Origin: Brevibacterium limosum
GTDB taxonomy: Bacteria; Actinomycetota; Actinomycetes; Actinomycetales; Brevibacteriaceae
DNA: 64,000 nucleotides
NCBI RefSeq assembly: GCF_011617705.1
Contig: NZ_CP050154.1
Location: forward strand, 4,030,001-4,094,000
Direction: 5' to 3'
Shown here: positions 1 through 64,000 of the stretch, in pieces
How the letters are laid out: each line of letters opens with the position of its first letter
Position numbering within the stretch: position 1 is the stretch's first letter
Program-made: the position numbers and the translations under genes
The notes under the pieces: generated by a model
What the model saw: only the letters and a program-made list of their open reading frames with translations
Told to the model about the DNA's origin: nothing
The model's database searches: none

Positions 1-356
1 GGGTTGGCCTCTTCGAGGACGTCGGGGCCGAGCCCCCATTTCTCGAGTGTGCCGGGGCGGAAGTTCTCGAGCAGGATGTCGCTGCGGCGGACGAGTTCGA
101 GCACGGCCTCGCGTCCCTCGTCGCTGCGCAGGTCGAGCACGACCGACTTCTTGTTGCGGTTGATCGTGCGGTAGAGCATCGACGTGTCGCCGGCCTTGAG
201 CCGCCAGTTGCGCAGTTCGTCGCCGGTTCCGGGGCGTTCGACCTTGATCACCTCGGCACCGAAGTCCGCAAGCATCCGCCCGGCGGTGGGTGCGGCGATG
301 TAATTGCCGAGTTCGAGGACTCGCACACCGGAAAGGGGAAGTCGGTGCGTGCTCAT
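1..356 (-). CDS. CaiB/BaiF (class III) CoA-transferase, 5' part only
   Basis: The leftward reading frame opens with ATG at 356 and runs off the left edge, giving 118 N-terminal residues. The start MSTHRLPLSGVRVLELG, then IAAPTAGRMLADFGAEVIKVE and NRNKKSVVLDL, is the standard N-terminus of family III CoA-transferases, which move CoA between an acyl-CoA donor and a free acid. The catalytic Asp lies beyond the window edge, so substrate and integrity cannot be judged. AGGAG lies about 8 nt upstream of the ATG, supporting this start. The gene is divergent from the hypothetical gene at 563. The family is clear; the specific reaction is unknown. Confidence 0.9.
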   Translation of the reverse strand, partial: MSTHRLPLSGVRVLELGNYIAAPTAGRMLADFGAEVIKVERPGTGDELRNWRLKAGDTSMLYRTINRNKKSVVLDLRSDEGREAVLELVRRSDILLENFRPGTLEKWGLGPDVLEEAN

Positions 357-549
357 GACGATGCTCCTAGTCGTGCGTGGTTCGGTTCTCCCATGGTGCC
401 AGGTGTCGGGGCGATCGGCGCGGATATCCGCCTCAGGGAATCTCGAATGAGTGGCATCGCATGCCCGTCAATGATCCCGTCGCTGTCCACCAGTTCAGTA
501 CATCGCCGACTACCGGGCCAGGCCATTGTCCACCAGAACCGAATCCCAG

Positions 550-555
550 TAGCGT
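550..555 (+). promoter_or_regulatory. Probable -10 box (TAGCGT) for a leaderless transcript
   Basis: TAGCGT fits the actinobacterial TANNNT -10 pattern and ends 7 nt before the ATG at 563. No Shine-Dalgarno sequence separates it from the start, which is the geometry of leaderless transcripts. Inferred from sequence only. Confidence 0.4.
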
Positions 556-562
556 AGAGCCC

Positions 563-2344
563 ATGACTCCGCCTCCTGGTCCATTCGATCCCTCTCGCGC
601 TGAAGAGCCCGAGCTTCTCGAACTGCTCGACAATGCCTCCCGCAGCGAGAGCCCGCTGATGCTGCTCGACATAGCGAGCACCATGCTGGCCTCCATCGAC
701 GCACCCGACACGGACGACGCGGACCCGACGGAAATTCCACCGATTCGCGAACTCGCCGCGAACATGCTCGAAGCAACACCGGTTGAGACCGAACCATTAG
801 TGAGGATCTGGGCACAGATGCTCGACGATGAACTCTTCGGCCGCATCGCCAAAATGCTGCCGACCCCGAACTCCAAGCGCCTGCCCGAATGGATCCGCCG
901 CGCCGAAGAGATCAAGCCCTTCCGCGCGGCAGCCTTGGTTTCGCCGGTGAAGATCGAGGAGACGGTCCTGCTCGAGATCTCCACAGCCGGCAGGTCGGTC
1001 ACTCTGGCTGTCGCCGTGGATCGCAGCGGCTCGCCCTACCTCGAGGACGCCTACCTTTCCGACGGGCCCCTGTCGACTGTCGTCGAGTTCAGCCGAACCG
1101 AGCTCGAGCTCCCCGTCGACGAGGTCACCCTCAGCCTCGCCGATGCCGGGGCCAGGCTGCGTGAGGCCCTCGAGATGAGCACACACATGTTTCCCCCGAT
1201 CGAGACCGAGAGCTGGCCGGGCACCCGACCGCTGCTCGAATGGATGCTGCGGAAGCTTCCCGACAGCGGCACCGGCTACGAGATCAGAATGTGGGAACCG
1301 GAGGAGATTGATGAACTCGTCGCGGACTTCCGCGCTTCGCCTTTTGCCGCTGGGCTGACCGAGGACGAGATCAGTCATGCCCATCTGCTCTTCGAGTTCC
1401 AGTGCAACTACGGCAACAACGATCCGCTGAGGTGGTCGGGCACTTTCGTCGAACGCCTCATGTGCGACCTCTATCCGCGCAAGGTGATGTCGCCCGAAGA
1501 CGATCTGCTCCTCATGCCCACTGCCCTGGCAGCGCTCGTCCGCTTTGCCAACGATCGCAGCGGAGTCGATCCTGTCTTCACGGAGAACGCTATTGCCGCG
1601 ATCGAGGACAATCGGGAGGAGTACGAAGCGCGAGTGCGCGGCGACCAGCCCGAAAGCACGAGTGCCCTCTTCGCGCGCCTGCTCACCGGAATCGATGACG
1701 ACGCTCTGCCTCTGTCGGAGCCTTTGTCAGATCTCGGTGATGAGTTTGGTGGGGGATCTTTCTTCGGTGATCAGGCTTCGATGCTGGCCGAGATCTTCAT
1801 CAGCAGCGGGGCCGAAGCGGTCGGCGGCATCGATGCTCTGCAGGCACTGACCGATGAGCCGCTGCCCACCGAAGGCCTCGACACTGCTGCCGTGGCCGAA
1901 GACGTTGTCGACCGCCTGAACTCGTTGGTCCCGGAGATCCGGCGGATCGCGGATGAGGTGTTCGACGAGCCGGAGCTCGCGACGGCCGCACTGCGGCTCC
2001 TCACAACGATCGGACGGGTCGGCCCCGCGATCTTCCGCCGTCGCATCGCCGACCGGAGTCTGCTCGCGGCACTGTTCTGGATCGTCGGGAAGGACAATAA
2101 TCTCTTCACCGGTCAATGGGGCAGCGAGGGCGGCATGACGATCGGCGAACTTCAGAACCACCTCGGCGTCTCGAGTTCACCGAAGCCGACTGCCGAGAAG
2201 ATGCTGCGCGCCGCCGGCCACGAGCTCTCCGACGTCGAGGTCATCCTCGGCGATCCGCGCTATCTCATCTCACGCAGGCGGCAGCGCATCATCGCAAACC
2301 GGGACACGTACTGGGACGATCTTCCGGAGGACTGGGAGTACTGA
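563..2344 (+). CDS. Hypothetical protein, 593 aa, family not recognised
   Basis: The open frame extends upstream to 377, but the residues before the ATG at 563 look like translated non-coding sequence, while codon use from MTPPPGPFDPSRAEEPELLELL onward is typical of the genome. The TAGCGT box directly upstream supports 563. The protein is acidic and rich in Glu, Asp, Leu and Ala, with no signal peptide or membrane segment, and looks soluble and mostly helical. No catalytic motif or nucleotide-binding loop was found. The C-terminus (MTIGELQNHLGVSSS, SRRRQRIIANRDTYWDDLPEDWEY) is the most basic and aromatic part. It converges on the FAH-family gene with only 3 bp between the stop codons. I do not recognise the family and assign no function. 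Confidence 0.75.
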   Translation: MTPPPGPFDPSRAEEPELLELLDNASRSESPLMLLDIASTMLASIDAPDTDDADPTEIPPIRELAANMLEATPVETEPLVRIWAQMLDDELFGRIAKMLPTPNSKRLPEWIRRAEEIKPFRAAALVSPVKIEETVLLEISTAGRSVTLAVAVDRSGSPYLEDAYLSDGPLSTVVEFSRTELELPVDEVTLSLADAGARLREALEMSTHMFPPIETESWPGTRPLLEWMLRKLPDSGTGYEIRMWEPEEIDELVADFRASPFAAGLTEDEISHAHLLFEFQCNYGNNDPLRWSGTFVERLMCDLYPRKVMSPEDDLLLMPTALAALVRFANDRSGVDPVFTENAIAAIEDNREEYEARVRGDQPESTSALFARLLTGIDDDALPLSEPLSDLGDEFGGGSFFGDQASMLAEIFISSGAEAVGGIDALQALTDEPLPTEGLDTAAVAEDVVDRLNSLVPEIRRIADEVFDEPELATAALRLLTTIGRVGPAIFRRRIADRSLLAALFWIVGKDNNLFTGQWGSEGGMTIGELQNHLGVSSSPKPTAEKMLRAAGHELSDVEVILGDPRYLISRRRQRIIANRDTYWDDLPEDWEY

Positions 2345-2347
2345 GGC

Positions 2348-3199
2348 TCAGCCCGTGACGGTCACGACCTGTCGGTGCCGGCCGAGACCCTCGAGTTCGA
2401 GCTCAACGACGTCCCCGTCGGCCAGGTACGGGTACTGTCCGGACATTGCCACGCCCTGCGGGGTGCCGGTGAGGATGACGTCTCCCGGTTCGAAGGCCAT
2501 CGCCTGGCTGAGCTGATGGATGATCTCTCCGACGGAGAGGATGAGGTCACTCGTCGTCGAATCCTGCCGCTCTTCGCCGTTGACCCAGCTGCGCAGTCGC
2601 AGATCACCGGGGTTCACCTCGGCGGCGGGGCGGATCCACGGGCCGAGCGGGGTGAACCCGGGCAGATTCTTCCCCTTCGACCACTGACCGCCGGATTCCT
2701 CGATCTGCAGGCGACGTTCGGACAGATCGTTCGCCAGCACGTACCCGGCGATATGGTCGAGTCCTTCCTCCGCCGAGGCGACTCTGAAGGTTCGCGTACC
2801 GATGACCACTCCCAGCTCGACCTCCCAGTCGGCCTTCATCGCATAAAGCGGCAGCTCGATCGGGTCGGTGGGCCCGGCAATGGTCGAGGGCATCTTGAAG
2901 AAGATGACGGGGCGCTCGGGAGGCTCGGCACCGGCCTCTCTGGCGTGGGCGGCATAGTTCATACCCACGCACACGATGGAAGAGGGTCTGGTCAGCGGCG
3001 CACCGATGCGCATCTCATCAGCATATTCGAGTGGGCTGAGCTTCCCGACGGCGAGCGCATTTCGGACGCGTTCGATGCCGTCGGCGGCGAAGAAGTTCGG
3101 GTCGATGTCATCGGTCAGCGGGCGGAGGTCGAAGCAGACTCCGTCGTGGCGGGCTGCCGGAATCTCGTGTCCGATCGGTCCCAGTCGCAGCAGTTCCAT
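2348..3199 (-). CDS. Fumarylacetoacetate hydrolase (FAH) family protein
   Basis: This 283-aa protein has an N-terminal cap region of about 75 residues followed by the FAH core. Visible signatures are PSSIVCVGMNYAAHA, the metal-binding strand DWEVELGVVIGTRTF, the AGYVLANDLSERRLQ segment and the terminal VILTGTPQGVAM block. Family members cleave or decarboxylate 2-oxo acids and acylpyruvates in aromatic-acid pathways (5-oxopent-3-ene-tricarboxylate decarboxylase, 2-hydroxyhepta-diene-dioate isomerase, acylpyruvase). The metal ligands appear intact, so it is probably active. No partner genes of an aromatic pathway are adjacent, so the substrate is open. ATG at 3199 is preceded by GAGAGGA. Confidence 0.88.
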   Translation of the reverse strand: MELLRLGPIGHEIPAARHDGVCFDLRPLTDDIDPNFFAADGIERVRNALAVGKLSPLEYADEMRIGAPLTRPSSIVCVGMNYAAHAREAGAEPPERPVIFFKMPSTIAGPTDPIELPLYAMKADWEVELGVVIGTRTFRVASAEEGLDHIAGYVLANDLSERRLQIEESGGQWSKGKNLPGFTPLGPWIRPAAEVNPGDLRLRSWVNGEERQDSTTSDLILSVGEIIHQLSQAMAFEPGDVILTGTPQGVAMSGQYPYLADGDVVELELEGLGRHRQVVTVTG

Positions 3200-3469
3200 G
3201 CGGTTCCTCTCTACTAGCTCTCGGCCACGTCGTTGTGACCTGACCTCAGGCTAGCGAAGCCCTCACGCTTAGATTGGAACTGCTCAAGTATTGGACACTC
3301 CCGGCCGCGCTCTGCGCTCACACTCACCGCCATCAGCATCGGACCATCTGTCATCATTCGCGGCAGTTCACCCCACCGCGCGATCATCACTCACCGGTCA
3401 CGACACACCGTCCCGCTCCTGCAGGAGGTTAAGGCACGAAAGGTGAGGGATGCTCAGAAAGCCCGGCCG

Positions 3470-4387
3470 TCACACGGTCTGCTGGCGGATGTAATCGGCT
3501 TTTGCGCGGCGCGGGACGACGACGATCGGCACCGGAGAGTTCTGCAGGATCCGCATCGCGTGGCTGCCCAGAGAGACTCGCTTGAGCGCGCCGAGCCCGG
3601 AGGATCCGAGCATCATCACTTCCGGATGCTTCCACTCGACAGCGGTCAGCGCCGCGGCCCAGTCAGCGCCCGTTCCCACGACCACATCTGTCTCGCCGGG
3701 CTTGATGTGCAGCTGTTCGATCGAGCATAGGATCTTGTCCGTGTCACGCTGGACGACCTTCGTCCACTCGTCGACGACCTTCGACTCCATATCGAAGGGG
3801 ACGTTCGCGGATGCGACCACCCGTGAGCGCGGGGCGAACGAGGCGATGCGGAATGGCACGTCCGACTGCGCAGAGACCATCGCGGCACCGAGAATGAGGT
3901 CCGCCGAGGTGGACGATCCCGAATACGCGGCCGTGATCCGCTCCAGCCGCGCACCCTCCGACGCCCGGAATCCGGCCGGGGCCAATGCCACCGGCAGCCG
4001 TGCGCTGTGCAGCAGTCCGTTCGATACCGACCCGAGCGCGATCTTGCCCGGCTTCCCTTCCGACGAGGGTCCGACGACAAGCCGGTAGGCATCGGTCTTC
4101 TCGCACATCTCGAGCAGACCGCGCCGAGACGACCGCGAGGAGTGGAGGACGCATTCGGACTCGATATCGCTGGGAATGAGCGCACGCGCTTCGTCGAGAG
4201 CCGCCTCCGCGACGGTGCGGAAGCTCTTCTCGTACTGGCTCTCGAAGTGCACGGGCGCCATCGGGAACGCGGCGGAGTCAACGGCTGTCGCGACGATCCG
4301 GTGCCGATAGGTGCGGGCGAGGACGATACCCAGCTCGACGGCGGCTCGGTTGTCCTGACCTGGGGCAAGACCGACGACGATGCTCAT
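3470..4387 (-). CDS. Tandem-domain universal stress protein (UspA family)
   Basis: A 305-aa protein starting MSIVVGLAPGQDNRAAVELG at 4387. Two Usp domains are seen, residues about 1-140 and 150-300. Each ends in the family's nucleotide-binding block: LVVGPSSEGKPGKIALGSVSNGLL in part for the first, and MMLGSSGLGALKRVSLGSHA for the second. The longer open frame up to 4939 only reads through the permease in the wrong frame. The ATG overlaps the permease TGA by 4 bp (ATGA), so the two are translationally coupled. Fusion or coupling of permeases to Usp domains is known in bacteria, and here Usp may sense energy or stress state for the transporter; that role is inferred. Confidence 0.9.
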   Translation of the reverse strand: MSIVVGLAPGQDNRAAVELGIVLARTYRHRIVATAVDSAAFPMAPVHFESQYEKSFRTVAEAALDEARALIPSDIESECVLHSSRSSRRGLLEMCEKTDAYRLVVGPSSEGKPGKIALGSVSNGLLHSARLPVALAPAGFRASEGARLERITAAYSGSSTSADLILGAAMVSAQSDVPFRIASFAPRSRVVASANVPFDMESKVVDEWTKVVQRDTDKILCSIEQLHIKPGETDVVVGTGADWAAALTAVEWKHPEVMMLGSSGLGALKRVSLGSHAMRILQNSPVPIVVVPRRAKADYIRQQTV

Positions 4388-5844
4388 TTGGCTCCTCCTG
4401 TGGAGTCCGTTCCGGCGGAATCGGGATTGGCGGGCCCCGCCTCGGCGAGCTGTCTGCCGAGGACGGAGGACTTGCGGCCGAAGATGAAGTACAAGCCCAG
4501 GATAAGGGCGGTCCAGATGACGAAGACGACAATCGTGATGACCTGCAGACTCGAGATGATCCAGAAGCAGCCGATGATCGACAGCACCGGCAGGACAGGA
4601 TAGAACGGGACCTTGAAGCCGCGTTCGAGGTTCGGTTCGCGCACGCGGAGGATGATCACGGCCAGGGACACGACGACGAAGGCGACGAGGGTGCCGATCG
4701 AGGTCATCTCGGCGAGGAAGTTCAGCGGGATGAACCCGGCGAGGATCGCGATGACGACGGTGACGACGATCGTGCCCTTGACCGGGGTGAGCGTGCGGGG
4801 ATTGACCTCGCGGAAGAGCTTGGGCATCATTCCGTCGCCGGCCATTGTGAATAGGATGCGCGATTGGCCGTAGATGGACACCAGGGTGACGGAGAAGATC
4901 GAGATCACCGCGCCTGCGGCGACGACCGTGCCGGGCCACTGTGAGCCGACGATGTTCTCAAGGATGGCCGACAGACCGGCGGTCTGCCCGTCGAATTCCT
5001 CCCACGGCTGGGCAGACAGGGCGGCGACGGCGACGAGGACGTAGACGGAGGTGACGATGATGAGAGCGGCGATGAGGGCCCGGGGCATCGTCTTCTTCGG
5101 GTTCTTCGTCTCGTCTCCGGCGGTGGCGACGGCGTCCATGCCCACATAGCTGAAGAAGATGAGCCCGGAGCCGGCGACGACTCCGGAGATGCCGAAAGGC
5201 GCGAAGTCGGCGAAGTTGTTCGAGTCCCAGCCGGTGACGCCGACGCAGATGAAGAAGACGAGGACGCCGATCTTCAGGCACACCATGATCGCGTTGACGA
5301 CGATGGATTCGCCGGTGCCGCGGACAAGCAGGAAGCAGCACATCGCCAGCAGGAGGATGGCCGGCAGGTTGACGATGCCGCCTTCCTCGGGCGCGTAGGC
5401 AAGGGCGTGCGGGATCTCGAATCCGAAGAGGTTGAACAGCAGCTGGTTGACGTACTGCGACCAGCCGACAGCGACGGCTGCTCCTGCGACTCCGTATTCG
5501 AGGAGGAGACACGCGGCCACACCCATTGCCGGCAGCTCGCCGAGGGTCGCGTACGCGTAGGAGTAGGAAGAGCCGGAGACAGGGACGGACCCGGCGAGCT
5601 CGGCGTAGCAGATGACTGCAAGTCCGGCGACGAGGCCGGCGATGACGAACGACCAGATCACGGCAGGCCCCGCCACGGGCACGGATTCGGAGAGGATGAA
5701 GAAGATGCCGGTGCCGATGGTCGACCCGACGCCGACCATCGTCAGCGAGAACAGACCGATCGTGCGCTTGAGGTCGGTCTCGACGTCTTCCTTCTGCCGT
5801 GGGACCGGTTTGATCCGGAACAGCTGCTGTCGCAGTGTGGGCAT
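4384..5844 (-). CDS. APC-family amino acid permease
   Basis: A 486-aa integral membrane protein with about 12 hydrophobic segments. After a short basic N-terminus it has LKRTIGLFSLTMVGVGSTIG, the APC helix-1 motif with the GxGxxIG-type unwound substrate site. FFSYVGMDAVATAGDETKNP is the helix-6 to loop signature of cationic-amino-acid-transporter-like (CAT/YfnA) members. It should import amino acids by proton symport; the exact substrate cannot be read. Start 5844 (MPTLRQQLFRIK) is preferred because GGAGAAGAAG precedes it; in-frame ATG codons at 5916 and 5919 would add 24 or 25 residues. It forms a two-gene operon with the universal stress protein. Confidence 0.9.
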   Translation of the reverse strand: MPTLRQQLFRIKPVPRQKEDVETDLKRTIGLFSLTMVGVGSTIGTGIFFILSESVPVAGPAVIWSFVIAGLVAGLAVICYAELAGSVPVSGSSYSYAYATLGELPAMGVAACLLLEYGVAGAAVAVGWSQYVNQLLFNLFGFEIPHALAYAPEEGGIVNLPAILLLAMCCFLLVRGTGESIVVNAIMVCLKIGVLVFFICVGVTGWDSNNFADFAPFGISGVVAGSGLIFFSYVGMDAVATAGDETKNPKKTMPRALIAALIIVTSVYVLVAVAALSAQPWEEFDGQTAGLSAILENIVGSQWPGTVVAAGAVISIFSVTLVSIYGQSRILFTMAGDGMMPKLFREVNPRTLTPVKGTIVVTVVIAILAGFIPLNFLAEMTSIGTLVAFVVVSLAVIILRVREPNLERGFKVPFYPVLPVLSIIGCFWIISSLQVITIVVFVIWTALILGLYFIFGRKSSVLGRQLAEAGPANPDSAGTDSTGGAK

Positions 5845-6177
5845 CTTCTTCTCCAGACTTCTTCGTCTCTCGCGTATCTGAGCATCCGCATCCGGTCGGT
5901 TGTTCACCTGGGCCATCATCGGCCCCGGTCGCGGCACTCGAACGCTCAGCTCTTCTTTCGACGATACGACAGAGCTGCCTTTCCGAGGTGATGATGAGGG
6001 AAGTTTGTCGGTGCGGATTCCGTGGAGAAGATTGTGGGCCGCTGACTGTGCCACACATACCTGCAGGTCAGGTGGGAGAATCCGGGCTGCGAAATCTTTA
6101 TTCAACCAAACGGTTGACTTCGATTCAAGAGCGGGCGTATCTTGTACTCAACCATCGAGCTGAATACAGGAGGGGCA
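5845..6177. other. Divergent intergenic region between permease and arsR-type gene
   Basis: Apart from the operator-promoter at 6102-6143 serving the rightward pair, this stretch holds the permease's upstream sequence and two alternative in-frame starts for it (5916, 5919). I saw no other ORF, RNA gene or strong hairpin. Confidence 0.6.
6102..6143 (+). promoter_or_regulatory. Promoter with overlapping ArsR-type operator
   Basis: A perfect inverted repeat TCAACC-AAAC-GGTTGA (6102-6117) overlaps a -35 box TTGACT (6114-6119). The -10 box TATCTT (6138-6143) follows at 18 bp, and a half-site CTCAACC lies just downstream near 6147. The GTG start follows at 6178. Dyads of this type in front of ArsR/SRPBCC pairs are usually autorepression sites, so the ArsR protein probably represses its own operon by occluding the -35 box. 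Confidence 0.75.
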
Positions 6178-6588
6178 GTGGACGATCAGCTCTCGAAGGT
6201 CTTCGCGGCCCTATCCGATCCGACCAGGCGGGACATGGTGGCTCGACTCAGTGTCGCGGATGCGACGGTGAACGAGCTCGCCGAACCCTACGATGTCAGC
6301 GTCCAGGCCGTGTCGAAACATCTCAAGGTGCTCGAGGACTCCGGACTGGTCTCCCGCACCCGCGATGCCCAGCGCAGACCGGTCCACCTCGAAGACAATG
6401 TGTTCGATCTGATGACGAAATGGATCGAGAGATACCGACAGCAGGCAGAGGAACGCTACCAACGCCTCGACGCCGTCCTCGAACAGATGAACGAGGACGA
6501 GGCAACACACAGCACGGACCCGAGCGCCGCCTCGGCGAACGGATCCGATGGCACTTCAACCCACAGAAGATCACGCAAAGGAGCATGA
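6178..6588 (+). CDS. ArsR-family helix-turn-helix transcriptional regulator
   Basis: A 136-aa winged-helix regulator. KVFAALSDPTRRDMVARLS (about residues 6-24) is the classic start of this subfamily, and VNELAEPYDVSVQAVSKHLKVL is the recognition helix-turn-helix. The metal-binding cysteines of ArsR/SmtB sensors are absent, so it belongs to the non-metal branch that accompanies SRPBCC proteins. GTG at 6178 is chosen because AGGAGG (6168-6173) lies 4 nt upstream; an ATG at 6142 falls in the -10 box. It is cotranscribed with the SRPBCC gene one base downstream. The C-terminal 30 residues are acidic and low in complexity. Confidence 0.9.
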   Translation: MDDQLSKVFAALSDPTRRDMVARLSVADATVNELAEPYDVSVQAVSKHLKVLEDSGLVSRTRDAQRRPVHLEDNVFDLMTKWIERYRQQAEERYQRLDAVLEQMNEDEATHSTDPSAASANGSDGTSTHRRSRKGA

Positions 6589-6589
6589 C

Positions 6590-7087
6590 ATGACCACCGC
6601 CGACACCGCAGCCGACTATTCGACGCTCAAGCTCGACGTCCCCGAGGGCGTTCAGACTGTGTCGATCACCCGCGACTTCGCGGCCACTGCGGACAAGGTC
6701 TTCCGGGCCCACATCGACCCCGAGCTCTTCGTCAAATGGTGCGGGCCCGACACGATCACGAACACGATCCGCGAATGGAACCCGACGACCGGCGGGAACT
6801 GGAGCTACGTCTCGAGCGATGATCACGGCGAGTACGCATTCTTCGGCTCCTTCCACGAGGTGCGCGAGAACGAACGCATCGTCCAGACCTTCACCTTCGA
6901 AGGCTTCCCGGACGCAGTCAACCTCGAGATCCTCACGCTCACCGACCTCGGCGACGGACGGACCAGGCTGACCTCGACCTCGGTCTTCGATTCGCTCGAG
7001 TCCCGCGACGGCATGGTCGCCTCGGGCATGGAGCACGGCATCGTCGAGGGCTACAACAAGCTCGACCGCCTCCTCACCACCCCCTAA
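6590..7087 (+). CDS. SRPBCC (AHSA1-type) domain protein
   Basis: A 165-aa protein beginning MTTADTAADYSTLKLDVPEG, with the START/AHSA1 fold signatures TRDFAATADKVFRAHIDPEL, VKWCGPDTITNTIREWNPTTGGNW and a C-terminal amphipathic helix MEHGIVEGYNKLDRLL. AAGGAG precedes the ATG by 6 nt. SRPBCC proteins bind hydrophobic ligands in a central cavity. Pairing with an ArsR regulator is very common and suggests a stress or ligand-responsive unit, but no specific ligand is established. The stop TAA lies 2 bp before a large inverted repeat that was probably its terminator. Confidence 0.88.
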   Translation: MTTADTAADYSTLKLDVPEGVQTVSITRDFAATADKVFRAHIDPELFVKWCGPDTITNTIREWNPTTGGNWSYVSSDDHGEYAFFGSFHEVRENERIVQTFTFEGFPDAVNLEILTLTDLGDGRTRLTSTSVFDSLESRDGMVASGMEHGIVEGYNKLDRLLTTP

Positions 7088-7117
7088 TTACTACCTGACG
7101 GCGGCCCAGCAACCTCG

Positions 7118-7133
7118 CGCGGGGTTGCTGGGC
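7118..7133. repeat. Left copy of 16-bp target-site duplication
   Basis: CGCGGGGTTGCTGGGC is identical to 8754-8769. The two copies directly flank the IS termini. IS481-family duplications vary widely in length, and 16 bp is at or just above the usual upper range. Confidence 0.75.
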
Positions 7134-7138
7134 TGTGT

Positions 7139-7207
7139 TGTCTCAATAGGTTGCTGACAACCTGACTCAATACGTTGCTGACAGTATGTCTCAATACGTT
7201 GTTGACA
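7139..7207 (+). repeat. Three 21-bp iterons at IS left end, 24-bp period
   Basis: Copies start at 7139, 7163 and 7187, exactly 24 bp apart. They follow the pattern TGWCTCAATASGTTGYTGACA in sense orientation. The third copy overlaps the transposase start (ATG at 7186). They are probably transposase-binding sites; occupancy of the third could repress translation or transcription initiation. Confidence 0.8.
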
Positions 7208-8640
7208 CACTTCGGGCCATGCCTGAAGCACTTTCAATAGCCCAACGCCGCGCGATCATCGACTTCGACCCCAACGCACCAGATTCACCATCGATCACCG
7301 AGTTCTGCCGTCAACACAGCGTTACTCGAACGTCGTTCTATGCGATCCGCAAACGGTACAAAACCGAGGGGTTACGGGCACTCCATGCCCGTTCATCGGC
7401 GCCGAAGAACACCGTGCGAATCTACGACCAAGAAACCACCGATCTCGTCTTGAAGATCCGTGCCGAACTCGAGTCCACCGGGTGGGATGCCGGACCGAAA
7501 TCGATCTGGTACGAAGGCGTCGATACCGGCCGATTCACCGAACCCATCCCATCGGTGGCCACGATCGGACGGATCCTCTCCGACGCTGGACGGGTGAAGG
7601 CGAACCCGAAGAAGCGTCCCCGATCATCATTGATCCGATTCGTCCGTGCCAACGCCATGGAACTGTGGCAACTCGACGCTTTCGAATTCGAACTCACCGG
7701 CAGCACCACCAAGATCACGGTGTATCAGCTCCTCGACGATTCCACCCGCTTCGACGTCGGCACACAAGCCTTCCACGGAGTGGAAAACGGCAATCATGCG
7801 ATCACGACGATCTCTGATGCCTTCGCCAACTACGGGGTGCCCCAAGAGATGCTGACCGATAACGGCAACGCCTTCAACGGCAACAGGCAGGGTTGGGTCG
7901 TGGCCACTCAGCTCTTCCTCGCCGACTATGGGTGCCGAGGAATCTCCGGCATGCCCGGACACCCACAAACCCAGGGAAAGAACGAACGCGGCCACCAAAC
8001 ACTGCTCAATGTCCTCAGGGCCCACCGACCCCGCAGCCTCGCTGAAGCACGGAAAGTGATCGCGATGTTCCGCGACCGCTACAACTATCGGCGACGGCAT
8101 CAGTCACTGCCAGGAGACATGAATCCTCACCAAGCCTGGCAAGCAGCAATCCACACTCCTTCAGACGGCACACCGATCCCGCATGCTGAAGTCGAAGCGA
8201 TCGCACGTGAGTACGCTCAACGGCGACGCGTCCTAGCCGCAATGAACCAACCACACGTCGATGACGAGAAATCGGCCGGTGAACCTCTCCCGACCGCAGC
8301 TGACTCAGTACCAGACCGTGTCGTCATCGCTGAGGGCAATCCACAGATCTATTTCCATGCTGTCGGACTCGGAGTACCGAGAACATTGGCCGGAACTTAT
8401 CAATCAGTCGTCACTGACGACTTCTACGCCCTGTTCGACACGACCACTGGCGAGGAAGTGGTGTACTTCCCTCTTCCGATCCGCACCGCGGAAACGCAGA
8501 GACGATATCCGCTGTGGAGAGTCGTCGGTGCCAGAATGCGTGGAGCTTCGAGCCTGTGGTTGAAGAAGCAGCGCGACTACATGCTCAAGCATTTCCCCAG
8601 CGAGGCTCCGGCTAATCGAATCGTTACGAAATGCCACTGA
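7186..8640 (+). CDS. IS481-like DDE transposase
   Basis: A 484-aa transposase. Residues about 16-75 form an N-terminal helix-turn-helix region (SITEFCRQHSVTRTSFYAIRKRY). The rve/integrase core follows with the DDE triad D164 (WQLDAFEFE), D225 (EMLTDNGNAF) and E267 (QGKNERGHQTLL), a D-60-D-41-E spacing usual for retroviral-integrase-like transposases. RDRYNYRRRHQSL closes the core as in IS481 and IS3 enzymes. About 150 residues follow, longer than compact IS481 enzymes, perhaps a C-terminal DNA- or target-binding domain. ATG 7186 lies inside an iteron; ATG 7219 (MPEALSIAQRRA) is an alternative start. No frameshift or stop is seen. Confidence 0.93.
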   Translation: MSQYVVDTLRAMPEALSIAQRRAIIDFDPNAPDSPSITEFCRQHSVTRTSFYAIRKRYKTEGLRALHARSSAPKNTVRIYDQETTDLVLKIRAELESTGWDAGPKSIWYEGVDTGRFTEPIPSVATIGRILSDAGRVKANPKKRPRSSLIRFVRANAMELWQLDAFEFELTGSTTKITVYQLLDDSTRFDVGTQAFHGVENGNHAITTISDAFANYGVPQEMLTDNGNAFNGNRQGWVVATQLFLADYGCRGISGMPGHPQTQGKNERGHQTLLNVLRAHRPRSLAEARKVIAMFRDRYNYRRRHQSLPGDMNPHQAWQAAIHTPSDGTPIPHAEVEAIAREYAQRRRVLAAMNQPHVDDEKSAGEPLPTAADSVPDRVVIAEGNPQIYFHAVGLGVPRTLAGTYQSVVTDDFYALFDTTTGEEVVYFPLPIRTAETQRRYPLWRVVGARMRGASSLWLKKQRDYMLKHFPSEAPANRIVTKCH

Positions 8641-8657
8641 CAACCCCACTCATTTGG

Positions 8658-8750
8658 TGTGAGCAACCTATGGAGTCAGGTCGTTCGCAACCTGGTGAGC
8701 GAGGTTGTCAGCAATGTGTTGAGTGAGGTTGTCAGCAAGGTCGCGAGTTT
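8658..8750 (-). repeat. Four 21-bp iterons at IS right end, 24-bp period
   Basis: Inverted copies of the left-end iteron start at 8658, 8682, 8706 and 8730, again exactly 24 bp apart. The copies at 8706 and 8730 keep the core TGTCAGCAA; the copy at 8682 is the most diverged. The last copy ends 3 bp before the IS terminus. Confidence 0.8.
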
Positions 8751-8753
8751 CCA

Positions 8754-8769
8754 CGCGGGGTTGCTGGGC
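8754..8769. repeat. Right copy of 16-bp target-site duplication
   Basis: CGCGGGGTTGCTGGGC, identical to 7118-7133. It also contributes part of the right arm of the split terminator stem. Confidence 0.75.
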
Positions 8770-8774
8770 CGCCG

Positions 8775-9503
8775 TCAGGTAGTGCGGGGAGCTTCGGGGG
8801 CGGAGATGCTGGTGGCGGCGGACATCATCGCGAAGTACGAGTCGCGGCTACGGCGCACGTGCCGGGCCATCACTTCGGCGGCCTTTGCCTCCTGGCCGGC
8901 GTCGATGGCCGCGATGATCTCGCGGTGCTCGGGCCAGGCCTGGGGTCCGCGACGGGTGACGTTGAGCGAGTACAGCCACTCGATCTTGCCGGAGATCTGC
9001 TTCAGCAGGCTGATGAAGGACACGCTGCCGCTGAGTTCGGCGACCGCGAAATGGAAGCGCATGTTGAGCACTGCGAGGTCTTCGAAGCGCTCCTGCCCGA
9101 TGACGATGTCCCCAGCATCGAGGATGTCGTTGATCTCCTTGCGCAACTCCCGCCATTTGAGGTCAGGAGTGTCGCTGGCATTGAGGTCGGCCGCACGCCT
9201 GGCCGCACGTTTCGCGGTCGCCGACTCGAGCACGATGCGGATCTCGAAGAGATCTTCGGCGTCCTCGACGGGTGAGGGCGCGACGATCGAGCCGCTGTAC
9301 TTCCTGGACTCGACGAGCCCTTCAGCCTCGAGGGATCGTAGGGCCTCACGGATCGGGATCCGCGAGACCGCGTACTGCTCGGCCAGAGCTACTTCCCGCA
9401 GCTTCGCTCCGGGAGCATGGACACCGGTGATGATGTCGGCGCGGATCCGCGCACCGACGTCCCCGCTGCTCGTTGTGGCCGAAGGCTGTGCAGAATCAGA
9501 CAT
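8775..9503 (-). CDS. GntR-family (FCD domain) transcriptional regulator
   Basis: A 242-aa regulator: winged helix at about residues 14-75 (IRADIITGVHAPGAKLREVALA, then SRIPIREALRSLEAEGLVE), then an FCD ligand domain from about 85 to 225. Visible metal-ligand candidates are His in RFHFAVAEL, His in WPEHREIIAAID and His in MARHVRRS. FCD regulators usually sense small carboxylic acids. It is the last gene of the transporter operon; its start overlaps the end of the ATPase gene by 8 bp, so it is probably autoregulated with the operon. Likely binding sites lie at 16447-16486. The stop codon falls inside the terminator arm disrupted by the IS. Confidence 0.92.
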   Translation of the reverse strand: MSDSAQPSATTSSGDVGARIRADIITGVHAPGAKLREVALAEQYAVSRIPIREALRSLEAEGLVESRKYSGSIVAPSPVEDAEDLFEIRIVLESATAKRAARRAADLNASDTPDLKWRELRKEINDILDAGDIVIGQERFEDLAVLNMRFHFAVAELSGSVSFISLLKQISGKIEWLYSLNVTRRGPQAWPEHREIIAAIDAGQEAKAAEVMARHVRRSRDSYFAMMSAATSISAPEAPRTT

Positions 9504-11118
9504 TGAGGAGACCGGAACCGGGCACGGCCGCCAAAAGCTTCTGAGTGTATTCGGCTGTCGGGTGGTCGATGACCTCCCTAGTCGCGCCGGCTTCGACGAT
9601 CTCTCCGCTCTTCATCACTACAACATCGTCGGCCAAGTTCGCCACGACTGCAAGATCGTGGGTGATGAACAGACAACTCACACCCAGATCCGACTGCAGG
9701 TTCCGCAGCAGGTCGAGGATCTGTTCCTGCACGAGGACGTCGAGAGCCGAGACGGCTTCGTCGCAGATGAGGAGCTCAGGCTCACTGATGAGCGCCCGAG
9801 CGATCGCGATCCTCTGTCGCTGCCCACCGGACAAGTCGGCGGGGCGGCGGTCGCTCATCGACGTGGGCATCGCCACGTGGTCGAGCACCTCGGCGACCTT
9901 CTTCGCCCGTTCCGCGCGGGTGCCGATCTTGAAGACGTCGAGCGGTTCACGGACGATCCTCTCGATGCTCCACGTCGGATTGAGCGAGGAGAAGGGGTCC
10001 TGGAACACGGGCTGGCTGAAGCGCCGCAGGATGCTGCGCTCTGATTTCGAGGCCGCATCGACGTTGCGCCCACCCGCGAGGACCGTTCCGCTGGTGGCCT
10101 TCTCCAGTCCGAGAACGATCTTCGCGATCGTCGACTTTCCCGATCCGGACTCACCGATGATCGCGGTCGTCTTTCCCCGCTCGGCGGTGAGACTGACGCC
10201 CTTGAGGGCGTGCACCTCCCGACCCCGCCCACGCAGCCGGTACACCTTGTGGAGGTCGTCGATCTCGAGCACATTCGCCGAGGCGATCGCAGCGTCGGAT
10301 ACGCCGGCACCGTCGGGCTCTTGGCCTCCGTTTCGATCGACGACGATGCTCGGCGCGGCCTTGACCAGCGCCCGAGTGTACTCGTCATGAGGGTCGCCGA
10401 GCACCTGCTCGGGCGCACCGCGCTCGACGACGCGTCCTTCATTCATCACGAGGACGGTGTCGGTCCTCTCCCCCGCCACGCCGAGGTCGTGGGTGACGAA
10501 CAGCAGAGAGGTGCCACGTTCGGTCACGAGTTCCTGGAGATGGTCGAGGATCTGCTTCTGCACCGTGACGTCGAGCGCGGACGTCGGTTCGTCGGCGATG
10601 ATGAGGTTGGGATCGCCGGAGAGTGCGATCGCGATGAGCACGCGCTGCCTCATCCCGCCGGAGAACTCGTGCGGATAGGACCGCCGCCGCGTCTCCGCGT
10701 CGGGGATGCCGGCCTCGGTCATCAGCCGTACCACGGTTCGAGTCACCTCGCGGGAATCCGACATTCCATAGGTGCGCAGAGCGTCGGCGATCTGATCGCC
10801 CACGCGCATGCTCGGATTGAGGCTGGCCATCGGATCCTGCGGCACCAGCGCGATCGACCGGCCGCGCAGCGACTGCAGGCGAACACGGTCAGCATCGACG
10901 AGTTCTTCTCCGCGATAGCGCACCGATCCCGCGCTGACCCTGCCGGAACCCGGCAGCAGACCGAGGATCGCGCCGATCGTCGTCGACTTTCCCGAACCGG
11001 ATTGCCCGACGAGGGCCAGTCTCTCCCCCGGTGCCAGCGTGAAGTTCACGTCATGGAGGACGGGAGCCCCGTAGGAGACTTCGAGGCCGGAGACCTCAAG
11101 GACGAATTCCTCGCTCAT
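9496..11118 (-). CDS. Fused two-domain ABC transporter ATPase (oligopeptide/dipeptide type)
   Basis: A 540-aa protein carrying two nucleotide-binding domains, equivalent to a DppD-DppF or GsiA-type fusion. The first has Walker A GQSGSGKST at 38-46, signature FSGGMRQRV and Walker B LIIADEPTSALD. The second has GESGSGKST, LSGGQRQRIAIARAL and LLICDEAVSALD; the usual Pro-Thr after Asp-Glu is Ala-Val here. The start MSEEFVLEVSGLEVSYG at 11118 lies 5 bp after the gamma-glutamyltransferase stop; the longer open frame to 11439 is shadow sequence of that gene. It energises the permeases encoded upstream in the same operon. Confidence 0.93.
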   Translation of the reverse strand: MSEEFVLEVSGLEVSYGAPVLHDVNFTLAPGERLALVGQSGSGKSTTIGAILGLLPGSGRVSAGSVRYRGEELVDADRVRLQSLRGRSIALVPQDPMASLNPSMRVGDQIADALRTYGMSDSREVTRTVVRLMTEAGIPDAETRRRSYPHEFSGGMRQRVLIAIALSGDPNLIIADEPTSALDVTVQKQILDHLQELVTERGTSLLFVTHDLGVAGERTDTVLVMNEGRVVERGAPEQVLGDPHDEYTRALVKAAPSIVVDRNGGQEPDGAGVSDAAIASANVLEIDDLHKVYRLRGRGREVHALKGVSLTAERGKTTAIIGESGSGKSTIAKIVLGLEKATSGTVLAGGRNVDAASKSERSILRRFSQPVFQDPFSSLNPTWSIERIVREPLDVFKIGTRAERAKKVAEVLDHVAMPTSMSDRRPADLSGGQRQRIAIARALISEPELLICDEAVSALDVLVQEQILDLLRNLQSDLGVSCLFITHDLAVVANLADDVVVMKSGEIVEAGATREVIDHPTAEYTQKLLAAVPGSGLLNV

Positions 11119-11123
11119 CGTTC

Positions 11124-12929
11124 TCACCTTCCTGCCGCGTACCCTTGGGCCCCGCGGGGATTCGCTCCGGCCGTGAGACGACCGGTGTCCGGATCCCGGG
11201 TGACGCAGGAGAGTCGACCGAGGTCCCAGGAACCGGCACGGGTCACCGTATGTCCGCGGGCGATGAGCCCGTCGATGACTTCCTCGCCGAGGCGGTCTTC
11301 GACGACCGCACCACCGGGCACCCAGGTGCGTGGCCAGAACGATCCGGCCAAGGCTGTCGTATGCAGCGCCGGAGCATCGATGGCCTGCTGAGCGGTGTAA
11401 CCTCCGACGAGGAGACGGAGGATGAGCAGCAGCTGCCACTGCTCCTGCTGGTCGCCGCCGGGCGATCCGAGTGCAATGACGGGTTTGCCGTCCTTCGAGA
11501 TCAGCGTCGGTGTCAGCGTGGTCCGCGGGCGCTTGCCTGGGGTGAGCGCCGACGGTGAGGTCTCATCGAGCCACATCATCTGCAACCGGGTGCCGAGGCA
11601 GAACCCGAGCTCCGGGACCGTCGGAGATGACTGCAGCCACCCTCCCGACGGTGTTGCCGAGATGATGTTGCCCCACCGGTCAACGACGTCGATATGGCAG
11701 GTGTCGCCGTTGTTCGTGCCGTTCTTCTGCACGGTCGGCTCGCCGATCCCGGCCTTGATGAGCTCATCCTTGTCCGCCCCCTCGGGCACGAGCGGCGGCT
11801 GGAAGGCGGGCTCGGCACCGTCGCGACCGGCACCTGGTCGGAAGTCGTGCGAGGCGTCGTCAGTGATGAGCGCACGGCGGCTCGCGGCATAGTCGTCGCT
11901 GAGCAGCCAGTCGAGGTCGACGTCTCCGTCACCGTAGTAGGTGTCGCGGTCTGCCATGGCGAGTTTGAGTGCTTCGAGGATCGTATGTGCACCGATTTCG
12001 CTTGCGGGATCAAGCCGCTCGTCGTCGAATCCCTCAAGGATCTTCAGGGTCTGCAGCAGCGCTGGCCCCTGACCCCAGGCACCGATCTTCGCGATCTGGT
12101 ATCCGCGGAAGTCGATCGTCACGGGCGTCTCGAAGTGGGCATCGAATCCGGCGATGTCCGCCCGCGTCATGACACCGGCGTGATCACTTCCGGTGGCATG
12201 CCGGTGCGGGGTGGTGACGAAGCGGGCGATCGCCTCGGCGACGAATCCAGACTTCCATTCCTGGCGCGCGGCCTGGATGCGGGCCTCGCGGGTCTCGGCA
12301 CCGTCGCCGGCGGCGATGAGCCGACGCAGCACCTCGGCGTATGGACGGTTGAACACGAGGTCTCCGGCCCGAGGAATCTCTCCCTTGGGCATCCACTGCT
12401 CCGCCGAGCTCGGCCAGTGATCGGTGAAGAGTTCGCGGACGCGCTCGATCGTCCCGACCACGCGGTCGAGTACCGGGTGGCCGTTCTCTGCATAGTCGAT
12501 CGCGAAGTCGAGCACGTCTGCGAGTTCCCAGGTGCCGTGATGATCGAGCAGGTTGAGCCAGGAGTCAACCGCGCCAGGGACAGCAGCAGCGAGCGCCCCC
12601 GCACCGGGAACCATGTCGAGTTCTTCACCGCGGTAGTGCTCGATCGTCGCTGCTGCGGGCGCGGGACCCTGCCCCATCATCACCTGTGGATGTGCCGGGT
12701 CATCGGCGGTCGCGAAGATACCGGTCATGTCACCGCCCGGGCCGTTGAGGTGAGGTTCGACGACGTGGAGGAGGAACGCACCGGCGACCGCTGCGTCGAA
12801 GGCGTTGCCGCCGCGCTCGAGAACAGCTTGGGAGGCCGCGGTGGCCAACCAGTGCGTCGAGGCGGCCATCCCGAAGTGCCCTTCGAGCGTTGGACGGGTG
12901 GTGAAGACGGCGGGTGGAGTGTACGACAC
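11124..12929 (-). CDS. ggt: Gamma-glutamyltransferase family protein, no signal peptide
   Basis: A 601-aa Ntn-hydrolase of the gamma-glutamyltransferase family. Visible are GGNAFDAAVAGAFLLHVVEPHLNGPGGD, the autoprocessing site with nucleophile T410 in GTNNGDTCHIDVVD, and the oxyanion/Gly loop IALGSPGGDQQEQ. These enzymes hydrolyse or transfer gamma-glutamyl groups from glutathione-like compounds. Secreted members have signal peptides, but this one starts MSYTPPAVFTTRPTLEGHFG with none, so a cytoplasmic enzyme is likely. GTG at 12929 has GAAAGGA upstream and lies 1 bp after the dppC-like gene. Its place inside a peptide ABC operon points to cleavage of an imported gamma-glutamyl compound. Confidence 0.9.
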   Translation of the reverse strand: MSYTPPAVFTTRPTLEGHFGMAASTHWLATAASQAVLERGGNAFDAAVAGAFLLHVVEPHLNGPGGDMTGIFATADDPAHPQVMMGQGPAPAAATIEHYRGEELDMVPGAGALAAAVPGAVDSWLNLLDHHGTWELADVLDFAIDYAENGHPVLDRVVGTIERVRELFTDHWPSSAEQWMPKGEIPRAGDLVFNRPYAEVLRRLIAAGDGAETREARIQAARQEWKSGFVAEAIARFVTTPHRHATGSDHAGVMTRADIAGFDAHFETPVTIDFRGYQIAKIGAWGQGPALLQTLKILEGFDDERLDPASEIGAHTILEALKLAMADRDTYYGDGDVDLDWLLSDDYAASRRALITDDASHDFRPGAGRDGAEPAFQPPLVPEGADKDELIKAGIGEPTVQKNGTNNGDTCHIDVVDRWGNIISATPSGGWLQSSPTVPELGFCLGTRLQMMWLDETSPSALTPGKRPRTTLTPTLISKDGKPVIALGSPGGDQQEQWQLLLILRLLVGGYTAQQAIDAPALHTTALAGSFWPRTWVPGGAVVEDRLGEEVIDGLIARGHTVTRAGSWDLGRLSCVTRDPDTGRLTAGANPRGAQGYAAGR

Positions 12930-12930
12930 G

Positions 12931-13845
12931 TCAGTGTCCTTTCTTGGAGTTCGGATCGAGGGCGTCGCGCAGAGCGTCGCCGAAGAGGTTGAAGGCCAGG
13001 CAGATGAACAGGATGGCCAGACCGGGAAACAGCGCAGTCGAGGGCGCGCGGAAGATGTACTGCTGCGCGTCGGAGAGCATGATTCCGAGACTCGGAGAGG
13101 GCGGCTGGATACCGAGTCCGAGGAAGGAGAGCATGGATTCTCCGATCACTGCGGTCGGCAGGATCACCGTCGCCTGGACGATGATCGCCGAGGCGGCATT
13201 GGGCAGGATGTGCATGCCCAGGAGACGAGTCTTCGAGGCGTCGGTCGCGATTGCGGCCTTGACGAAGTCCGCGGATTTCAGCCGCATCGTCTCGCCCCTG
13301 ACAACGCGGATCATCGTGGGCACCTGCGAGATGCCCAAGGCGATCGCGGCATTGCTCAGGCTGGGTCCTGAAATTGCTGCCAGACCGACTGCGATGATGA
13401 GGAACGGGAACGCCAGAGTCACATCTGTCAGCCGTGAGATGACAGAGTCGAGTCCGCGGAAATAGCCGGCCAGCAGGCCAAGAGGTGTGCCGACGACGAC
13501 CGCGAGTGCCACCGCCAGCAGCCCCACCTGGAGGGAGGCCCGGACACCGAAGGCGAGTCGCGAGAGGATGTCACGGCCCAGGTCGTCTGTGCCGAATGCA
13601 TAGCCGATGGTCCCCGGAACCTGGAACGGGACCTCGAAATTGGTCTGGGCGAATCCGTAGGGGGCGATGAGCGGAGCGAAGAGCCCGATGAGGAGGACGA
13701 TGACGACCATGACCGAGCCGATGATGCCCAACGGGGTCGACAGGATCGACCGCAGGAGCCACAGTGCCCGATTGCTCGAAGCGTGGAACTCGGGGGCGAG
13801 TCCTTGGGTGTTCTTGTCCGTATTGGTGACGATGGGTGTGCTCAT
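12931..13845 (-). CDS. ABC transporter permease, DppC type
   Basis: A 304-aa inner-membrane permease with an N-terminal cytoplasmic stretch, a first helix ending LFAPLIAPYGFAQ, the DppC-typical GTDDLGRDILSRLAFG loop, and the EAA-type cytoplasmic loop RGETMRLKSADFVKAAIATD through ILPNAASAI. The start at 13845 overlaps the upstream permease by 4 bp (ATGA). The long open frame extending to 14937 is shadow sequence. It pairs with the DppB-type permease to form the channel. Confidence 0.93.
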   Translation of the reverse strand: MSTPIVTNTDKNTQGLAPEFHASSNRALWLLRSILSTPLGIIGSVMVVIVLLIGLFAPLIAPYGFAQTNFEVPFQVPGTIGYAFGTDDLGRDILSRLAFGVRASLQVGLLAVALAVVVGTPLGLLAGYFRGLDSVISRLTDVTLAFPFLIIAVGLAAISGPSLSNAAIALGISQVPTMIRVVRGETMRLKSADFVKAAIATDASKTRLLGMHILPNAASAIIVQATVILPTAVIGESMLSFLGLGIQPPSPSLGIMLSDAQQYIFRAPSTALFPGLAILFICLAFNLFGDALRDALDPNSKKGH

Positions 13846-14801
13846 GAGGCATCCTCGCTGACGCGGATCTGGGGGTTGATGACCGAGTAGAGGATGTCGA
13901 CGGCCAGATTGATGAGAATGTAGGAAGCGGTGATGACGAGGACGACAGCCTGGATGACCGGGTAGTCGCGGGAGAAGACCGCATCGAGGGTGAGTTTGCC
14001 GATGCCCGGCAGAGCGAAGATCCGCTCTGTGACGACCGCGCCGGAGATCAGCCCGCCCAATTGGAGGCCGACGATGGTGACGAGGACGATGAGCGAATTG
14101 CGCAAGCCGTAGCGGAAGAGCACCCTCGGTCGCGAGAGTCCTTTGGCTCTGGCCATCCGCACATAGTCGGTCCCCATGGTCTCGATCATCGAGGCTCTCG
14201 TCTGCCGGGTGATCACCGCGGCAAGACTGGTACCGAGGATCACCGCCGGCAGGGTGAGGTAGTAGATCCCGCGAATCGGATCGGAGAGCACATCGACATA
14301 GCCCGAGGCGGGGAACCAGCCCAGGCTCACCGCCAGGGCGAGGATCGCTAAGAGACCGAGCCAGAAGTTCGGCACAGAGAGTCCCAGCAGCGCGATGAAG
14401 TTGCTCCCGATCTCCGGCCACTTCCCGCGATAGCGTTCGGCGAGCATGCCCAGCGCGATGCCGACGACCGTAGCGACGACGATGGCGTAGAGGGCCAGCC
14501 ATAGAGTCACCGGCAGTGTGGTCGCGATCATCGAGGTGACCGGGAGCCCCGTACGGGTGGAATCGCCGAGGTCGCCGGTGACGATCGAGCCTAGGAACTT
14601 GAGGAACTGAACGAGGAGCGGCTGGTCGAGTCCGAGGTCGGCACGGATCGCATCGAGCCGTTCGGGGGTCGCCTCTTCGCCGGCCATGGCCAGAGCGGGA
14701 TCGCCGGGAAGGAGACGCACGCCGAAGAAGATGACGATTCCCGAGAGAACGAAGGTGATGATCGCGTGAAAGATCTTGGTGAGCACGAACCGGGTCATCA
14801 C
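13842..14801 (-). CDS. ABC transporter permease, DppB type
   Basis: A 319-aa permease with six predicted membrane segments. It starts MMTRFVLTKIFHAIITFVLSG and has FFGVRLLPGDPALAMAGEEA, the usual periplasmic motif of DppB proteins. The cytoplasmic EAA loop TRASMIETMGTDYVRMARAKGLS and the final block NLAVDILYSVINPQIRV are intact. Both ends overlap neighbouring genes by 4 bp, so synthesis with DppA- and DppC-type subunits is coupled. Confidence 0.93.
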   Translation of the reverse strand: MMTRFVLTKIFHAIITFVLSGIVIFFGVRLLPGDPALAMAGEEATPERLDAIRADLGLDQPLLVQFLKFLGSIVTGDLGDSTRTGLPVTSMIATTLPVTLWLALYAIVVATVVGIALGMLAERYRGKWPEIGSNFIALLGLSVPNFWLGLLAILALAVSLGWFPASGYVDVLSDPIRGIYYLTLPAVILGTSLAAVITRQTRASMIETMGTDYVRMARAKGLSRPRVLFRYGLRNSLIVLVTIVGLQLGGLISGAVVTERIFALPGIGKLTLDAVFSRDYPVIQAVVLVITASYILINLAVDILYSVINPQIRVSEDAS

Positions 14802-16420
14802 TGACCTCCGTTCTTGAGGAAGCCTGCTTCCGAGAGATGCACGACACCGTCGGAGTAGACGTCGATTCCCGCGACATTCTCGGTGTAGGCGGTGAGGTTC
14901 TTCTGGCGATAGAGATAGATGATCGAGTTGATCTCACCTATCCGCTCGGAAGCCTGGCCATAGAGTTCGGCGCGTTCGCCTTCGTCGGTGACTTCACTGG
15001 CCTGGGTGAGCAGGTCGCTGAGTTCGTCATCGTCGACCCCGGTGACGTTGTTGGCGGCCCCCGGGTAGTGGAAGGTGTAGAGGTTGCCGTGCGGGTCGAC
15101 GCGGCCCGACCAGCCGAGTTGAAGCAGTTCGTAGTCACCGCGGTCCTGAGCATCGAGGAGGGCGGTGTACTCCATCGGCTGCACTTTGATGTCGAAGCCG
15201 GCTTCCTTGGTCGCCGCCTGTACCGCCTGGGCGAAACGAAGGGTGTCCTGGGTGTTCGAGACCTTCATGTTGACCTTCAGCGGCAGCTCGACCCCGGCAT
15301 CCTCGAGGAGCTTTTTCGCTCCTTCGGGATCGTAGTCGACGCAGTCGTTGCTCGCATCCGTTGCGAAGGGGCTGTCGGGGGCGATACCGGAACAGGCCGG
15401 TGAGAACCATCCGTTGAAGACGGTGTTGACCAGGGCCTTGCGATCAATGGCCATCGACAATGCTCGACGTACCTCAGGGTCCTGCCCCAACGGTGTCTTG
15501 AAGTTCTCGGGGTTGTCTCCGAAGCCCAAGTTGACCGTGAGTCCTTGGTAGCCGAGCGAATTCGACTGCAGGAGGCCGATACCAGTCTCCTCGTCGAGGG
15601 CATCGACATCCTGTGGAGAGATCGTGTCGGCGACCTGAACGTCTCCCGACCGAATGTTCGCGGCACGGATATTGGCGTCCGTCATGATCTGATAGGTGAT
15701 CGAGTCGAGGTGGATCTTGTCTGCTTCGTAGTAGTTGGGGTCTTTGACCACCTTGATCGAAGTCTGGGCGATGCGCTTCTCGAACTTGAAGGGGCCCACG
15801 CACACGGGGTTGTCACCGAAGTCGTCGCCCTCGTTCTCCAGGGCTTTCGGCGACATGATCATTCCGGCGCGATCGGCCAGCGCTGCGGTGAAAGGAGCGA
15901 AGGGTTTCTCGAAGGTGACTTCGAGAGTGTGGTCGCCCAGTACGGTGACATCGTCGATTGGTCCGAGCTCGGCAGCTCGAGAAGACTCTTCGAGATTGAG
16001 TCCGCGTTCGATGGTCGTTTTGACCGCCTCGGCGTCGAAGTCAGTGCCGTCGGCGAACTTCACACCGTCCTTAAGCGGAATCCGCACAGTCTTGCCGTCC
16101 TTGGAGATCGCCGGGAGCTCGGTCGCGAGCATAGGGGTGATCTCGCCGTTCTCGTCGATGTCGTAGAGCTTCTGGCACATCGTCTGCATGACGTAGCGGG
16201 TGTAGAGCGACGAAGAGGTCGTCGGGTCGAGACGATCCGGCTCCGAGGAGAGAGCCATGACGAGGTCACCTCCCTCCCTGAAATCTCCCGACTCCGCGCC
16301 GACAGACTTCACGTCGGTGCGGTCGGGCGGATCTTCCAATGGTTGGACCGGAACGCATCCGACCAGAAGAACGGCACCGGCAAGCGCTGCAACCATCCGT
16401 ATTTTCACACGCACTCCCAT
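14798..16420 (-). CDS. ABC transporter substrate-binding lipoprotein (SBP family 5)
   Basis: A 540-aa lipoprotein. The signal peptide MGVRVKIRMVAALAGAVLLV ends in lipobox LVGC with C22 as the lipidated residue. The mature part is a family 5 binding protein: GGDLVMALSSEPDRLDPTTSS, LKDGVKFADGTDFDAEAVK, and DPEVRRALSMAIDRKALV. This family binds oligopeptides, dipeptides, nickel or glutathione. With gamma-glutamyltransferase in the operon, a gamma-glutamyl peptide or glutathione-like ligand is the best guess, but a plain peptide is possible. First gene of the operon; its promoter region carries two GntR-type sites. Confidence 0.93.
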   Translation of the reverse strand: MGVRVKIRMVAALAGAVLLVGCVPVQPLEDPPDRTDVKSVGAESGDFREGGDLVMALSSEPDRLDPTTSSSLYTRYVMQTMCQKLYDIDENGEITPMLATELPAISKDGKTVRIPLKDGVKFADGTDFDAEAVKTTIERGLNLEESSRAAELGPIDDVTVLGDHTLEVTFEKPFAPFTAALADRAGMIMSPKALENEGDDFGDNPVCVGPFKFEKRIAQTSIKVVKDPNYYEADKIHLDSITYQIMTDANIRAANIRSGDVQVADTISPQDVDALDEETGIGLLQSNSLGYQGLTVNLGFGDNPENFKTPLGQDPEVRRALSMAIDRKALVNTVFNGWFSPACSGIAPDSPFATDASNDCVDYDPEGAKKLLEDAGVELPLKVNMKVSNTQDTLRFAQAVQAATKEAGFDIKVQPMEYTALLDAQDRGDYELLQLGWSGRVDPHGNLYTFHYPGAANNVTGVDDDELSDLLTQASEVTDEGERAELYGQASERIGEINSIIYLYRQKNLTAYTENVAGIDVYSDGVVHLSEAGFLKNGGQ

Positions 16421-16446
16421 GAGGGCAACAGATCAATCAGGAATAT

Positions 16447-16486
16447 TTGCATACAATCTATACGCTGTTTAAAGTTTTGTATACAA
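16447..16486 (-). promoter_or_regulatory. Operon promoter with two GntR-type palindromes
   Basis: TTGTATACAA (16477-16486, perfect palindrome) and TTGCATACAA (16447-16456) have centres 30 bp apart, about three helical turns. Read leftward, a -35 TTGTAT (16486-16481) lies 18 bp from TATAGA (16462-16457). One operator therefore covers the -35 box and the other lies just past the -10 box, an arrangement suited to repression by the GntR protein encoded at the operon's end. Confidence 0.7.
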
Positions 16487-16520
16487 GTGCTGTGGATTTT
16501 CTGAACGAGGGGATACCTCC

Positions 16521-17216
16521 ATGACTCGTCGCCTCGACCTGGCCATGCTGCTGTTGCTGACCTTCTCGACCGGCATGGTCGACGCCATCGGCTATCACGG
16601 CTTCGACAAGGTCTTCACCGGCAATATGACCGGCAACGTCGTCATCCTCGGCATGGGTCTCGCCGGTGCCGACGGCGTCCCCGTCCTTCGCCCCGCCCTG
16701 GCGCTCGTGTTCTTCATGGTCGGCGCCGCACTGTCCGGTCGCATCCTCGGCGACATCGGTGAGGCCTGGCATAGGCGGACGACCCTGATCTTCGCCATCG
16801 TGGCCGTCGGCTGTGCCGCATTGTCCCTTTACGTGGCACTCGTGCCCGACCCGGAGATCGGCCTCGCCGGCACGATCTTCACCTCCGCGCTCTCGGCCCT
16901 CATGGGCGCCCAGGCGGCCGCCGCACGGAAGATGAAGATCGCCGACGTCACCACTGTGGTCGTGACGTCGACGATCGTCGGGCTGGCCTCGGACTCCCGA
17001 TTGGCCGGCGGCGACAGCATCCGCTGGGTCCGCCGCCTGCTCGCCGTCGTCCTCATCCTCATCGGCGCGCTGGCCGGAGCCGCGACCCTCATGCTCAATC
17101 AGTGGATCGGCATCGCCGTCGTCGCTGTGATGATCGCCGCCGCAGCCGTGATCGGCCACCTCGGTGAGAAGAAGCGGACCCGCGCCGAGGCGGCCGACCA
17201 GTCCGTCAACGCGTGA
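16521..17216 (+). CDS. YoaK family (DUF1275) membrane protein
   Basis: A 231-aa integral membrane protein with about six to seven hydrophobic segments. TFSTGMVDAIGYHGF and KVFTGNMTGNVVILG are the hallmark motifs of the DUF1275/YoaK family. The second hallmark, SALMGAQAAAARKMKIADVTT followed by TIVGLASDSRLAGG, is also present. The family's transport substrate is not established. ATG 16521 follows GAGGGGAT. It is divergent from the ABC operon and could share the GntR-controlled region, although the operators sit nearer the leftward promoter. Confidence 0.9.
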   Translation: MTRRLDLAMLLLLTFSTGMVDAIGYHGFDKVFTGNMTGNVVILGMGLAGADGVPVLRPALALVFFMVGAALSGRILGDIGEAWHRRTTLIFAIVAVGCAALSLYVALVPDPEIGLAGTIFTSALSALMGAQAAAARKMKIADVTTVVVTSTIVGLASDSRLAGGDSIRWVRRLLAVVLILIGALAGAATLMLNQWIGIAVVAVMIAAAAVIGHLGEKKRTRAEAADQSVNA

Positions 17217-17294
17217 CCACGCAGCGAGGATCGACCCAACCTGCGCCCCGTTCGCACCGGATCTGCCGTCGCCCGCCCCGTCTTGCCCTAGGAA

Positions 17295-17357
17295 TGTGGT
17301 CACTCGACCGAGGCAAATCCGAGAGATCGGCCATCTCGCCTCGGTCGGATGACCACA
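17295..17357. repeat. Long intergenic hairpin between convergent genes
   Basis: Arms 17295-17314 and 17338-17357 pair over 20 bp with 2 mismatches around a 23-nt loop. The arm contains GGTCACTCGACCGAGGC, closely related to the arm at 30824 (GGTCACTCCGCCGAGGC). It lies between convergent genes and could act as a bidirectional terminator or be a copy of a dispersed repeat. Confidence 0.65.
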
Positions 17358-17429
17358 CACGCGCTGTGACTCAGGACCCGCATCGCCGTCGTGATCGGCG
17401 GGCGAAGTCTGGGACTCTCCGCGCGGATC

Positions 17430-18725
17430 TCAGCGCACCCCGAGCTTCTTCCACACCACGAGGATCGCCGTCACGCTCAGCGCCCCGGCGAGCAGCACCC
17501 AGTAGGCCGGGGCCTTCGCATCACCGGTGATGCCGATGAGCCAGGCGGCCACCAGCGGAGTCAGTCCTCCGAAGATTGCGACGCCGACGTTGTAGCCCAG
17601 GGACAGCCCCGTCCCGCGCACCTCAGTCGGGAAGATGTCGCCCATGACGCTGGCCAGAGGCCCGTAGTAGGCGGCCTTCAAGAGTGAGAAGATGACGACC
17701 ACGACGATGAGCACCGTCAGCGCGTTGGCAGCGACGACCCAGGTGAAGAGCACCCAGGTGAGCACCATGACGGCGACCGCCGCGGGAATCATGAAGGTCA
17801 GCCGTCCGACCTTGTCGCAGAAATAGCCGGCGACCGGAGTGCACAACAGCAGCACGAGTCCGGAGACGAGAGTCGCCCAGAATCCTGCCGAACTCGTCAT
17901 CCCCAGGTTGTCCACGGCGTAAGTCGGCACGTACGTGATGAAGTAGTTGAGGCAGGTCGAGACCGCGATCGCACCGATCGCCAGCACCACGGCCAATTTG
18001 TGATGGCGCAGCACTCCGCCGATGGCTGCCGCTTCCTTCGGCTTCTCAGCCTGCGAAGCGGCGAACTCAGGAGATTCGGGGACATGCCGTCGAATGTAGA
18101 GCCCGACCGGTCCGACGAGGAGGCCCACGATGAACGGCAGGCGGAAGCCCCACGTCTCGAGCTGATCTTGAGTCAGCGTCGTCGTCACGGCCACGCCGAT
18201 GACGGAGGCGAGGATCGTCGACATCGCCTGCGAAGTGAACTGCCAGCTGGCGGCGAATCCCCGACGATCAGGCAGGTGCTCGACCATGAGCGAGGTCGCC
18301 GAACCGAATTCTCCTCCGGCGGCAAAGCCCTGGATGAGCCTGGCCAGCAGGATCAGCAGCGGTGCGGCCAATCCGATGACGTGCGCCGGAGGCATGAGCA
18401 CGATCATCAGAGTGCCTGCGAACATCAGCCAGATCGTCAGCGTCAGGGCCGGTTTGCGTCCCCGACGGTCGGCGAAGCTGCCGAGCACGATCGCTCCGAC
18501 CGGACGGATGAAGAACGACAGAGCGAAAGTTCCCAAGGCGAGCATCACCGAGACCGCATGACTCTCGGAGGGGAAGAACGCCACCGAAATGTAGACGGAG
18601 AAGTACGCATAGACCGAGATGTCGTACCACTCGAGGGCGTTGCCGACCGAGGCCGCGGTGATGACCTTCCACGATTTCACCGGCTTGTTCTCAGCAGCAT
18701 TCTGCGCGGACAGCTGTTCTGTCAT
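17430..18725 (-). CDS. MFS transporter, metabolite:H+ symporter (MHS) family
   Basis: A 431-aa protein with 12 predicted membrane segments. NALEWYDISVYAYFSVYI at helix 1 and GSFADRRGRKPALTLTIWLM at loop 2-3 are MHS-family signatures, as is the RLIQGFAAGGEFGSA block and RRHVPESPEF in the central loop. Family members import shikimate, alpha-ketoglutarate, citrate or betaines with protons; this one's substrate is unknown. AAGGAG precedes ATG 18725. It lies 79 bp downstream of the M20 dipeptidase in the same direction, so import and hydrolysis of the same compound is possible. Confidence 0.9.
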   Translation of the reverse strand: MTEQLSAQNAAENKPVKSWKVITAASVGNALEWYDISVYAYFSVYISVAFFPSESHAVSVMLALGTFALSFFIRPVGAIVLGSFADRRGRKPALTLTIWLMFAGTLMIVLMPPAHVIGLAAPLLILLARLIQGFAAGGEFGSATSLMVEHLPDRRGFAASWQFTSQAMSTILASVIGVAVTTTLTQDQLETWGFRLPFIVGLLVGPVGLYIRRHVPESPEFAASQAEKPKEAAAIGGVLRHHKLAVVLAIGAIAVSTCLNYFITYVPTYAVDNLGMTSSAGFWATLVSGLVLLLCTPVAGYFCDKVGRLTFMIPAAVAVMVLTWVLFTWVVAANALTVLIVVVVIFSLLKAAYYGPLASVMGDIFPTEVRGTGLSLGYNVGVAIFGGLTPLVAAWLIGITGDAKAPAYWVLLAGALSVTAILVVWKKLGVR

Positions 18726-18804
18726 GTCTGGGCTCCTTCGCCTGCAGTGTGATGTTGGGACGAGTTGTTCTTCGGCGTCACGGTGTTCCGGACAGTCGGT
18801 GGGA

Positions 18805-20268
18805 TCATTTCGAGGTGAACCAGTCGCCCGGACTCATCCGCATATCCCAGAACATTCCCGTCATGATCTCCGCTCCCTGCTCGAGGATCGATACCAGTGC
18901 ATGTTCATCGGGTGCATGCTGGTTGCAGCCCGGGTAGGAATGCGGCACCCAGACGGTCGGCAGCCCGAGCACCTCGGCGAAGACATCGTTCGGGATCGTC
19001 CCCCCGAGGTTCGGCTCGACGGCGACCTCGAGTCCGGTCGTCTCGCGGATCGAGTCCACCGCCGCCGTGACGACCCGTGCTCCCGGGTCCAGGCGCGTGG
19101 CCGGCATGCAGTGTTCGAGCTCGACCGCGACCCCATGGATCCCTTGTTCCTCAAGGAAGGTCCGGACCCGGTTCTCGAAATCGCTGACATCCGTGCCGAC
19201 GACGTATCGCAGCTGCATGCTCGCCGAGGCGGCGCCGGGGATCGCGTTGACGACCTGAGCCGGATCGCCCGCATCGAGGGCGAGGACCTCGAGCACATTG
19301 AACGCGAAGACCCGTTCGGCAGGGCTGAGCCCGGGCTCACCCCAGTCCGGGTCGGTCTCAGGGGCTCCGTCTTCGACGACGTCGGGCAGCTTCGCCACCG
19401 CGTCGAGCACCGAGGCGGGAGGGTCGTCCGGGCGCAGGGCGGGAATCCGGATGACTCCGTTGCCGTCGACCAGAGCGTTGATGGCAGCGGCGATGACCGT
19501 GGCCGGATTGCGCAGGCGACCGCCCCAGTTTCCCGAATGGTGGTTGCCGTCGCGCTCATGGGCGATGAGTCGGAAGTTCAGAGCCCCGCGGGAGCCGAGG
19601 AAAAGCGTCGGCACCTCGGCGGCGATCCGCGGACCATCGGAGGCGAGGAAGAGATCGGCTGCGAGGTCATCGGCACGTGCGGCTGCGAAGGTTCGCAGCC
19701 CCTTGGACCCGGCTTCCTCGGCAGTTTCCATGAGGATCGTGACGTTGTATCCGAGACTCGCCTCGGCGGCGCGTCCCTTGGAACCGAGTCCCTCGAGCAC
19801 GGTTCGCAATGCCACGGTGTTCACGCTGTGCTGTCCCTTGTTGTCGGCGGTGCCGCGACCGTACAGGCGATCTCCGTCACGGGTGAGCACCCAGGGGTCG
19901 AGGCCTTCGGCCCACTGCGCGTCGTGCGCGAACTGCACATCACCGTGACCGTAGAGCAGCACCGTCGGCAGGTCCGGGTCCTCGACGCGCTTGGCGATGA
20001 GCAGAGGGTGTTCGTCGGATTCCGGGTTGTCGTGGATAGTCGATTCGAAACCGAGTTCATCGAGTTCCGGAACGATCTCTTCGCTGAGGTAGGCTCGGGC
20101 TGCCGACCCGCCCCCGGGGGCCTGGCTTTCGGTGCGTCGCGCGACCCGCCTGGAGAGCCCGTCGATGAAGGGCACGCTGCGGACGAATTCGCCCGTGCTT
20201 CGGGCCAGGTCGGCACGGATCTCTGTGGAATCTGCCGCAACCCTGCGGCCGGTGTTGTCTTCGCTCAT
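18805..20268 (-). CDS. M20 family metallopeptidase (dipeptidase-like)
   Basis: A 487-aa zinc peptidase. Metal ligands and catalytic residues are visible: H108 and D110 in YGHGDVQF, D142 in GRGTADNKG, E184-E185 in METAEEAGSKG, and the late His in YPGCNQHAPDEH. The dimerisation domain lies between about 225 and 380. Relatives cleave dipeptides such as carnosine or Xaa-His, or act as succinyl-diaminopimelate-type deacylases. It is divergent from a LysR gene whose binding boxes lie at 20325-20364, suggesting substrate-induced control. Confidence 0.9.
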   Translation of the reverse strand: MSEDNTGRRVAADSTEIRADLARSTGEFVRSVPFIDGLSRRVARRTESQAPGGGSAARAYLSEEIVPELDELGFESTIHDNPESDEHPLLIAKRVEDPDLPTVLLYGHGDVQFAHDAQWAEGLDPWVLTRDGDRLYGRGTADNKGQHSVNTVALRTVLEGLGSKGRAAEASLGYNVTILMETAEEAGSKGLRTFAAARADDLAADLFLASDGPRIAAEVPTLFLGSRGALNFRLIAHERDGNHHSGNWGGRLRNPATVIAAAINALVDGNGVIRIPALRPDDPPASVLDAVAKLPDVVEDGAPETDPDWGEPGLSPAERVFAFNVLEVLALDAGDPAQVVNAIPGAASASMQLRYVVGTDVSDFENRVRTFLEEQGIHGVAVELEHCMPATRLDPGARVVTAAVDSIRETTGLEVAVEPNLGGTIPNDVFAEVLGLPTVWVPHSYPGCNQHAPDEHALVSILEQGAEIMTGMFWDMRMSPGDWFTSK

Positions 20269-20324
20269 GCCTGCCAGCTTCGCCCAGGCGAAGACTCAGC
20301 AACACCCGGATCCGTCCACTCCCG

Positions 20325-20364
20325 GGTGCATTTCCTGCACCGAGGTGGTGCGTTCGGTGCACCA
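20325..20364. promoter_or_regulatory. Tandem LysR-type boxes (T-N11-A) in divergent promoter
   Basis: Two dyads share TGC-N7-GCA: GGTGCA-N5-TGCACC (20325-20341) and TGGTGC-N7-GCACCA (20346-20364). Both contain the T-N11-A core of LysR sites, and their centres are 22 bp apart, about two helical turns. They sit 42-82 bp before the LysR start and 57-96 bp before the dipeptidase start. Confidence 0.75.
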
Positions 20365-20406
20365 CCGACGTAGCCTGGAATCGCCCCCAACCGAAGGACG
20401 ACCACG

Positions 20407-21306
20407 ATGACCGATCTGCGCAGTCTCAAGACCTTGCTCGCCGTCGTCGAATACGGGTCGATCCATCTTGCGGCACGGTCGATTTACATCTCCCATTCCA
20501 CGGCCAGTCGGCAGATCAGAAGTATGGAGGAGCATTACGGCACACAGCTCTTCGAACGGTCGAGCTCGGGAGTCTCTCCCACGCCTCAGTGCCTTGCCGT
20601 CGCTGATTTCGCACGCCGGACGATCGCCGAATCGGAGCTGCTGGCCGACTCCTTCGGTGAGTACTCGGGCGCGGTCGAAACGGTCTCGATCGTGACAAGC
20701 ACCGGTTTGGGCCAGACCGTCGTCGCCGATGCCGTCAACCGCCTGATGCGCACGACCGACAGAGTCCAGATCAGCATCATCGACCGCGGCTCTGTCGAGG
20801 CTCTGCAGGTGCTGCGGAATCGGCAGGCCGATCTCTGCGTGAACTTCTCGGTCTCCAGCCAGGAATTCGGCACTCTGCCCGGAGTGCGCAGAGTCGCCGA
20901 AGTCGAGGCGGCGAACTTCGCGATCCTCGACGAACAGCACCCGCTGGCAGGGCGTTCCAGTCTCTTCATCAGAGACATGATCGACTATCCTGTCGGCACT
21001 CTGCCGGCGGGAAACACAGCGAGGATGCGCATCGAACAGGCGGTTCGGGCCCAGGGGCAGGTCTTCTCCCCTTCGCTCGAGGCAACGTGTCCAGTTCTCA
21101 TGGTGCGCTCGCTGACAGGAACGTCGATGATCGCCATGATGGCCGGTCGGACCATTCCGACGAACCTCAATGCGGTCGGCTGCAAAGCGATTCCGATCAT
21201 CGATCCGGATATCGAATCACGGTATATTCAAGTGCTCGAAGCCGACCCTCGACGCGAATCCCACGGCCTCGACCTCGTAGTGGAGGCTCTGCAGAACAGC
21301 CTCTGA
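20407..21306 (+). CDS. LysR-family transcriptional regulator
   Basis: A 299-aa protein with an N-terminal winged helix-turn-helix (LKTLLAVVEYGSIHLAARSI, then SHSTASRQIRSMEEHYGTQLFER) and a periplasmic-binding-like effector domain from about residue 90. Divergent orientation to the M20 peptidase, with twin LysR boxes between them, makes that gene and the downstream MHS transporter its likely targets. The effector is unknown. Confidence 0.92.
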   Translation: MTDLRSLKTLLAVVEYGSIHLAARSIYISHSTASRQIRSMEEHYGTQLFERSSSGVSPTPQCLAVADFARRTIAESELLADSFGEYSGAVETVSIVTSTGLGQTVVADAVNRLMRTTDRVQISIIDRGSVEALQVLRNRQADLCVNFSVSSQEFGTLPGVRRVAEVEAANFAILDEQHPLAGRSSLFIRDMIDYPVGTLPAGNTARMRIEQAVRAQGQVFSPSLEATCPVLMVRSLTGTSMIAMMAGRTIPTNLNAVGCKAIPIIDPDIESRYIQVLEADPRRESHGLDLVVEALQNSL

Positions 21307-21389
21307 TTCCTAGCGAGGTTTTCAAACCTCACGTTCCACCACTTGGATCTTCGGCGACAACGACGCCGGCCTCCAACGATAATCGAGAC

Positions 21390-22409
21390 ATGAGCAATGG
21401 AGCCGAGACGACAGCACTGACGCAGCCGACCTTCCCACTCAAGGCACCGGGAACTGCGGTCGTCCACGCGGGTCCGCGACAGGCTCCCCGCATCGTCTCC
21501 GTCCCGACCCGCAGCTCCGAGCACCTCGTCGAACTCTCGGAGGGCGCGGACCTGTTCGCCGCTCTCGAGCAGTGTCTGACCGACTTCGCTGTTCCCGGCA
21601 TCATGGGCGAATTCGTCTCCGGGCAGTTCGGCCGCATCGACTATGTCCACCCGGCTTACGGTCCCGACGCCGAGCACCCGATGTCGTTCACCGAGGCGTT
21701 CAGCGTCGACGACCCCACTCAGCTGCGCCACGCATCTGCGACGATCGGCTTCCGCGAAGGCACACCGTTCTGCCACATCCACGGCTCGTGGACCGGTGCC
21801 GACGGCGAAACCAAGGGCGGCCACCTGCTGCCGGGCACTTCGGCAGGGCCGGCCGGGCTGAGGATTCGGCTCTTCGCTCTGTCCGATGCCCGGCTGATCA
21901 GCGAGGTCGATCCCGAGACAGGATTCTCGGCCTTCGCCCCAGCTCCCGCCCGCACATTCCCGTCAGACCCGGCCGAGCATGGACGATTTCCATCCGATGA
22001 GGAGCCTCCGCAGTCCACGACGGGCGCGGTGCCCTCGCCGCCCTCACTCGATGCCGTCGTCTCCCGCGTCCGTCCCGGTGAGATCCTCGACGAGGCGGTG
22101 CTCGCCGTCTGCCGGACCGCCGGATTCGACTCCGCCGAGGTGGTCGCGAGTCTCGGCAGTACGACCGGAGCCGTTTTCGTGAACGGCAGTGCCCCGTGGC
22201 CGGCCGTCGAATTCACTTACCTGAGCGGAACCGTGACCGGAGCGACCGCAGATGGAGCCTCCTCAGCCGGACCACAGAACCCGCACCCGCAGATCAGCCT
22301 CTCCGGCGAGGTCGTCGACGTCGCCGGAGAGGTCCGCTCCGGGGTTCTCGAACCCGGGGCCAACCCCGTGGCAGTGACCTTCGAGCTCTTCGTCCGCCGC
22401 ACGGCATAG
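21390..22409 (+). CDS. Protein with two PCC (DUF296) domains
   Basis: A 339-aa protein. The first PCC/DUF296 domain spans about 25-170 and holds the hallmark PFCHIHGSWTGADGETKGGH and LLPG. A Pro/Ser-rich linker of about 30 residues follows, then a second, shorter and more diverged PCC-like domain (SRVRPGEILDEAVLAVCRTA to VTFELFVRR) that has lost the His-rich signature. In plants PCC domains accompany AT-hooks; bacterial stand-alone forms are trimeric and of unknown role. The start at ATG 21390 follows GATAAT (21378-21383) by 6 nt, so the mRNA is probably leaderless; the longer frame upstream overlaps the LysR gene. Confidence 0.82.
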   Translation: MSNGAETTALTQPTFPLKAPGTAVVHAGPRQAPRIVSVPTRSSEHLVELSEGADLFAALEQCLTDFAVPGIMGEFVSGQFGRIDYVHPAYGPDAEHPMSFTEAFSVDDPTQLRHASATIGFREGTPFCHIHGSWTGADGETKGGHLLPGTSAGPAGLRIRLFALSDARLISEVDPETGFSAFAPAPARTFPSDPAEHGRFPSDEEPPQSTTGAVPSPPSLDAVVSRVRPGEILDEAVLAVCRTAGFDSAEVVASLGSTTGAVFVNGSAPWPAVEFTYLSGTVTGATADGASSAGPQNPHPQISLSGEVVDVAGEVRSGVLEPGANPVAVTFELFVRRTA

Positions 22410-22467
22410 ACGCCTCACCTCTTCATCCGCCGCACGATCTGAGACGCACCCGCTGACCCGCGCATAC

Positions 22468-22500
22468 AGACGCCCCGGCGCAGTCGGCACCGGAGCGTCT
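22468..22500. terminator. Bidirectional terminator-like hairpin
   Basis: AGACGCCCCGG and CCGGAGCGTCT form an 11-bp stem with one mismatch around an 11-nt loop, between convergent genes ending at 22409 and 22522. No T-tract follows. Confidence 0.55.
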
Positions 22501-22521
22501 CCGCAGAAGCTCAGACATCGC

Positions 22522-23289
22522 TCACGACATCACGGCCCCGCCGTCGACCCGGAGGATCTGTCCCGTCGTGAACGCGGCACCGTCGGTGGCGAGGTAGGCG
22601 ACCGCCTCGGCGATCTCATCCGGCCGTCCCATCCGATCGAGCGCCTGACCTGAGGTGTCGTAGGTCTGTCCGACGGTGAGCGCGGATTCGACCGGCCCCG
22701 GCGCCACCGAATTGCAGCGGATGCCTTGCCGTCCGTACTCCTTGGCCACCCACTTCGTCAGTGCGATGATCCCGCCCTTGCTCGCCGCATAGGCCGGTCC
22801 CGACCGGGCTCCGGCCTCCCCGTCGGAGACCGCTCCGCCGTTGATGCCCGAGATCGAGGAGATGTTGATGATCGAACCGGTGCCTGCATCAGACATGTGC
22901 GGGTGGACGGCGGCCTTGATGAAGTTGAACGTCCCGCCGAGGTTGGTCTCGATGTCACGCTGCCACTGCTCGGCGGTGATCTCGTCGATGCCGATGCGCG
23001 CGGCCGTGCCCGCATTGTTGACGAGGATGTCGAGTCCCCCGAACGTCGAGACGAACGATCCGACCGCAGCCGTCACTTCCTCGGCATCGCGGACGTCGAG
23101 TGAGAACGCGGCGAACCGCTGATCCGGGTACTCCGAGGCCAGACCGGCGGCCGCCTCCTCGGCGCCCTTGAGGTCGACGATCCCGACCGAGGCGCCCCGC
23201 CTGGCCAGTGCCGATGCGATGGCCAGACCGATGCCCTGCGCGGCACCGGTGACCAGCGCGGTCTTGTTCGTGAGCAGATACGGTTCCAT
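22522..23289 (-). CDS. SDR family oxidoreductase (classical)
   Basis: A 255-aa classical short-chain dehydrogenase. It has NAD(P) motif TGAAQGIG near residue 13, LVNNAG, catalytic Ser in INISSISG and YAASKGG as the Tyr-Lys pair, then SVAPGPVESALT. The acidic residue at the end of beta-2 (VDLKGAEE) suggests NAD rather than NADP. Start 23289 (MEPYLLTNKTALVTG) is preferred over 23358 because AAGGAG lies just upstream. It is the last gene of the TRAP/ligase/thiolase group. A role in oxidising a hydroxyacid or 3-hydroxyacyl-CoA is inferred from the neighbours. Confidence 0.9.
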   Translation of the reverse strand: MEPYLLTNKTALVTGAAQGIGLAIASALARRGASVGIVDLKGAEEAAAGLASEYPDQRFAAFSLDVRDAEEVTAAVGSFVSTFGGLDILVNNAGTAARIGIDEITAEQWQRDIETNLGGTFNFIKAAVHPHMSDAGTGSIINISSISGINGGAVSDGEAGARSGPAYAASKGGIIALTKWVAKEYGRQGIRCNSVAPGPVESALTVGQTYDTSGQALDRMGRPDEIAEAVAYLATDGAAFTTGQILRVDGGAVMS

Positions 23290-23387
23290 GTTTCTCCTTG
23301 ACGAAAGATTGAGTGAAGCGCCGTCCGGCGGCAGGTCGAACTCACCCGGCACCGGCAAAGGCGCCGATGCCGCGACAACGGCCCCGA

Positions 23388-24917
23388 CTACCCGACCCCG
23401 AGCAGGTCGGGCAGCCAGTTCGAGATCGCCGGGATGTAGGTGATGAGCAGCAGGGCGATGATCGCGCAGATGAGGAACGGCACGACTCCGCGCACGACCT
23501 CCTCGAGTCTGATCTTCCCGATGCCCGCACCGACGTAGAGGTTGAGGCCGACCGGCGGGGTGAACAGTCCGATCGCGAGGTTGACGGTCATGAACACGCC
23601 GATCGTCGTCATGTCCACGCCCACGCCGATGAGGATCGGCACGAGGATCGGGATGAACAGGTAGAACGCGCTGATCGCGTCGACGAAGGCGCCGACGATG
23701 AGCAGGATGATCGTGATCGCCGCGAGGATGAGGTACTTGTTGTCCGTCACGCTCAGCACTGCCGTCGAGATCCGATCGGCCACCCCTTCGACGGTGATGA
23801 CGTAGGAGAAGAGGCTGGCCACGCCGACGATGAACATGATGACCGCGGTCGAGACCCCGGACTCGAGGAACACCTTCGGCATGTCCTTCCAGGTCAGCTC
23901 CCGGTAGACGAACACCCCGACGATGAGCGCGTACACGGATGCGACGGCTCCCGCCTCGGTGGGGGTGAAGATGCCGCCATAGATCCCGCCGAGGATGATC
24001 ACCGGGATGAGCAGGCCGGGGATCGCCTTGACCAGCGCGGTCATGACCTCGCCGAACCCGCCCTCGACGTCGACCGTGACCGTCGGATCCACAGATCCGA
24101 CGCCTGATCCGGAACTCGCCGAGGCGGCCCTCCCCTTCGTCGTCAGCAGCTGAGTCCTGCCCCCTGCCGCACCGTCACCCGAACCGCCGTTCCCGACGGA
24201 ACCGTTCCCAGCGGAACCAGCACCGACCGAACCGGACTCAGACGTCACCGTCGACGTGGACCTTGCGGCCGCCTCGGCGCGGGGCCCGGCCTTCACCGGC
24301 AGACCAGCGAGCTCACGCACCCGCGGGACGAACAGGGCGGCGATGAAGAATGCTGCGGCCATGATGATGCCGGGCACGATGCCGGCGATGAAGAGCCGGG
24401 AGATCGAGATCGACCCGAACTCGGCGGCGACGACGGCGAAGATGATGAACGCGATCGAGGGCGGGACGACGATGCCCATCGACCCGGAGGCCGCGACGAG
24501 GGAGACCGCGTGTTTCTTCTGATATCCGTTGCGCACGAGCGCGGGGATGAGGATCGCACCGATCGCGGCCACGGTGGCCGGGCCGGATCCGGAGATCGCG
24601 GAGAAGAAGAACGCGGAGATGATCGTCACCGCGGCCAGACCGTGGCTGAACCGGCCGAAGATGAGGAACGCGAGGTCGACGAGTCGCTGCGAGATGCCGG
24701 TGTACTGCATGACGATGCCGGCGAGGATGAAGAACGGGATCGCCAGCAGCGTGCCCGAACTCATCGACGGGAACATCACCGATGGCACCACGTCGAGGAC
24801 CTGCACACCGTCGGTGGTGATCAGTGTGACGACGGCGGACAGGCCGAGGGCGAAGGCGACGGGGATCCCGAGGCCGAGGAAGAGGAAGAAGCTGCCGAAG
24901 AGCAGTAGCGCGATCAT
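23388..24917 (-). CDS. dctM: TRAP transporter large permease (DctM)
   Basis: A 509-aa membrane protein of the DctM family. The N-terminal half (LGLGIPVAFALGLSAVV, GPATVAAIGAILIPALVRNGY, GSMGIVVPPSIAFI) and the C-terminal half (FTPTEAGAVASVYALIVG, TPPVGLNLYVGAGI) are standard. Between them residues about 211-283 are an inserted Ser/Gly/Ala-rich low-complexity stretch not seen in typical DctM proteins of about 430 residues. It should lie in the cytoplasmic loop between the two six-helix halves, so function may be kept. The gene overlaps dctQ by 4 bp. Confidence 0.92.
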   Translation of the reverse strand: MIALLLFGSFFLFLGLGIPVAFALGLSAVVTLITTDGVQVLDVVPSVMFPSMSSGTLLAIPFFILAGIVMQYTGISQRLVDLAFLIFGRFSHGLAAVTIISAFFFSAISGSGPATVAAIGAILIPALVRNGYQKKHAVSLVAASGSMGIVVPPSIAFIIFAVVAAEFGSISISRLFIAGIVPGIIMAAAFFIAALFVPRVRELAGLPVKAGPRAEAAARSTSTVTSESGSVGAGSAGNGSVGNGGSGDGAAGGRTQLLTTKGRAASASSGSGVGSVDPTVTVDVEGGFGEVMTALVKAIPGLLIPVIILGGIYGGIFTPTEAGAVASVYALIVGVFVYRELTWKDMPKVFLESGVSTAVIMFIVGVASLFSYVITVEGVADRISTAVLSVTDNKYLILAAITIILLIVGAFVDAISAFYLFIPILVPILIGVGVDMTTIGVFMTVNLAIGLFTPPVGLNLYVGAGIGKIRLEEVVRGVVPFLICAIIALLLITYIPAISNWLPDLLGVG

Positions 24918-25468
24918 TTGCGGCCTCCTTCGATTTCGGACGAGAATTCGTCGGCGTCGATGGTCGGTGCGGCTTCGCTGGCGAGCCTCTCCATGACCGC
25001 CTCGGCGGAGGTGTCCTCATGCAGAGCCGTCCGCAGGGCTTGGATGCTGCGGAGGATTCCGAGCAGGCCGGCCAGGGGGATGGAAAGGGTGAACAGCCAT
25101 TGCGGGATGCCCAGCGACGGGGTCGCTCGGCCGCGCAGGCCCTGCGCGATCGTCATCTCGCCGCCCCAGATGAGGAGGACTGCGAGGAAGAGAACGATGA
25201 GAGTGGTGCCGGTGATGAGCAGGACGCGGCGGGTCCGGCCCTTCGCGTTCTCGACAAGGTAGGTGAAGCCGAGATGCGCGCCGAGGCGGATCCCGACGAC
25301 GGCTCCCATCATCGTGAGCACGACGAGGAGGTTGATGGTGATCTCCTCGGAGAAGGCCAGCGAGGCCTTGAAGATGTAGCGGGAGAGGACGTTGACGAAG
25401 GTGACGAGCACGATCATCATGAACGAGGCGATGATGACCCAGTCCTCGAAGAATCTGCTGGCTCTCAT
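24914..25468 (-). CDS. dctQ: TRAP transporter small permease (DctQ)
   Basis: A 184-aa protein with four hydrophobic segments and an acidic cytoplasmic tail of about 40 residues. DWVIIASFMMIVLVTFVNVLSRYIF at helix 1, VVGIRLGAHLGFTYLVENAKG and IPLAGLLGILRSIQALR are typical of DctQ. It associates with DctM and takes solute from the binding protein. ATG 25468 lies 1 bp beyond the dctP stop, and the stop overlaps dctM, so the three genes are one operon. Confidence 0.92.
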   Translation of the reverse strand: MRASRFFEDWVIIASFMMIVLVTFVNVLSRYIFKASLAFSEEITINLLVVLTMMGAVVGIRLGAHLGFTYLVENAKGRTRRVLLITGTTLIVLFLAVLLIWGGEMTIAQGLRGRATPSLGIPQWLFTLSIPLAGLLGILRSIQALRTALHEDTSAEAVMERLASEAAPTIDADEFSSEIEGGRK

Positions 25469-25469
25469 C

Positions 25470-26510
25470 TCACAGTCCTTTCGGGATGAACGCCTGGGCC
25501 ATGTCCGGTCCCCAGACCTTGCGGTATTCGTCGTAGATCGGTGCCAGTTTCTCCCGGAAGGCGTCCTTCTCCTCGTCGCTGAGTTCGTTGACCTCCATGC
25601 CGGAGTCCTCGAGCTCGGCGATGAGCTTCTCTTCGCCGTCGCGGTTCTTCTGGATCTGGAATTCGTTGGCCTCGCCGGCCAGACGGCTCACGAGCTTCTG
25701 GTCCTCGGGAGTCAGGGAGTCATAGAGGTCCTTGTTGATGCCGAGGATGAGCGGGTCGTAGGAGTAGTTCCACAGCGTCAGGTATGGCTGGACCTCCTGC
25801 AGGTTCGAGGAGTAGATGACGTCGATCGGGTTCTCCTGCCCGTCGATCGCGCCCTGCTGCAGGGCGGTGAAGACCTCGCCGAAGGGCATCGTCGTCGGGT
25901 TCGCGCCGATCTGCCGGTAGAGGTCGGTGTACATGCCGAAGCCGGGGATGCGGAACTTCAGGCCCCGCATGTCATCGGGGGTGTGGATGGGCCGGTGCGT
26001 GTTCGTCAGCTGACGCATCCCGGATTCGCCGAACCCGAGCAGGTGCACTCCGCGTTCGGCGAGGTAGTCGCCGTAGACGTCTCCGCCGGCTCCGGCGAGC
26101 GCCTTCTGCCCGTCCTCGACGGAGTCGAAGACGAAGGGGGCGGTGACGGCGCCGAAGCGCGGGTCGACGCCGGCGTAGATGATCGGCGAGTTGTAGGAGA
26201 AGTCCTTCGCCCCGTCCATGAGCTGTTCGACTCCGGCCGTGGCCTCTCCCGCGGACAGCCGTTCGTTGGCGAAGACCTTCATGGTGATCCGTCCGTCGGT
26301 CTCCTCGTCGAGGTCCTTCGCGAACTTCTCCGCCGCGAGGTACCAGGTGCTCGTCGAGCCCGTGGTCACCGTCATCTTCCACCGGTAGCGCTGCTTGCCG
26401 TTGTCGGTGGTGCCGAAGTTCGTTCCGCACCCCGCCAGCAGCAGGGCGCACACCATCAGTACGGCGGACCAGACGAGCATGGTCCTCGTCGTCCGTGTTC
26501 TCGGCACCAT
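25470..26510 (-). CDS. dctP: TRAP transporter substrate-binding lipoprotein (DctP)
   Basis: A 346-aa DctP protein with a lipoprotein signal (VLMVCALLLAGC, Cys about residue 28), so it is membrane-anchored rather than free periplasmic, as expected in a Gram-positive. Core features are AAEKFAKDLDEETDGRITMKVF, GLKFRIPG with the conserved Arg that binds the ligand carboxylate, and MPFGEVFTALQQGAIDGQENP. The ligand is therefore an organic acid. GAAGGAGG lies only 2 nt before ATG 26510 but 5 nt before GTG 26507, so the true start may be the GTG. Adjacent ligase, SDR and thiolase genes suggest what happens to the imported acid. Confidence 0.92.
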   Translation of the reverse strand: MVPRTRTTRTMLVWSAVLMVCALLLAGCGTNFGTTDNGKQRYRWKMTVTTGSTSTWYLAAEKFAKDLDEETDGRITMKVFANERLSAGEATAGVEQLMDGAKDFSYNSPIIYAGVDPRFGAVTAPFVFDSVEDGQKALAGAGGDVYGDYLAERGVHLLGFGESGMRQLTNTHRPIHTPDDMRGLKFRIPGFGMYTDLYRQIGANPTTMPFGEVFTALQQGAIDGQENPIDVIYSSNLQEVQPYLTLWNYSYDPLILGINKDLYDSLTPEDQKLVSRLAGEANEFQIQKNRDGEEKLIAELEDSGMEVNELSDEEKDAFREKLAPIYDEYRKVWGPDMAQAFIPKGL

Positions 26511-26610
26511 TGCCTCCTTCGTTTCCGTTATTTCACTGTCGTGTCGTGGTCGGCGGGGTCATACCTTCGCCGAGGCAGCCCGGTCGTTCACAATTACGTG
26601 CGCTGACCGC

Positions 26611-26699
26611 GGCGGTCGGGGTCTCCCCCGCCGAGGCGGTGCTCGCCTCGGCGTTCACGTGCCCAACCGTCGCGGTCGGGGTCTCCGGCGCCGAGGCGG
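26611..26699. repeat. Two imperfect direct repeats, 60-bp period
   Basis: The motif GCGGTCGGGGTCTCC followed by three variable bases and GCCGAGGCGG appears at 26612-26639 and 26672-26699, exactly 60 bp apart; similarity extends upstream to a shared TTCAC...ACGTGC. It fills the spacer between the SDR stop and the dctP start. Confidence 0.65.
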
Positions 26700-26708
26700 C
26701 CCATCCCG

Positions 26709-27614
26709 TCACCGCTTCGGCATCCCCGCATAGTGGGTCAGGCCCCCGTCGACGGGTATGAGCGTGGAGTTGATGTAGGCCGATTCGCTTGAGGCGAGGA
26801 ACACCGCGAGGTCCGCGACGTCCTCGGGACGGCCCATCCTCCCCGTCGGCGACTGGGCGTGACGGGCCGCGAGCATGTCCTCGATCGAGTCATAATGGCC
26901 ACTGATCGAGCGGTGGATGAGCGGGGTCTCGATGAGGCCCGGAGCGATCGAGTTCGCGCGGATTCCCTCGGAGGCGTACTGCGCGCCGACGACCTTCGTC
27001 AGTTCGATGAGTCCGGCCTTCGACGCCGCATACGCCGGGTAGTCATAACCCATGTAGCGCATCCCGCCGACCGAGGACACCGTGATGATCGACCCATGAC
27101 CGGCTGCGCGCATATGCGGCAGGGCATGTTTGATCGCGGAGAACGCCCCGGTGAGGTTGATGTCGAGGGTGCGGCGGAATCCGTCGGTGTCGAGGGTGTC
27201 GACTCCCCCGTTGACGACGATGCCGACGTTGTAATGGAGCACGGTCGGTCCGCCGAGGTGGTCGGCGCAGTGGGCGAATGCCGCAGCCAGCGAGTCTTCG
27301 TCGCCGACATCGGCGACGACCGTGGTCAGCTGGGCGTCGAGATCAACCCCACCGAGGCGGCCCCGCTCAATCGTGACCGCGCCGTTCGAGTCGGTCTGGG
27401 CAGCCGCCTCGGCGAGGGCCCGTGTCGCTTCGTCAAGCGCCTTCGGGTCGCGGTCGACGATGCAGACTTTCGCTCCTTCGCGCAGGAATCCGATCGCCGC
27501 GGCGAAGCCGTTGTTCACCTCCCCGTCCGGGGTGCCGCAGCCGATGGCCATGATCGTCGTGCCGACTAACCTACCCGCCGGCACTGACACGGCTGCCGTC
27601 ACTGTCGTGTTCAT
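26709..27614 (-). CDS. SDR family oxidoreductase with atypical cofactor motif
   Basis: A 301-aa protein with SDR catalytic residues Ser (ITVSSVGGM) and YPAYAASKAG (Tyr and Lys), and the C-terminal VDGGLTHYAGMP. The nucleotide loop is unusual: where classical enzymes have TGxxxGIG it has IGCGTPDGEVNNGFAAAIG, and the NNAG motif is replaced by YNVGI. Tyr and Lys are kept, so it is probably active, but coenzyme binding differs from the norm. ATG 27614 overlaps the ligase stop by 4 bp; the open frame to 27749 is shadow sequence. It likely oxidises a hydroxyacyl intermediate for the thiolase encoded in the same operon. Confidence 0.85.
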   Translation of the reverse strand: MNTTVTAAVSVPAGRLVGTTIMAIGCGTPDGEVNNGFAAAIGFLREGAKVCIVDRDPKALDEATRALAEAAAQTDSNGAVTIERGRLGGVDLDAQLTTVVADVGDEDSLAAAFAHCADHLGGPTVLHYNVGIVVNGGVDTLDTDGFRRTLDINLTGAFSAIKHALPHMRAAGHGSIITVSSVGGMRYMGYDYPAYAASKAGLIELTKVVGAQYASEGIRANSIAPGLIETPLIHRSISGHYDSIEDMLAARHAQSPTGRMGRPEDVADLAVFLASSESAYINSTLIPVDGGLTHYAGMPKR

Positions 27615-29326
27615 CGTGCGCTGCCCCGTCCTTGGGAGTATTCGGCCTTGAGTTCCTTGCGTGCGAGTTTGCCGTAGGCGGTGACCGGCATCGTGTTGAC
27701 GACGTGGATCTCCTTGGGCACCTTGTATTTCGCCAGCCCCGACTTGCACAGCGCGGTCAGCCGCTCGGTCAGGTCACCGATGGTGCTCGCACCCGCGGCG
27801 CCTCCCCCGTCCCCGTCGCTCTCTTCGCCGCCGGCGCCGAACTCCGCATCGCCACCGGCGGAGATCTCCGCGCGTTCGATGACGGCTACGCCGATCTCGC
27901 CCCACTGCGGGTCGGGAACGCCGACGACGACGGCCTGGGCCACCTCGGTGTCGGTGAGCAGGAGTTCTTCGATCTCGCGCGGGTAGACGTTCGAACCGCC
28001 GGAGATGTACATATCGGATTTCCGGCCGGTGAGGAACAGGTATCCGCGGTCGTCGAGGTAGCCGACGTCGCCGGTGTGGAAGACACCTCCGGCGAAGGAT
28101 TCGGCGTTTGCATCGGGGCGGCCGAGGTAGCCGGCGCACACGGTCGGTCCGGCCACGCAGACTTCGCCCTGAACGCCTGCGGGCAGCTGCGTGCCGGTTT
28201 CGTCGACGATGACGATCTCGACTCCGGTTCGGGCGCGGCCGCAGGTGCCGATCCCGGCGTCATCGACGGGGATGGCTCCGTGATCCTCGGGGCGGAGGAT
28301 CGTGATCGCTCCGGTCACCTCGGCGAGCCCGAAGTACTGCACGAGACAGGGCCCGAGTCGGTCGAGGGCCCGGGCCTGGTCGGCGGCGAGCATCGGGGCT
28401 CCGGCGTAGATGACGCGCTCAAGGGTGTGATCCTCGGGCCCCCGGCCGTTCGGGTAGCCGGCGGCGATGCGGTTGAGAATCGTCGGGACGGTGAAGGCGT
28501 TGGTGATGCCATAGGCGTCGATGGACGGCCACAGGGACTCCACGCTGGGCTTGCCACCAGGGTGGATGATCGACGGAGTGCCGCCGAAGACCTGCCCGAG
28601 CATGTGGATGCCCGCACCGTGCGACAGCGGCGCGAGCACGAGGGAGGCCCCGGTCTCATCCTCATTGGGGAAGAGGTCGCAGCGGTGGTTCATCAGCACC
28701 GCGCCGAGGTGGCGGTGCGTGAACGTCGCGGCCTTGGGTCGGCCGGTCGACCCGGAGGTGAAGAAGTACCAGCAGGGGTCATCCTCCTCGACCGCCGAGT
28801 CGACGGGGATCACGGGAGCTCCCGCGGTTCCGGCCGTCTCGGTGGAATCGACCGCCTCGGTGCCGGTGGGCAGCTCCCCGATCCACAGGACGGGGCCGGT
28901 GAAGCCGGTGTCCTTGAGCGCCGTGACGAAGTCCGAATGGGAACGGTCGGCGATGACGGCGGCGGGGGCCACCTCGGTGCTGATGCCGAGCAGCTCCTCG
29001 GTCGACAGGGCCGCATTCGGTGGGGCAATGACGCCGCCGGAGCGCAGGATCCCCCAGAAGGACTGGACCACCTCGGCGTGGTTGGCCGAGACGAGGAGGA
29101 CGGTGTCGCGGCGGCCGACGCCACCGGTCTGCAGGGCGGCGGCGAGCGCCTCGGCGCGGGCGTCGAGTTCGGCCCAGGTCCAGCGCTGCCCGTGATCGTC
29201 GTCGACGACGGCGAGCCGGTCGGGCAGGCGCCGGGCGGTCTGGGTGAGGAAGTGGGAGACGTTGACCCCGCGCCGATGCGTGGGCGTGAAATCCTTCGCC
29301 GGGGAGGTCTGGGAGATGGCGCGCAT
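27611..29326 (-). CDS. AMP-dependent acyl-CoA synthetase/ligase
   Basis: A 571-aa adenylate-forming enzyme. P-loop YFFTSGSTGRPKAATFTHRH, substrate loop YFGLAEVTG, GDVGYLDDRGYLFLTGRKSD and the hinge/C-domain lysine region VTAYGKLARKELK are all present. Acid plus ATP plus CoA gives acyl-CoA, AMP and PPi. Between VIERAEISAGG and STIGDLTERL there is an acidic Gly-rich insert of about 30 residues in the small C-terminal domain, absent from typical members. The start at 29326 overlaps the thiolase TGA by 1 base (TGATG). It probably activates the acid delivered by the TRAP system. Confidence 0.9.
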   Translation of the reverse strand: MRAISQTSPAKDFTPTHRRGVNVSHFLTQTARRLPDRLAVVDDDHGQRWTWAELDARAEALAAALQTGGVGRRDTVLLVSANHAEVVQSFWGILRSGGVIAPPNAALSTEELLGISTEVAPAAVIADRSHSDFVTALKDTGFTGPVLWIGELPTGTEAVDSTETAGTAGAPVIPVDSAVEEDDPCWYFFTSGSTGRPKAATFTHRHLGAVLMNHRCDLFPNEDETGASLVLAPLSHGAGIHMLGQVFGGTPSIIHPGGKPSVESLWPSIDAYGITNAFTVPTILNRIAAGYPNGRGPEDHTLERVIYAGAPMLAADQARALDRLGPCLVQYFGLAEVTGAITILRPEDHGAIPVDDAGIGTCGRARTGVEIVIVDETGTQLPAGVQGEVCVAGPTVCAGYLGRPDANAESFAGGVFHTGDVGYLDDRGYLFLTGRKSDMYISGGSNVYPREIEELLLTDTEVAQAVVVGVPDPQWGEIGVAVIERAEISAGGDAEFGAGGEESDGDGGGAAGASTIGDLTERLTALCKSGLAKYKVPKEIHVVNTMPVTAYGKLARKELKAEYSQGRGSAR

Positions 29327-30489
29327 CAGCGGACGCGCTCGAGGACGGAGGCGAAGTTCGACACGGCCGCACCACCCATGTTGAAGACGCCGGCGAGTTC
29401 CGGGGCCTCGATCTGGATGCCGGGTGAGCGGCCGGTCAGCTGTGCGGCGGCGAGGGCGTGCATGGACACACCGGTGGCACCGATGGGGTGGCCTTTGGCT
29501 TTGAGACCGCCGGAGGGGTTGACCGGCAGCCGGCCGCCGACCTCGGTGGCGCCGTCGTCGAGCAGGGTGTGGCCGTGGCCGGGGGCGGCGAGTCCGAAGG
29601 CTTCGTATTCGAGGAGTTCGGCGATCGTGAAGCAGTCGTGGGTCTCGAGGAAGTCGAGCTCGTCGATGCCGATGCCGGCGGTTCTCAGCGCCTGTTCCAT
29701 GGCGGCGCGGGCACCGGCCATCTCCAGGGGGTCACGCTGGGACAGCGGCAGGACGTCGTTGGCGTTGCCCATGCCTCGCCAGGACACGGCCTGCGGGGCT
29801 GAGGCGGCGACATCCTCGGCGGCCAGGACCAGTGCCACGGCTCCGTCGGAGACCATGGAGCAGTCGGTGCGGCGCAGGGGTTCGGCGACGTACGGGTTCT
29901 TCTCGCTCACGGTGTTGCAGAACTCGAACCCGAGGTCCTTCTGCATGTGAGCGAGCGGGTTCTGCGATCCGTTGGCGTGGTTCTTCGCGGCGATCTTCGC
30001 GAGGGCTTCGGAGTGGTCGCCGTAGCGGTCGAAGTACTGGCGGGCGATCTCGCCGAAGACTCCGGCGAAAGACTTGAAGTGCTCCTCCTCTTCCCGATAG
30101 CTGGCACTGAGGAGGACCTCGTTGACGTCGTGGCCAGAGGCCTGGGTCATCCGCTCGGCGCCGATGACCAGGGCAGTCTTGTGGCGGCCGGCGGCGATGG
30201 AGTCGTGGGCTGCGAAGATCGCAGCGGAGCCGGTGGCGCAGGCGTTCTCGTGACGGTGGGCAGGTGTGCGGGCGAGTTCGGGGAACACGGTACCCGGCAA
30301 CGCGGCTTCGAAGCCCTGGCGGGAGAGTCCGTTGTTGAAGACGCCGACGTGGATGACGTCGATGTCGGCCGGTTCCAGTCCCGCCTCGGCGATGGCGTCG
30401 CGGGCGACGTCGGCCATCATCTGGGGCAGCGGTGATTCGGACCGGCCGAACTTGCCGTGGGACCAACCGATGATTGCAGGTGAGGACAT
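29326..30489 (-). CDS. Thiolase family protein (SCP-x/acetyl-CoA acetyltransferase-like)
   Basis: A 387-aa thiolase of the lipid-transfer/SCP-x subgroup. The catalytic Cys lies in HENACATGSAAIF, the HDCF-type motif in LETHDCFTIAELLEYEAFG, and the basic His in GLKAKGHPIGATG; all are intact. It would cleave a 3-ketoacyl-CoA. Start 30489 (MSSPAIIGWSHGKFG) is preferred as AAGGAG lies 6 nt upstream; the frame to 30603 is non-coding. It is the first gene of the leftward operon thiolase, ligase, SDR, after which the TRAP genes follow. Confidence 0.9.
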   Translation of the reverse strand: MSSPAIIGWSHGKFGRSESPLPQMMADVARDAIAEAGLEPADIDVIHVGVFNNGLSRQGFEAALPGTVFPELARTPAHRHENACATGSAAIFAAHDSIAAGRHKTALVIGAERMTQASGHDVNEVLLSASYREEEEHFKSFAGVFGEIARQYFDRYGDHSEALAKIAAKNHANGSQNPLAHMQKDLGFEFCNTVSEKNPYVAEPLRRTDCSMVSDGAVALVLAAEDVAASAPQAVSWRGMGNANDVLPLSQRDPLEMAGARAAMEQALRTAGIGIDELDFLETHDCFTIAELLEYEAFGLAAPGHGHTLLDDGATEVGGRLPVNPSGGLKAKGHPIGATGVSMHALAAAQLTGRSPGIQIEAPELAGVFNMGGAAVSNFASVLERVR

Positions 30490-30584
30490 GGACACTCCTT
30501 CGGGTACCGGGCTCGCGGGGTGCCTGGGACCGGTGTTCGCAACTCCTTGTCCAAGGCGAGCGCTCTGCACGAGCACTGTCCCCT

Positions 30585-30636
30585 CATACTTTCCCGGTCC
30601 CAACAGTCGGTCAACAAAAATCCACCATATGGAACA
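30585..30636 (-). promoter_or_regulatory. Thiolase-operon promoter with IclR-like palindrome
   Basis: Read leftward, TTGACC (30614-30609) is followed after 18 bp by AGTATG (30590-30585), or after 20 bp by TATGAG. Just upstream of the -35 box is GTTCCATATGGTGGA, centred on palindrome CCATATGG (30625-30632), which resembles sites used by IclR-family regulators. No IclR gene lies in the window. Confidence 0.45.
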
Positions 30637-30721
30637 TCGGTGTCATGGCTGGCCGTCCATTTCCCACTCGCAGCCGCGACTCGGAACCTGCCGCTCCGTC
30701 CCCCGAATTGCTTCCTCGTTA

Positions 30722-30775
30722 GGTGGTCGTTATGGTCACGGCCACCCCGCGAAGAACGTGACCAGAGTGACCACC
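30722..30775. repeat. Imperfect intergenic hairpin
   Basis: Arms 30722-30739 and 30758-30775 pair at 15 of 18 positions around an 18-nt loop. Both arms carry GGTCAC/GTGACC, as do the hairpins at 17295 and 30824. Confidence 0.55.
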
Positions 30776-30823
30776 CAAGCCACAGCCAGCGAGCCGCTCC
30801 GGCAAACGCCCCTCCTCTTTGAA

Positions 30824-30886
30824 TGAGGTCACTCCGCCGAGGCGATTTCGCTGAATCAGCGGTTTCGCCTCGGCGGAGTGACCTCA
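30824..30886. repeat. Perfect 22-bp inverted repeat hairpin
   Basis: Arms 30824-30845 and 30865-30886 are perfectly complementary; the 19-nt loop itself contains CGCTGA-A-TCAGCG, so the hairpin can extend further. The arm shares GGTCACTC-NN-CCGAGGC with 17295-17314. It lies 119 bp downstream of the flavoprotein stop codon, so it may terminate that operon or be a member of a repeat family. Confidence 0.7.
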
Positions 30887-31004
30887 AACGCAGCTGTTGC
30901 TGCAGCGATGCGCGTCCCGACGGGAGGCCCTGAGGTCCGGTCGTCCGGCCATCGTCGTGACCAGTGCCCCGATCGGCTGCAGGTCCACGTCAGAGCTTCC
31001 CGAC

Positions 31005-33632
<2,628 letters not shown>

Positions 33633-35156
33633 TTAGGCGTCGATGACGAGGTCGGACTTCGCCGTCGAGCAGCAGGGCAGGAATTTGCCCGCGTCGATCT
33701 CCCTGGCGCGGATGCCGCCCTGGTGGTTCAAGTCGACTTCGCCGTCGAGCTTGACGACCTTGCAGGACCCGCACATGCCCTCCTGACAGTTCGCAGGGAT
33801 CTTCACCCCCGCTTTCCGCGCCGCCTGGAGGACCGTCTCGTCCTCCCCGACGCAGACGTTGAGGCCGGTGCGCACGAACGACATCGTGTGCTCTCCCTGA
33901 CCCACAGTAGGCAGTGCGGCGGGGTCGACGATCTCCGTTTCGTCATCGGCGTTCGTCTCCGACGGTCCCATCGCCGAGGCGGTCGCCCCGCTCTCAGCCG
34001 GGACCGCGGACCCAGCGTCGGACGCAGGCCCGGGCTCCGCCTCGGCGAGGGTGTCGTCGGTGACCCCGACGACCTCGATCTCGACCTCGTCCTCGACGGG
34101 CACTGCTGCCTGGGCGTCGACCGCTTCGGTCGGCGCTCCGACAGCCTCGACCGGACCGTCGGCGTCGTATTCGGGTTCGTACATGTCCAGCGCTGCCGGC
34201 TGGGACTCGAAGTACTCCTCGGTCGAGGCCGCGATCTCCTCGGCGATCTCGCCGGCGATGGCGACTTCCTCGGCGTATTCGGCGCGGATCTCGCGGTCGC
34301 CGGAGAAGAACTCCATGAACACCGAGGTGTCGTCGACGCCGACGTCGCGCAGCAGGTCGGTCGCGGAATTGAGGTACCCTTCCGGGCCGCAGGCGAAGAC
34401 CTGCCGACCGTTGGCGTCGGGGACGAGCTCGTCGAGCAGCGACGCCGACAGCCGTCCGGTCCGTCCTTCCCATTCCTCGCCGCATTCCCGATCGCCGAGG
34501 CAGTAGAGGACCTTGATCCGGAAGTCCACGTTCGCGAGGAAGTCGAGTTCCTCGGAGAAGGCGAAGGAATCAGGGGCCGCACCGTGGTAGAGGAGGACGA
34601 CATCGGCCTGTCCGGGCAGCGAGTGGACGGTCCGGACCATCGACATCAGCGGGGTGATCCCGGCTCCTGCCGCGAGCAGCAGGAATCGGGCCCGCCGATC
34701 GTAGTCGGCCAGGTGGAAGGCGCCGACCGGGCCGAGCATGTCCAGGGTCGTGCCGGGGCGGATGTTGTCGTGTGCCCAGGGCGAGACCCTGCCCTTGGGG
34801 TCGCGTTTGATGGTGATCGAGAACGTCCACGGCTCGGTCGGGGCCGACGAGATCGAATAGCTGCGGGACACCGGTTCGGCGCCCGGACCGTCGATGGGGA
34901 AGTCGATGTTGATGTACTGGCCCGAGCGGAAGGCCAAGGGCGCCCCGTCCATGCGACGGAAGACGAAGACCATCATTCCTCCCGCCTCGGAAATGGTCTC
35001 CACACATTCGGCGGCGAACTCCTGCGGGTGCCAGGGACCGAGCGCGGTGGCGGCTCCGGCCGGACCCGTGGCACTCGAGAGCACCCGGTTCCACGGCATC
35101 TCCAGTCCGCGCACCCGCTGGGCCAGCGGCAGCGCGGGCACGGCGGAGGACCTCAT
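33633..35156 (-). CDS. gbcB: Rieske oxygenase reductase (GbcB type) with long acidic linker
   Basis: A 507-aa reductase: FAD-binding domain (about 45-150, SRSYSISSAPTEP), NAD domain (about 155-285, LLLAAGAGITPLMSMVRT and FACGPEGYL), and a C-terminal plant-type [2Fe-2S] ferredoxin (C457, C462, C465 and C495 or C496). It passes electrons from NADH to the Rieske subunit. Residues about 290-422 form an acidic Glu/Ala-rich linker of about 130 residues, where related reductases have a short one. ATG 35156 overlaps the gbcA stop by 4 bp (ATGA), confirming operon order gbcA, gbcB, flavoprotein. Confidence 0.9.
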   Translation of the reverse strand: MRSSAVPALPLAQRVRGLEMPWNRVLSSATGPAGAATALGPWHPQEFAAECVETISEAGGMMVFVFRRMDGAPLAFRSGQYINIDFPIDGPGAEPVSRSYSISSAPTEPWTFSITIKRDPKGRVSPWAHDNIRPGTTLDMLGPVGAFHLADYDRRARFLLLAAGAGITPLMSMVRTVHSLPGQADVVLLYHGAAPDSFAFSEELDFLANVDFRIKVLYCLGDRECGEEWEGRTGRLSASLLDELVPDANGRQVFACGPEGYLNSATDLLRDVGVDDTSVFMEFFSGDREIRAEYAEEVAIAGEIAEEIAASTEEYFESQPAALDMYEPEYDADGPVEAVGAPTEAVDAQAAVPVEDEVEIEVVGVTDDTLAEAEPGPASDAGSAVPAESGATASAMGPSETNADDETEIVDPAALPTVGQGEHTMSFVRTGLNVCVGEDETVLQAARKAGVKIPANCQEGMCGSCKVVKLDGEVDLNHQGGIRAREIDAGKFLPCCSTAKSDLVIDA

Positions 35157-36451
35157 CCCACGTGCTCCCGCATCCGCTGCACGTACCAGCCGATGAAGGC
35201 CTCGACCTGGTATTCGCTCTTCATGTACGGACCCTGCTCGTAGAACGGACTCGCCGCTCCCTGCTGGCAGAGTTCGACGAAGTTCTTGTCCTGCAGGTTC
35301 GTCTGCTTCCAGGTGTGCGTGAGCGATTCGAGGTCGTAGTCGACGCCTTCGACGGCGTCGTCGGCGACGAGCCAGGTGGTGCGCACGAGCGTCTTGGTCG
35401 CACTGATCGGGAACGCCGCGAAGGTGATGACGTGATCGCCGAGGAGGTGGAACCAGGAGTTCGGCTGCAGGTGCATCGAGCAGCGCCCGAGGCGGAAATC
35501 CGGCAGATCGCCGAGCAGCTTCTTCGACAGCCGTCGCCCGTCGGCAGAGAACGACTCACCGGCGCCGTCGAGCGATTCGCGGGAGATGCGGATGCCGCCG
35601 ACGCGGGTGTCGAGCTCTTCGACGACCTCGTAGGGCAGACCGTAGCGGCGGCAGCGGTACTCGAGGGAGGCCTGGGCCTGCTGATTGCGGTCCCAGACGT
35701 CTTCGAGGTGCGGCGGGATGGTCTCGTCGGTCAGGCCCCAGGTCGGGAACAGCGAGCAGGCGAGTTCCGGGTGGCCGTCGCAGTGGTAGCACTCGCGGTT
35801 GTTCTCCATCACGAGCTTCCAGTTGCCCTCTTCGACGATGTTCTGCTGGTAGGCGACCTTCGTCTTCTCCAGCTCGTGCGGGGCGACATAGGGTTCGAAG
35901 ATCTTCGCCGTCTCGTGGAAGTCCGTCGGCGGTTCTTCGGCCAGGCAGATGAACACGAGTCCGGCGGCGATCTTGCCGTGGGCGCGCTTGAGCGAATAGC
36001 AGGACTTGTCGAAGGTCATCTCTCCCGGCGCCGAGGCGTGGATGAGGTCGCCCTCGGGAGAATAGGTCCACGAGTGGTAGCCGCAGACGAGGTTGCCCGT
36101 CGTTCCCTGCGACTCCGTGAGTACGCGAGCGCCGCGATGCCGGCACACATTGTGGATGACGTTGACGCCGCCGTCGTCGTTGCGGAGGATGATGATCGAG
36201 TACGGCCCGTAGTCGAGGGTGACGTAGTCGCCGGGCTCGGGGATCTCGGCGACGCTGCAGGCGAAGACCCAGTGCTGGCCGAAGACGCCCTGCATGTCGA
36301 GGTTGAACAGGTTCGGGTCCGTGTAGAACGGCGCTTCGAGCGAGAAGCCGGTCCGACGGGTGTCGAGCCGGATACGGGTCTCATCGAGTTTGTCCTCGGT
36401 GAATCCGGCGGGGAAGCCCTTCTTCGTCGGTGCCAGATTGGTAGCGGTCAA
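35153..36451 (-). CDS. gbcA: Rieske non-heme iron oxygenase, glycine betaine monooxygenase-like
   Basis: A 432-aa alpha subunit. The Rieske centre is C103-x-H105 (NVCRHRGARVL) and C123-x2-H126 (LVCGYHSWTYSPEG). The catalytic iron ligands are in MENNRECYHCDGHPEL (H223, H227). ECYHCDGHPEL is characteristic of the GbcA, stachydrine and carnitine-type N-demethylating oxygenases. It would hydroxylate a methyl group of glycine betaine, giving dimethylglycine plus formaldehyde; proline betaine is an alternative substrate. The start is TTG at 36451: AAGGGAG lies 7 nt upstream and the nearer ATG is out of frame. Confidence 0.9.
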   Translation of the reverse strand: MTATNLAPTKKGFPAGFTEDKLDETRIRLDTRRTGFSLEAPFYTDPNLFNLDMQGVFGQHWVFACSVAEIPEPGDYVTLDYGPYSIIILRNDDGGVNVIHNVCRHRGARVLTESQGTTGNLVCGYHSWTYSPEGDLIHASAPGEMTFDKSCYSLKRAHGKIAAGLVFICLAEEPPTDFHETAKIFEPYVAPHELEKTKVAYQQNIVEEGNWKLVMENNRECYHCDGHPELACSLFPTWGLTDETIPPHLEDVWDRNQQAQASLEYRCRRYGLPYEVVEELDTRVGGIRISRESLDGAGESFSADGRRLSKKLLGDLPDFRLGRCSMHLQPNSWFHLLGDHVITFAAFPISATKTLVRTTWLVADDAVEGVDYDLESLTHTWKQTNLQDKNFVELCQQGAASPFYEQGPYMKSEYQVEAFIGWYVQRMREHVG

Positions 36452-36628
36452 TTCTCATCTCCCTTGATGTCTGCCGATCGTGGTCTCACGACGCTGCGTA
36501 CGCCCTTTCGACCACGGTCCTCGAACTCGGTGAGCTCGATCACGGATGACACATTAGCGAGCTTCACCCTGCAGGAAAAGCGCGAGATTCTGTTTCATAC
36601 CGTGCGGAATCAATGCATAATCGTGACC

Positions 36629-37561
36629 ATGATCGATCCGCGGCTGACCACCCTGCGCACCTTCGCCGAGTGCGGCACCATCGCCGCCACCGCCGAACTC
36701 ACCGGATACTCTCCCTCGGCGGTGTCCGGGCAGCTTCGAGACCTGCAGCATTCCTTGGGCATGACGCTCTTGGTCAAGGACGGACGCAGCCTGCGACTGA
36801 CGTCGACCGGCCGCTACCTGGTCCGCCGTTCGGATGCTCTCGCAGCGGTGTGGGAGGACATCCGAGCCGGTGCCCTGAGTGCCGGAGACCAGGCCCCGAG
36901 GCACTTCGGCATCGGGGGATTCTCGACCGCTTCGTCGAACCTCCTCGCACCCCTGGCCGCGAAGCTGCGCACCAGCCGACCCGAGGTCCGCGTGCATGTG
37001 GTCGAAGCCAGCCCGACCCGCTGCTTCGAACTCCTCGTCGCCGAGCGCATCGACCTGGCCGTCATCGTGTCCATGCAGGGCCATGTGCAGGTCGAAGAGG
37101 ATACGCGCTTCGAAAGCGTCGACCTCCTCGACGACCCCCTCGACGTCATGGTCCCCTCCGACCACCCGGTGGCACGGCGGGAGTCGGTGACCCTGGGCGA
37201 ACTCGCGGGAGAGGAGTGGATCACGGCCGGCCCGGGATCGCCCTATCACTCACTCTTCGTCGCAGCGTTCACTGCGGCGGGAGTGACGCCGTCGGTGGCG
37301 CACGAGTCGGCGGAATGGGAGACCTCGGCCGCCCTCGTCGGCGCCGGCATCGGGGTCAGCCTGCTGCCGCGACTCGCCAGCCTCGCCGGCGAGGACAACG
37401 TCAGTCGCGTCCGCCTGACCGGCTCCGGTCGACTGAGCCGCAAGATCATCGCCGCCATGCGGGCAGGCAGTCGCAGATCCCCGCTGATCAGAGATTCCCT
37501 TCAACATCTCCGCACGACCTCCCAGTACATCCTCTCGACGCGCCTGCGCGAAGACTCCTGA
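36629..37561 (+). CDS. LysR-family transcriptional regulator
   Basis: A 310-aa regulator with N-terminal helix-turn-helix (LTTLRTFAECGTIAATAEL, then SPSAVSGQLRDLQHSLGMTLL) and a substrate-binding-like domain from about 95. It is divergent from gbcA and probably controls it. ATG 36629 follows CATAAT (36616-36621) by 7 nt, so the transcript is probably leaderless. The much longer frame beginning at 35162 is antisense to gbcA and not real. A dyad GATTC-N16-GAATC (36586-36611) lies just upstream and could be a weak operator. Confidence 0.9.
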   Translation: MIDPRLTTLRTFAECGTIAATAELTGYSPSAVSGQLRDLQHSLGMTLLVKDGRSLRLTSTGRYLVRRSDALAAVWEDIRAGALSAGDQAPRHFGIGGFSTASSNLLAPLAAKLRTSRPEVRVHVVEASPTRCFELLVAERIDLAVIVSMQGHVQVEEDTRFESVDLLDDPLDVMVPSDHPVARRESVTLGELAGEEWITAGPGSPYHSLFVAAFTAAGVTPSVAHESAEWETSAALVGAGIGVSLLPRLASLAGEDNVSRVRLTGSGRLSRKIIAAMRAGSRRSPLIRDSLQHLRTTSQYILSTRLREDS

Positions 37562-37575
37562 GCCTGCAGATGTTC

Positions 37576-37633
37576 CCTGGAGGTGGATCCACCTCGATCC
37601 ACGCGTGTTTTTCGAGCCGGATCCGCCTCCAGG
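37576..37633 (+). terminator. Terminator-like hairpin after LysR gene
   Basis: CCTGGAGGTGGATCC (37576-37590) pairs with GGATCCGCCTCCAGG (37619-37633) with one G-T wobble, and an inner CTCGA/TCGAG pair extends the stem within the 28-nt loop. It starts 15 bp after the stop codon at 37561. Confidence 0.6.
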
Positions 37634-37696
37634 CGACACTTCTGCCGACCGACTGTGCGCCGAGCACCTCCGCCCGGCCACCGGCACGGGGGGGCT

Positions 37697-37748
37697 TGAC
37701 AGAGTTCTGTCACGACGGCGAGACTGCTCCTAAGTCTGATGTCAGACT
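37697..37748 (+). promoter_or_regulatory. Two perfect palindromes in the fdhA promoter region
   Basis: TGACAGAGTTCTGTCA (37697-37712) and AGTCTGATGTCAGACT (37733-37748) are each perfect 7-2-7 dyads with centres 36 bp apart. The first overlaps a TTGACA hexamer (37696-37701); no good -10 box lies at 17 bp, so the promoter itself is uncertain. They are candidate operators for an unidentified regulator. Confidence 0.6.
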
Positions 37749-37832
37749 GATATTTCAGTGAGATCGATGGACTCCAGTCCGTCAAACTCACATGTCGAAC
37801 TCCCACGCATTCGCACTCATGGAGGCTCAACG

Positions 37833-39047
37833 ATGAGCAATAGGGCAATCAGCTACGCCGGTCCCGGGAAGGTCGAGGTCATCGACACCGAATACCCGGA
37901 ATTCGTTCTCAAGGACGGGCCTGGAGTCAATCCCGCCAATATCGGCCGCAAGGTCGATCACGGCGTCATCCTCAAGACGGTGGCGACGAACATCTGCGGC
38001 TCCGACCAGCACATGGTCCGGGGCCGCACGACTGCCCCGGAGGGTCTCGTGCTCGGCCATGAGATCACCGGCGAGGTCGTCGAGGTCGGCCGCGACGTCG
38101 AGTTCGTCAAGGTCGGCGACCTCGTCTCCGTGCCGTTCAACATCTCCTGCGGTCGCTGCCGCAACTGCAAGGAGGGCAAGACCGGCATCTGCCTCAACGT
38201 CAATCCCGATCGTCCGGGTTCAGCCTACGGCTATGTTGACATGGGCGGCTGGGTCGGCGGTCAGGCCGAGTACGTGCTCGTGCCCTATGCCGACTGGAAC
38301 GTCCTGAAGTTCCCGGACAAGGATCAGGCGATGGAGAAGATCCTCGACCTCACGATGCTCTCCGACATCTTCCCCACCGGGTTCCACGGTGCCGTAAGCG
38401 CCGGCGTCGGTGTGGGTTCGACGGTCTACGTCGCCGGTGCGGGTCCGGTCGGAATCGCCGCGGCCACCTCGGCGCATCTGCTCGGCGCAGCCTGCGTCAT
38501 CGTCGGAGATCTCAACGAAGATCGCCTGGCCCAAGCCCGCGGATTCGGGTGCGAGACGGTCGACGTGTCCAAGGGCGACCCGAAGGACCAGATCGAGCAG
38601 ATCCTCGGCGAGCCCGAGGTCGACTGCGGCATCGACGCCGTCGGCTTCGAGGCGCGCGGACACGGCAAGGACGCCAGCCACGAGGCGCCGGCAACGGTGC
38701 TCAACTCGCTCATGGACATCACCCGAGCCGGCGGCAGCCTCGGCATCCCCGGTCTCTATGTCACCGGCGACCCGGGAGCCCCGGACGAGGCGGCGAAGGA
38801 AGGGTCGCTGTCGATGCGCTTCGGCCTCGGTTTCGCGAAGTCGCATGTGTTCGTCACCGGCCAGTGCCCGGTGATGAAGTACAACCGGGGACTGATGCAG
38901 GCGATCCTGCACGACAAGGTATCGATCGCGAAGAACGTCAACGCGACGCCGATCCGCCTCGAGGATGCCCCGCAGGGCTACGCGGACTTCGATTCGGGCG
39001 TGGCGAAGAAATTCGTCCTCGACCCACACGGCCTCATCTCCGCCTGA
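37833..39047 (+). CDS. fdhA: Glutathione-independent formaldehyde dehydrogenase (zinc)
   Basis: A 404-aa medium-chain zinc dehydrogenase. Catalytic zinc ligands C55 (NICGSDQH) and H76-E77 (LGHEITGEV) and the structural zinc set C106, C109, C112, C120 (SCGRCRNCKEGKTGIC) are present. The Rossmann motif is VAGAGPVGIAAA. AYGYVDMGGWVGGQAEYVLVPYAD is specific to the Pseudomonas FdhA group, which oxidises formaldehyde (or dismutates it) with tightly bound NAD. GGAGG precedes ATG 37833. It lies beside the demethylating enzymes and would remove their formaldehyde. Confidence 0.93.
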   Translation: MSNRAISYAGPGKVEVIDTEYPEFVLKDGPGVNPANIGRKVDHGVILKTVATNICGSDQHMVRGRTTAPEGLVLGHEITGEVVEVGRDVEFVKVGDLVSVPFNISCGRCRNCKEGKTGICLNVNPDRPGSAYGYVDMGGWVGGQAEYVLVPYADWNVLKFPDKDQAMEKILDLTMLSDIFPTGFHGAVSAGVGVGSTVYVAGAGPVGIAAATSAHLLGAACVIVGDLNEDRLAQARGFGCETVDVSKGDPKDQIEQILGEPEVDCGIDAVGFEARGHGKDASHEAPATVLNSLMDITRAGGSLGIPGLYVTGDPGAPDEAAKEGSLSMRFGLGFAKSHVFVTGQCPVMKYNRGLMQAILHDKVSIAKNVNATPIRLEDAPQGYADFDSGVAKKFVLDPHGLISA

Positions 39048-39065
39048 GGCCTCTTCAGATCTCGC

Positions 39066-39107
39066 GCTTCACCCGTGCCTCTGATGGCTCCGAGACGCGG
39101 GTGAAGC
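39066..39107. terminator. Bidirectional terminator-like hairpin
   Basis: GCTTCACCCG (39066-39075) and CGGGTGAAGC (39098-39107) form a perfect 10-bp stem with a 22-nt loop, 18 bp after the fdhA stop and before the convergent amidohydrolase gene. Confidence 0.6.
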
Positions 39108-39231
39108 TGTGAGGAGTGGTCGCCGGTCGATCCGAGGGTTTCGCCGCCGAAAACGACTCGGAATGACCAGAGAATGCCGGCGAACAGCGCGGAGAGGTTC
39201 TCCATTGCGCCCCGGCAGCGCCCCAACCGCC

Positions 39232-40428
39232 TCAGCCCCGCTCGTCCTCCAACCGCGTGAACGCCAAGTGGGCGAGCGCCGCGGCCTGGTCGCCGAGCAG
39301 ACCGTCGTCGAACTGCACGCGCGGCGAGTGGTTCGTCTCCGCGTCGGGGTCGATGCCCTCGGGCGTCGCACCTAGGAAGACGAACGTGCCGGGCACTCTC
39401 TGCAGCACGAAGGAGAAGTCCTCGGACCCCATTCGCGGATGCTCCATCTCGACGACCCGCTCGGCTCCGAAGACCGAGCCCAAGCGTTCGAGCGCGACCG
39501 CTGACTCGGCGGGATTGTTCACGGTCACGGGGAATCCCACCTGGAAGTCCAGCTCGGCGGTGCAGCGATGTGCCCTGGCGATGTTCTCGGCGATCTCGGT
39601 CACCCGCTCCTGCAGCAGTCCCAGGGCTTCGGCCGAGAGGAAGCGGATGGAGGCGATGAGCCTCGCCGAGTCCGGGATGACGTTGCTCGCCTGCGCGGCT
39701 TCGAGCTGGGTGACCGAGACGACCACGGGGTCGAAGATGTCGAAGGACCGGCCGGTCATCGTATTCAGCGCCAGCACTACCTCGGCGAGGGCGGGCACGG
39801 GATCTCGGGTCGCCTGCGGTTGGCTGCTGTGCCCGCCGGCGCCGTGGATGGTGACGGTGAGATCGGCGAATCCGGCCATGAGCGGGCCGCCCTTCGTCGT
39901 GAAACGACCCCGCACATCGGCTTCGACGTGGATCCCGTAGGCCGCGACGACGGGGACGCCTGCGGCCTCGAGCACGCCCTCGGCGATCATCGGTTCGGCC
40001 CCGCCCTCGACCTCCTCGGCGGGTTGGAACATGAAGATGATCGAGCCGGGCAGCTCCTCCCGGTGAGCGGCGAGCAGGCGGGCTGCGCCGACGAGGCCCG
40101 CCGTGTGCAGGTCGTGCCCGCACGCGTGCATGTTCCCGTTCGTCGACGCGAAGTCCAGTCCGGTGTCCTCGGCGACGGGCAGGGCGTCCATGTCCCCGCG
40201 CAGCAGCACCGCGGGTCCGGGCTTGCCTCCCTTGAGGACGGCCACCACCGAGGTGAGCGACTGACCCGTGGTGATCTCGAGTCCCAGCCCGGCGAGCTCG
40301 TCGATCACCGTCTGCTGCGTGAAGGGAAGATCGAATCCGAGTTCGGGGTTCGCGTGCAGCTTCCGCCGCAGGGAAATGAGCTCGCCGAGGTGGCCCTGAG
40401 CTTCGGTGCGGAAATCTGGGATGGTCAT
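39232..40428 (-). CDS. M20D family amidohydrolase
   Basis: A 398-aa peptidase/aminoacylase. It has RRKLHANPELGFDLPFTQQ at the start, the metal site NMHACGHDLHTAGLVGAA (Cys and His ligands), catalytic EE in FQPAEEVEGGAE, GGHSSQPQATRDPV in the lid domain and the last metal His near EHPRMGSEDFSF. Family members hydrolyse N-acyl amino acids, hippurate or IAA conjugates. Start 40428 (MTIPDFRTEAQGHLG) has AGGAG upstream; ATG 40440 is possible. The overlapping frame to 40516 is a shadow. Substrate unknown; no obvious partner gene. Confidence 0.9.
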   Translation of the reverse strand: MTIPDFRTEAQGHLGELISLRRKLHANPELGFDLPFTQQTVIDELAGLGLEITTGQSLTSVVAVLKGGKPGPAVLLRGDMDALPVAEDTGLDFASTNGNMHACGHDLHTAGLVGAARLLAAHREELPGSIIFMFQPAEEVEGGAEPMIAEGVLEAAGVPVVAAYGIHVEADVRGRFTTKGGPLMAGFADLTVTIHGAGGHSSQPQATRDPVPALAEVVLALNTMTGRSFDIFDPVVVSVTQLEAAQASNVIPDSARLIASIRFLSAEALGLLQERVTEIAENIARAHRCTAELDFQVGFPVTVNNPAESAVALERLGSVFGAERVVEMEHPRMGSEDFSFVLQRVPGTFVFLGATPEGIDPDAETNHSPRVQFDDGLLGDQAAALAHLAFTRLEDERG

Positions 40429-40587
40429 GGGGCTCCTCATCGTGTGGGTGGCGTGCGGTTCGGTTCGACCGGTTTCGGTCGGCTGCTGTTACCAATCTAT
40501 GCCCTGCGGTGGTCAACGCACCCTTGTTGCCGGTCTACACGGGCAAGTAGTGTTGATTACCCACGTCACTCGATGAGGAGACCGACC

Positions 40588-41145
40588 GTGCGCATCATCA
40601 TCACTCAGAACACGACTCTCGACGGCCGCGTCGAGATGCTCGACGACTGGTTCGACCCGCAGGCTCAGGACGAGGAGCTCACGGCCGAACTCATGCGGCA
40701 GTCCGCGAACGAGGACGTGCTGCTGCTCGGTCGGCAGACCTTCGAGGACTTCCGCAGCTATTGGCCCCACGCCACCGATGACACAACCGGGGTCGCGGCC
40801 CACCTGGACCAGGTCGACAAACGCGTCGTGTCATCGACGCTGACTGACCCGGGGTGGCAGAACACGCAGATCATCAGCGAAGATCCGATGCGGGCGGTCG
40901 CGCACCTGCGCGAGCAACCGGGCCGCGACATCATCGTCACCGGCAGCATCACCCTCGCCCACGAACTCATCTCGGAGGGCCTCGTCGACGAGTATCGGAT
41001 GTTCACCTACCCCGTATGGCAGGGCCGCGGACGCGGATACTTCCACGACGGAGCACACTCGGCCAGGCCACCTCGCCTCAAGCTCATCGACTCGAAGGCC
41101 TTCCCCAGCGGCATCACCTACGCGGCCTACGAGCCGAGCTCCTGA
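40588..41145 (+). CDS. Dihydrofolate reductase-like (RibD C-terminal domain) protein
   Basis: A 185-aa protein of the RibD_C/DHFR-like superfamily. Features are RIIITQNTTLDGRVEMLDDW, EDVLLLGRQTFEDFRSYWP, the NADPH-binding DIIVTGSITLAHELISEG and VDEYRMFTYPVWQGRGRGYF. GTG 40588 is preferred: GAGGAG (40575-40580) lies 7 nt upstream, while ATG 40573 overlaps that ribosome site. Stand-alone members are common in actinobacteria and their substrate is usually unknown; a true folate role is unlikely. Confidence 0.88.
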   Translation: MRIIITQNTTLDGRVEMLDDWFDPQAQDEELTAELMRQSANEDVLLLGRQTFEDFRSYWPHATDDTTGVAAHLDQVDKRVVSSTLTDPGWQNTQIISEDPMRAVAHLREQPGRDIIVTGSITLAHELISEGLVDEYRMFTYPVWQGRGRGYFHDGAHSARPPRLKLIDSKAFPSGITYAAYEPSS

Positions 41146-41181
41146 GGGACGACCTGCAGCCAGGACCGAGCTGACCACCCC

Positions 41182-41538
41182 TCACGCCGTACCGAACATG
41201 ACCTTCCGACCGTCGGGGTCCTCGACGGTGACGACGACTTCGTCGACCTCGATGAGCGGGACACCCGTTCCCTTGATCCGTTCGAGGAACTCCGCCTGAT
41301 CGGGGATCCGGAAGTACAGATGGGTGAGATTCGACTCAGCCACGGGCGGGAACGCGTAGTCTGCGAACGCCTCCGCCCCGTGGAGAGCGATCTGGATTCC
41401 CTCGGCATCGATGACGAAGTACGTGTAGTCCTCATCGCCAGCCGTCTCGAGCGGAAGATCGGCGATCTCGCGGTAGAAGGCGGCGGTCGCCTCGGGGTCG
41501 GTGCAGGTGAGGAACACCCCGCGAAACGTCGATTCCAT
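41182..41538 (-). CDS. VOC (glyoxalase/bleomycin-resistance-like) family protein
   Basis: A 118-aa single-domain protein with two beta-alpha-beta-beta-beta modules: GVFLTCTDPEATAAFYREI at the first, NLTHLYFRIPDQAEFLERI at the second, and the terminal VTVEDPDGRKVMFGTA. His/Glu positions that could bind a metal are incomplete (one His in TH-LYF), so catalysis is uncertain. Start 41538 has GGGAGA upstream; the longer frame to 41820 is non-coding. Confidence 0.82.
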   Translation of the reverse strand: MESTFRGVFLTCTDPEATAAFYREIADLPLETAGDEDYTYFVIDAEGIQIALHGAEAFADYAFPPVAESNLTHLYFRIPDQAEFLERIKGTGVPLIEVDEVVVTVEDPDGRKVMFGTA

Positions 41539-41785
41539 GGCCGTCTCCCTTCGCCGCGGAGGACACAGACCGTTCTCCGTGTCCTTCCGGTAGCCGCAGT
41601 GTACCCGCCGAGGCGGCCGACCGTCAGCCTCGACCGACGAATCCCCGTCGAACAGAGGGTGCCCGGAACCATCCCGATCCCACCGGCGCCGATCGCCCTT
41701 GCCAAGTGACGCACATGCTCCATACATTCTTCGGGGAGTCGGCCCTGTTAGCCTGGCAGGCTGAAACCGATGAGCAGGAGTGAAT

Positions 41786-42571
41786 GTGCGAACGAACCGG
41801 TGGCTGCTGGGCCTGGCCATGTCCGTGACCGTAGTGGGGCTGGCCGCCTGCGGAGGTCAGGGCGACGACGCGAAACCGCAGGAGTCCTCGGCCGCGGCCG
41901 AACAGTCCCCCGGCGCCGACTCCGCTCAGGACCAACAGGGTCAGCAGGGCAAGCCGAACACGAAGGACATCCCCGAGGTGGTCGCCGAGGTCAACGGGGA
42001 GAAGATCGTCAAGGACGACTTCGTCCCCCTCTTCGAGACCCAGTACCAGCAGATGCAGATGCAGGCCCAGCAGTCCGGCCAGCCGGTCGACGAGAAGGAC
42101 CTGAAGAAGCAGACCGCTGAGAACCTCGTCAGCACCGAAGTGCTCGTCCAGGAAGCCGATAAGCGCGACATCTCGGTGACGGACAAGGACATCGACAAGG
42201 GACTCAAGGAATCAGCGAAGTCGGGACAGATGAGCGAGAAGGACTTCCTCAAGGCCATGAAGGACCAGGGCATGGATGAGGAGAAGGTCCGCTCTGAGCT
42301 GAAGAACCAGCTGAAGATCGAAGGTCTCGTCGAGGACGAGTACGGCGAGTTCAAGGTCAGCGGCGAGGAGATCGGCCAGGCCTACGAACAGGCGAAGGCC
42401 CAGCAGGAGCAGATGGCTCAGCAGGGTGGCCAGGGCCAGCAGGAGATGCCGCCGATCGAGGAGATGCGCCCCCAGCTCAAGGAACAGGTGAAGAACCAGA
42501 AGTCCACCGAGGCGACTCAGAAGTACGCGAAGAAGTTGCGCAAGCAGGCCGACGTCACGATCCACCTCTGA
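41786..42571 (+). CDS. SurA N-terminal domain lipoprotein
   Basis: A 261-aa exported lipoprotein. The signal sequence ends in VVGLAAC with C22 lipidated, followed by a Gln/Ser/Ala-rich linker of about 35 residues. The SurA_N-like chaperone segment begins VAEVNGEKIVKDDFVPLFETQ. The rest is charged, Gln-rich helix, and the parvulin rotamase domain of full SurA/PrsA is missing. It probably acts as a membrane-anchored folding helper; no client is indicated. GTG 41786 is chosen because AGGAG (41776-41780) lies 5 nt upstream; GTG 41780 touches that site. Monocistronic. Confidence 0.87.
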   Translation: MRTNRWLLGLAMSVTVVGLAACGGQGDDAKPQESSAAAEQSPGADSAQDQQGQQGKPNTKDIPEVVAEVNGEKIVKDDFVPLFETQYQQMQMQAQQSGQPVDEKDLKKQTAENLVSTEVLVQEADKRDISVTDKDIDKGLKESAKSGQMSEKDFLKAMKDQGMDEEKVRSELKNQLKIEGLVEDEYGEFKVSGEEIGQAYEQAKAQQEQMAQQGGQGQQEMPPIEEMRPQLKEQVKNQKSTEATQKYAKKLRKQADVTIHL

Positions 42572-42815
42572 GTTCGCCGGGCTTCCGGTCGGGCCCCGCC
42601 CCGGCGGCCCTCACCCCTCAACCACGGATTCCGTCCCACTTGGCAAGAAATTGCCGCCTTTTCTCAAGAAAACACTGAGTGTTCCTCGCATTTCTCTTGT
42701 GTGGAACTTACCCTGATGTGGACTATTCGATCGGTCGGACCACTGCCGGTCGTACGCTCCGTCCGCTGACCGGTGTCGACGGTGACACGAGTCTCACTGC
42801 AGAAAAGGACTTCCC

Positions 42816-44186
42816 GTGGCTTCCATTCTCACGCGCTCGGCGATCGTCGCGCCGAAGAACTTCAACCGGTGGCTGATCCCACCGGCGGCTCTGGCCATCC
42901 ACCTGTGCATCGGCCAGGTCTACGCATTCAGCGTCTTCAAGATCCCGTTCATGACCCATTTCGACGCCGGCGAGGTCTCGATCGGCTGGATCTTCTCGAT
43001 CGCGATCCTCATGCTCGGCATCTCCTCGGCCGTCTTCGGTCCCTGGGTGGAGAAGAACGGTCCGCGCGCTTCGATGGTCGCGGCCGGAACCTGCTGGGTC
43101 GTCGGCTTCTTCATCGCCTCGCTCGGCATCGTGGCCGGTCAGCTGTGGCTGGTCTACCTCGGCTACGGAGTCATCGGCGGAATCGGCCTGGGCATCGGCT
43201 ATATCTCCCCGGTCTCGACCCTGATGAAATGGTTCCCGGACCGTCCCGGCCTGGCCACGGGCCTGGCCATCATGGGCTTCGGCGGCGGCGCCCTCATCGC
43301 CAGCCCGATGTCGAACCAGCTCATGGCCTTCTTCGGCGGCGGTGCCGATCCTGAGCACCTCGTCGCCGGTCTGACCCCGACCTTCGTCACCCTCGGCATC
43401 GTCTATGCCGTCGTCATCGCCGCCGGTGCCTTCGTCATCCGCGTCCCCCACCCGGAATGGACCCCGAAGGGGTTCGACCCCTCGAAGGTCGCAGCGAAGC
43501 CGATGCAGACCAAGGGCAACGTCTCGGTGCGCAACGCCATCCGCACACCGCAGTTCTGGCTGCTGTGGGTCGTCCTGTTCCTCAACGTCACCGCGGGCAT
43601 CGGCATCCTCGAGAACGCCGCCCCGATGATCCAGGCCTACTTCGGCATCACCGCCGCCGCAGCCGCCGGCTTCGTCGGACTGCTCTCGATCGGCAATATG
43701 GGCGGTCGTTTCATCTGGTCGACGACGTCCGACTACCTGGGCCGGAAGAACAACTACATGATGTACCTCGGCGTCGGGGCGATCCTCTACCTCCTCGTCG
43801 CGCTCTTCGGCGGCGGTTCGATCATCCTCTTCGTGCTGGCCACCCTCATCATCATCTCCTTCTACGGCGGCGGATTCTCCACCGTTCCCGCCTACCTCAA
43901 GGACCTCTTCGGCGTCTACCAGGTCGGCGCCATCCACGGCGCGCTGCTCACGGCATGGTCGGCGGCCGGTGTGGCCGGTCCGCTCATCGTCAACTCCGTC
44001 GTCGAAGCCGGGGAGGCGGCCGGAAAGTCCGGCCCCGCCCTCTACACTCCCGGCATGTTCATCATGGTCGGCGCGCTGGTCGTCGGCTTCATCGCCAATG
44101 CGCTCGTCCGCCCGGTCAGCGAGAAGCACTTCGAACGCGAAGAGGACGTCGCCGCCGAGCAAGCCGCCGCCCTCGAAGAGAACTGA
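42816..44186 (+). CDS. OFA-family MFS transporter (oxalate/formate antiporter-like)
   Basis: A 456-aa protein with 12 predicted membrane segments. FNRWLIPPAALAIHLCIGQVYAFSVF is the distinctive OFA-family helix 1, followed by GIGYISPVSTLMKWFPDRPGLATGLAIMGFGGGALI and GGRFIWSTTSDYLGRKN. Characterised relatives exchange oxalate and formate, but many actinobacterial members have unknown monocarboxylate substrates. GTG 42816 has AAAGGA upstream. A 56-aa membrane protein follows 16 bp downstream. Confidence 0.9.
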   Translation: MASILTRSAIVAPKNFNRWLIPPAALAIHLCIGQVYAFSVFKIPFMTHFDAGEVSIGWIFSIAILMLGISSAVFGPWVEKNGPRASMVAAGTCWVVGFFIASLGIVAGQLWLVYLGYGVIGGIGLGIGYISPVSTLMKWFPDRPGLATGLAIMGFGGGALIASPMSNQLMAFFGGGADPEHLVAGLTPTFVTLGIVYAVVIAAGAFVIRVPHPEWTPKGFDPSKVAAKPMQTKGNVSVRNAIRTPQFWLLWVVLFLNVTAGIGILENAAPMIQAYFGITAAAAAGFVGLLSIGNMGGRFIWSTTSDYLGRKNNYMMYLGVGAILYLLVALFGGGSIILFVLATLIIISFYGGGFSTVPAYLKDLFGVYQVGAIHGALLTAWSAAGVAGPLIVNSVVEAGEAAGKSGPALYTPGMFIMVGALVVGFIANALVRPVSEKHFEREEDVAAEQAAALEEN

Positions 44187-44202
44187 AGGAAGGACATCCA
44201 CC

Positions 44203-44373
44203 ATGAGTGATTCCACCCCCGTCGCCCACGTCCCCGACTCCGGTTCACCGCAGTCGCCCGTCGGCGGCGCCTATAAGACCATCGGCACGACCCTGACCGT
44301 CGTCGTGGTCGGCGGCCTCGTCTGGGGCCTGTCCCTGACGGTGGTCAAGGCCGTCGCGATCTTCACCGGCTGA
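44203..44373 (+). CDS. MFS transporter small subunit-like membrane protein
   Basis: A 56-aa protein, MSDSTPVAHVPDSGSPQSPV, ending in a single hydrophobic helix TIGTTLTVVVVGGLVWGLSL then TVVKAVAIFTG. GAAGGA lies upstream of ATG 44203. Small one-helix proteins of this type regularly follow OFA-type MFS genes in actinobacteria and proteobacteria and are thought to be an accessory subunit; how they act is not known. Confidence 0.8.
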   Translation: MSDSTPVAHVPDSGSPQSPVGGAYKTIGTTLTVVVVGGLVWGLSLTVVKAVAIFTG

Positions 44374-44795
44374 CACCCTCGCCGAGGCGGCCCTGCGCAG
44401 CCGTCCACCCGACGTCTTCATAGCGGGCCGTCTCCGATCCTCGGCAGAACCGAGAATGGTTCTGCCGAGGATCGATCGTTTCCGGTCGCGGTCCGGCCGC
44501 GTTTCGCAATTCGGGGACCGTCTGGACGAAAGCTGGATTCACCACGTACCCGACTCAGTGGCGCGGGTTGGAGTCCCCTGTGCGAATCACTGGGCCCGTG
44601 CACCGGCATCGAACTCGACGAAGAGGTCTACAAACTCGTTCGGCTTCCCCGCCGCTGGAGAGAACAGGGACAGTGAGCTTGACGTTCCGCTGCAGGTCCC
44701 TGCGGTGGATGTCAGCGTCGTGGTCGAGAGGGCCGGGAGACCATAGGACTCCTTCTCCCTCCCAGCGCGGCCCGGCAGCTGGGAGAATCGAAGTC
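44374..44795. other. 422-bp gap without a supported gene
   Basis: It contains the terminator at 44435-44474. The remaining 320 bp before the XRE gene show no convincing ORF, RNA gene or repeat; open frames through it lack coding character. Confidence 0.6.
44435..44474 (+). terminator. Strong hairpin downstream of the OFA operon
   Basis: A perfect 17-bp stem, 44435-44451 with 44458-44474, closes a 6-nt loop (GAGAAT). It lies 61 bp past the small-subunit stop. TCGTTTCC follows, with only a short T-run. Confidence 0.75.
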
Positions 44796-45692
44796 ATGAG
44801 CAGGAAGAAACAGACCTTGAGTGAGTTCCTCACCGCCAAGCGCGCCGCCGTCCGGCCCGAGGATGCGGGAATCAATGACGCTGGTCCGCGTCGCGTGCAG
44901 GGGCTGCGCCGCGAGGAGGTCGCGGTGCTCTCCGGTGTAAGCATCGACTGGTATGTGCGCCTCGAGCAGGGACGTCAGGTCATCCCGTCGGAGTCCGTAC
45001 TCGCGGCCGTCGCGCGCACTCTGCGGCTCGACGCCGCCGAGCGGGAGTACCTGTTCAACCTCGCTCGACCAACATCTGGCACCACGACTGCCGACGGGAA
45101 CGCAGTTGTCCGCCCGGGCATCCGGAGGATGATCGACGGGTTGCAGAACCAGCCGGCGTTCCTCCTCGGTCCGCGCATGGAAGTCTGCGCCGGCAACGAG
45201 CTCGCCTGGGCTCTGTTGGCCGACTTCCCTGCCCGCGAGCCAGATGATCGGAACCTGCTCCGCTGGATTTTCACCGAGCCCGGGGCCCGTGACCTCTACC
45301 TCGATTGGGAGAACGTCGCCTCGGAACTCGTCGGCGTGCTGCAGCTCGAGGCCAGCGCAAGTCCCAGAGATCCCGCCATCGCTGCACTCGTCGGTGAACT
45401 CGCCACCGCCAGCCCAGAGTTCGCGGAGTGGTGGGCGCGCCCCAATCCGCAGGGGCGCTCCTCCGGGACCAAACGCTTCGCGCACCCCGTTGCCGGGCGC
45501 CTCACTATCGACTGGGAAGCTTTCACCGTCCCCGACGACTCCACTCAAACCCTGTTCGTCTACTCCGCCGCCGATGACTCATCGGCCGAGGCACTCCGGC
45601 TTTTGGCGACATGGCGCGCCACAGAGCGCGCCGAGGCCGACGACTCAGCAGACGTGACACATCAGCAACCAGCAGACAGGACCACAACGTGA
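44796..45692 (+). CDS. XRE-family regulator with MmyB-like ligand domain
   Basis: A 298-aa protein. The helix-turn-helix is RRVQGLRREEVAVLSGVSID followed by WYVRLEQGR (about residues 30-60). The C-terminal MmyB/PAS-like domain spans about 105-275 (FLLGPRMEVCAGNELAWALL, LLRWIFTEPGARDLYLDWE). In related regulators this domain binds a small hydrophobic ligand and the target is usually an adjacent SDR gene. ATG 44796 follows GGGAGA. The last codon overlaps the SDR start (GTGA), so the two genes form one unit. Longer upstream frame to 44568 is non-coding. Confidence 0.9.
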   Translation: MSRKKQTLSEFLTAKRAAVRPEDAGINDAGPRRVQGLRREEVAVLSGVSIDWYVRLEQGRQVIPSESVLAAVARTLRLDAAEREYLFNLARPTSGTTTADGNAVVRPGIRRMIDGLQNQPAFLLGPRMEVCAGNELAWALLADFPAREPDDRNLLRWIFTEPGARDLYLDWENVASELVGVLQLEASASPRDPAIAALVGELATASPEFAEWWARPNPQGRSSGTKRFAHPVAGRLTIDWEAFTVPDDSTQTLFVYSAADDSSAEALRLLATWRATERAEADDSADVTHQQPADRTTT

Positions 45693-46468
45693 CCGGAATC
45701 GCACTCGTCACCGGAGCATCCTCAGGGATCGGCTTCCACATCGCCCGGCAGCTCGCCTCCCGTGGATACGACATCGTCGGCATCGGGGCGAGCGAGAGAA
45801 TCCTCGCTCTGCCCGATAGGCTTCCGCAGGTGAAGGTGACGCCGGTGCGTGCTGATCTCACCGACCGCGGGCAGCTCGATGCCGCTTGGCGGTCCTTCGA
45901 GGAACTCGGGGTGCCGCTCGACGTCGCGGTTCTCAACGCCGGCAAGAGCCTTGGCGGCGGTTTCGTCGACACCGACCTCGATGAAGAGCTGCACATGCTC
46001 GATCTCAACGTGACCAGTCAACTCATCCTCGCCAAGCGAGTAGTCCGTCGGATGGCCGAGCAGAAGCAGGGGCGAATCCTGATCACCACCTCGCTGTCGG
46101 CAACGACACCGACCCCGTACGAGTCGATATACGGACCGACCCGGGCCTTCATGTACAGCTTCGCCCAGGGTCTGCGCGAAGAGATGCGCGAGTACGGAGT
46201 CTCCGTCACAGCCCTGCTTCCCGGCGCTACCGCAACGGATTTCCACGACACCGCCGGTATGCAGGACACCAAATTCGGCGACAACTCCTGGAAGAACGAC
46301 CCCGAACTCGTCGCAAGACTCGGCGTCGACGCGCTATTAGCCGGACGCGACCATGTAGTGGGCGGCGACCGCAACACGCGCTGGTCCGCCTTGCGCAACA
46401 AACTCATTCCGGAACACGTCAAAGCCCGCAGATTCGCCAGTGATTCCAAACCACATACGTCGAAATGA
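45689..46468 (+). CDS. SDR family protein with Arg in place of catalytic Lys
   Basis: A 259-aa short-chain dehydrogenase homologue. Cofactor motif VTGASSGIG is at residues 7-15, LNAGKSLGGG replaces NNAG, and a Ser is present in ITTSLSATTP. The usual YxxxK is SIYGPTRAFMYSF, so the active-site Lys is Arg. Activity may be altered or lost; other members with the same change would tell. GTG 45689 overlaps the XRE stop by 4 bp. Being coupled to its regulator, it is likely the regulator's main target. Confidence 0.87.
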   Translation: MTGIALVTGASSGIGFHIARQLASRGYDIVGIGASERILALPDRLPQVKVTPVRADLTDRGQLDAAWRSFEELGVPLDVAVLNAGKSLGGGFVDTDLDEELHMLDLNVTSQLILAKRVVRRMAEQKQGRILITTSLSATTPTPYESIYGPTRAFMYSFAQGLREEMREYGVSVTALLPGATATDFHDTAGMQDTKFGDNSWKNDPELVARLGVDALLAGRDHVVGGDRNTRWSALRNKLIPEHVKARRFASDSKPHTSK

Positions 46469-46711
46469 CGCTTAGCCGGTAAAACGCCAACGCGGGAATC
46501 TTCGCCCAACGACATCGTTACGGCCATCGGCATCGCCGCCTCAGTCGGCCCTGTCGGATCGACCGGTCCGCCCCGAGCCGGTCTCGTCTCTCTCAGCCTC
46601 CGACTGACAAAGTCGAAGCCTCGCTCCAGCTGCGCCACAGCCTGGCCACAGCGTGCGGGTGCTGAATAGGAGTCATCAAGCACTCCCCAACTGCTGAGAA
46701 AGGCACAGACC

Positions 46712-47983
46712 ATGAACGAGTCGAGGCACACGAGGACGGCATACGCACAGAAGGACACGCACAAGCGCCGCCTGGCGCTGGCGGTCACGGGTGCCGCCGC
46801 CGCGCTGGCGCTGACCGCCGCTGGCCTCGCCGGAGTTCCCGCCTCGGCGGCGTCGAATTCCGCTGTGGCTGCCGACTCGGGCACGGCGATGCCCTTCACC
46901 GGTCAGCCCACCGACAACGGCAGCAGCACGAGTCCTGGCAGCGGCAGCGCGACTCCTGGCACGGGCGACGGCTCGACCCAGGAGGACGCCACTCCGGCGA
47001 GCACGAAGGAGTCCACCGGTGTCGTCCTCATCGACACCCGGCTCGGCTATGAGAACGCCGAGGCGGCCGGCACCGGCATGGTGCTCAGCCAGGACGGACT
47101 CATCCTCACGAACAACCATGTCATCTCCGGTTCGACGAAGATCGCGGTCACCGTGGCCACGACGGGCAAGCCCTATGAGGCCTCCGTCGTCGGCTCGGAC
47201 TCGACGAAGGACGTGGCCGTGCTCAAACTCAAGGACGCCTCGAACCTGCAACCGGCCACCCTCGATGACGACTCCGTCTCGGTCGGCGACGATGTCACCG
47301 CCGTCGGCAACTCCGAGGGCGGCGGACACCTGCAGGCCGCCGACGGATCGGTCACCGACCTCGGCGCTTCCGTCACCACGACAGCGCAGGCCACCGAGGA
47401 TTCGGAGACGCTGAATGACATGATCGAGGTCCAAGCCGATATCGTCTCCGGTGACTCGGGCGGTGCACTGCTCGATGACGAGGGCGAGGTCGTCGGCATG
47501 AACACGGCCGCATCATCCGGCGCCCCCGTCGTCACCGGCTATGCCATCCCCATCGAGACCGCGCTGACGACTGCGGAGTCGATCATCGACGGTCAGCAGA
47601 CGAGCACGAACACCCTCGGCTATCCGGCGTTCCTCGGCATCGGCGTCGGCCAGTCCGATGACTCGGGACAGCAGGGTCAGTCCGGTCAGCAGGGCCAGTA
47701 CGGCAGCGACGCGAACGGCCGATACGGGCAGTCCGGTGCTTCCTCGCAGACTGATGGCGCAGTGGTCGCCGGGGTCTACGAGGACACTCCCGCCGCCGAG
47801 GCGGGGCTCACCGCCGGTGACACGATCACCGCGATCGGCTCGACGCAGATCACCGACGGCACCGCCCTGTCCGAGGCCATCGCCGAGCACAAGCCCGGAG
47901 ACACCGTGCCCCTGACTTGGACGGACGCCGACGGCCAGTCCCACACCTCGAATGTGACACTGACCGAGGGCCCCGCCGCCTGA
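46712..47983 (+). CDS. HtrA/DegP-like trypsin-type serine protease with PDZ domain
   Basis: A 423-aa secreted protease. A long N-terminal signal (RRLALAVTGAAAALALTAAG, cleavage after ASA near residue 46) is followed by a Ser/Gly/Thr-rich linker to about 100. The catalytic triad is H136 (TNNHVISG), D167 (TKDVAVLKL) and S249 (SGDSGGALL). A Gln/Gly/Ser-rich spacer (about 315-345) leads to a C-terminal PDZ domain (VVAGVYEDTPAAEAGLTAGD). It should act outside the membrane on misfolded or specific proteins. GAAAGG precedes the ATG. It is a single gene. Confidence 0.92.
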   Translation: MNESRHTRTAYAQKDTHKRRLALAVTGAAAALALTAAGLAGVPASAASNSAVAADSGTAMPFTGQPTDNGSSTSPGSGSATPGTGDGSTQEDATPASTKESTGVVLIDTRLGYENAEAAGTGMVLSQDGLILTNNHVISGSTKIAVTVATTGKPYEASVVGSDSTKDVAVLKLKDASNLQPATLDDDSVSVGDDVTAVGNSEGGGHLQAADGSVTDLGASVTTTAQATEDSETLNDMIEVQADIVSGDSGGALLDDEGEVVGMNTAASSGAPVVTGYAIPIETALTTAESIIDGQQTSTNTLGYPAFLGIGVGQSDDSGQQGQSGQQGQYGSDANGRYGQSGASSQTDGAVVAGVYEDTPAAEAGLTAGDTITAIGSTQITDGTALSEAIAEHKPGDTVPLTWTDADGQSHTSNVTLTEGPAA

Positions 47984-48028
47984 GGGGAAGATTGCCCCAC
48001 CACGCCGGGCGAGACGTAAGATCGGGCC

Positions 48029-48760
48029 ATGCCCGGACACGAAGACGCCTCGCCCGCGGAGTGGTCGCCCCGCAACCGTCACAACCGAGGGCGCCTCGAC
48101 TGGTCGACGATCCTGCGCAACATCGCCCTGGCCCTGGCGCTGCTGGCCGCGGTGTGGGCGATCTTCAACGTCCGCCTGCCCTCGATCGACGTCTTGCAGG
48201 CCGATATCGCGGCCGCCGGCTTCTGGGGCTTCGGCGTCTTCATCCTCATCTACGCGGTCGTCGCCGCCACCCCCATCCCGGTGACGATCATGGCGACCGC
48301 CGGTGGTCTGATCTTCGGTCTGGCCTTCGGGACTCTGCTGTCGATGATCGGGGTCGTGCTCGGCTGCTGGGGCGGGTACTGGATCGCTCGGGCGCTCGGC
48401 CGGGAGACGGTGATGCGTCTGCTCGGTTCGCATGCCGAATCCGTCGAGTCCCGACTCACCGGCGGCGGGTTCTACGCAGTGTGCACCCTGCGCCTCATGC
48501 CCGGCTTCCCCTACTGGCCGGTGAATTACGGCAGCGGGGCATTGGGGATCGACAGCCGCACGTTCCTCACCGCCACCGTCATCTCGTCCCTGCCGGGTCA
48601 GCTCTCGCTGGTGGCCGTCGGCGCCTTCATCGGGGGACCGAACGCCCTCAACGGCGTCGCCGTGGGAATCTCCTGGGCCCTGGTCATCACGCTCACGATC
48701 ATCACGATGCGCCGATGGAAGTCAGCCCGCGAGAACGGCCACGGCTCCGCTGAGACCTGA
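48029..48760 (+). CDS. TVP38/TMEM64 (VTT/DedA-like) family membrane protein
   Basis: A 243-aa membrane protein with a short hydrophilic N-terminus and about five to six hydrophobic segments. ATPIPVTIMATAGGLIFGLAFG and GGGFYAVCTLRLMPGFPYWPVNYGSGALGI are the VTT-domain hallmarks (the re-entrant loop with the F-P motif). The family is implicated in lipid scrambling or proton-dependent membrane maintenance; a specific job is not known here. It lies 45 bp after the protease stop and may be cotranscribed. Confidence 0.9.
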   Translation: MPGHEDASPAEWSPRNRHNRGRLDWSTILRNIALALALLAAVWAIFNVRLPSIDVLQADIAAAGFWGFGVFILIYAVVAATPIPVTIMATAGGLIFGLAFGTLLSMIGVVLGCWGGYWIARALGRETVMRLLGSHAESVESRLTGGGFYAVCTLRLMPGFPYWPVNYGSGALGIDSRTFLTATVISSLPGQLSLVAVGAFIGGPNALNGVAVGISWALVITLTIITMRRWKSARENGHGSAET

Positions 48761-48773
48761 GAGAGTGAGGACG

Positions 48774-49328
48774 TCAGTCGCCAGAGGCGCGACGTGCTCG
48801 TGACGCCGCAAGATGGGTGCGGTTGGCGCAGCTGCGCACATCGCAGAAGCGCTTCGACAGGTTCCGAGTGAGATCGGCGAACGCCGCCGAACAGTCACTG
48901 CCTGCGCACGGGCGCAGACGAGCGAGGTCTCCTGTGCGGACGAGATCGGTGAGGACGAGGGCGATATCGGAGGCCATCCGCTCACCCAGGGTCGATCCGG
49001 CCCCGGCGGCGTGGAGATGCCAGCCCCACTGGCCATGGCTGACAAGTCGGGGTTGCACCCGGATCTCATCGAAGCTCATGTTGACGGCCGCGACGACAGC
49101 GTCCGTATCGTCGCCGAGCACGATGCGGAATCGCTCGCGCAGTAGGACGGCGACACCGACGTCGAAGACGTTGGCCTCCACTGGTCCGGAAAAATCGTGA
49201 TCGCGCACGAATTCGCTCAACTGAGCCGGGGAGGCGAGGAGGTCGTCGGTAGAGAGTATTCCAGGTGCCGTGTTGAGCAGGTCGACGAGCATCTGCAGAT
49301 TCGCTCGGACATCGATCGGGAAACTCAC
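48774..49328 (-). CDS. CGNR zinc-finger (ABATE domain) protein
   Basis: A 184-aa protein. Residues about 1-130 are an ABATE (DUF1470) domain (LQMLVDLLNTAPG, MSFDEIRVQPRLV). The C-terminus is the CGNR zinc ribbon RLRPCAGSDCSAAFADLTRN then KRFCDVRSCANRTHLAASR, with four cysteines and CANR replacing the usual CGNR. Such proteins are probable stress-responsive regulators. The start is GTG 49328; TACTAT (49340-49335) lies 6 nt upstream, so the mRNA may be leaderless. It is divergent from the EamA exporter, which it probably controls. Confidence 0.88.
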   Translation of the reverse strand: MSFPIDVRANLQMLVDLLNTAPGILSTDDLLASPAQLSEFVRDHDFSGPVEANVFDVGVAVLLRERFRIVLGDDTDAVVAAVNMSFDEIRVQPRLVSHGQWGWHLHAAGAGSTLGERMASDIALVLTDLVRTGDLARLRPCAGSDCSAAFADLTRNLSKRFCDVRSCANRTHLAASRARRASGD

Positions 49329-49396
49329 GTCTCAATAGTAACTCAGACATTCTCAACATCCCAATAGCCGCTTTCAATCTCCCAAATCCACTCGCA

Positions 49397-49427
49397 TTGA
49401 CATGACCGTACCGATCTTTGCTACTGT
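49397..49427 (+). promoter_or_regulatory. Promoter of the EamA exporter gene
   Basis: TTGACA (49397-49402) is followed after 19 bp by TACTGT (49422-49427), or by GCTACT at 17 bp. The ATG at 49464 lies 36 bp beyond. It faces the CGNR gene's own start at 49328. Confidence 0.5.
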
Positions 49428-49463
49428 CATAGCGAAGACGTCCACAACGGAGGCAACGAGGTC

Positions 49464-50423
49464 ATGCGAAGCGGCACTCTCCTGGGTTTCACCTTCACGC
49501 TGCTATCTGCCGCATTCTTCGCCGTATCCGGTCCCGTCGCCAAGACGTTCTACGACATCGGCTGGTCACCGGGGTCGGTCGTTCTGCTCCGACTCGGCGG
49601 TGCCGGGCTGGTCATCCTCATTCCCTCGCTCGCGATACTCCGCGGCCGCTGGGACAAACTCAGACGCGCCTGGCCGATCATTGCGATCTACGGTCTGGTG
49701 ACCATGGCGGGGGTGCAGATCTTCTTCTTCCTCGCACTCGAGAGTCTCGACGTTGCCGTCGCGGTGCTGCTCGAAATGATGGGGGCACCCGTGCTCATCG
49801 TGTTCTGGCTCTGGATCCGACACCGACGGCAGCCCCATCTGCTTACCGGAACCGGGATCCTCGCCTCTCTCGTCGGGGTGCTGCTCGTCCTCGATCTCAC
49901 CGGAGGCGCCGGCAGTTGGGTCGGGGTCGCCTGCGCAGTGGCCGCAGCTGCATGCTTCGCGTGCTATTTTCTCGTCTCGTCGGATCAGCGGATCGATCTG
50001 CCGCCTCTCGCGCTGACCGGTCTGGGGATGGCGGTCGGAGCGATCGCGACTGTGCTGCTCACCGTGACGGGTCTCCTGCCGGCCACCTTTGCACTCACCA
50101 GCGTCACCTTCGCATCCGCCCCGATGTCGTGGACGCTTCCCGCCGTTCTTCTCGTGCTCTTCACCGTCGGGGCATACACCTGCGGCATCATCGGCCTGCG
50201 GCTGCTCGGTCCGACTGTCGGCTCTTTCGTCAATCTCAGCGAAGTGCCCTTATCCGCCATCGCAGCATGGATCATTCTCAGCGAGTCGCTGACCACTCTT
50301 CAGCTTCTCGGCACCGCCGTCATCGTCCTCGGCGTCTGCCTGGTCAAGGTCGGCGACCTGCGCACGACTCACTCGAAGTTCGGTTTGCGACGCTCCTGGA
50401 AGGCTGTGAACCCTTCGGCATAG
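49464..50423 (+). CDS. DMT-superfamily EamA transporter
   Basis: A 319-aa protein with ten predicted membrane segments in two EamA repeats (about 5-140 and 150-290). The first repeat starts FTFTLLSAAFFAVSGPVAK, and the second contains ACAVAAAACFACYFLVSS and GPTVGSFVNLSEVPLSAIAAWII. Such proteins export metabolites or amino acids, or import some; substrate unknown. Its last 55 bp overlap the end of paaG on the other strand, so both 3' ends share coding DNA. Confidence 0.9.
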   Translation: MRSGTLLGFTFTLLSAAFFAVSGPVAKTFYDIGWSPGSVVLLRLGGAGLVILIPSLAILRGRWDKLRRAWPIIAIYGLVTMAGVQIFFFLALESLDVAVAVLLEMMGAPVLIVFWLWIRHRRQPHLLTGTGILASLVGVLLVLDLTGGAGSWVGVACAVAAAACFACYFLVSSDQRIDLPPLALTGLGMAVGAIATVLLTVTGLLPATFALTSVTFASAPMSWTLPAVLLVLFTVGAYTCGIIGLRLLGPTVGSFVNLSEVPLSAIAAWIILSESLTTLQLLGTAVIVLGVCLVKVGDLRTTHSKFGLRRSWKAVNPSA

Positions 50424-51145
50424 TCCGGGGTCTGACGAGCCGATTCCTGCAGGGCAGCCTCTTGGGCGAGCACCTCGGCGAGGTTCGGGCGTTCGTCGGC
50501 GAGCTTCTGCACGAAGCCCTTCTCCATCGCGAAGGCCTCGGCCGGTCCGGTGACGATCTTCTCCAGCTTCGATTCGACGAAGTCGGTCAATTCCGCGGCG
50601 GGAACCGCACGTGAGACGATCCCGGTGGCGGCCGCCTCGGCGCCGGTCATGAAATCACCGGTGACGATGAGATCCATCGTCCGGTGATAGCCGACCCGGT
50701 CGAGGAACACGTGGTGGGCGCCGGAATCGAGCATCGCGCCGATTGCGGCGAACGGGGACCCGAACTTCGCATCATCGGCGGCGAAGATGATGTCGGCTGC
50801 CGCGGCGACTCCGTAACCGAGCCCGAGGGCAGCGCCCTGGACCTGGGCGATCACGGGGATCGGCAGCGCCCTGATCGATTGGAAGACGGGGGCGAAGATG
50901 TCGGCGAGGAAGGCGTGGGCGTCATCCGTCTCGACGTCGACATTCGCGATGTCGCGACCGGAGCAGAAGACCTTGCCCTCTCCGCGGACGAGGAGCACGC
51001 GGACGTTCGGGACCGCCTCGGCGACCTTGGCCACGGCGGCCGCGATATCGCGGAGGTTGTCCGCGTCGAGGGCGTTGCGGGACTCGGGTCCGTCGAGGAC
51101 GAGCTCGGCGATCGGGCCGCGGTTCTTCAGTTGGATCTCGGTCAT
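50369..51145 (-). CDS. paaG: Enoyl-CoA hydratase/isomerase family, probable PaaG
   Basis: A 258-aa crotonase-fold protein: FCSGRDIANVD (oxyanion hole), ALGLGYGVAAAADIIFAADD, then AIGAMLDSGAHHVFLDRVG and the C-terminal TPDYAEGFTAFQERRKPNFE. An acidic residue in the position equivalent to PaaG's catalytic Asp (MLDSGA) and the PaaG-like C-terminus suggest 1,2-epoxyphenylacetyl-CoA isomerase, converting the epoxide to the oxepin. It is separated from the paaH gene by an 83-bp spacer with a strong hairpin. A hydratase role cannot be excluded. Confidence 0.8.
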   Translation of the reverse strand: MTEIQLKNRGPIAELVLDGPESRNALDADNLRDIAAAVAKVAEAVPNVRVLLVRGEGKVFCSGRDIANVDVETDDAHAFLADIFAPVFQSIRALPIPVIAQVQGAALGLGYGVAAAADIIFAADDAKFGSPFAAIGAMLDSGAHHVFLDRVGYHRTMDLIVTGDFMTGAEAAATGIVSRAVPAAELTDFVESKLEKIVTGPAEAFAMEKGFVQKLADERPNLAEVLAQEAALQESARQTPDYAEGFTAFQERRKPNFE

Positions 51146-51175
51146 GGATGCTCCTTTGCGTGTCCTTGCGGTGGC

Positions 51176-51223
51176 GGCACCCCCTGGTGACGGACGCAGT
51201 CGCGCCCGTCACCAGGGGGTGCC
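51176..51223. terminator. Perfect 18-bp hairpin between paaH and paaG
   Basis: Arms 51176-51193 and 51206-51223 are perfectly complementary around a 12-nt loop. It lies just after the paaH stop, inside the leftward gene series. No T-tract follows on the leftward strand, so it may reduce paaG expression or stabilise the upstream mRNA's 3' end rather than fully terminate. Confidence 0.6.
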
Positions 51224-51228
51224 GGGTG

Positions 51229-52098
51229 TCACCAGGTGTAGAAACCCTGCCCGGTCTTGCGGCCGAGCTCACCGGCGGCGACCTTGTCCTTGAGTATCTG
51301 CGGGGGTGTGAACCGTTCGCCGATCTCGGCGGCGAGGTGCTCGGCGATTCCCAAGCGCACGTCGAGGCCGACGATGTCCGTCGTCTGCAACGGGCCGGCC
51401 GGGTGCCGGTAGCCCAGGGTCATGGCACGGTCGATGTCTTCGGCACTGGCGACGCCGTCTTCGACCATCCGCATCGCTTCCAGCGCCAAGGCCACGCCGA
51501 GGCGGGAGGAGGCGAATCCGGGCGAGTCCTTCACTGTGATCGCCGTCTTCCCCAGTGCCGTCACCCATTCCTTGGCGACGTCGACGAGTTTGGGATCGGT
51601 GTGGGTGCCGACGACGACCTCGACGAGTTCGGACACGGGCACCGGGTTGAAGAAGTGCAGCCCGATGAGCGCCTGCGGCCGCGGCAGGGCTGCGGCGAGC
51701 TCGTCGATCGACAGTGCCGAGGTGTTCGTGCCGATGCTGGCGGCCGGAGCGTGCTTCGCGACAGCGGCGAGCACCTCCTGCTTGAGTTCGACGATCTCGG
51801 GCACGGCCTCGACGACGAGGAGGGCCTCGTCGAGCAGGGTCGGGTCGCGGTCGACGACGACGGTTCCGGGCACATTGATGCCCTTGGACTGCGACTTCTC
51901 GATCGACGCGTCGATGCGTTCCCGGGCGGCGGCCACGGTGTCGTCGGTGTTCTCGATGACGATGACTCGGGCACCGGCGGTGGCGAAGGCATGCGCGATT
52001 CCGGCACCCATCCGGCCGCCTCCGAAGACGCCGACGACATCGGGGACGCGGGCGGTGGTGGTGGCCGCCTCGGTGGGGGTGTCAGTGGTGTCGCTCAT
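51229..52098 (-). CDS. paaH: 3-hydroxyacyl-CoA dehydrogenase (PaaH)
   Basis: A 289-aa NAD-dependent dehydrogenase. It has an N-terminal Thr/Ala-rich stretch of about 18 residues, then GVFGGGRMGAGIAHAFATAG (Rossmann loop, 26-33), NTSALSIDEL, the catalytic H in GLHFFNPVPVSELVEVV and the C-terminal domain LGYRHPAGPLQTTDIVGLD, KDKVAAGELGRKTGQGFYTW. In phenylacetate breakdown it oxidises 3-hydroxyadipyl-CoA to 3-oxoadipyl-CoA. ATG 52098 overlaps the upstream hydratase by 4 bp. Confidence 0.9.
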   Translation of the reverse strand: MSDTTDTPTEAATTTARVPDVVGVFGGGRMGAGIAHAFATAGARVIVIENTDDTVAAARERIDASIEKSQSKGINVPGTVVVDRDPTLLDEALLVVEAVPEIVELKQEVLAAVAKHAPAASIGTNTSALSIDELAAALPRPQALIGLHFFNPVPVSELVEVVVGTHTDPKLVDVAKEWVTALGKTAITVKDSPGFASSRLGVALALEAMRMVEDGVASAEDIDRAMTLGYRHPAGPLQTTDIVGLDVRLGIAEHLAAEIGERFTPPQILKDKVAAGELGRKTGQGFYTW

Positions 52099-52976
52099 GC
52101 GTTGTCGCCTTCTTCTCGGGTGCGCGAATCGCGCTGCTGGTCGATCGCTTCGGTGGTCACGGCCTCGGCGCGTGCGCGCTCGGCCTTTTCCTGCTCGGCT
52201 GCCTTCTTCGCCTTCTTGGCCTCGCGCTTGGACAGGAACGCGTCCATGCGGGCGAACTTCTCCTCGGTTTCGAACAGCACGGCCTGGGCCACATTGTCGA
52301 TGAGCGGATGCGCTTCACGCGGGGCGTGGAACGCCGACTTGCTCAGGCGCACGGCCAGGGGTGCGAAGCTCGCGATCCGATCGGCCAGCGCCTGACCGGC
52401 GAGTTCGAGATCCTCGGGGTCGACGACGTCATTGAGCAATCCGATGGCTTTGGCTTCATCGGCCTGCAGGGTCCGTCCGGCGAGGAGGATCTCCTTGGCG
52501 CGGGGTTCGCCGACGAGTTCGCGCAGGCGCCACGCGGCTCCGGCTGCGGCGAGGATGCCCAGACCGGTCTCCGGGTTGCCGATCTTCGTCGACGGGGTGC
52601 CGATGCGGAAGTCCGCGGCGAAGGCGAGCTCGGCACCGCCGCCCAGCGCGAATCCCTCGATCAGGGCGATGACCGGCATCGGCAGTTCCTGGATGCGGGA
52701 GAAGATCTTCGAGTTGATCCCGGCCAGGGCATCATCGCGACGCCGATTGCGCAGCTGCGAGATGTCGGCCCCGGCGGCGAAGACTCCGGATGTGCCGGTG
52801 AGGATCGCAACCTTCGGTTCGGCCTCGAGTTCGGCGCACACGGCGTGGAGGGCATCGACCATCGACTGGTCGATGGCGTTGCGGACCTCGGGCCGGTTGA
52901 GTCGGATGATCATCCGGTCCTCGTAGCGCTCGATGAGCAGCGGGGAGGCGGAATCGCTCACGCCGCCGGCGCTCAC
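52095..52976 (-). CDS. paaF: Enoyl-CoA hydratase, probable PaaF
   Basis: A 293-aa crotonase. FAAGADISQLRN (oxyanion hole), IEGFALGGGAELAFAADFRI and GNPETGLGILAAAGAAWRL (with Glu in the hydratase position) suggest 2,3-dehydroadipyl-CoA hydratase. The last 40 residues are a Lys/Ala/Glu-rich helix (KREAKKAKKAAEQEKAERAR) not found in typical PaaF. GTG 52976 overlaps the thiolase TGA (GTGA) and has GGAG upstream; a second GTG at 52961 would shorten the protein by 5 residues. Assignment between PaaF and PaaG rests on motif and position. Confidence 0.83.
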   Translation of the reverse strand: MSAGGVSDSASPLLIERYEDRMIIRLNRPEVRNAIDQSMVDALHAVCAELEAEPKVAILTGTSGVFAAGADISQLRNRRRDDALAGINSKIFSRIQELPMPVIALIEGFALGGGAELAFAADFRIGTPSTKIGNPETGLGILAAAGAAWRLRELVGEPRAKEILLAGRTLQADEAKAIGLLNDVVDPEDLELAGQALADRIASFAPLAVRLSKSAFHAPREAHPLIDNVAQAVLFETEEKFARMDAFLSKREAKKAKKAAEQEKAERARAEAVTTEAIDQQRDSRTREEGDNA

Positions 52977-54136
52977 ACGCGCTCCAGCAGCAGCGCCGAT
53001 CCCTGGCCGACGCCCACGCACATGGTCGCCAGGCCCTTCGTCGCCCCGGCCTGTTCCAGACGGTTGAGCAGGGTCAGGGTGATGCGGGTCCCGGAGCAGC
53101 CCAGCGGGTGGCCGAGAGCGATCGCTCCGCCGAATCCGTTGACGGTCTCCGGGTCGAGCCCGAGGTCGCCCATGCACGCCAGCGACTGGGAGGCGAAGGC
53201 CTCATTGAGTTCGACGGCCTCGAGGTCATCAACGCTCCAGCCGGTGCGTTCGAGCACCTTGCGGGTCGCCGGGACGGGTCCGATGCCCATGATCTCCGGG
53301 GACACACCGGCATTGGCACCGGCGACGACCCGGGCGCGCGGGCTCAGACCGTGCTTGTTCGCATAGTCCTCGGATACGAGCACGACGACGGCGGCGCCGT
53401 CGTTGAGCGACGAGGAGTTTCCGGCGGTGATGACGCCGCCCGGTCCGTGGATGGGACGCAGCTTGCCGAGCTTCTCCAGCGTCGAATCGCGCGGACCCTC
53501 ATCGGCGGTGACCTCGCCGACGGGCAGGATCTCACGCTCGAAGCTGCCGGCCTTCTGCGCGGCCAGCGCCTTCTGATGCGACTGGAAGGCGAATTCGTCG
53601 AGAGCCTCACGGGTGAGCTGCCACTTCTCGGCGACGCGTTCGGCCGTCTGCGGCATCGACAGGGTCACGTCCTCACCGAAGGCGGGGTTCGCGAACCGCC
53701 AGCCGATGGAGGTGTCCCAGGTCCGGCCCGGCTTCGACCACGCATGCGAGGGCTTCTCGCTCACCCACGGGGCGCGGGTCATCGATTCGACACCGCCGGC
53801 CACGACCACATCGGCGTCTCCGGCGGCGATCATCGCCCGCGCCGTCGTGATCGCGGTCATTCCCGAGGCGCACAGGCGGTTGACGGTGAATCCGGGCACG
53901 GATTCGGGCAGCCCGGCCAGCAGCACGGCCATGCGGGCGATGTTCCGATTGTCCTCACCGGCCTGATTCGCCGATCCGAGGAGGACCTCGTCGATGTCGG
54001 AGGCGTCGATGCCGGAGCGTTCGATGACGGTCTTGAGCGTTGTGGCCACGAGGTCATCGGGTCGCTGGTCGGCCAGAACTCCTCCGTAGCGTCCGATGGG
54101 GGTGCGCAGTCCGTCCAGAATGAATGCCTCGGGCAT
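52973..54136 (-). CDS. paaJ: 3-oxoadipyl-CoA/acetyl-CoA C-acyltransferase (PaaJ)
   Basis: A 387-aa biosynthetic-type thiolase: catalytic C89 in VNRLCASGMTA, GGVESMTRAPWV, VELNEAFASQSLACM, His in ALGHPLGCSGTRI and Cys in ATMCVGVGQG. In this cluster it would cleave 3-oxoadipyl-CoA into succinyl-CoA and acetyl-CoA and also act on dehydrosuberyl-CoA derivatives. It lies 69 bp downstream of paaE and its stop overlaps paaF. Confidence 0.9.
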   Translation of the reverse strand: MPEAFILDGLRTPIGRYGGVLADQRPDDLVATTLKTVIERSGIDASDIDEVLLGSANQAGEDNRNIARMAVLLAGLPESVPGFTVNRLCASGMTAITTARAMIAAGDADVVVAGGVESMTRAPWVSEKPSHAWSKPGRTWDTSIGWRFANPAFGEDVTLSMPQTAERVAEKWQLTREALDEFAFQSHQKALAAQKAGSFEREILPVGEVTADEGPRDSTLEKLGKLRPIHGPGGVITAGNSSSLNDGAAVVVLVSEDYANKHGLSPRARVVAGANAGVSPEIMGIGPVPATRKVLERTGWSVDDLEAVELNEAFASQSLACMGDLGLDPETVNGFGGAIALGHPLGCSGTRITLTLLNRLEQAGATKGLATMCVGVGQGSALLLERV

Positions 54137-54205
54137 GGGTCTCCTCGCTGACGAGTTCGGGTAGGTGACATGGTACGGGCTTGCGCCCGGATGGCTTCGA
54201 GTCGC

Positions 54206-55324
54206 TCAGGAGTCGAAGTCGACGAGGACTTCGTCGCTGACGGGGAACGTCTGGCAGGTGAGGACGAAGTTCGCCTCGACCTCGGCGTCTTCGAGTGCGT
54301 AGTTGCGGACCATGTTGACCTCGCCGCCGCAGATCTTCGCACGGCAGGTTCCGCACACGCCGCCCTTGCAGGCGAACGGCAGATCGGACCGGGATTCCTG
54401 CGCGGAATCGAGGATGGTCTTGCCCTGCGACATCGCCGAGGTGGAGCGTTTGCCGTCGAGGACGACCGTGACATCGCTCGTCGCACCTTCGACCACCTTG
54501 TCCGCGTGGACGACCTCCGGCGGCGGTTCGTCGACATAGAAGAGCTCGAAGTGGATCTTCTCCTTCGGCACGTCGAATTCGGCGAGCACCTTGCGCGCAT
54601 CTTCGAGCATGCCGAAGGGTCCGCACAGCCACACATGGTCCATGCTGCCGATCGGGACGATGGCGGTCAGCAGATCCCTCAGCTTCTCCTCGTCGAGGCG
54701 GCCGGAGAAGAGCTCGACATCGCGGGGTTCGCGGGAGAGCACGTGGACGAGGTCGAGCTGCTGGTTGCGGGCGTCCTTGAGATCGGCGAGCTCCTCGGCG
54801 AACATCACGGTGTTCGTGTGCCGATTGCCGTAGAGCAGAGTCACCGAGGCTTCGGGGTTGGACAGCACGGTCGAGGCGATGGAGAGCATCGGGGTGATTC
54901 CCGAACCTGCGGCGATGCACAGGTGCCTGCCGCCGGCAGAGGCGTCGGCGCGGAAGCTGCCCGAGGGCGGCTGCACCTCGATGGTGTCGCCGGCTCGGAC
55001 CTCGTTGACCAGCCACAGGGAGAAGAGTCCCTCGGGGACTTCGCGCACGCCGATGCGCGGAGCGGTTCCGGCCGGGGCGCAGATCGAGTAGCTGCGACGG
55101 TGCTCGGCACCGTCGATGACGCGACGCAGGGTCAGGGACTGTCCTGCCGCGAAGTCGAAGAGCTCGGAGTACTCGCCCGGCACGTCGAAGGTCACGGCGG
55201 CCGAATCCTCGGTGAGGTGGTCGACGGAGCTCACGGTCAGCGGGTAGAAGGCCGACCGGGAGAGTCCGTCGGCGGGTTCGGTGGCGGGCGCCGCCTCGGC
55301 GGTCTGATCGATCGTGTCGGTCAT
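54206..55324 (-). CDS. paaE: Phenylacetyl-CoA 1,2-epoxidase reductase subunit (PaaE)
   Basis: A 372-aa reductase: FAD domain (HRRSYSICAPAGTAP), NAD(P) domain (LCIAAGSGITPMLSIAS, LCGPFGMLEDAR) and a C-terminal [2Fe-2S] ferredoxin (CKGGVCGTCRAKI then LTCQTFP). It delivers NADPH electrons to the PaaABC oxygenase. The first 20 residues are Thr/Ala/Glu-rich (TAEAAPATEPADG), an addition relative to E. coli PaaE. ATG 55324 overlaps the paaD TGA by one base (TGATG). Confidence 0.93.
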   Translation of the reverse strand: MTDTIDQTAEAAPATEPADGLSRSAFYPLTVSSVDHLTEDSAAVTFDVPGEYSELFDFAAGQSLTLRRVIDGAEHRRSYSICAPAGTAPRIGVREVPEGLFSLWLVNEVRAGDTIEVQPPSGSFRADASAGGRHLCIAAGSGITPMLSIASTVLSNPEASVTLLYGNRHTNTVMFAEELADLKDARNQQLDLVHVLSREPRDVELFSGRLDEEKLRDLLTAIVPIGSMDHVWLCGPFGMLEDARKVLAEFDVPKEKIHFELFYVDEPPPEVVHADKVVEGATSDVTVVLDGKRSTSAMSQGKTILDSAQESRSDLPFACKGGVCGTCRAKICGGEVNMVRNYALEDAEVEANFVLTCQTFPVSDEVLVDFDS

Positions 55325-55884
55325 CAGATCTCCTTCACATGGTCGAACGGTTCGAGGCAGTCGTTGCACTGGTACATCGCCTTGCATGCGGTCGCGCCGA
55401 ATTCGGAGGACAGCCTGACATCGTCCGATCCGCACAGCACACAGGTCACTGCCCGGCGGGTGGGCATGAGCGTCAGCGCGACCGGGCCCTGCCGGGCCGG
55501 TGCGGCTCCGGGTGGGGAGATTCCGGCGTCCTTGAGCGCCTTCTTCCCGCGCTCGGTGATCCAGTCGCTCGTCCAGGCAGGTGTCAGGGACACACGCACC
55601 TCGGCGTCGGGGAATCCGGCGTCGAGGAGTTCGCGCTGCAGGTCATCGCGCATCGTCGCCATCGCCGGACATCCCGAATAGGTGGGGGTGATGGTGGTGA
55701 CGACGTGGTCGTTCTCGATCGTGACGTCGCGCAGGACGCCGAGGTCGAGCAGAGTGAGCATCGGCATCTCGGGGTCGGTCACACGTTCGGCGGCGGCCCA
55801 GGCACGGTCGATCGCCTCGGCGTCGTCGGCCGGGGTGTGAGCTGCGCGGACGGCGGTCGGGTGCGTCTGAAGCATGGCGGTCAC
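55324..55884 (-). CDS. paaD: 1,2-phenylacetyl-CoA epoxidase subunit PaaD
   Basis: A 186-aa protein with a DUF59/MIP18 domain (VTDPEMPMLTLLDLGVLRDV, TPTYSGCPAMATMRDDLQ) and a C-terminal zinc ribbon (TCVLCGSDDVRLSSEF, YQCNDCLEPFDHVKEI) typical of PaaD, which is needed for maturation of the epoxidase iron centre. GTG 55884 is preferred: it overlaps paaC's TGA (GTGA) with GGAGGGG upstream; ATG 55875 (MLQTHPTAV) is the alternative. Confidence 0.9.
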   Translation of the reverse strand: MTAMLQTHPTAVRAAHTPADDAEAIDRAWAAAERVTDPEMPMLTLLDLGVLRDVTIENDHVVTTITPTYSGCPAMATMRDDLQRELLDAGFPDAEVRVSLTPAWTSDWITERGKKALKDAGISPPGAAPARQGPVALTLMPTRRAVTCVLCGSDDVRLSSEFGATACKAMYQCNDCLEPFDHVKEI

Positions 55885-56861
55885 CACTGCCCCTCCGGGT
55901 GCTCCCGGGCGACGACCTGCATATCGGCGAGCAGCTTCGACAGGGCTTCCGTGTGGAGTCCGTCGCGACCCTTGCCGCCGTGGACGCCGACCCCGGCCAG
56001 ACCGCCGCACTCGGGCCGGTCGATGCCGGCCGCGGCGAACACCTGATCGATGATCACGGAAGCTTCGTCGGCCACCTCGGCGGGGTCGACGCCGATGCCG
56101 GCTGCGGCCACGGCGGCTTCGACCGGGTGGGTCTCGAAGAGTTCGGTCCACAGCGGCCACAGGCCGTCGAGCGCGCTCATCAGGCGGGACTTCGATTCCT
56201 CGGTGCCGCGGGCCAGGGTGAGCACCCAGCGTCCGGCGAAGTCGCGGTGGTAGGACATCTCCTTCACACCCTTGGCCGCGATGGCCGCGAGCACGGTGTC
56301 GCGGCTGCCGGTGAGGCGTTCGAAGATCGCCAGGCGCCAGGTGGAGTAGATGAGGATCTTCGCGACCGCCTCGGCGAAGTCGCCGTTGGGGACCTCGGCC
56401 AGGCGGACGTTGCGGAAGGCGAGGTCGTTGCGGAAGTACGCGAGCCGGTCTTCATCGGGCACCGGGGAGCCTGCGGGCAGTTCGGGCACGAGCTCCGGGT
56501 CGGCGGCTGCGGCGCGGGCGAGCAGGAGACGCGCCTGGCCGAGGAGGTCGAGGGCGATGTTCGCCAGCGCGATGTCCTCTTCGAGGTCAGGGGCCATCGA
56601 GCACCACTCAGAGATCCGCTGGCTGAAGACGAGCGCGTCATCGCCGAGCATCAGGCAGTACGCGCCGAGGTCCTTGGGGTCGACGCCGTCGGGCACGGTC
56701 GTGTCGACACCGGCCAGGGGGTCTTCGAAGTCGGTGCCGAAGGCCCAGTTCGCGTCGTTGACGAGCAGTCCGGAGTACGCGTTGTCGTGCGTATCGTGGT
56801 CGACGTTCGTGCCGGCTTCGTCGTGTTCGACGTGGATGGTGGGTTCGTTGTTCGCAGTCAT
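55881..56861 (-). CDS. paaC: 1,2-phenylacetyl-CoA epoxidase subunit PaaC
   Basis: A 326-aa ferritin-like helical protein, the non-catalytic structural partner of PaaA. Features are YCLMLGDDALVFSQRISEWCSMAPDLEEDIALANIALDLLGQARLL, RNDLAFRNVRLAEVPNGDFA and KEMSYHRDFAGRWVLTLARG in order. It is about 75 residues longer than E. coli PaaC, mainly through an acidic His-rich N-terminus. ATG 56861 lies 13 bp after the paaB stop with AAGGGG upstream; ATG 56891 inside paaB is less likely. Confidence 0.92.
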   Translation of the reverse strand: MTANNEPTIHVEHDEAGTNVDHDTHDNAYSGLLVNDANWAFGTDFEDPLAGVDTTVPDGVDPKDLGAYCLMLGDDALVFSQRISEWCSMAPDLEEDIALANIALDLLGQARLLLARAAAADPELVPELPAGSPVPDEDRLAYFRNDLAFRNVRLAEVPNGDFAEAVAKILIYSTWRLAIFERLTGSRDTVLAAIAAKGVKEMSYHRDFAGRWVLTLARGTEESKSRLMSALDGLWPLWTELFETHPVEAAVAAAGIGVDPAEVADEASVIIDQVFAAAGIDRPECGGLAGVGVHGGKGRDGLHTEALSKLLADMQVVAREHPEGQW

Positions 56862-56874
56862 TTCTCGCCCCTTC

Positions 56875-57219
56875 TCACATATGGGGGACATCGTCGGGGA
56901 TGTCGTAGAAGGTGGGGTGGCGGTAGACCTTGTCGCCGCTGGGGGCGAACATCGGGTCTTTCTCGTCCGGGCTCGAGGCCGTGATGTCGGCTGCGCGGAC
57001 GACCCAGATGCTCACGCCTTCGTTGCGTCGGGTGTAGACGTCGCGGGCGTGGTGCAGGGCCATCTGATCATCGGCGGCGTGCAGGGATCCGACGTGGACG
57101 TGGTTGAGTCCGCGCTTGCCGCGGACGAAGACCTCGTAGAGCGGCCATTCGCCGCGGGGTGCCTTCCCCGAGGCGGTGTTGTCATTCGCCGAGGCTGGGC
57201 CCGGGTTGGTCTCGGTCAT
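56875..57219 (-). CDS. paaB: 1,2-phenylacetyl-CoA epoxidase subunit PaaB
   Basis: A 114-aa protein with the compact PaaB sequence [40 protein letters not shown] and [20 protein letters not shown]. It has about 20 extra low-complexity residues at the N-terminus ([19 protein letters not shown]) compared with E. coli. It bridges PaaAC dimers. ATG 57219 overlaps the paaA stop by 4 bp; the longer frame to 57468 is a shadow of paaA. Confidence 0.93.
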
Positions 57220-58241
57220 TTCGCTGTCTCCTCGGGTGTGGTGGTGTCGACTCCGGCTGCGGGGGACGACGTTTCGGGGGCGGCCGCCTCGGCGGCTTGG
57301 TTCTCGGCGAAGGCGAGCGCGGCTTCGCGCACCCAGGCCCCTTCGTCCCAGGCGCGCCTGCGGTGGTTGAGGCGCTGTTCGTTGCAGGGGCCGTTGCCCT
57401 TGACGACGTCCCAGAATTCGTCCCAGTTCGGGGTGGAGAAGTCGAAGTGTCCGCGCTCTTCGTTCCACTTGAGGTTCTCATCGGGGAACGTCACGCCGAG
57501 GGCCTCGGCCTGCGGGACGGACATGTCGACGAACTTCTGGCGCAGCTCGTCGTTGGTGTGGGTCTTGATGCCCCAGGCCATCGACTGCTCGGTGTTCGGC
57601 GAGTTGTCGTCGGGCGGTCCGAACATCATCAGCGCCGGCCACCAGAAGCGGTTGACCGATTCCTGGACCATCTCACGCTGGGCCTCGGTGCCGCGCATCA
57701 TCGTCATCAGCAGTTCGTAGCCCTGGCGCTGGTGGAAGGACTCTTCCTTGCAGATGCGGATCATCGCGCGGCCGTAGGGGCCGAAGGAGGTCCGGCACAG
57801 CGGCACCTGGTTGCAGATGGCCGCCCCGTCGACGAGCCAGCCGATCGTACCGACATCCGTGTAGGACAGGGTCGGGTAGTTGAAGATCGAGGAGTACTTC
57901 TGCTTGCCGGCGACGAGCTTCTCGGTGAGCTCGTTGCGCGTGGCCCCGAGGGTCTCGGCGGCCGAGTAGAGGTAGAGGCCGTGTCCGGCTTCGTCCTGGA
58001 CCTTGGCCAGCAGGATCGCCTTGCGCCGCAGAGAAGGCGCGCGCGAGATCCAGTTGCCTTCTGGCTGCATGCCGATGATCTCCGAGTGCGCGTGCTGCGC
58101 GACCTGGCGGATGAGCGTCTTGCGGTAGGCCTCGGGCATCCAGTCCCGGGGTTCGATCCGATCCTTGGCCTCGATCGTGGCGTCGAACTGCTCCTGCAGC
58201 TGCGCCTCGTCGTGGCGGTTGTCGTTCATTTGAGTTGTCAT
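57216..58241 (-). CDS. paaA: 1,2-phenylacetyl-CoA epoxidase catalytic subunit PaaA
   Basis: A 341-aa di-iron oxygenase subunit. Two ExxH motifs supply the metal site: E84-x2-H87 in [13 protein letters not shown] and [14 protein letters not shown] about 80 residues later. [23 protein letters not shown] and [20 protein letters not shown] are strongly conserved in PaaA. The last 35 residues are an Ala/Glu/Thr-rich tail. It epoxidises the ring of phenylacetyl-CoA. Start 58241 has GGAG 5 nt upstream; the open frame to 58562 is upstream non-coding DNA. First gene of the leftward operon. Confidence 0.95.
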
Positions 58242-58351
58242 GACCACTCCACCCTTGGATGTGCCCTTGTCAGGACCTGCCTCGGTCAGCGGCTGCCGAC
58301 CTCGAATCGGTCCGACCATCGTAAGACCTTCGGCCCGGGGCATCCATTTAC

Positions 58352-58363
58352 TGACCATTTGTT
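58352..58363. promoter_or_regulatory. Degenerate TetR-type operator near paaA
   Basis: TTTACTGACCATTTGTTCTG contains the half-site TGACCA and a weak second half TGTTC. It is similar to the stronger site at 58604 and lies 110 bp before the paaA start. Confidence 0.4.
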
Positions 58364-58454
58364 CTGTATTGTTGCCACAAGTGTCGCACACCCCGCGCCC
58401 GGGTGCAATGCCGCCCACGACGGAGTCGTCCCGCCGCGCCGCCGTGCCGTTCAG

Positions 58455-58520
58455 CGGATTGTTGGGTCGATCCACGGCGTCCTCAGCGACGAAACCACCG
58501 TGGATCGACCCAACAATCCG
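58455..58520. repeat. 23-bp perfect inverted repeat, 20-nt loop
   Basis: Arms 58455-58477 and 58498-58520 are perfectly complementary; each contains TTGTTGGGTCGATCCACGG or its complement. It sits midway between paaA and paaI and unlike operators is long enough to form a stable hairpin. It could insulate the divergent promoters or belong to a dispersed repeat. Confidence 0.75.
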
Positions 58521-58603
58521 ATTTCTGCCGCCGAGCAGCACTCTGGCACGACCGATTGACACCGCAGAACTTGACAGCGTCGGCGATCGGAACGATATTT
58601 ATT

Positions 58604-58615
58604 GACCAGATGGTC
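58604..58615. promoter_or_regulatory. TetR-type operator in front of paaI
   Basis: GACCA-GA-TGGTC is a 5-2-5 dyad inside TTTATTGACCAGATGGTCG. It resembles TetR-family sites and lies 124 bp before the paaI start. The TetR gene at 60922 is the obvious candidate regulator. Confidence 0.6.
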
Positions 58616-58738
58616 GTTTATTCTCCGACGGGCTGACCGTCCGGGATCCCGGGGAACTCTCACCGTCGTCCACACGCAGCGGCGCAGGCACTCCTCGTGC
58701 ACCGGCGCCCGAACCCGCGACTCGAGGAGGAGCCGACT

Positions 58739-59335
58739 ATGGGCCAGCCCGCCCACGATACGACGACCGCGGAGTCGGAGACCCCAAGCGACCCCTCCCC
58801 CACCGAGGCGGCTCCCGAATCTCGCACCGAGGCGGCCACTCCGCCCCCCGCAGATTCCCTCACAGAGGCGGGCCCAGAGACCGAGGCGGCCCACGAAACC
58901 AGTGCGTCCCCCGCAGATTCCACCACCGAGGCCGCGCCCGAGTTCACCGGTGCGGCCGCGATGTTCGCCAATGATCGCGCCTCCCAGCACCTGGGCATCA
59001 CCGTCGATGACCACGGACCCGGCTGGGCGCAGTGCTCGATGACGGTCACCGAGATCATGACCAACGGCCACGACATCACCCACGGCGGCTACGTCTTCCT
59101 CTTCGCCGACACCACTTTCGCGATGGCCTGCAACTATCCCGGCTCGATCACCGTCGCCTCGGGAGGGGACATCGACTTCCTCAAACCCACCTACCTCGGT
59201 GACGAGCTCGTCGCCCGCGGCCACGAAGTCGTCAAGCAGGGCCGCTCGGGCATCTACGACGTCACGGTCACCCGCGGCGACGACATCATCGCCACCTACC
59301 GCGGCCGCTCCCGCACGCTGCCCGCCCGCAAGTAG
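58739..59335 (+). CDS. paaI: Hydroxyphenylacetyl-CoA thioesterase PaaI with low-complexity N-terminus
   Basis: A 198-aa hotdog-fold thioesterase. The catalytic domain starts near residue 69 (GAAAMFANDRASQHLGITVD) and holds the family signature NGHDITHGGYVFLFADTTFA followed by YPGSITVASGGDIDFLKPT. Residues 1-68 are a Thr/Glu/Ala/Pro-rich extension with repeated TEAA units; E. coli PaaI is about 140 residues without it. PaaI rescues CoA from dead-end phenylacetate thioesters. GAGGAGGAG lies 6 nt upstream of ATG 58739. Confidence 0.9.
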   Translation: MGQPAHDTTTAESETPSDPSPTEAAPESRTEAATPPPADSLTEAGPETEAAHETSASPADSTTEAAPEFTGAAAMFANDRASQHLGITVDDHGPGWAQCSMTVTEIMTNGHDITHGGYVFLFADTTFAMACNYPGSITVASGGDIDFLKPTYLGDELVARGHEVVKQGRSGIYDVTVTRGDDIIATYRGRSRTLPARK

Positions 59336-59494
59336 ACCCGGCCGACTGCACGACCTCCCGGCCCGCGTCCGGCTCCCAGCCGCGCCGGACCACCCCCACC
59401 GCACCACCCGTCGACGACCGGACACCGAAGCACGGTGGACCACCTCGGCGGTCTTTGGATCTGGCACACAGAAGCTATTCGCAAGGAGACGATG

Positions 59495-60790
59495 ATGACT
59501 GAGACCGACCTCGACGCCGGCGAACGGATGAGCCTGGACGAGCTGCGCGCCGACCAGCTGAAGAACCTCAAGACCTCGGTGACCTCGGTGTACGAACGGG
59601 TGCCGTTCTACCGGAAGGCCTTCGACGACCTCGGCGTCACTCCCGCAGACATCACGAGCCTCGAGGACATCGCGAAGCTGCCGTTCACGACCAAGCAGGA
59701 CCTGCGCGACAACTACCCGTTCGGGCTCTTCGCCGTCCCGCAGGACCAGGTCGCCCGCATCCACGCCTCCTCGGGCACCACCGGCCTGCCGACGGTCGTC
59801 GGATACACGATGGGCGATCTCGATCGGTGGGGCAGCCTCATCGCCCGGTCCATCCTCGGTGCCGGCGGCAAGCGCGGACAGATGATGCACAACGCCTACG
59901 GATACGGCCTGTTCACCGGCGGACTCGGCGTCCACGGGGCGGAGCGTCACGGGTTCACCGTCGTCCCGATCTCCGGCGGTCAGACCCCGCGCCAGGTGCA
60001 GCTCATCCAGGACTTCAAGCCGGACATCATCACGGCCACCCCAACCTACCTGCTCACGATCCTCGACGAATTCCACAAGCAGGGCATCGACCCGACCTCG
60101 ACGAGCCTGAAGACAGCGATCTGCGGCGCGGAGCCGTGGACGGACGAGATGCGCAAGGAGATCGAGAACTCCTTCAACATCAACGCCGTCGACATCTACG
60201 GCCTCTCCGAGGTCATGGGCCCCGGCGTGGCCTGCGAATCCGCAGTCACGAAGGACGGCCCGACGATCTGGGAGGACCACTTCTACCCGGAGATCGTCGA
60301 TCCCTTCACCGGCGAGGCGCTGCCCGACGGCCAGGAGGGCGAACTCGTCTTCACCTCGCTGACGAAGGAAGCGCTGCCGATCATCCGCTACCGCACGCAC
60401 GATCTGGCGACGCTGCTGCCGGGCACCGCACGTCCGAACTTCCGCCGCATCTCGCGCATCACCGGCCGCTCCGATGACCTCATGATCATCCGCGGCGTCA
60501 ACGTCTACCCCGCGAACGTCGAGACCGTGCTCTTCGAGTTCGCGCCCCTGAGCCCGCACTTCCAGCTCGTCCTCACCCGCCCGGGTCGGATGGATGAGAT
60601 GACCGTCGAGGTCGAGGCCCGAGAAGGCGTCGGCGCCGTTGAGATCGATGGTCTCGACAAGCTCGTGGCCGCCCGGATCAAGGAGCGCCTCGGCGTCTCC
60701 TGCACCATCGACATCAAGCTGCCCGGTGACCTGCCGCGCTCGGTCGGCAAGATGAAGCGCATCATCGACCGCCGCGAAGGCGTGCGCTGA
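59495..60790 (+). CDS. paaK: Phenylacetate-CoA ligase PaaK
   Basis: A 431-aa adenylate-forming ligase of the PaaK type. Signatures are YERVPFYRKAFDDLGVTP, P-loop HASSGTTGLPTVVGYT (about 90-105), AYGYGLFTGGLGVHGAERHG, YGLSEVMGPGVACE, and RGVNVYPANVETVLFEF in the C-domain. It converts phenylacetate, ATP and CoA to phenylacetyl-CoA and starts the pathway. AAGGAG lies 6 nt upstream of ATG 59495 and 3 nt upstream of ATG 59492, so 59495 is preferred. It lies 159 bp after paaI. Confidence 0.95.
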   Translation: MTETDLDAGERMSLDELRADQLKNLKTSVTSVYERVPFYRKAFDDLGVTPADITSLEDIAKLPFTTKQDLRDNYPFGLFAVPQDQVARIHASSGTTGLPTVVGYTMGDLDRWGSLIARSILGAGGKRGQMMHNAYGYGLFTGGLGVHGAERHGFTVVPISGGQTPRQVQLIQDFKPDIITATPTYLLTILDEFHKQGIDPTSTSLKTAICGAEPWTDEMRKEIENSFNINAVDIYGLSEVMGPGVACESAVTKDGPTIWEDHFYPEIVDPFTGEALPDGQEGELVFTSLTKEALPIIRYRTHDLATLLPGTARPNFRRISRITGRSDDLMIIRGVNVYPANVETVLFEFAPLSPHFQLVLTRPGRMDEMTVEVEAREGVGAVEIDGLDKLVAARIKERLGVSCTIDIKLPGDLPRSVGKMKRIIDRREGVR

Positions 60791-60816
60791 GATGAGGCGC
60801 TGGGCATGCGCTGAGG

Positions 60817-60876
60817 TCAGTCCTGCTGTGAGTGCTGCAGTGAGTCCTGCTGTGAGTGCTGCTCTCAGTGCTGTGA
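60817..60876. repeat. Five tandem 12-bp repeats (minisatellite)
   Basis: Units at 60817, 60829, 60841, 60853 and 60865 fit TSAGTSCTGCNG; the last unit is the most diverged (TCAGTGCTGTGA). The array lies in the 125-bp gap between paaK and the TetR gene and ends 46 bp before the TetR start. Confidence 0.8.
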
Positions 60877-60921
60877 CCTGCGTCGCGGCACTCGCCGAGG
60901 TGGCCGATTAGACTGATGCGC

Positions 60922-61656
60922 ATGCCCGAATCGTCCTCACCCGCGTCGACATCTCCCGGATCGACGTCGCCGACGTCTGCATCGAACGCTTCGGCCGCGG
61001 CAGATCCGTCGACCACCCCCGCCGAGGCGACCGCCCCCACGCCTGCCGGCTCCGCCGAGGCGACCGCCAAACGTTCGCGCCGCGGCCGTCCCGGCTACGA
61101 CCGGGAGACGCTGATCAACAAGGCCACGGAGGTCTTCGTCTCCCGCGGCTACGACGGCACCTCCATGGACACGGTCGCCCGTGAGCTCGGCATCACGAAG
61201 TCAGCGATCTACCACCATGTGAAGTCGAAGGAAGAGCTGCTGCATCTGGCGATCAGCCGCGGGATCCGCGCGCTCGACTCGGCAGTCGAGACCGAGAGCC
61301 TGCGTGAGAACCTCACCGCGCTCGAGCGCCTGCAGCTGGCCGTGCGCGCCAGCGTGGTCATCCTCATCGAGTACCACCATTCGGTGACCCTGCTGCTGCG
61401 CGTGCGCGGCAACTCACCGCTCGAGCGCGACGCACTTGAGGCCCGCCGCAACATCGATGCGAAGGTCCGTGCGCTTGTCGAAAGCGCCATCGCCGAGGGC
61501 GGTCTGCGCTCGGACTTCACCCCGGGTCTCATCACACGTCTGCTCTTCGGCATGGTCAACTCGATCACCGAGTGGTATCGACCCGGCTATCCCGTCGACC
61601 CCGACACCATCGCCGAGGCGGTCACGACGATGGCCTTCCAGGGCCTGGAGAGCTGA
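60922..61656 (+). CDS. TetR-family regulator, likely PaaR
   Basis: A 244-aa regulator. Residues 1-52 are a Ser/Thr/Ala/Pro-rich extension, then the TetR DNA-binding domain (ETLINKATEVFVSRGYDGTS, TVARELGITKSAIYHHVKSK) and a C-terminal ligand domain (LRENLTALERLQLAVRASVV to LLFGMVNSITEWYRPGY). Phenylacetyl-CoA is the usual effector of PaaR. ATG 60922 lies 7 nt after TAGACT (60909-60914), fitting a leaderless transcript; ATG 60916 is too close. Gene order and the dyad at 58604 point to paa control. Confidence 0.88.
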   Translation: MPESSSPASTSPGSTSPTSASNASAAADPSTTPAEATAPTPAGSAEATAKRSRRGRPGYDRETLINKATEVFVSRGYDGTSMDTVARELGITKSAIYHHVKSKEELLHLAISRGIRALDSAVETESLRENLTALERLQLAVRASVVILIEYHHSVTLLLRVRGNSPLERDALEARRNIDAKVRALVESAIAEGGLRSDFTPGLITRLLFGMVNSITEWYRPGYPVDPDTIAEAVTTMAFQGLES

Positions 61657-61672
61657 TCACCTTCCCGGCCTC

Positions 61673-62314
61673 TCAGCCGAGGTCGAAGCCGAGCGCCGAC
61701 ATCCCGGCGGCGACGACCCACTCCACCGTCCCGTCCATCTCGGCCAGCAGCTCCTCGCGCGGCGGCTCGTAACCGCTGATCACCCAATCGACGACGAGTT
61801 GGATTCCCGCTCCGACGAGCACATCGCCGAGGATGCGCCGCTTTTCGTCCGTGGCCCTCAACCCGGGGACCGACGCGGCCAGACGGTCGACCAGTTCGCC
61901 GCCGATCGACCTCCCATGTCGGCGATAGAGCTCGTCGACCCGCGCGCTGACCCCGAGCACTTCGAAGAGATGCACGCGTGCCCTCACCGGATCGGCCTGA
62001 GCCCAGTGGAGGAAGGCGGCGATGAAGCCGCGCAGCACCTCGGGGGCGCTGTCCCCGCCGCCGGCGAGCACAGTCGCGCGCAGATCGGCGACGACCTGCT
62101 CGTAGACCGCGCAGAGGAGGTCTTCGAGGGTGGAGAACGATTCGTAGAAATAGCGCTTGTTGAGGCCCGCGGACTCACAGACCGCCCCGACTGTCGTCGC
62201 CCGATACCCCTGGGTGCCGAAAAGGGAGAGGCCGGCCGCGATGATCTGCTCGCGACGAGCGCTGGTGCGCTCTGCGGCGCTGCTGCCGGCGTACTGGCGT
62301 CCCTCATCACTCAC
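61673..62314 (-). CDS. TetR-family transcriptional regulator
   Basis: A 213-aa protein with N-terminal helix-turn-helix (RREQIIAAGLSLFGTQGYRA, TTVGAVCESAGLNKRYFYES) and a helical ligand domain. The GTG start (about 62314) has CAAGAT 5-6 nt upstream and may be leaderless; the frame up to 62593 runs antisense into glpD. It is divergent from glpD and a perfect 8-4-8 dyad lies between them, so glpD and its neighbour are probable targets. Its stop lies 17 bp from that of the convergent paaR-like gene. Confidence 0.9.
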   Translation of the reverse strand: MSDEGRQYAGSSAAERTSARREQIIAAGLSLFGTQGYRATTVGAVCESAGLNKRYFYESFSTLEDLLCAVYEQVVADLRATVLAGGGDSAPEVLRGFIAAFLHWAQADPVRARVHLFEVLGVSARVDELYRRHGRSIGGELVDRLAASVPGLRATDEKRRILGDVLVGAGIQLVVDWVISGYEPPREELLAEMDGTVEWVVAAGMSALGFDLG

Positions 62315-62350
62315 ACTGTGATCTTGACAACATCGGCGAACGATTGCAAA

Positions 62351-62370
62351 CTGGTACGCACTCGTACCAG
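62351..62370. promoter_or_regulatory. TetR operator between TetR gene and glpD
   Basis: CTGGTACG-CACT-CGTACCAG is a perfect 8-4-8 inverted repeat, 11 bp before the glpD ATG. A TTGACA (about 62324-62329) lies upstream, so the repeat covers the start-proximal part of the glpD promoter and would block transcription. Confidence 0.75.
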
Positions 62371-62381
62371 AAAGGACGCCG

Positions 62382-63938
62382 ATGAAGTCCACCCTTCCAG
62401 GAGACTCCGCGCTCAACGCTGGTCGACGAGCTCGGGACCTCGCCTCCGTCACCGAAGGCGAGGTCGACCTCGTCGTCATCGGCGGCGGATTCACCGGCGT
62501 CGGGGTCGCCCTCGACGCGGCGGCCCGTGGGCTCAGCGTCGCCCTCGTCGAACGCGGCGACCTCGCCTCGGGCACCAGCAGCTGGAGCTCCAAACTCGCC
62601 CACGGCGGACTGCGCTACCTAGCCAAGGCCGACATCGGGATCGCATGGGAATCAGCCGTCGAACGCGGCCGGCTGATGAACACCATCGCCCCGCACCTCA
62701 TCCGGCCGCTGCCGATGATCTTCCCGCTGCACCCGGGGATCGGCCGCGTCGAGGCCGCCGTGACGAGCGCCGGCTTCCACGCCGGCGACGCCCTGCGGAT
62801 GCTCGCGCGCACCCCGAAGGAACTGCTCCCCCACCCCCGCCGGATCTCGGCCGCCGCAGTCCGGCGGCTCGCCCCGACCACCGACGCCGCTGGTCTGCGC
62901 GGCGGACTGCTCAGCTGGGACGGCCAGCTCATCGACGACGCCAGGCTCGTCGTCGCCTTGGCCCGCACGGCCGCAGACCATGGTGCACGCATCATCACCT
63001 ACGCCGAGGCGACCGCCGTCGAACCCGGCCGCGTGCACGTCAGGGACCGCCTCACCGGGGACGAGCACACCATCGGCGCCAAGCAGATCGTCAACGCCGC
63101 CGGCGTCTGGTCCGATACGCTCTCCGACGAGGTCGAACTGGCCCCCAGCAAGGGTTCGCACATCCTCGTGCCGGCCGCTCGCCTGGGCCACCCGGAGGCC
63201 GCGATCACCGCACCGGTGCCCGGTCATTTCGGCCGCTACGTCTTCGCTGTGCCGTGGCACAACGGTCTGGTCATGATCGGCCTCACCGACGATCCGCATC
63301 ATGGGCCGATCCCGGAGCGCGCCCACCCCGACGGCGACGAAGAGACGTTCCTCCTCGACACGATCAACGCCGTCCTCGGCGACAAGCTCACGCCTGAGGA
63401 CATCGTCGGCAGCTACGCAGGCTTCCGCCCGCTGATCAAGAGCGCGGGAGCGTCAGCCAGCGCCGACCTCTCCCGCAGGCACGCCCTGCTGCGCGACTCG
63501 CGGACCGGTGCGCTGACCATCGTCGGCGGCAAACTCACCGCCTACCGACGCATGGCCGAAGACGCCGTCGACGCCGTGGTCGAAGCCGGCGGCCTGTCGG
63601 CCGGGCCGTGCCGGACCGCCGAACTCGGACTCGTCGGCAAGGGCACCCCCGCCCCCGGCCTGCCCGAACGCCTGGTCGCCGTCTTCGGAACCGAGGCCGC
63701 GAAGGTCGCCGCCTACGGTGACGCCGACCCCGCCCTCAACGAACCGGTGAGAGAGGGGATCCCGCTGACCGGGGCGGAAGTCCGCTTCGCCGTCGAGCAC
63801 GAACTCGCCCTCACGGTCGAGGACGTCATCGACCGGCGGTCTCGTTGGGGTCTCGTCGACGCCGATCGCACCGACCTCTATGACTCTGTGGTCCGGCTCG
63901 CTCCGGAACTCATCACCGAATCACGACACGAAGGATGA
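62382..63938 (+). CDS. glpD: Glycerol-3-phosphate dehydrogenase/oxidase (FAD)
   Basis: A 518-aa flavoprotein. FAD-binding loop VVIGGGFTGVGVALDAA (about 32-48), ERGDLASGTSSWSSKLAHGGLRYL, NAAGVWSDTL, SAGASASADLSRRHALL and IVGGKLTAYRRMAEDAVDAV are GlpD signatures. It oxidises glycerol-3-phosphate to dihydroxyacetone phosphate, passing electrons to quinone. AAAGGA lies upstream of ATG 62382. The TGA overlaps the next gene (ATGA). Control by the divergent TetR is likely. Confidence 0.92.
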   Translation: MKSTLPGDSALNAGRRARDLASVTEGEVDLVVIGGGFTGVGVALDAAARGLSVALVERGDLASGTSSWSSKLAHGGLRYLAKADIGIAWESAVERGRLMNTIAPHLIRPLPMIFPLHPGIGRVEAAVTSAGFHAGDALRMLARTPKELLPHPRRISAAAVRRLAPTTDAAGLRGGLLSWDGQLIDDARLVVALARTAADHGARIITYAEATAVEPGRVHVRDRLTGDEHTIGAKQIVNAAGVWSDTLSDEVELAPSKGSHILVPAARLGHPEAAITAPVPGHFGRYVFAVPWHNGLVMIGLTDDPHHGPIPERAHPDGDEETFLLDTINAVLGDKLTPEDIVGSYAGFRPLIKSAGASASADLSRRHALLRDSRTGALTIVGGKLTAYRRMAEDAVDAVVEAGGLSAGPCRTAELGLVGKGTPAPGLPERLVAVFGTEAAKVAAYGDADPALNEPVREGIPLTGAEVRFAVEHELALTVEDVIDRRSRWGLVDADRTDLYDSVVRLAPELITESRHEG

Positions 63939-64000
63939 CGAACATGGACAACACTCGACCGCGCATGCGCTGGTGGGGCTGGGGCGAGGACGGCAACGAC
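63935..64000 (+). CDS. FAD-binding oxidase (alkyl-DHAP synthase-like), 5' end only
   Basis: The frame from ATG 63935 overlaps the glpD stop by 4 bp; ATG 63944 is an alternative. Only about 22 residues are seen, but MRWWGWGEDGND is the typical start of actinobacterial FAD-linked oxidases similar to alkyldihydroxyacetonephosphate synthase, which often follow glpD. It runs off the window edge. Confidence 0.7.
   Translation, partial: MTNMDNTRPRMRWWGWGEDGND

What the first reader, a model, noticed from the sequence alone, without database searches (positions are those of the whole stretch)
7139..8750. Seven 21-bp iterons in strict 24-bp phase at the two IS ends
Copies begin at 7139, 7163, 7187 (left, direct) and 8658, 8682, 8706, 8730 (right, inverted), all exactly 24 bp apart. 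A 3 + 4 array of ordered sites is unlike a simple IS with one terminal repeat and recalls the multi-site ends of Mu- and Tn7-like transposons. It suggests an ordered transpososome in this one-gene element. The left/right copy number differs, so the ends are functionally unequal.
Basis: partly seen in the sequence, partly recalled or inferred. Interest (0 to 1): 0.72.

Follow-up and report, generated by a model that had tools for sequence, protein, structure and literature searches.

The report
Insertion sequence with phased repeat ends
A small one-gene jumping element in a Brevibacterium genome carries evenly spaced, binding-site-like repeats at both ends and sits in a repeated hairpin sequence of its host, a layout better known from larger transposons such as Tn7 and IS21.

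Summary
A one-gene element (7134-8755, 14-bp target duplication) has three 18-bp iterons at the left end and four inverted ones at the right, exactly 24 bp apart: far beyond chance. The frame is conserved in three transposase clades about 40-48% identical to this protein: left three in 19 of 21 non-redundant ends; right three in clade B (two in L058), four in A, four or five in C; 130 of 132 profile hits are in frame. The transposase is IS481-like, but its AlphaFold model (two HTH, RNase H, beta-barrel) gets its best Foldseek matches from the multi-site transposases TnsB and IstA. 'Works like Tn7/IS21 ends' is well supported; ordered assembly is inferred. Unequal copy number is not general, and second phased sites occur in other IS481 relatives. 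A relative, ISArsp8, is published, its first two iterons recorded as a 50-bp inverted repeat. New to me: all 8 right junctions readable in this clade lie at one position in a dispersed host palindrome, seven in close copies, one in a diverged copy. Most likely a TnsB-like transposase acting alone, assembling on phased sites and choosing a REP-like hairpin.

The parts
7120..7133 (+). left target-site duplication CGGGGTTGCTGGGC (14 bp)
   Evidence: identical to 8756-8769 (D2, 16-bp direct repeat); boundary set at 14 bp by relatives L005 and L006
7134..7141 (+). left tip TGTGTTGT, 8 bp before the first iteron
   Evidence: same TGT + 5 nt + CTC frame at the ends of relatives
7142..7159 (+). left iteron 1 CTCAATAGGTTGCTGACA
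7166..7183 (+). left iteron 2 CTCAATACGTTGCTGACA
7190..7207 (+). left iteron 3 CTCAATACGTTGTTGACA; overlaps the first codons if ATG 7186 is the start, lies just upstream if ATG 7219 is
7186..8640 (+). transposase, 484 aa from ATG 7186; 473 aa from ATG 7219, the length of the annotated 84%-identical Brevibacterium sp. S111 protein. Two HTH domains, RNase H/DDE core (D164 and D225 invariant, E267 nearly so), beta-barrel, C-terminal helix
8658..8675 (-). right iteron 4 (innermost) CTCCATAGGTTGCTCACA
   Evidence: block view; one search list
8682..8699 (-). right iteron 3 CTCACCAGGTTGCGAACG
8706..8723 (-). right iteron 2 CTCAACACATTGCTGACA
8730..8747 (-). right iteron 1 (outermost) CTCGCGACCTTGCTGACA
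8748..8755 (-). right tip CGTGGAAA (relatives TGTGGAAA)
8756..8769 (+). right target-site duplication CGGGGTTGCTGGGC
7090..7133 (+). left part of the target palindrome: one arm, loop and 14 bp of the second arm; still folds as a strong hairpin
   Evidence: (I8)
8756..8783 (-). other arm of the target palindrome
   Evidence: (I4)

Best explanation
The element is a one-gene DDE insertion sequence of the IS481 kind, in an actinobacterial subgroup whose ends are built from phased, probably transposase-bound sites. Each transposase most likely binds one 18-bp iteron with its two HTH domains; the 24-bp step sets neighbouring protomers at a fixed distance and rotation, as in TnsB and IstA end complexes, and two ends are paired in a complex that cuts at the TGT/ACA tips (inferred). 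The DDE core joins the ends to target strands about 14 bp apart, giving a 13-15-bp duplication (duplication shown, chemistry inferred). The target in this clade is the centre of a dispersed host palindrome; the transposase reads its sequence or its hairpin form, without a helper gene in the element (site choice shown, how it is read unknown). Because 14 bp of one arm are duplicated, one side keeps a hairpin, which should limit harm to the neighbouring gene (hairpin shown by folding, benefit inferred).
For: 24-bp phase above chance here and in three clades on both ends (24-bp self-match 0.67-0.82 against a mean of 0.23-0.25 at the other shifts, 12 and 36 left out; 130 of 132 profile hits in frame). 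Clades A, B and C are each one side of a well supported branch in a 27-protein tree. Model: two HTH, RNase H core, beta-barrel, C-terminal helix, mean pLDDT 85.1; the first Foldseek matches by E-value are V-K CAST TnsB chains over about 490-510 columns, then IstA, then Tn7 TnsB; MuA is rank 25. Exact 13-15-bp duplications in 13 of 30 copies with both ends found. 8 of 8 readable right junctions of clade A in the palindrome at one position; half-sites number 145, 139, 71 and 132 in the four genomes that carry the clade.
Against: No binding, footprint or transposition data. The NCBIfam IS481 model scores 199.6 bits, under its cut-off of 224. Overlays on TnsB and IstA have TM-scores near 0.3 (by model length) and large rmsd (Foldseek 13-28 A, VIA 10-17 A), because domains are placed differently; only the core fits tightly, and by VIA Z a retroviral integrase core comes first. 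The number of right-end sites varies within and between clades, so no one count is needed. Two non-redundant left ends have two sites (L044, L067) and one right end of clade B has two (L058). The iteron likeness of the target core is weak.
Confidence: 0.72

Rival explanations
1. Only the outermost repeat at each end takes part in pairing and cutting; the inner repeats are operator sites through which the transposase represses its own gene (left) or blocks transcription (right).
For: Left iteron 3 overlaps or abuts the start of the gene; the number of inner right sites drifts between clades.
Against: The right array, more than 1.4 kb from the start codon, is phased as strictly as the left and reaches five sites in clade C; repression alone does not ask for phase there. 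The sigma-70 scan found no plus-strand site in 7000-8900, but the scan is crude and Actinobacteria may differ.
Confidence: 0.17
2. The repeats are a by-product of tip duplication by slippage or unequal exchange, kept by chance and without function.
For: Copy number differs between clades, and units within an end are alike.
Against: The 24-bp frame holds to the base in clades whose transposases are 40-48% identical to this one and whose iteron bodies have diverged (GTTGCTGACA, ATCGTGGACA, ATCGCTTACA); drift would break the frame with indels.
Confidence: 0.04
3. The palindrome is not a chosen target: it is part of the element or made by it.
For: In clade B several copies lie between imperfect inverted arms together with an extra right end.
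Against: The Brevibacterium half-site occurs in 24 of 57 genomes of the genus (in a few of them only once or twice), clade A in 4, all within the 24; the seven palindromes that I looked at are empty; and the duplication lies inside the palindrome in one register.
Confidence: 0.05

Closest known systems
IS481 family, long-transposase members (ISArsp8 on plasmid pA58H2; ISAar22, known to me from a protein record only)
   Same: ISArsp8 is my clade C locus L046: same 24-bp frame, 1718 bp, 15-bp duplication. Table 3 of PMC6305408 (passages) gives 50-bp inverted repeats whose letters hold the first two iterons. The ISAar22-type protein P0055 is 45% identical.
   Different: In the passages that I saw the repeat is recorded as one long inverted repeat; no iterons, phase, site number or target preference. 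Clade A has 3+4 sites and a palindromic target.
IS21 (IstA/IstB)
   Same: Several terminal repeats (passages of PMC11208146); IstA is among the best structural matches.
   Different: IS21 needs the AAA+ helper IstB; here one gene and no helper. Duplication 14 bp, not the short one of IS21 (recalled).
Tn7 and CAST TnsB, phage Mu MuA
   Same: Several sites at the ends (recalled; for Tn7 also PMC10132070 section 11), TGT/ACA tips as in Tn7, overall domain order.
   Different: No room for TnsA, TnsC, a target selector or MuB; 1.6 kb; duplication 13-15 bp instead of 5 bp (recalled).
IS1202 family, ISAjo2 type (PMC10132070)
   Same: [quoted passage not shown]). PMC10045372 places the IS1202 group inside IS481 (passages).
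   Different: One extra site 7-10 bp from the end repeat, dif-like targets and a 5-bp duplication in the ISAjo2 type.
REP-targeting insertion sequences (IS1397, ISKpn1, IS621, ISPsy8, ISRm22)
   Same: Insert at specific places in dispersed palindromes; ISRm22 at the axis (PMC1525189, abstract and passages).
   Different: The strictly associated ones named there are IS3, IS110 and IS4; the word IS481 occurs 0 times in that main text.

Membership tests
IS481 family | transposase reaches the curated NCBIfam model NF033577 | tested here: inconclusive
   best model by far, E 7.4e-59, 199.6 bits, but under the cut-off of 224; NCBI's own name for the 84%-identical protein is IS481 family transposase
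IS481 family | DDE core with HTH in front | tested here: met
   rve, rve_3, HTH_28; D164, D225 invariant, E267 nearly so in 84 sequences
IS481 family | duplication within the 2-15 bp recorded for the family, with a ~15-bp subset (PMC10045372) | tested here: met
   14 bp here; exact 13-15 bp in 13 of 30 copies; paper passages
IS21 family | second gene istB (AAA+ ATPase) in the element | tested here: not met
   the transposase fills 1455 of 1622 bp; the other listed ORFs lying within the element are at most 157 aa and overlap it (not searched for homology); IS21 model 32.9 bits, cut-off 160
Tn7-like transposons | TnsA/TnsC and a target selector in the element | tested here: not met
   no room in the 1622-bp element; not searched by profile
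IS1202 family | transposase groups with IS1202 transposases | not tested
   no IS1202 sequence set was fetched or aligned
multi-site end transposons (as a way of working) | more than one transposase site per end in fixed phase | tested here: inconclusive
   sites and phase met by sequence and conservation; that the transposase binds them could not be tested
multi-site end transposons (as a way of working) | ordered occupation of the sites | not testable with these tools
   needs footprints or a structure of the complex

The most novel reading that the evidence does not exclude
A single protein of about 480 residues does what Tn7, Mu and IS21 do with a transposase plus an AAA+ regulator: it assembles on phased end sites (3+3, 3+4 or 3+5), and this assembly both licenses cutting and reads a dispersed hairpin as a safe landing site, whose 14-bp duplication regenerates a hairpin on one side.
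Probability: 0.3. Interest if true: 0.72.

Novelty: new variant of a known kind. Interest (0 to 1): 0.52.

Why it matters
It offers a minimal, one-protein model for multi-site transposon ends: nature has varied the number of right-end sites (mostly 3, 4 or 5) while nearly always holding the left at 3 and the phase at 24 bp. That makes the question of what extra end sites are for (holding the enzyme off, ordering assembly, telling left from right) directly testable by site count and spacing, without an ATPase partner. The palindrome preference adds a site-specific insertion system outside the IS3, IS110 and IS4 elements already tied to REP sequences in the paper that I read.

Tried and rejected
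Chance repeats: rejected. Phase special to this copy: rejected. Unequal site number as a general rule: rejected, clade B is mostly 3+3. A 16-bp duplication: the direct repeat is 16 bp here, but relatives in the same palindrome give 14 bp (L005, L006) or 13 bp (L007) with a TGTGG tip, so I read the tip base of this copy as changed; the 16-bp reading with a 1620-bp element is not excluded. Target chosen because it mimics an iteron: weak; over seven palindromes the best site is matched or beaten by 35 to 491 of 123,964 background 18-mers (55 for the commonest core), with about 86 positions tried each, so about 0.04 by chance for the commonest core. Palindrome as a known RNA family: the only match in 6900-9000 is a miRNA model far under its threshold and outside the palindrome. 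Relatives in viral contigs: none confirmed. Solved structures by sequence: retroviral-type integrase cores, a Ty3 protein and one odd hit, a hydrolase at E 0.046. VIA-align 2 tested mainly residues 147-324.

Rows dropped and built-in choices: of 41 chosen loci, 32 left and 37 right ends could be set by the motifs TGT+5 nt+CTCA (left) and TGT+5 nt+CTCG (right) (the window's right end and L057's left end, which begins CTCG, were set by hand); 21 left and 23 right were non-redundant. The motifs fix CTC at offset 8, so the counts at offset 8 and the CTCA/CTCG difference are partly built in; offsets 32, 56, 80 and 104 are not. At least one right end dropped this way (L056) reads CTAG there. Loci L001-L004 and L034-L038 repeat other rows and were left out; L039 (partial) was not among the 41. 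The tree holds 20 of these loci plus 7 others. In G018 five right-side stretches were fetched; one (L166) shows no right tip and was dropped; the two left-side stretches (L168, L169) start inside the element and show no flank. In one search, 4 of 18 loci do not pass; several of the 18 are near relatives of each other, their ends were not mapped, and the chance level comes from the window, not from their genomes.

Correction to my own notes: inverted flanks occur in 10 of 11 extra-right-end copies, not 11 of 12; clade C right ends have four (L040) or five sites.

Full report
Observation. The left end of the element carries three copies at 7139, 7163 and 7187, and the right end four inverted copies, all 24 bp apart. 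At a 24-bp shift the left 77 bp match themselves at 72% and the right 120 bp at 55%; 0 of 2000 dinucleotide shuffles per side reached this at any shift of 8-44 bp. The unit is best described as 18 bp plus a 6-bp spacer, the first starting 8 bp inside the tip.

Element. The tips are set by comparison. In relatives L005, L006 and L007, placed in the same kind of target, the ends are TGTGTTG... and TGTGGAAA..., with duplications of 14, 14 and 13 bp. By that rule the element here is 7134-8755 (1622 bp) with a 14-bp duplication (7120-7133, 8756-8769), the right tip reading CG instead of TG. It holds one gene; further listed ORFs overlap it. The genome is placed in the same genus as G040, whose contig C10 has the length of the Brevibacterium sp. 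S111 contig that holds the 83%-identical copy. A second, broken copy lies elsewhere in the genome (L005).

Conservation. Matches were found in 26 of 60 genomes of the family (any match at E 1e-3, ordinary IS481 included), 7 of 396 of the order and 18 of 295 of the family of G262 (both at E 1e-60; draws overlap in part), 6 loci of named genome contigs, and 3 plasmid records, of which one was fetched. In three clades the 24-bp self-match of non-redundant ends is 0.67-0.82, against a mean of 0.23-0.25 for the other shifts with 12 and 36 left out. With a profile trained on the other clades, left hits lie at offsets 8 (21 of 21), 32 (21 of 21) and 56 (19 of 21), with one off-frame; right hits at 8 (23 of 23), 32 (20), 56 (21), 80 (3) and 104 (2), with one off-frame. 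Offset 8 is partly built in by the way the ends were picked. In the block view the left end has three sites, two in L044 and L067. The right end has three in clade B (two in L058), four in clade A (the fourth seen by the clade's own consensus: window, L006, L007 and a G018 copy) and five in clade C, four in L040. In a tree of 27 transposases each clade is one side of a branch with 100/99 support or more. So site number changes, mostly by lineage, while the frame does not.

Wider relatives. Of 18 loci of ordinary IS481-type relatives (30-41% identity), 14 have as their best repeated site at one end or both an 18-bp match of 15 or more at a step of 23-27 bp; random 270-bp stretches of the window do so in about 1%. 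The 18 are not independent and their ends were not mapped. Second phased sites may be general in this part of IS481; the longer arrays were seen in the subgroup with transposases of about 480 aa.

Target. The insertion splits a palindrome whose half-site is found 145 times in this genome and 139, 71 and 132 times in the three other genomes that carry the clade (two mismatches allowed), with 0 to 2 hits for the reversed-pattern control. Many forward and reverse half-sites stand 36 bp apart start to start, a 56-bp palindrome; an intact one folds, as RNA, into a 26-bp stem, z -11.5. The 8 right junctions that could be read in clade A lie at the same position...CAGCAACCTCG|TGTGG or near variants in seven, and in a diverged copy of the palindrome (CTGCTACCTGG|TGTGG) in L005. 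The half-site occurs in 24 of 57 genomes of the genus at one mismatch, in a few of them only once or twice, and 20 of the 24 lack the clade; it is therefore taken as a host repeat, not a product of the element. Here it lies between two ORFs that face each other (6548-7087 plus, 8775-9503 minus). The duplication leaves a stable hairpin on the left (-35 kcal/mol, z -5.5) and none on the right (z 0.2). Of the nine copies of clades B and C with an exact 13-15-bp duplication, none has inverted flanks above the 99% level of shuffles, so the palindrome habit is strict only in clade A.

Literature. ISArsp8 on plasmid pA58H2 is my locus L046; its table entry lists IS481, 1718 bp, 50-bp inverted repeats and the same 15-bp duplication (PMC6305408, passages). 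PMC10045372 (passages) states that most IS481 members make 6-bp duplications and not a few about 15 bp. PMC10132070 (abstract and sections 11, 12, 18) describes TnsB-like IS1202-family transposases with one extra site per end. PMC11208146 (passages) suggests that the several terminal repeats keep the transposase inactive until the helper arrives. PMC1525189 (abstract and passages) covers REP-targeting elements. PMC6794481 (passages) deals with another IS481 element. My searches for IS481 with iterons, multiple terminal or subterminal repeats, transposase binding sites or palindromic targets, for ISAar22 (0 papers), for Brevibacterium with IS481 (1 paper) and for Brevibacterium palindromes listed no paper that by title or abstract start describes these arrays. 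Apart only the top 8-20 of 88-668 papers were listed; subscription literature and ISfinder pages were not searchable. So absence from print is not shown.

Verdict. Real, conserved and functionally telling, in a known family with a published member. The mechanism is an inference by analogy with TnsB and IstA; the target finding is new to me and rests on eight junctions in four genomes.

Noticed in passing
L008, L009, L043, L055, L057, L059, L065, L070, L071, L074, L077 (clade B): 11 of 30 copies carry an extra inverted right end directly outside the left end, joined at about the same place (..TTTGTA or similar, then TGTCC); 10 of the 11 also have imperfect inverted-repeat flanks, and none has an exact 13-15-bp duplication. 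L074 and L077 have the same two flank arms in swapped order. I have no good explanation.
   Followed up: partly
L125 (G923), L132 (G262), L120 (G857): Right ends standing alone between such inverted arms, without a transposase or left end in the stretch printed: possibly non-autonomous elements or leftovers.
   Followed up: partly
L074 and L059, outer edges of the arms: Short direct repeats (CCTCCGC in L074; in L059 a 10-bp one, about ACCGCAT if the arms are lined up by eye) flank the arm-to-arm unit, hinting that the unit may move by another transposase.
   Followed up: no
L040 (clade C): Inserted between two inverted arms with only 2 bp (TA) repeated and no extra right end.
   Followed up: no
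L013 and L076, left flanks: By eye the left flanks resemble the arm sequences that surround other clade B copies, although the copies have clean 15-bp duplications.
   Followed up: no
24 of 57 genomes of the genus, among them G000, G003, G018, G040: Dispersed 56-bp palindrome, dozens of half-sites per genome in many of them, none in 33 of 57 at one mismatch. Its own origin was not studied.
   Followed up: partly
clade B elements, just inside the right end (for example L074): A stem-loop (..GCTACCGGC...GCCGGTAGC..) lies between the stop codon and the innermost right iteron, perhaps the gene's terminator (by eye).
   Followed up: no
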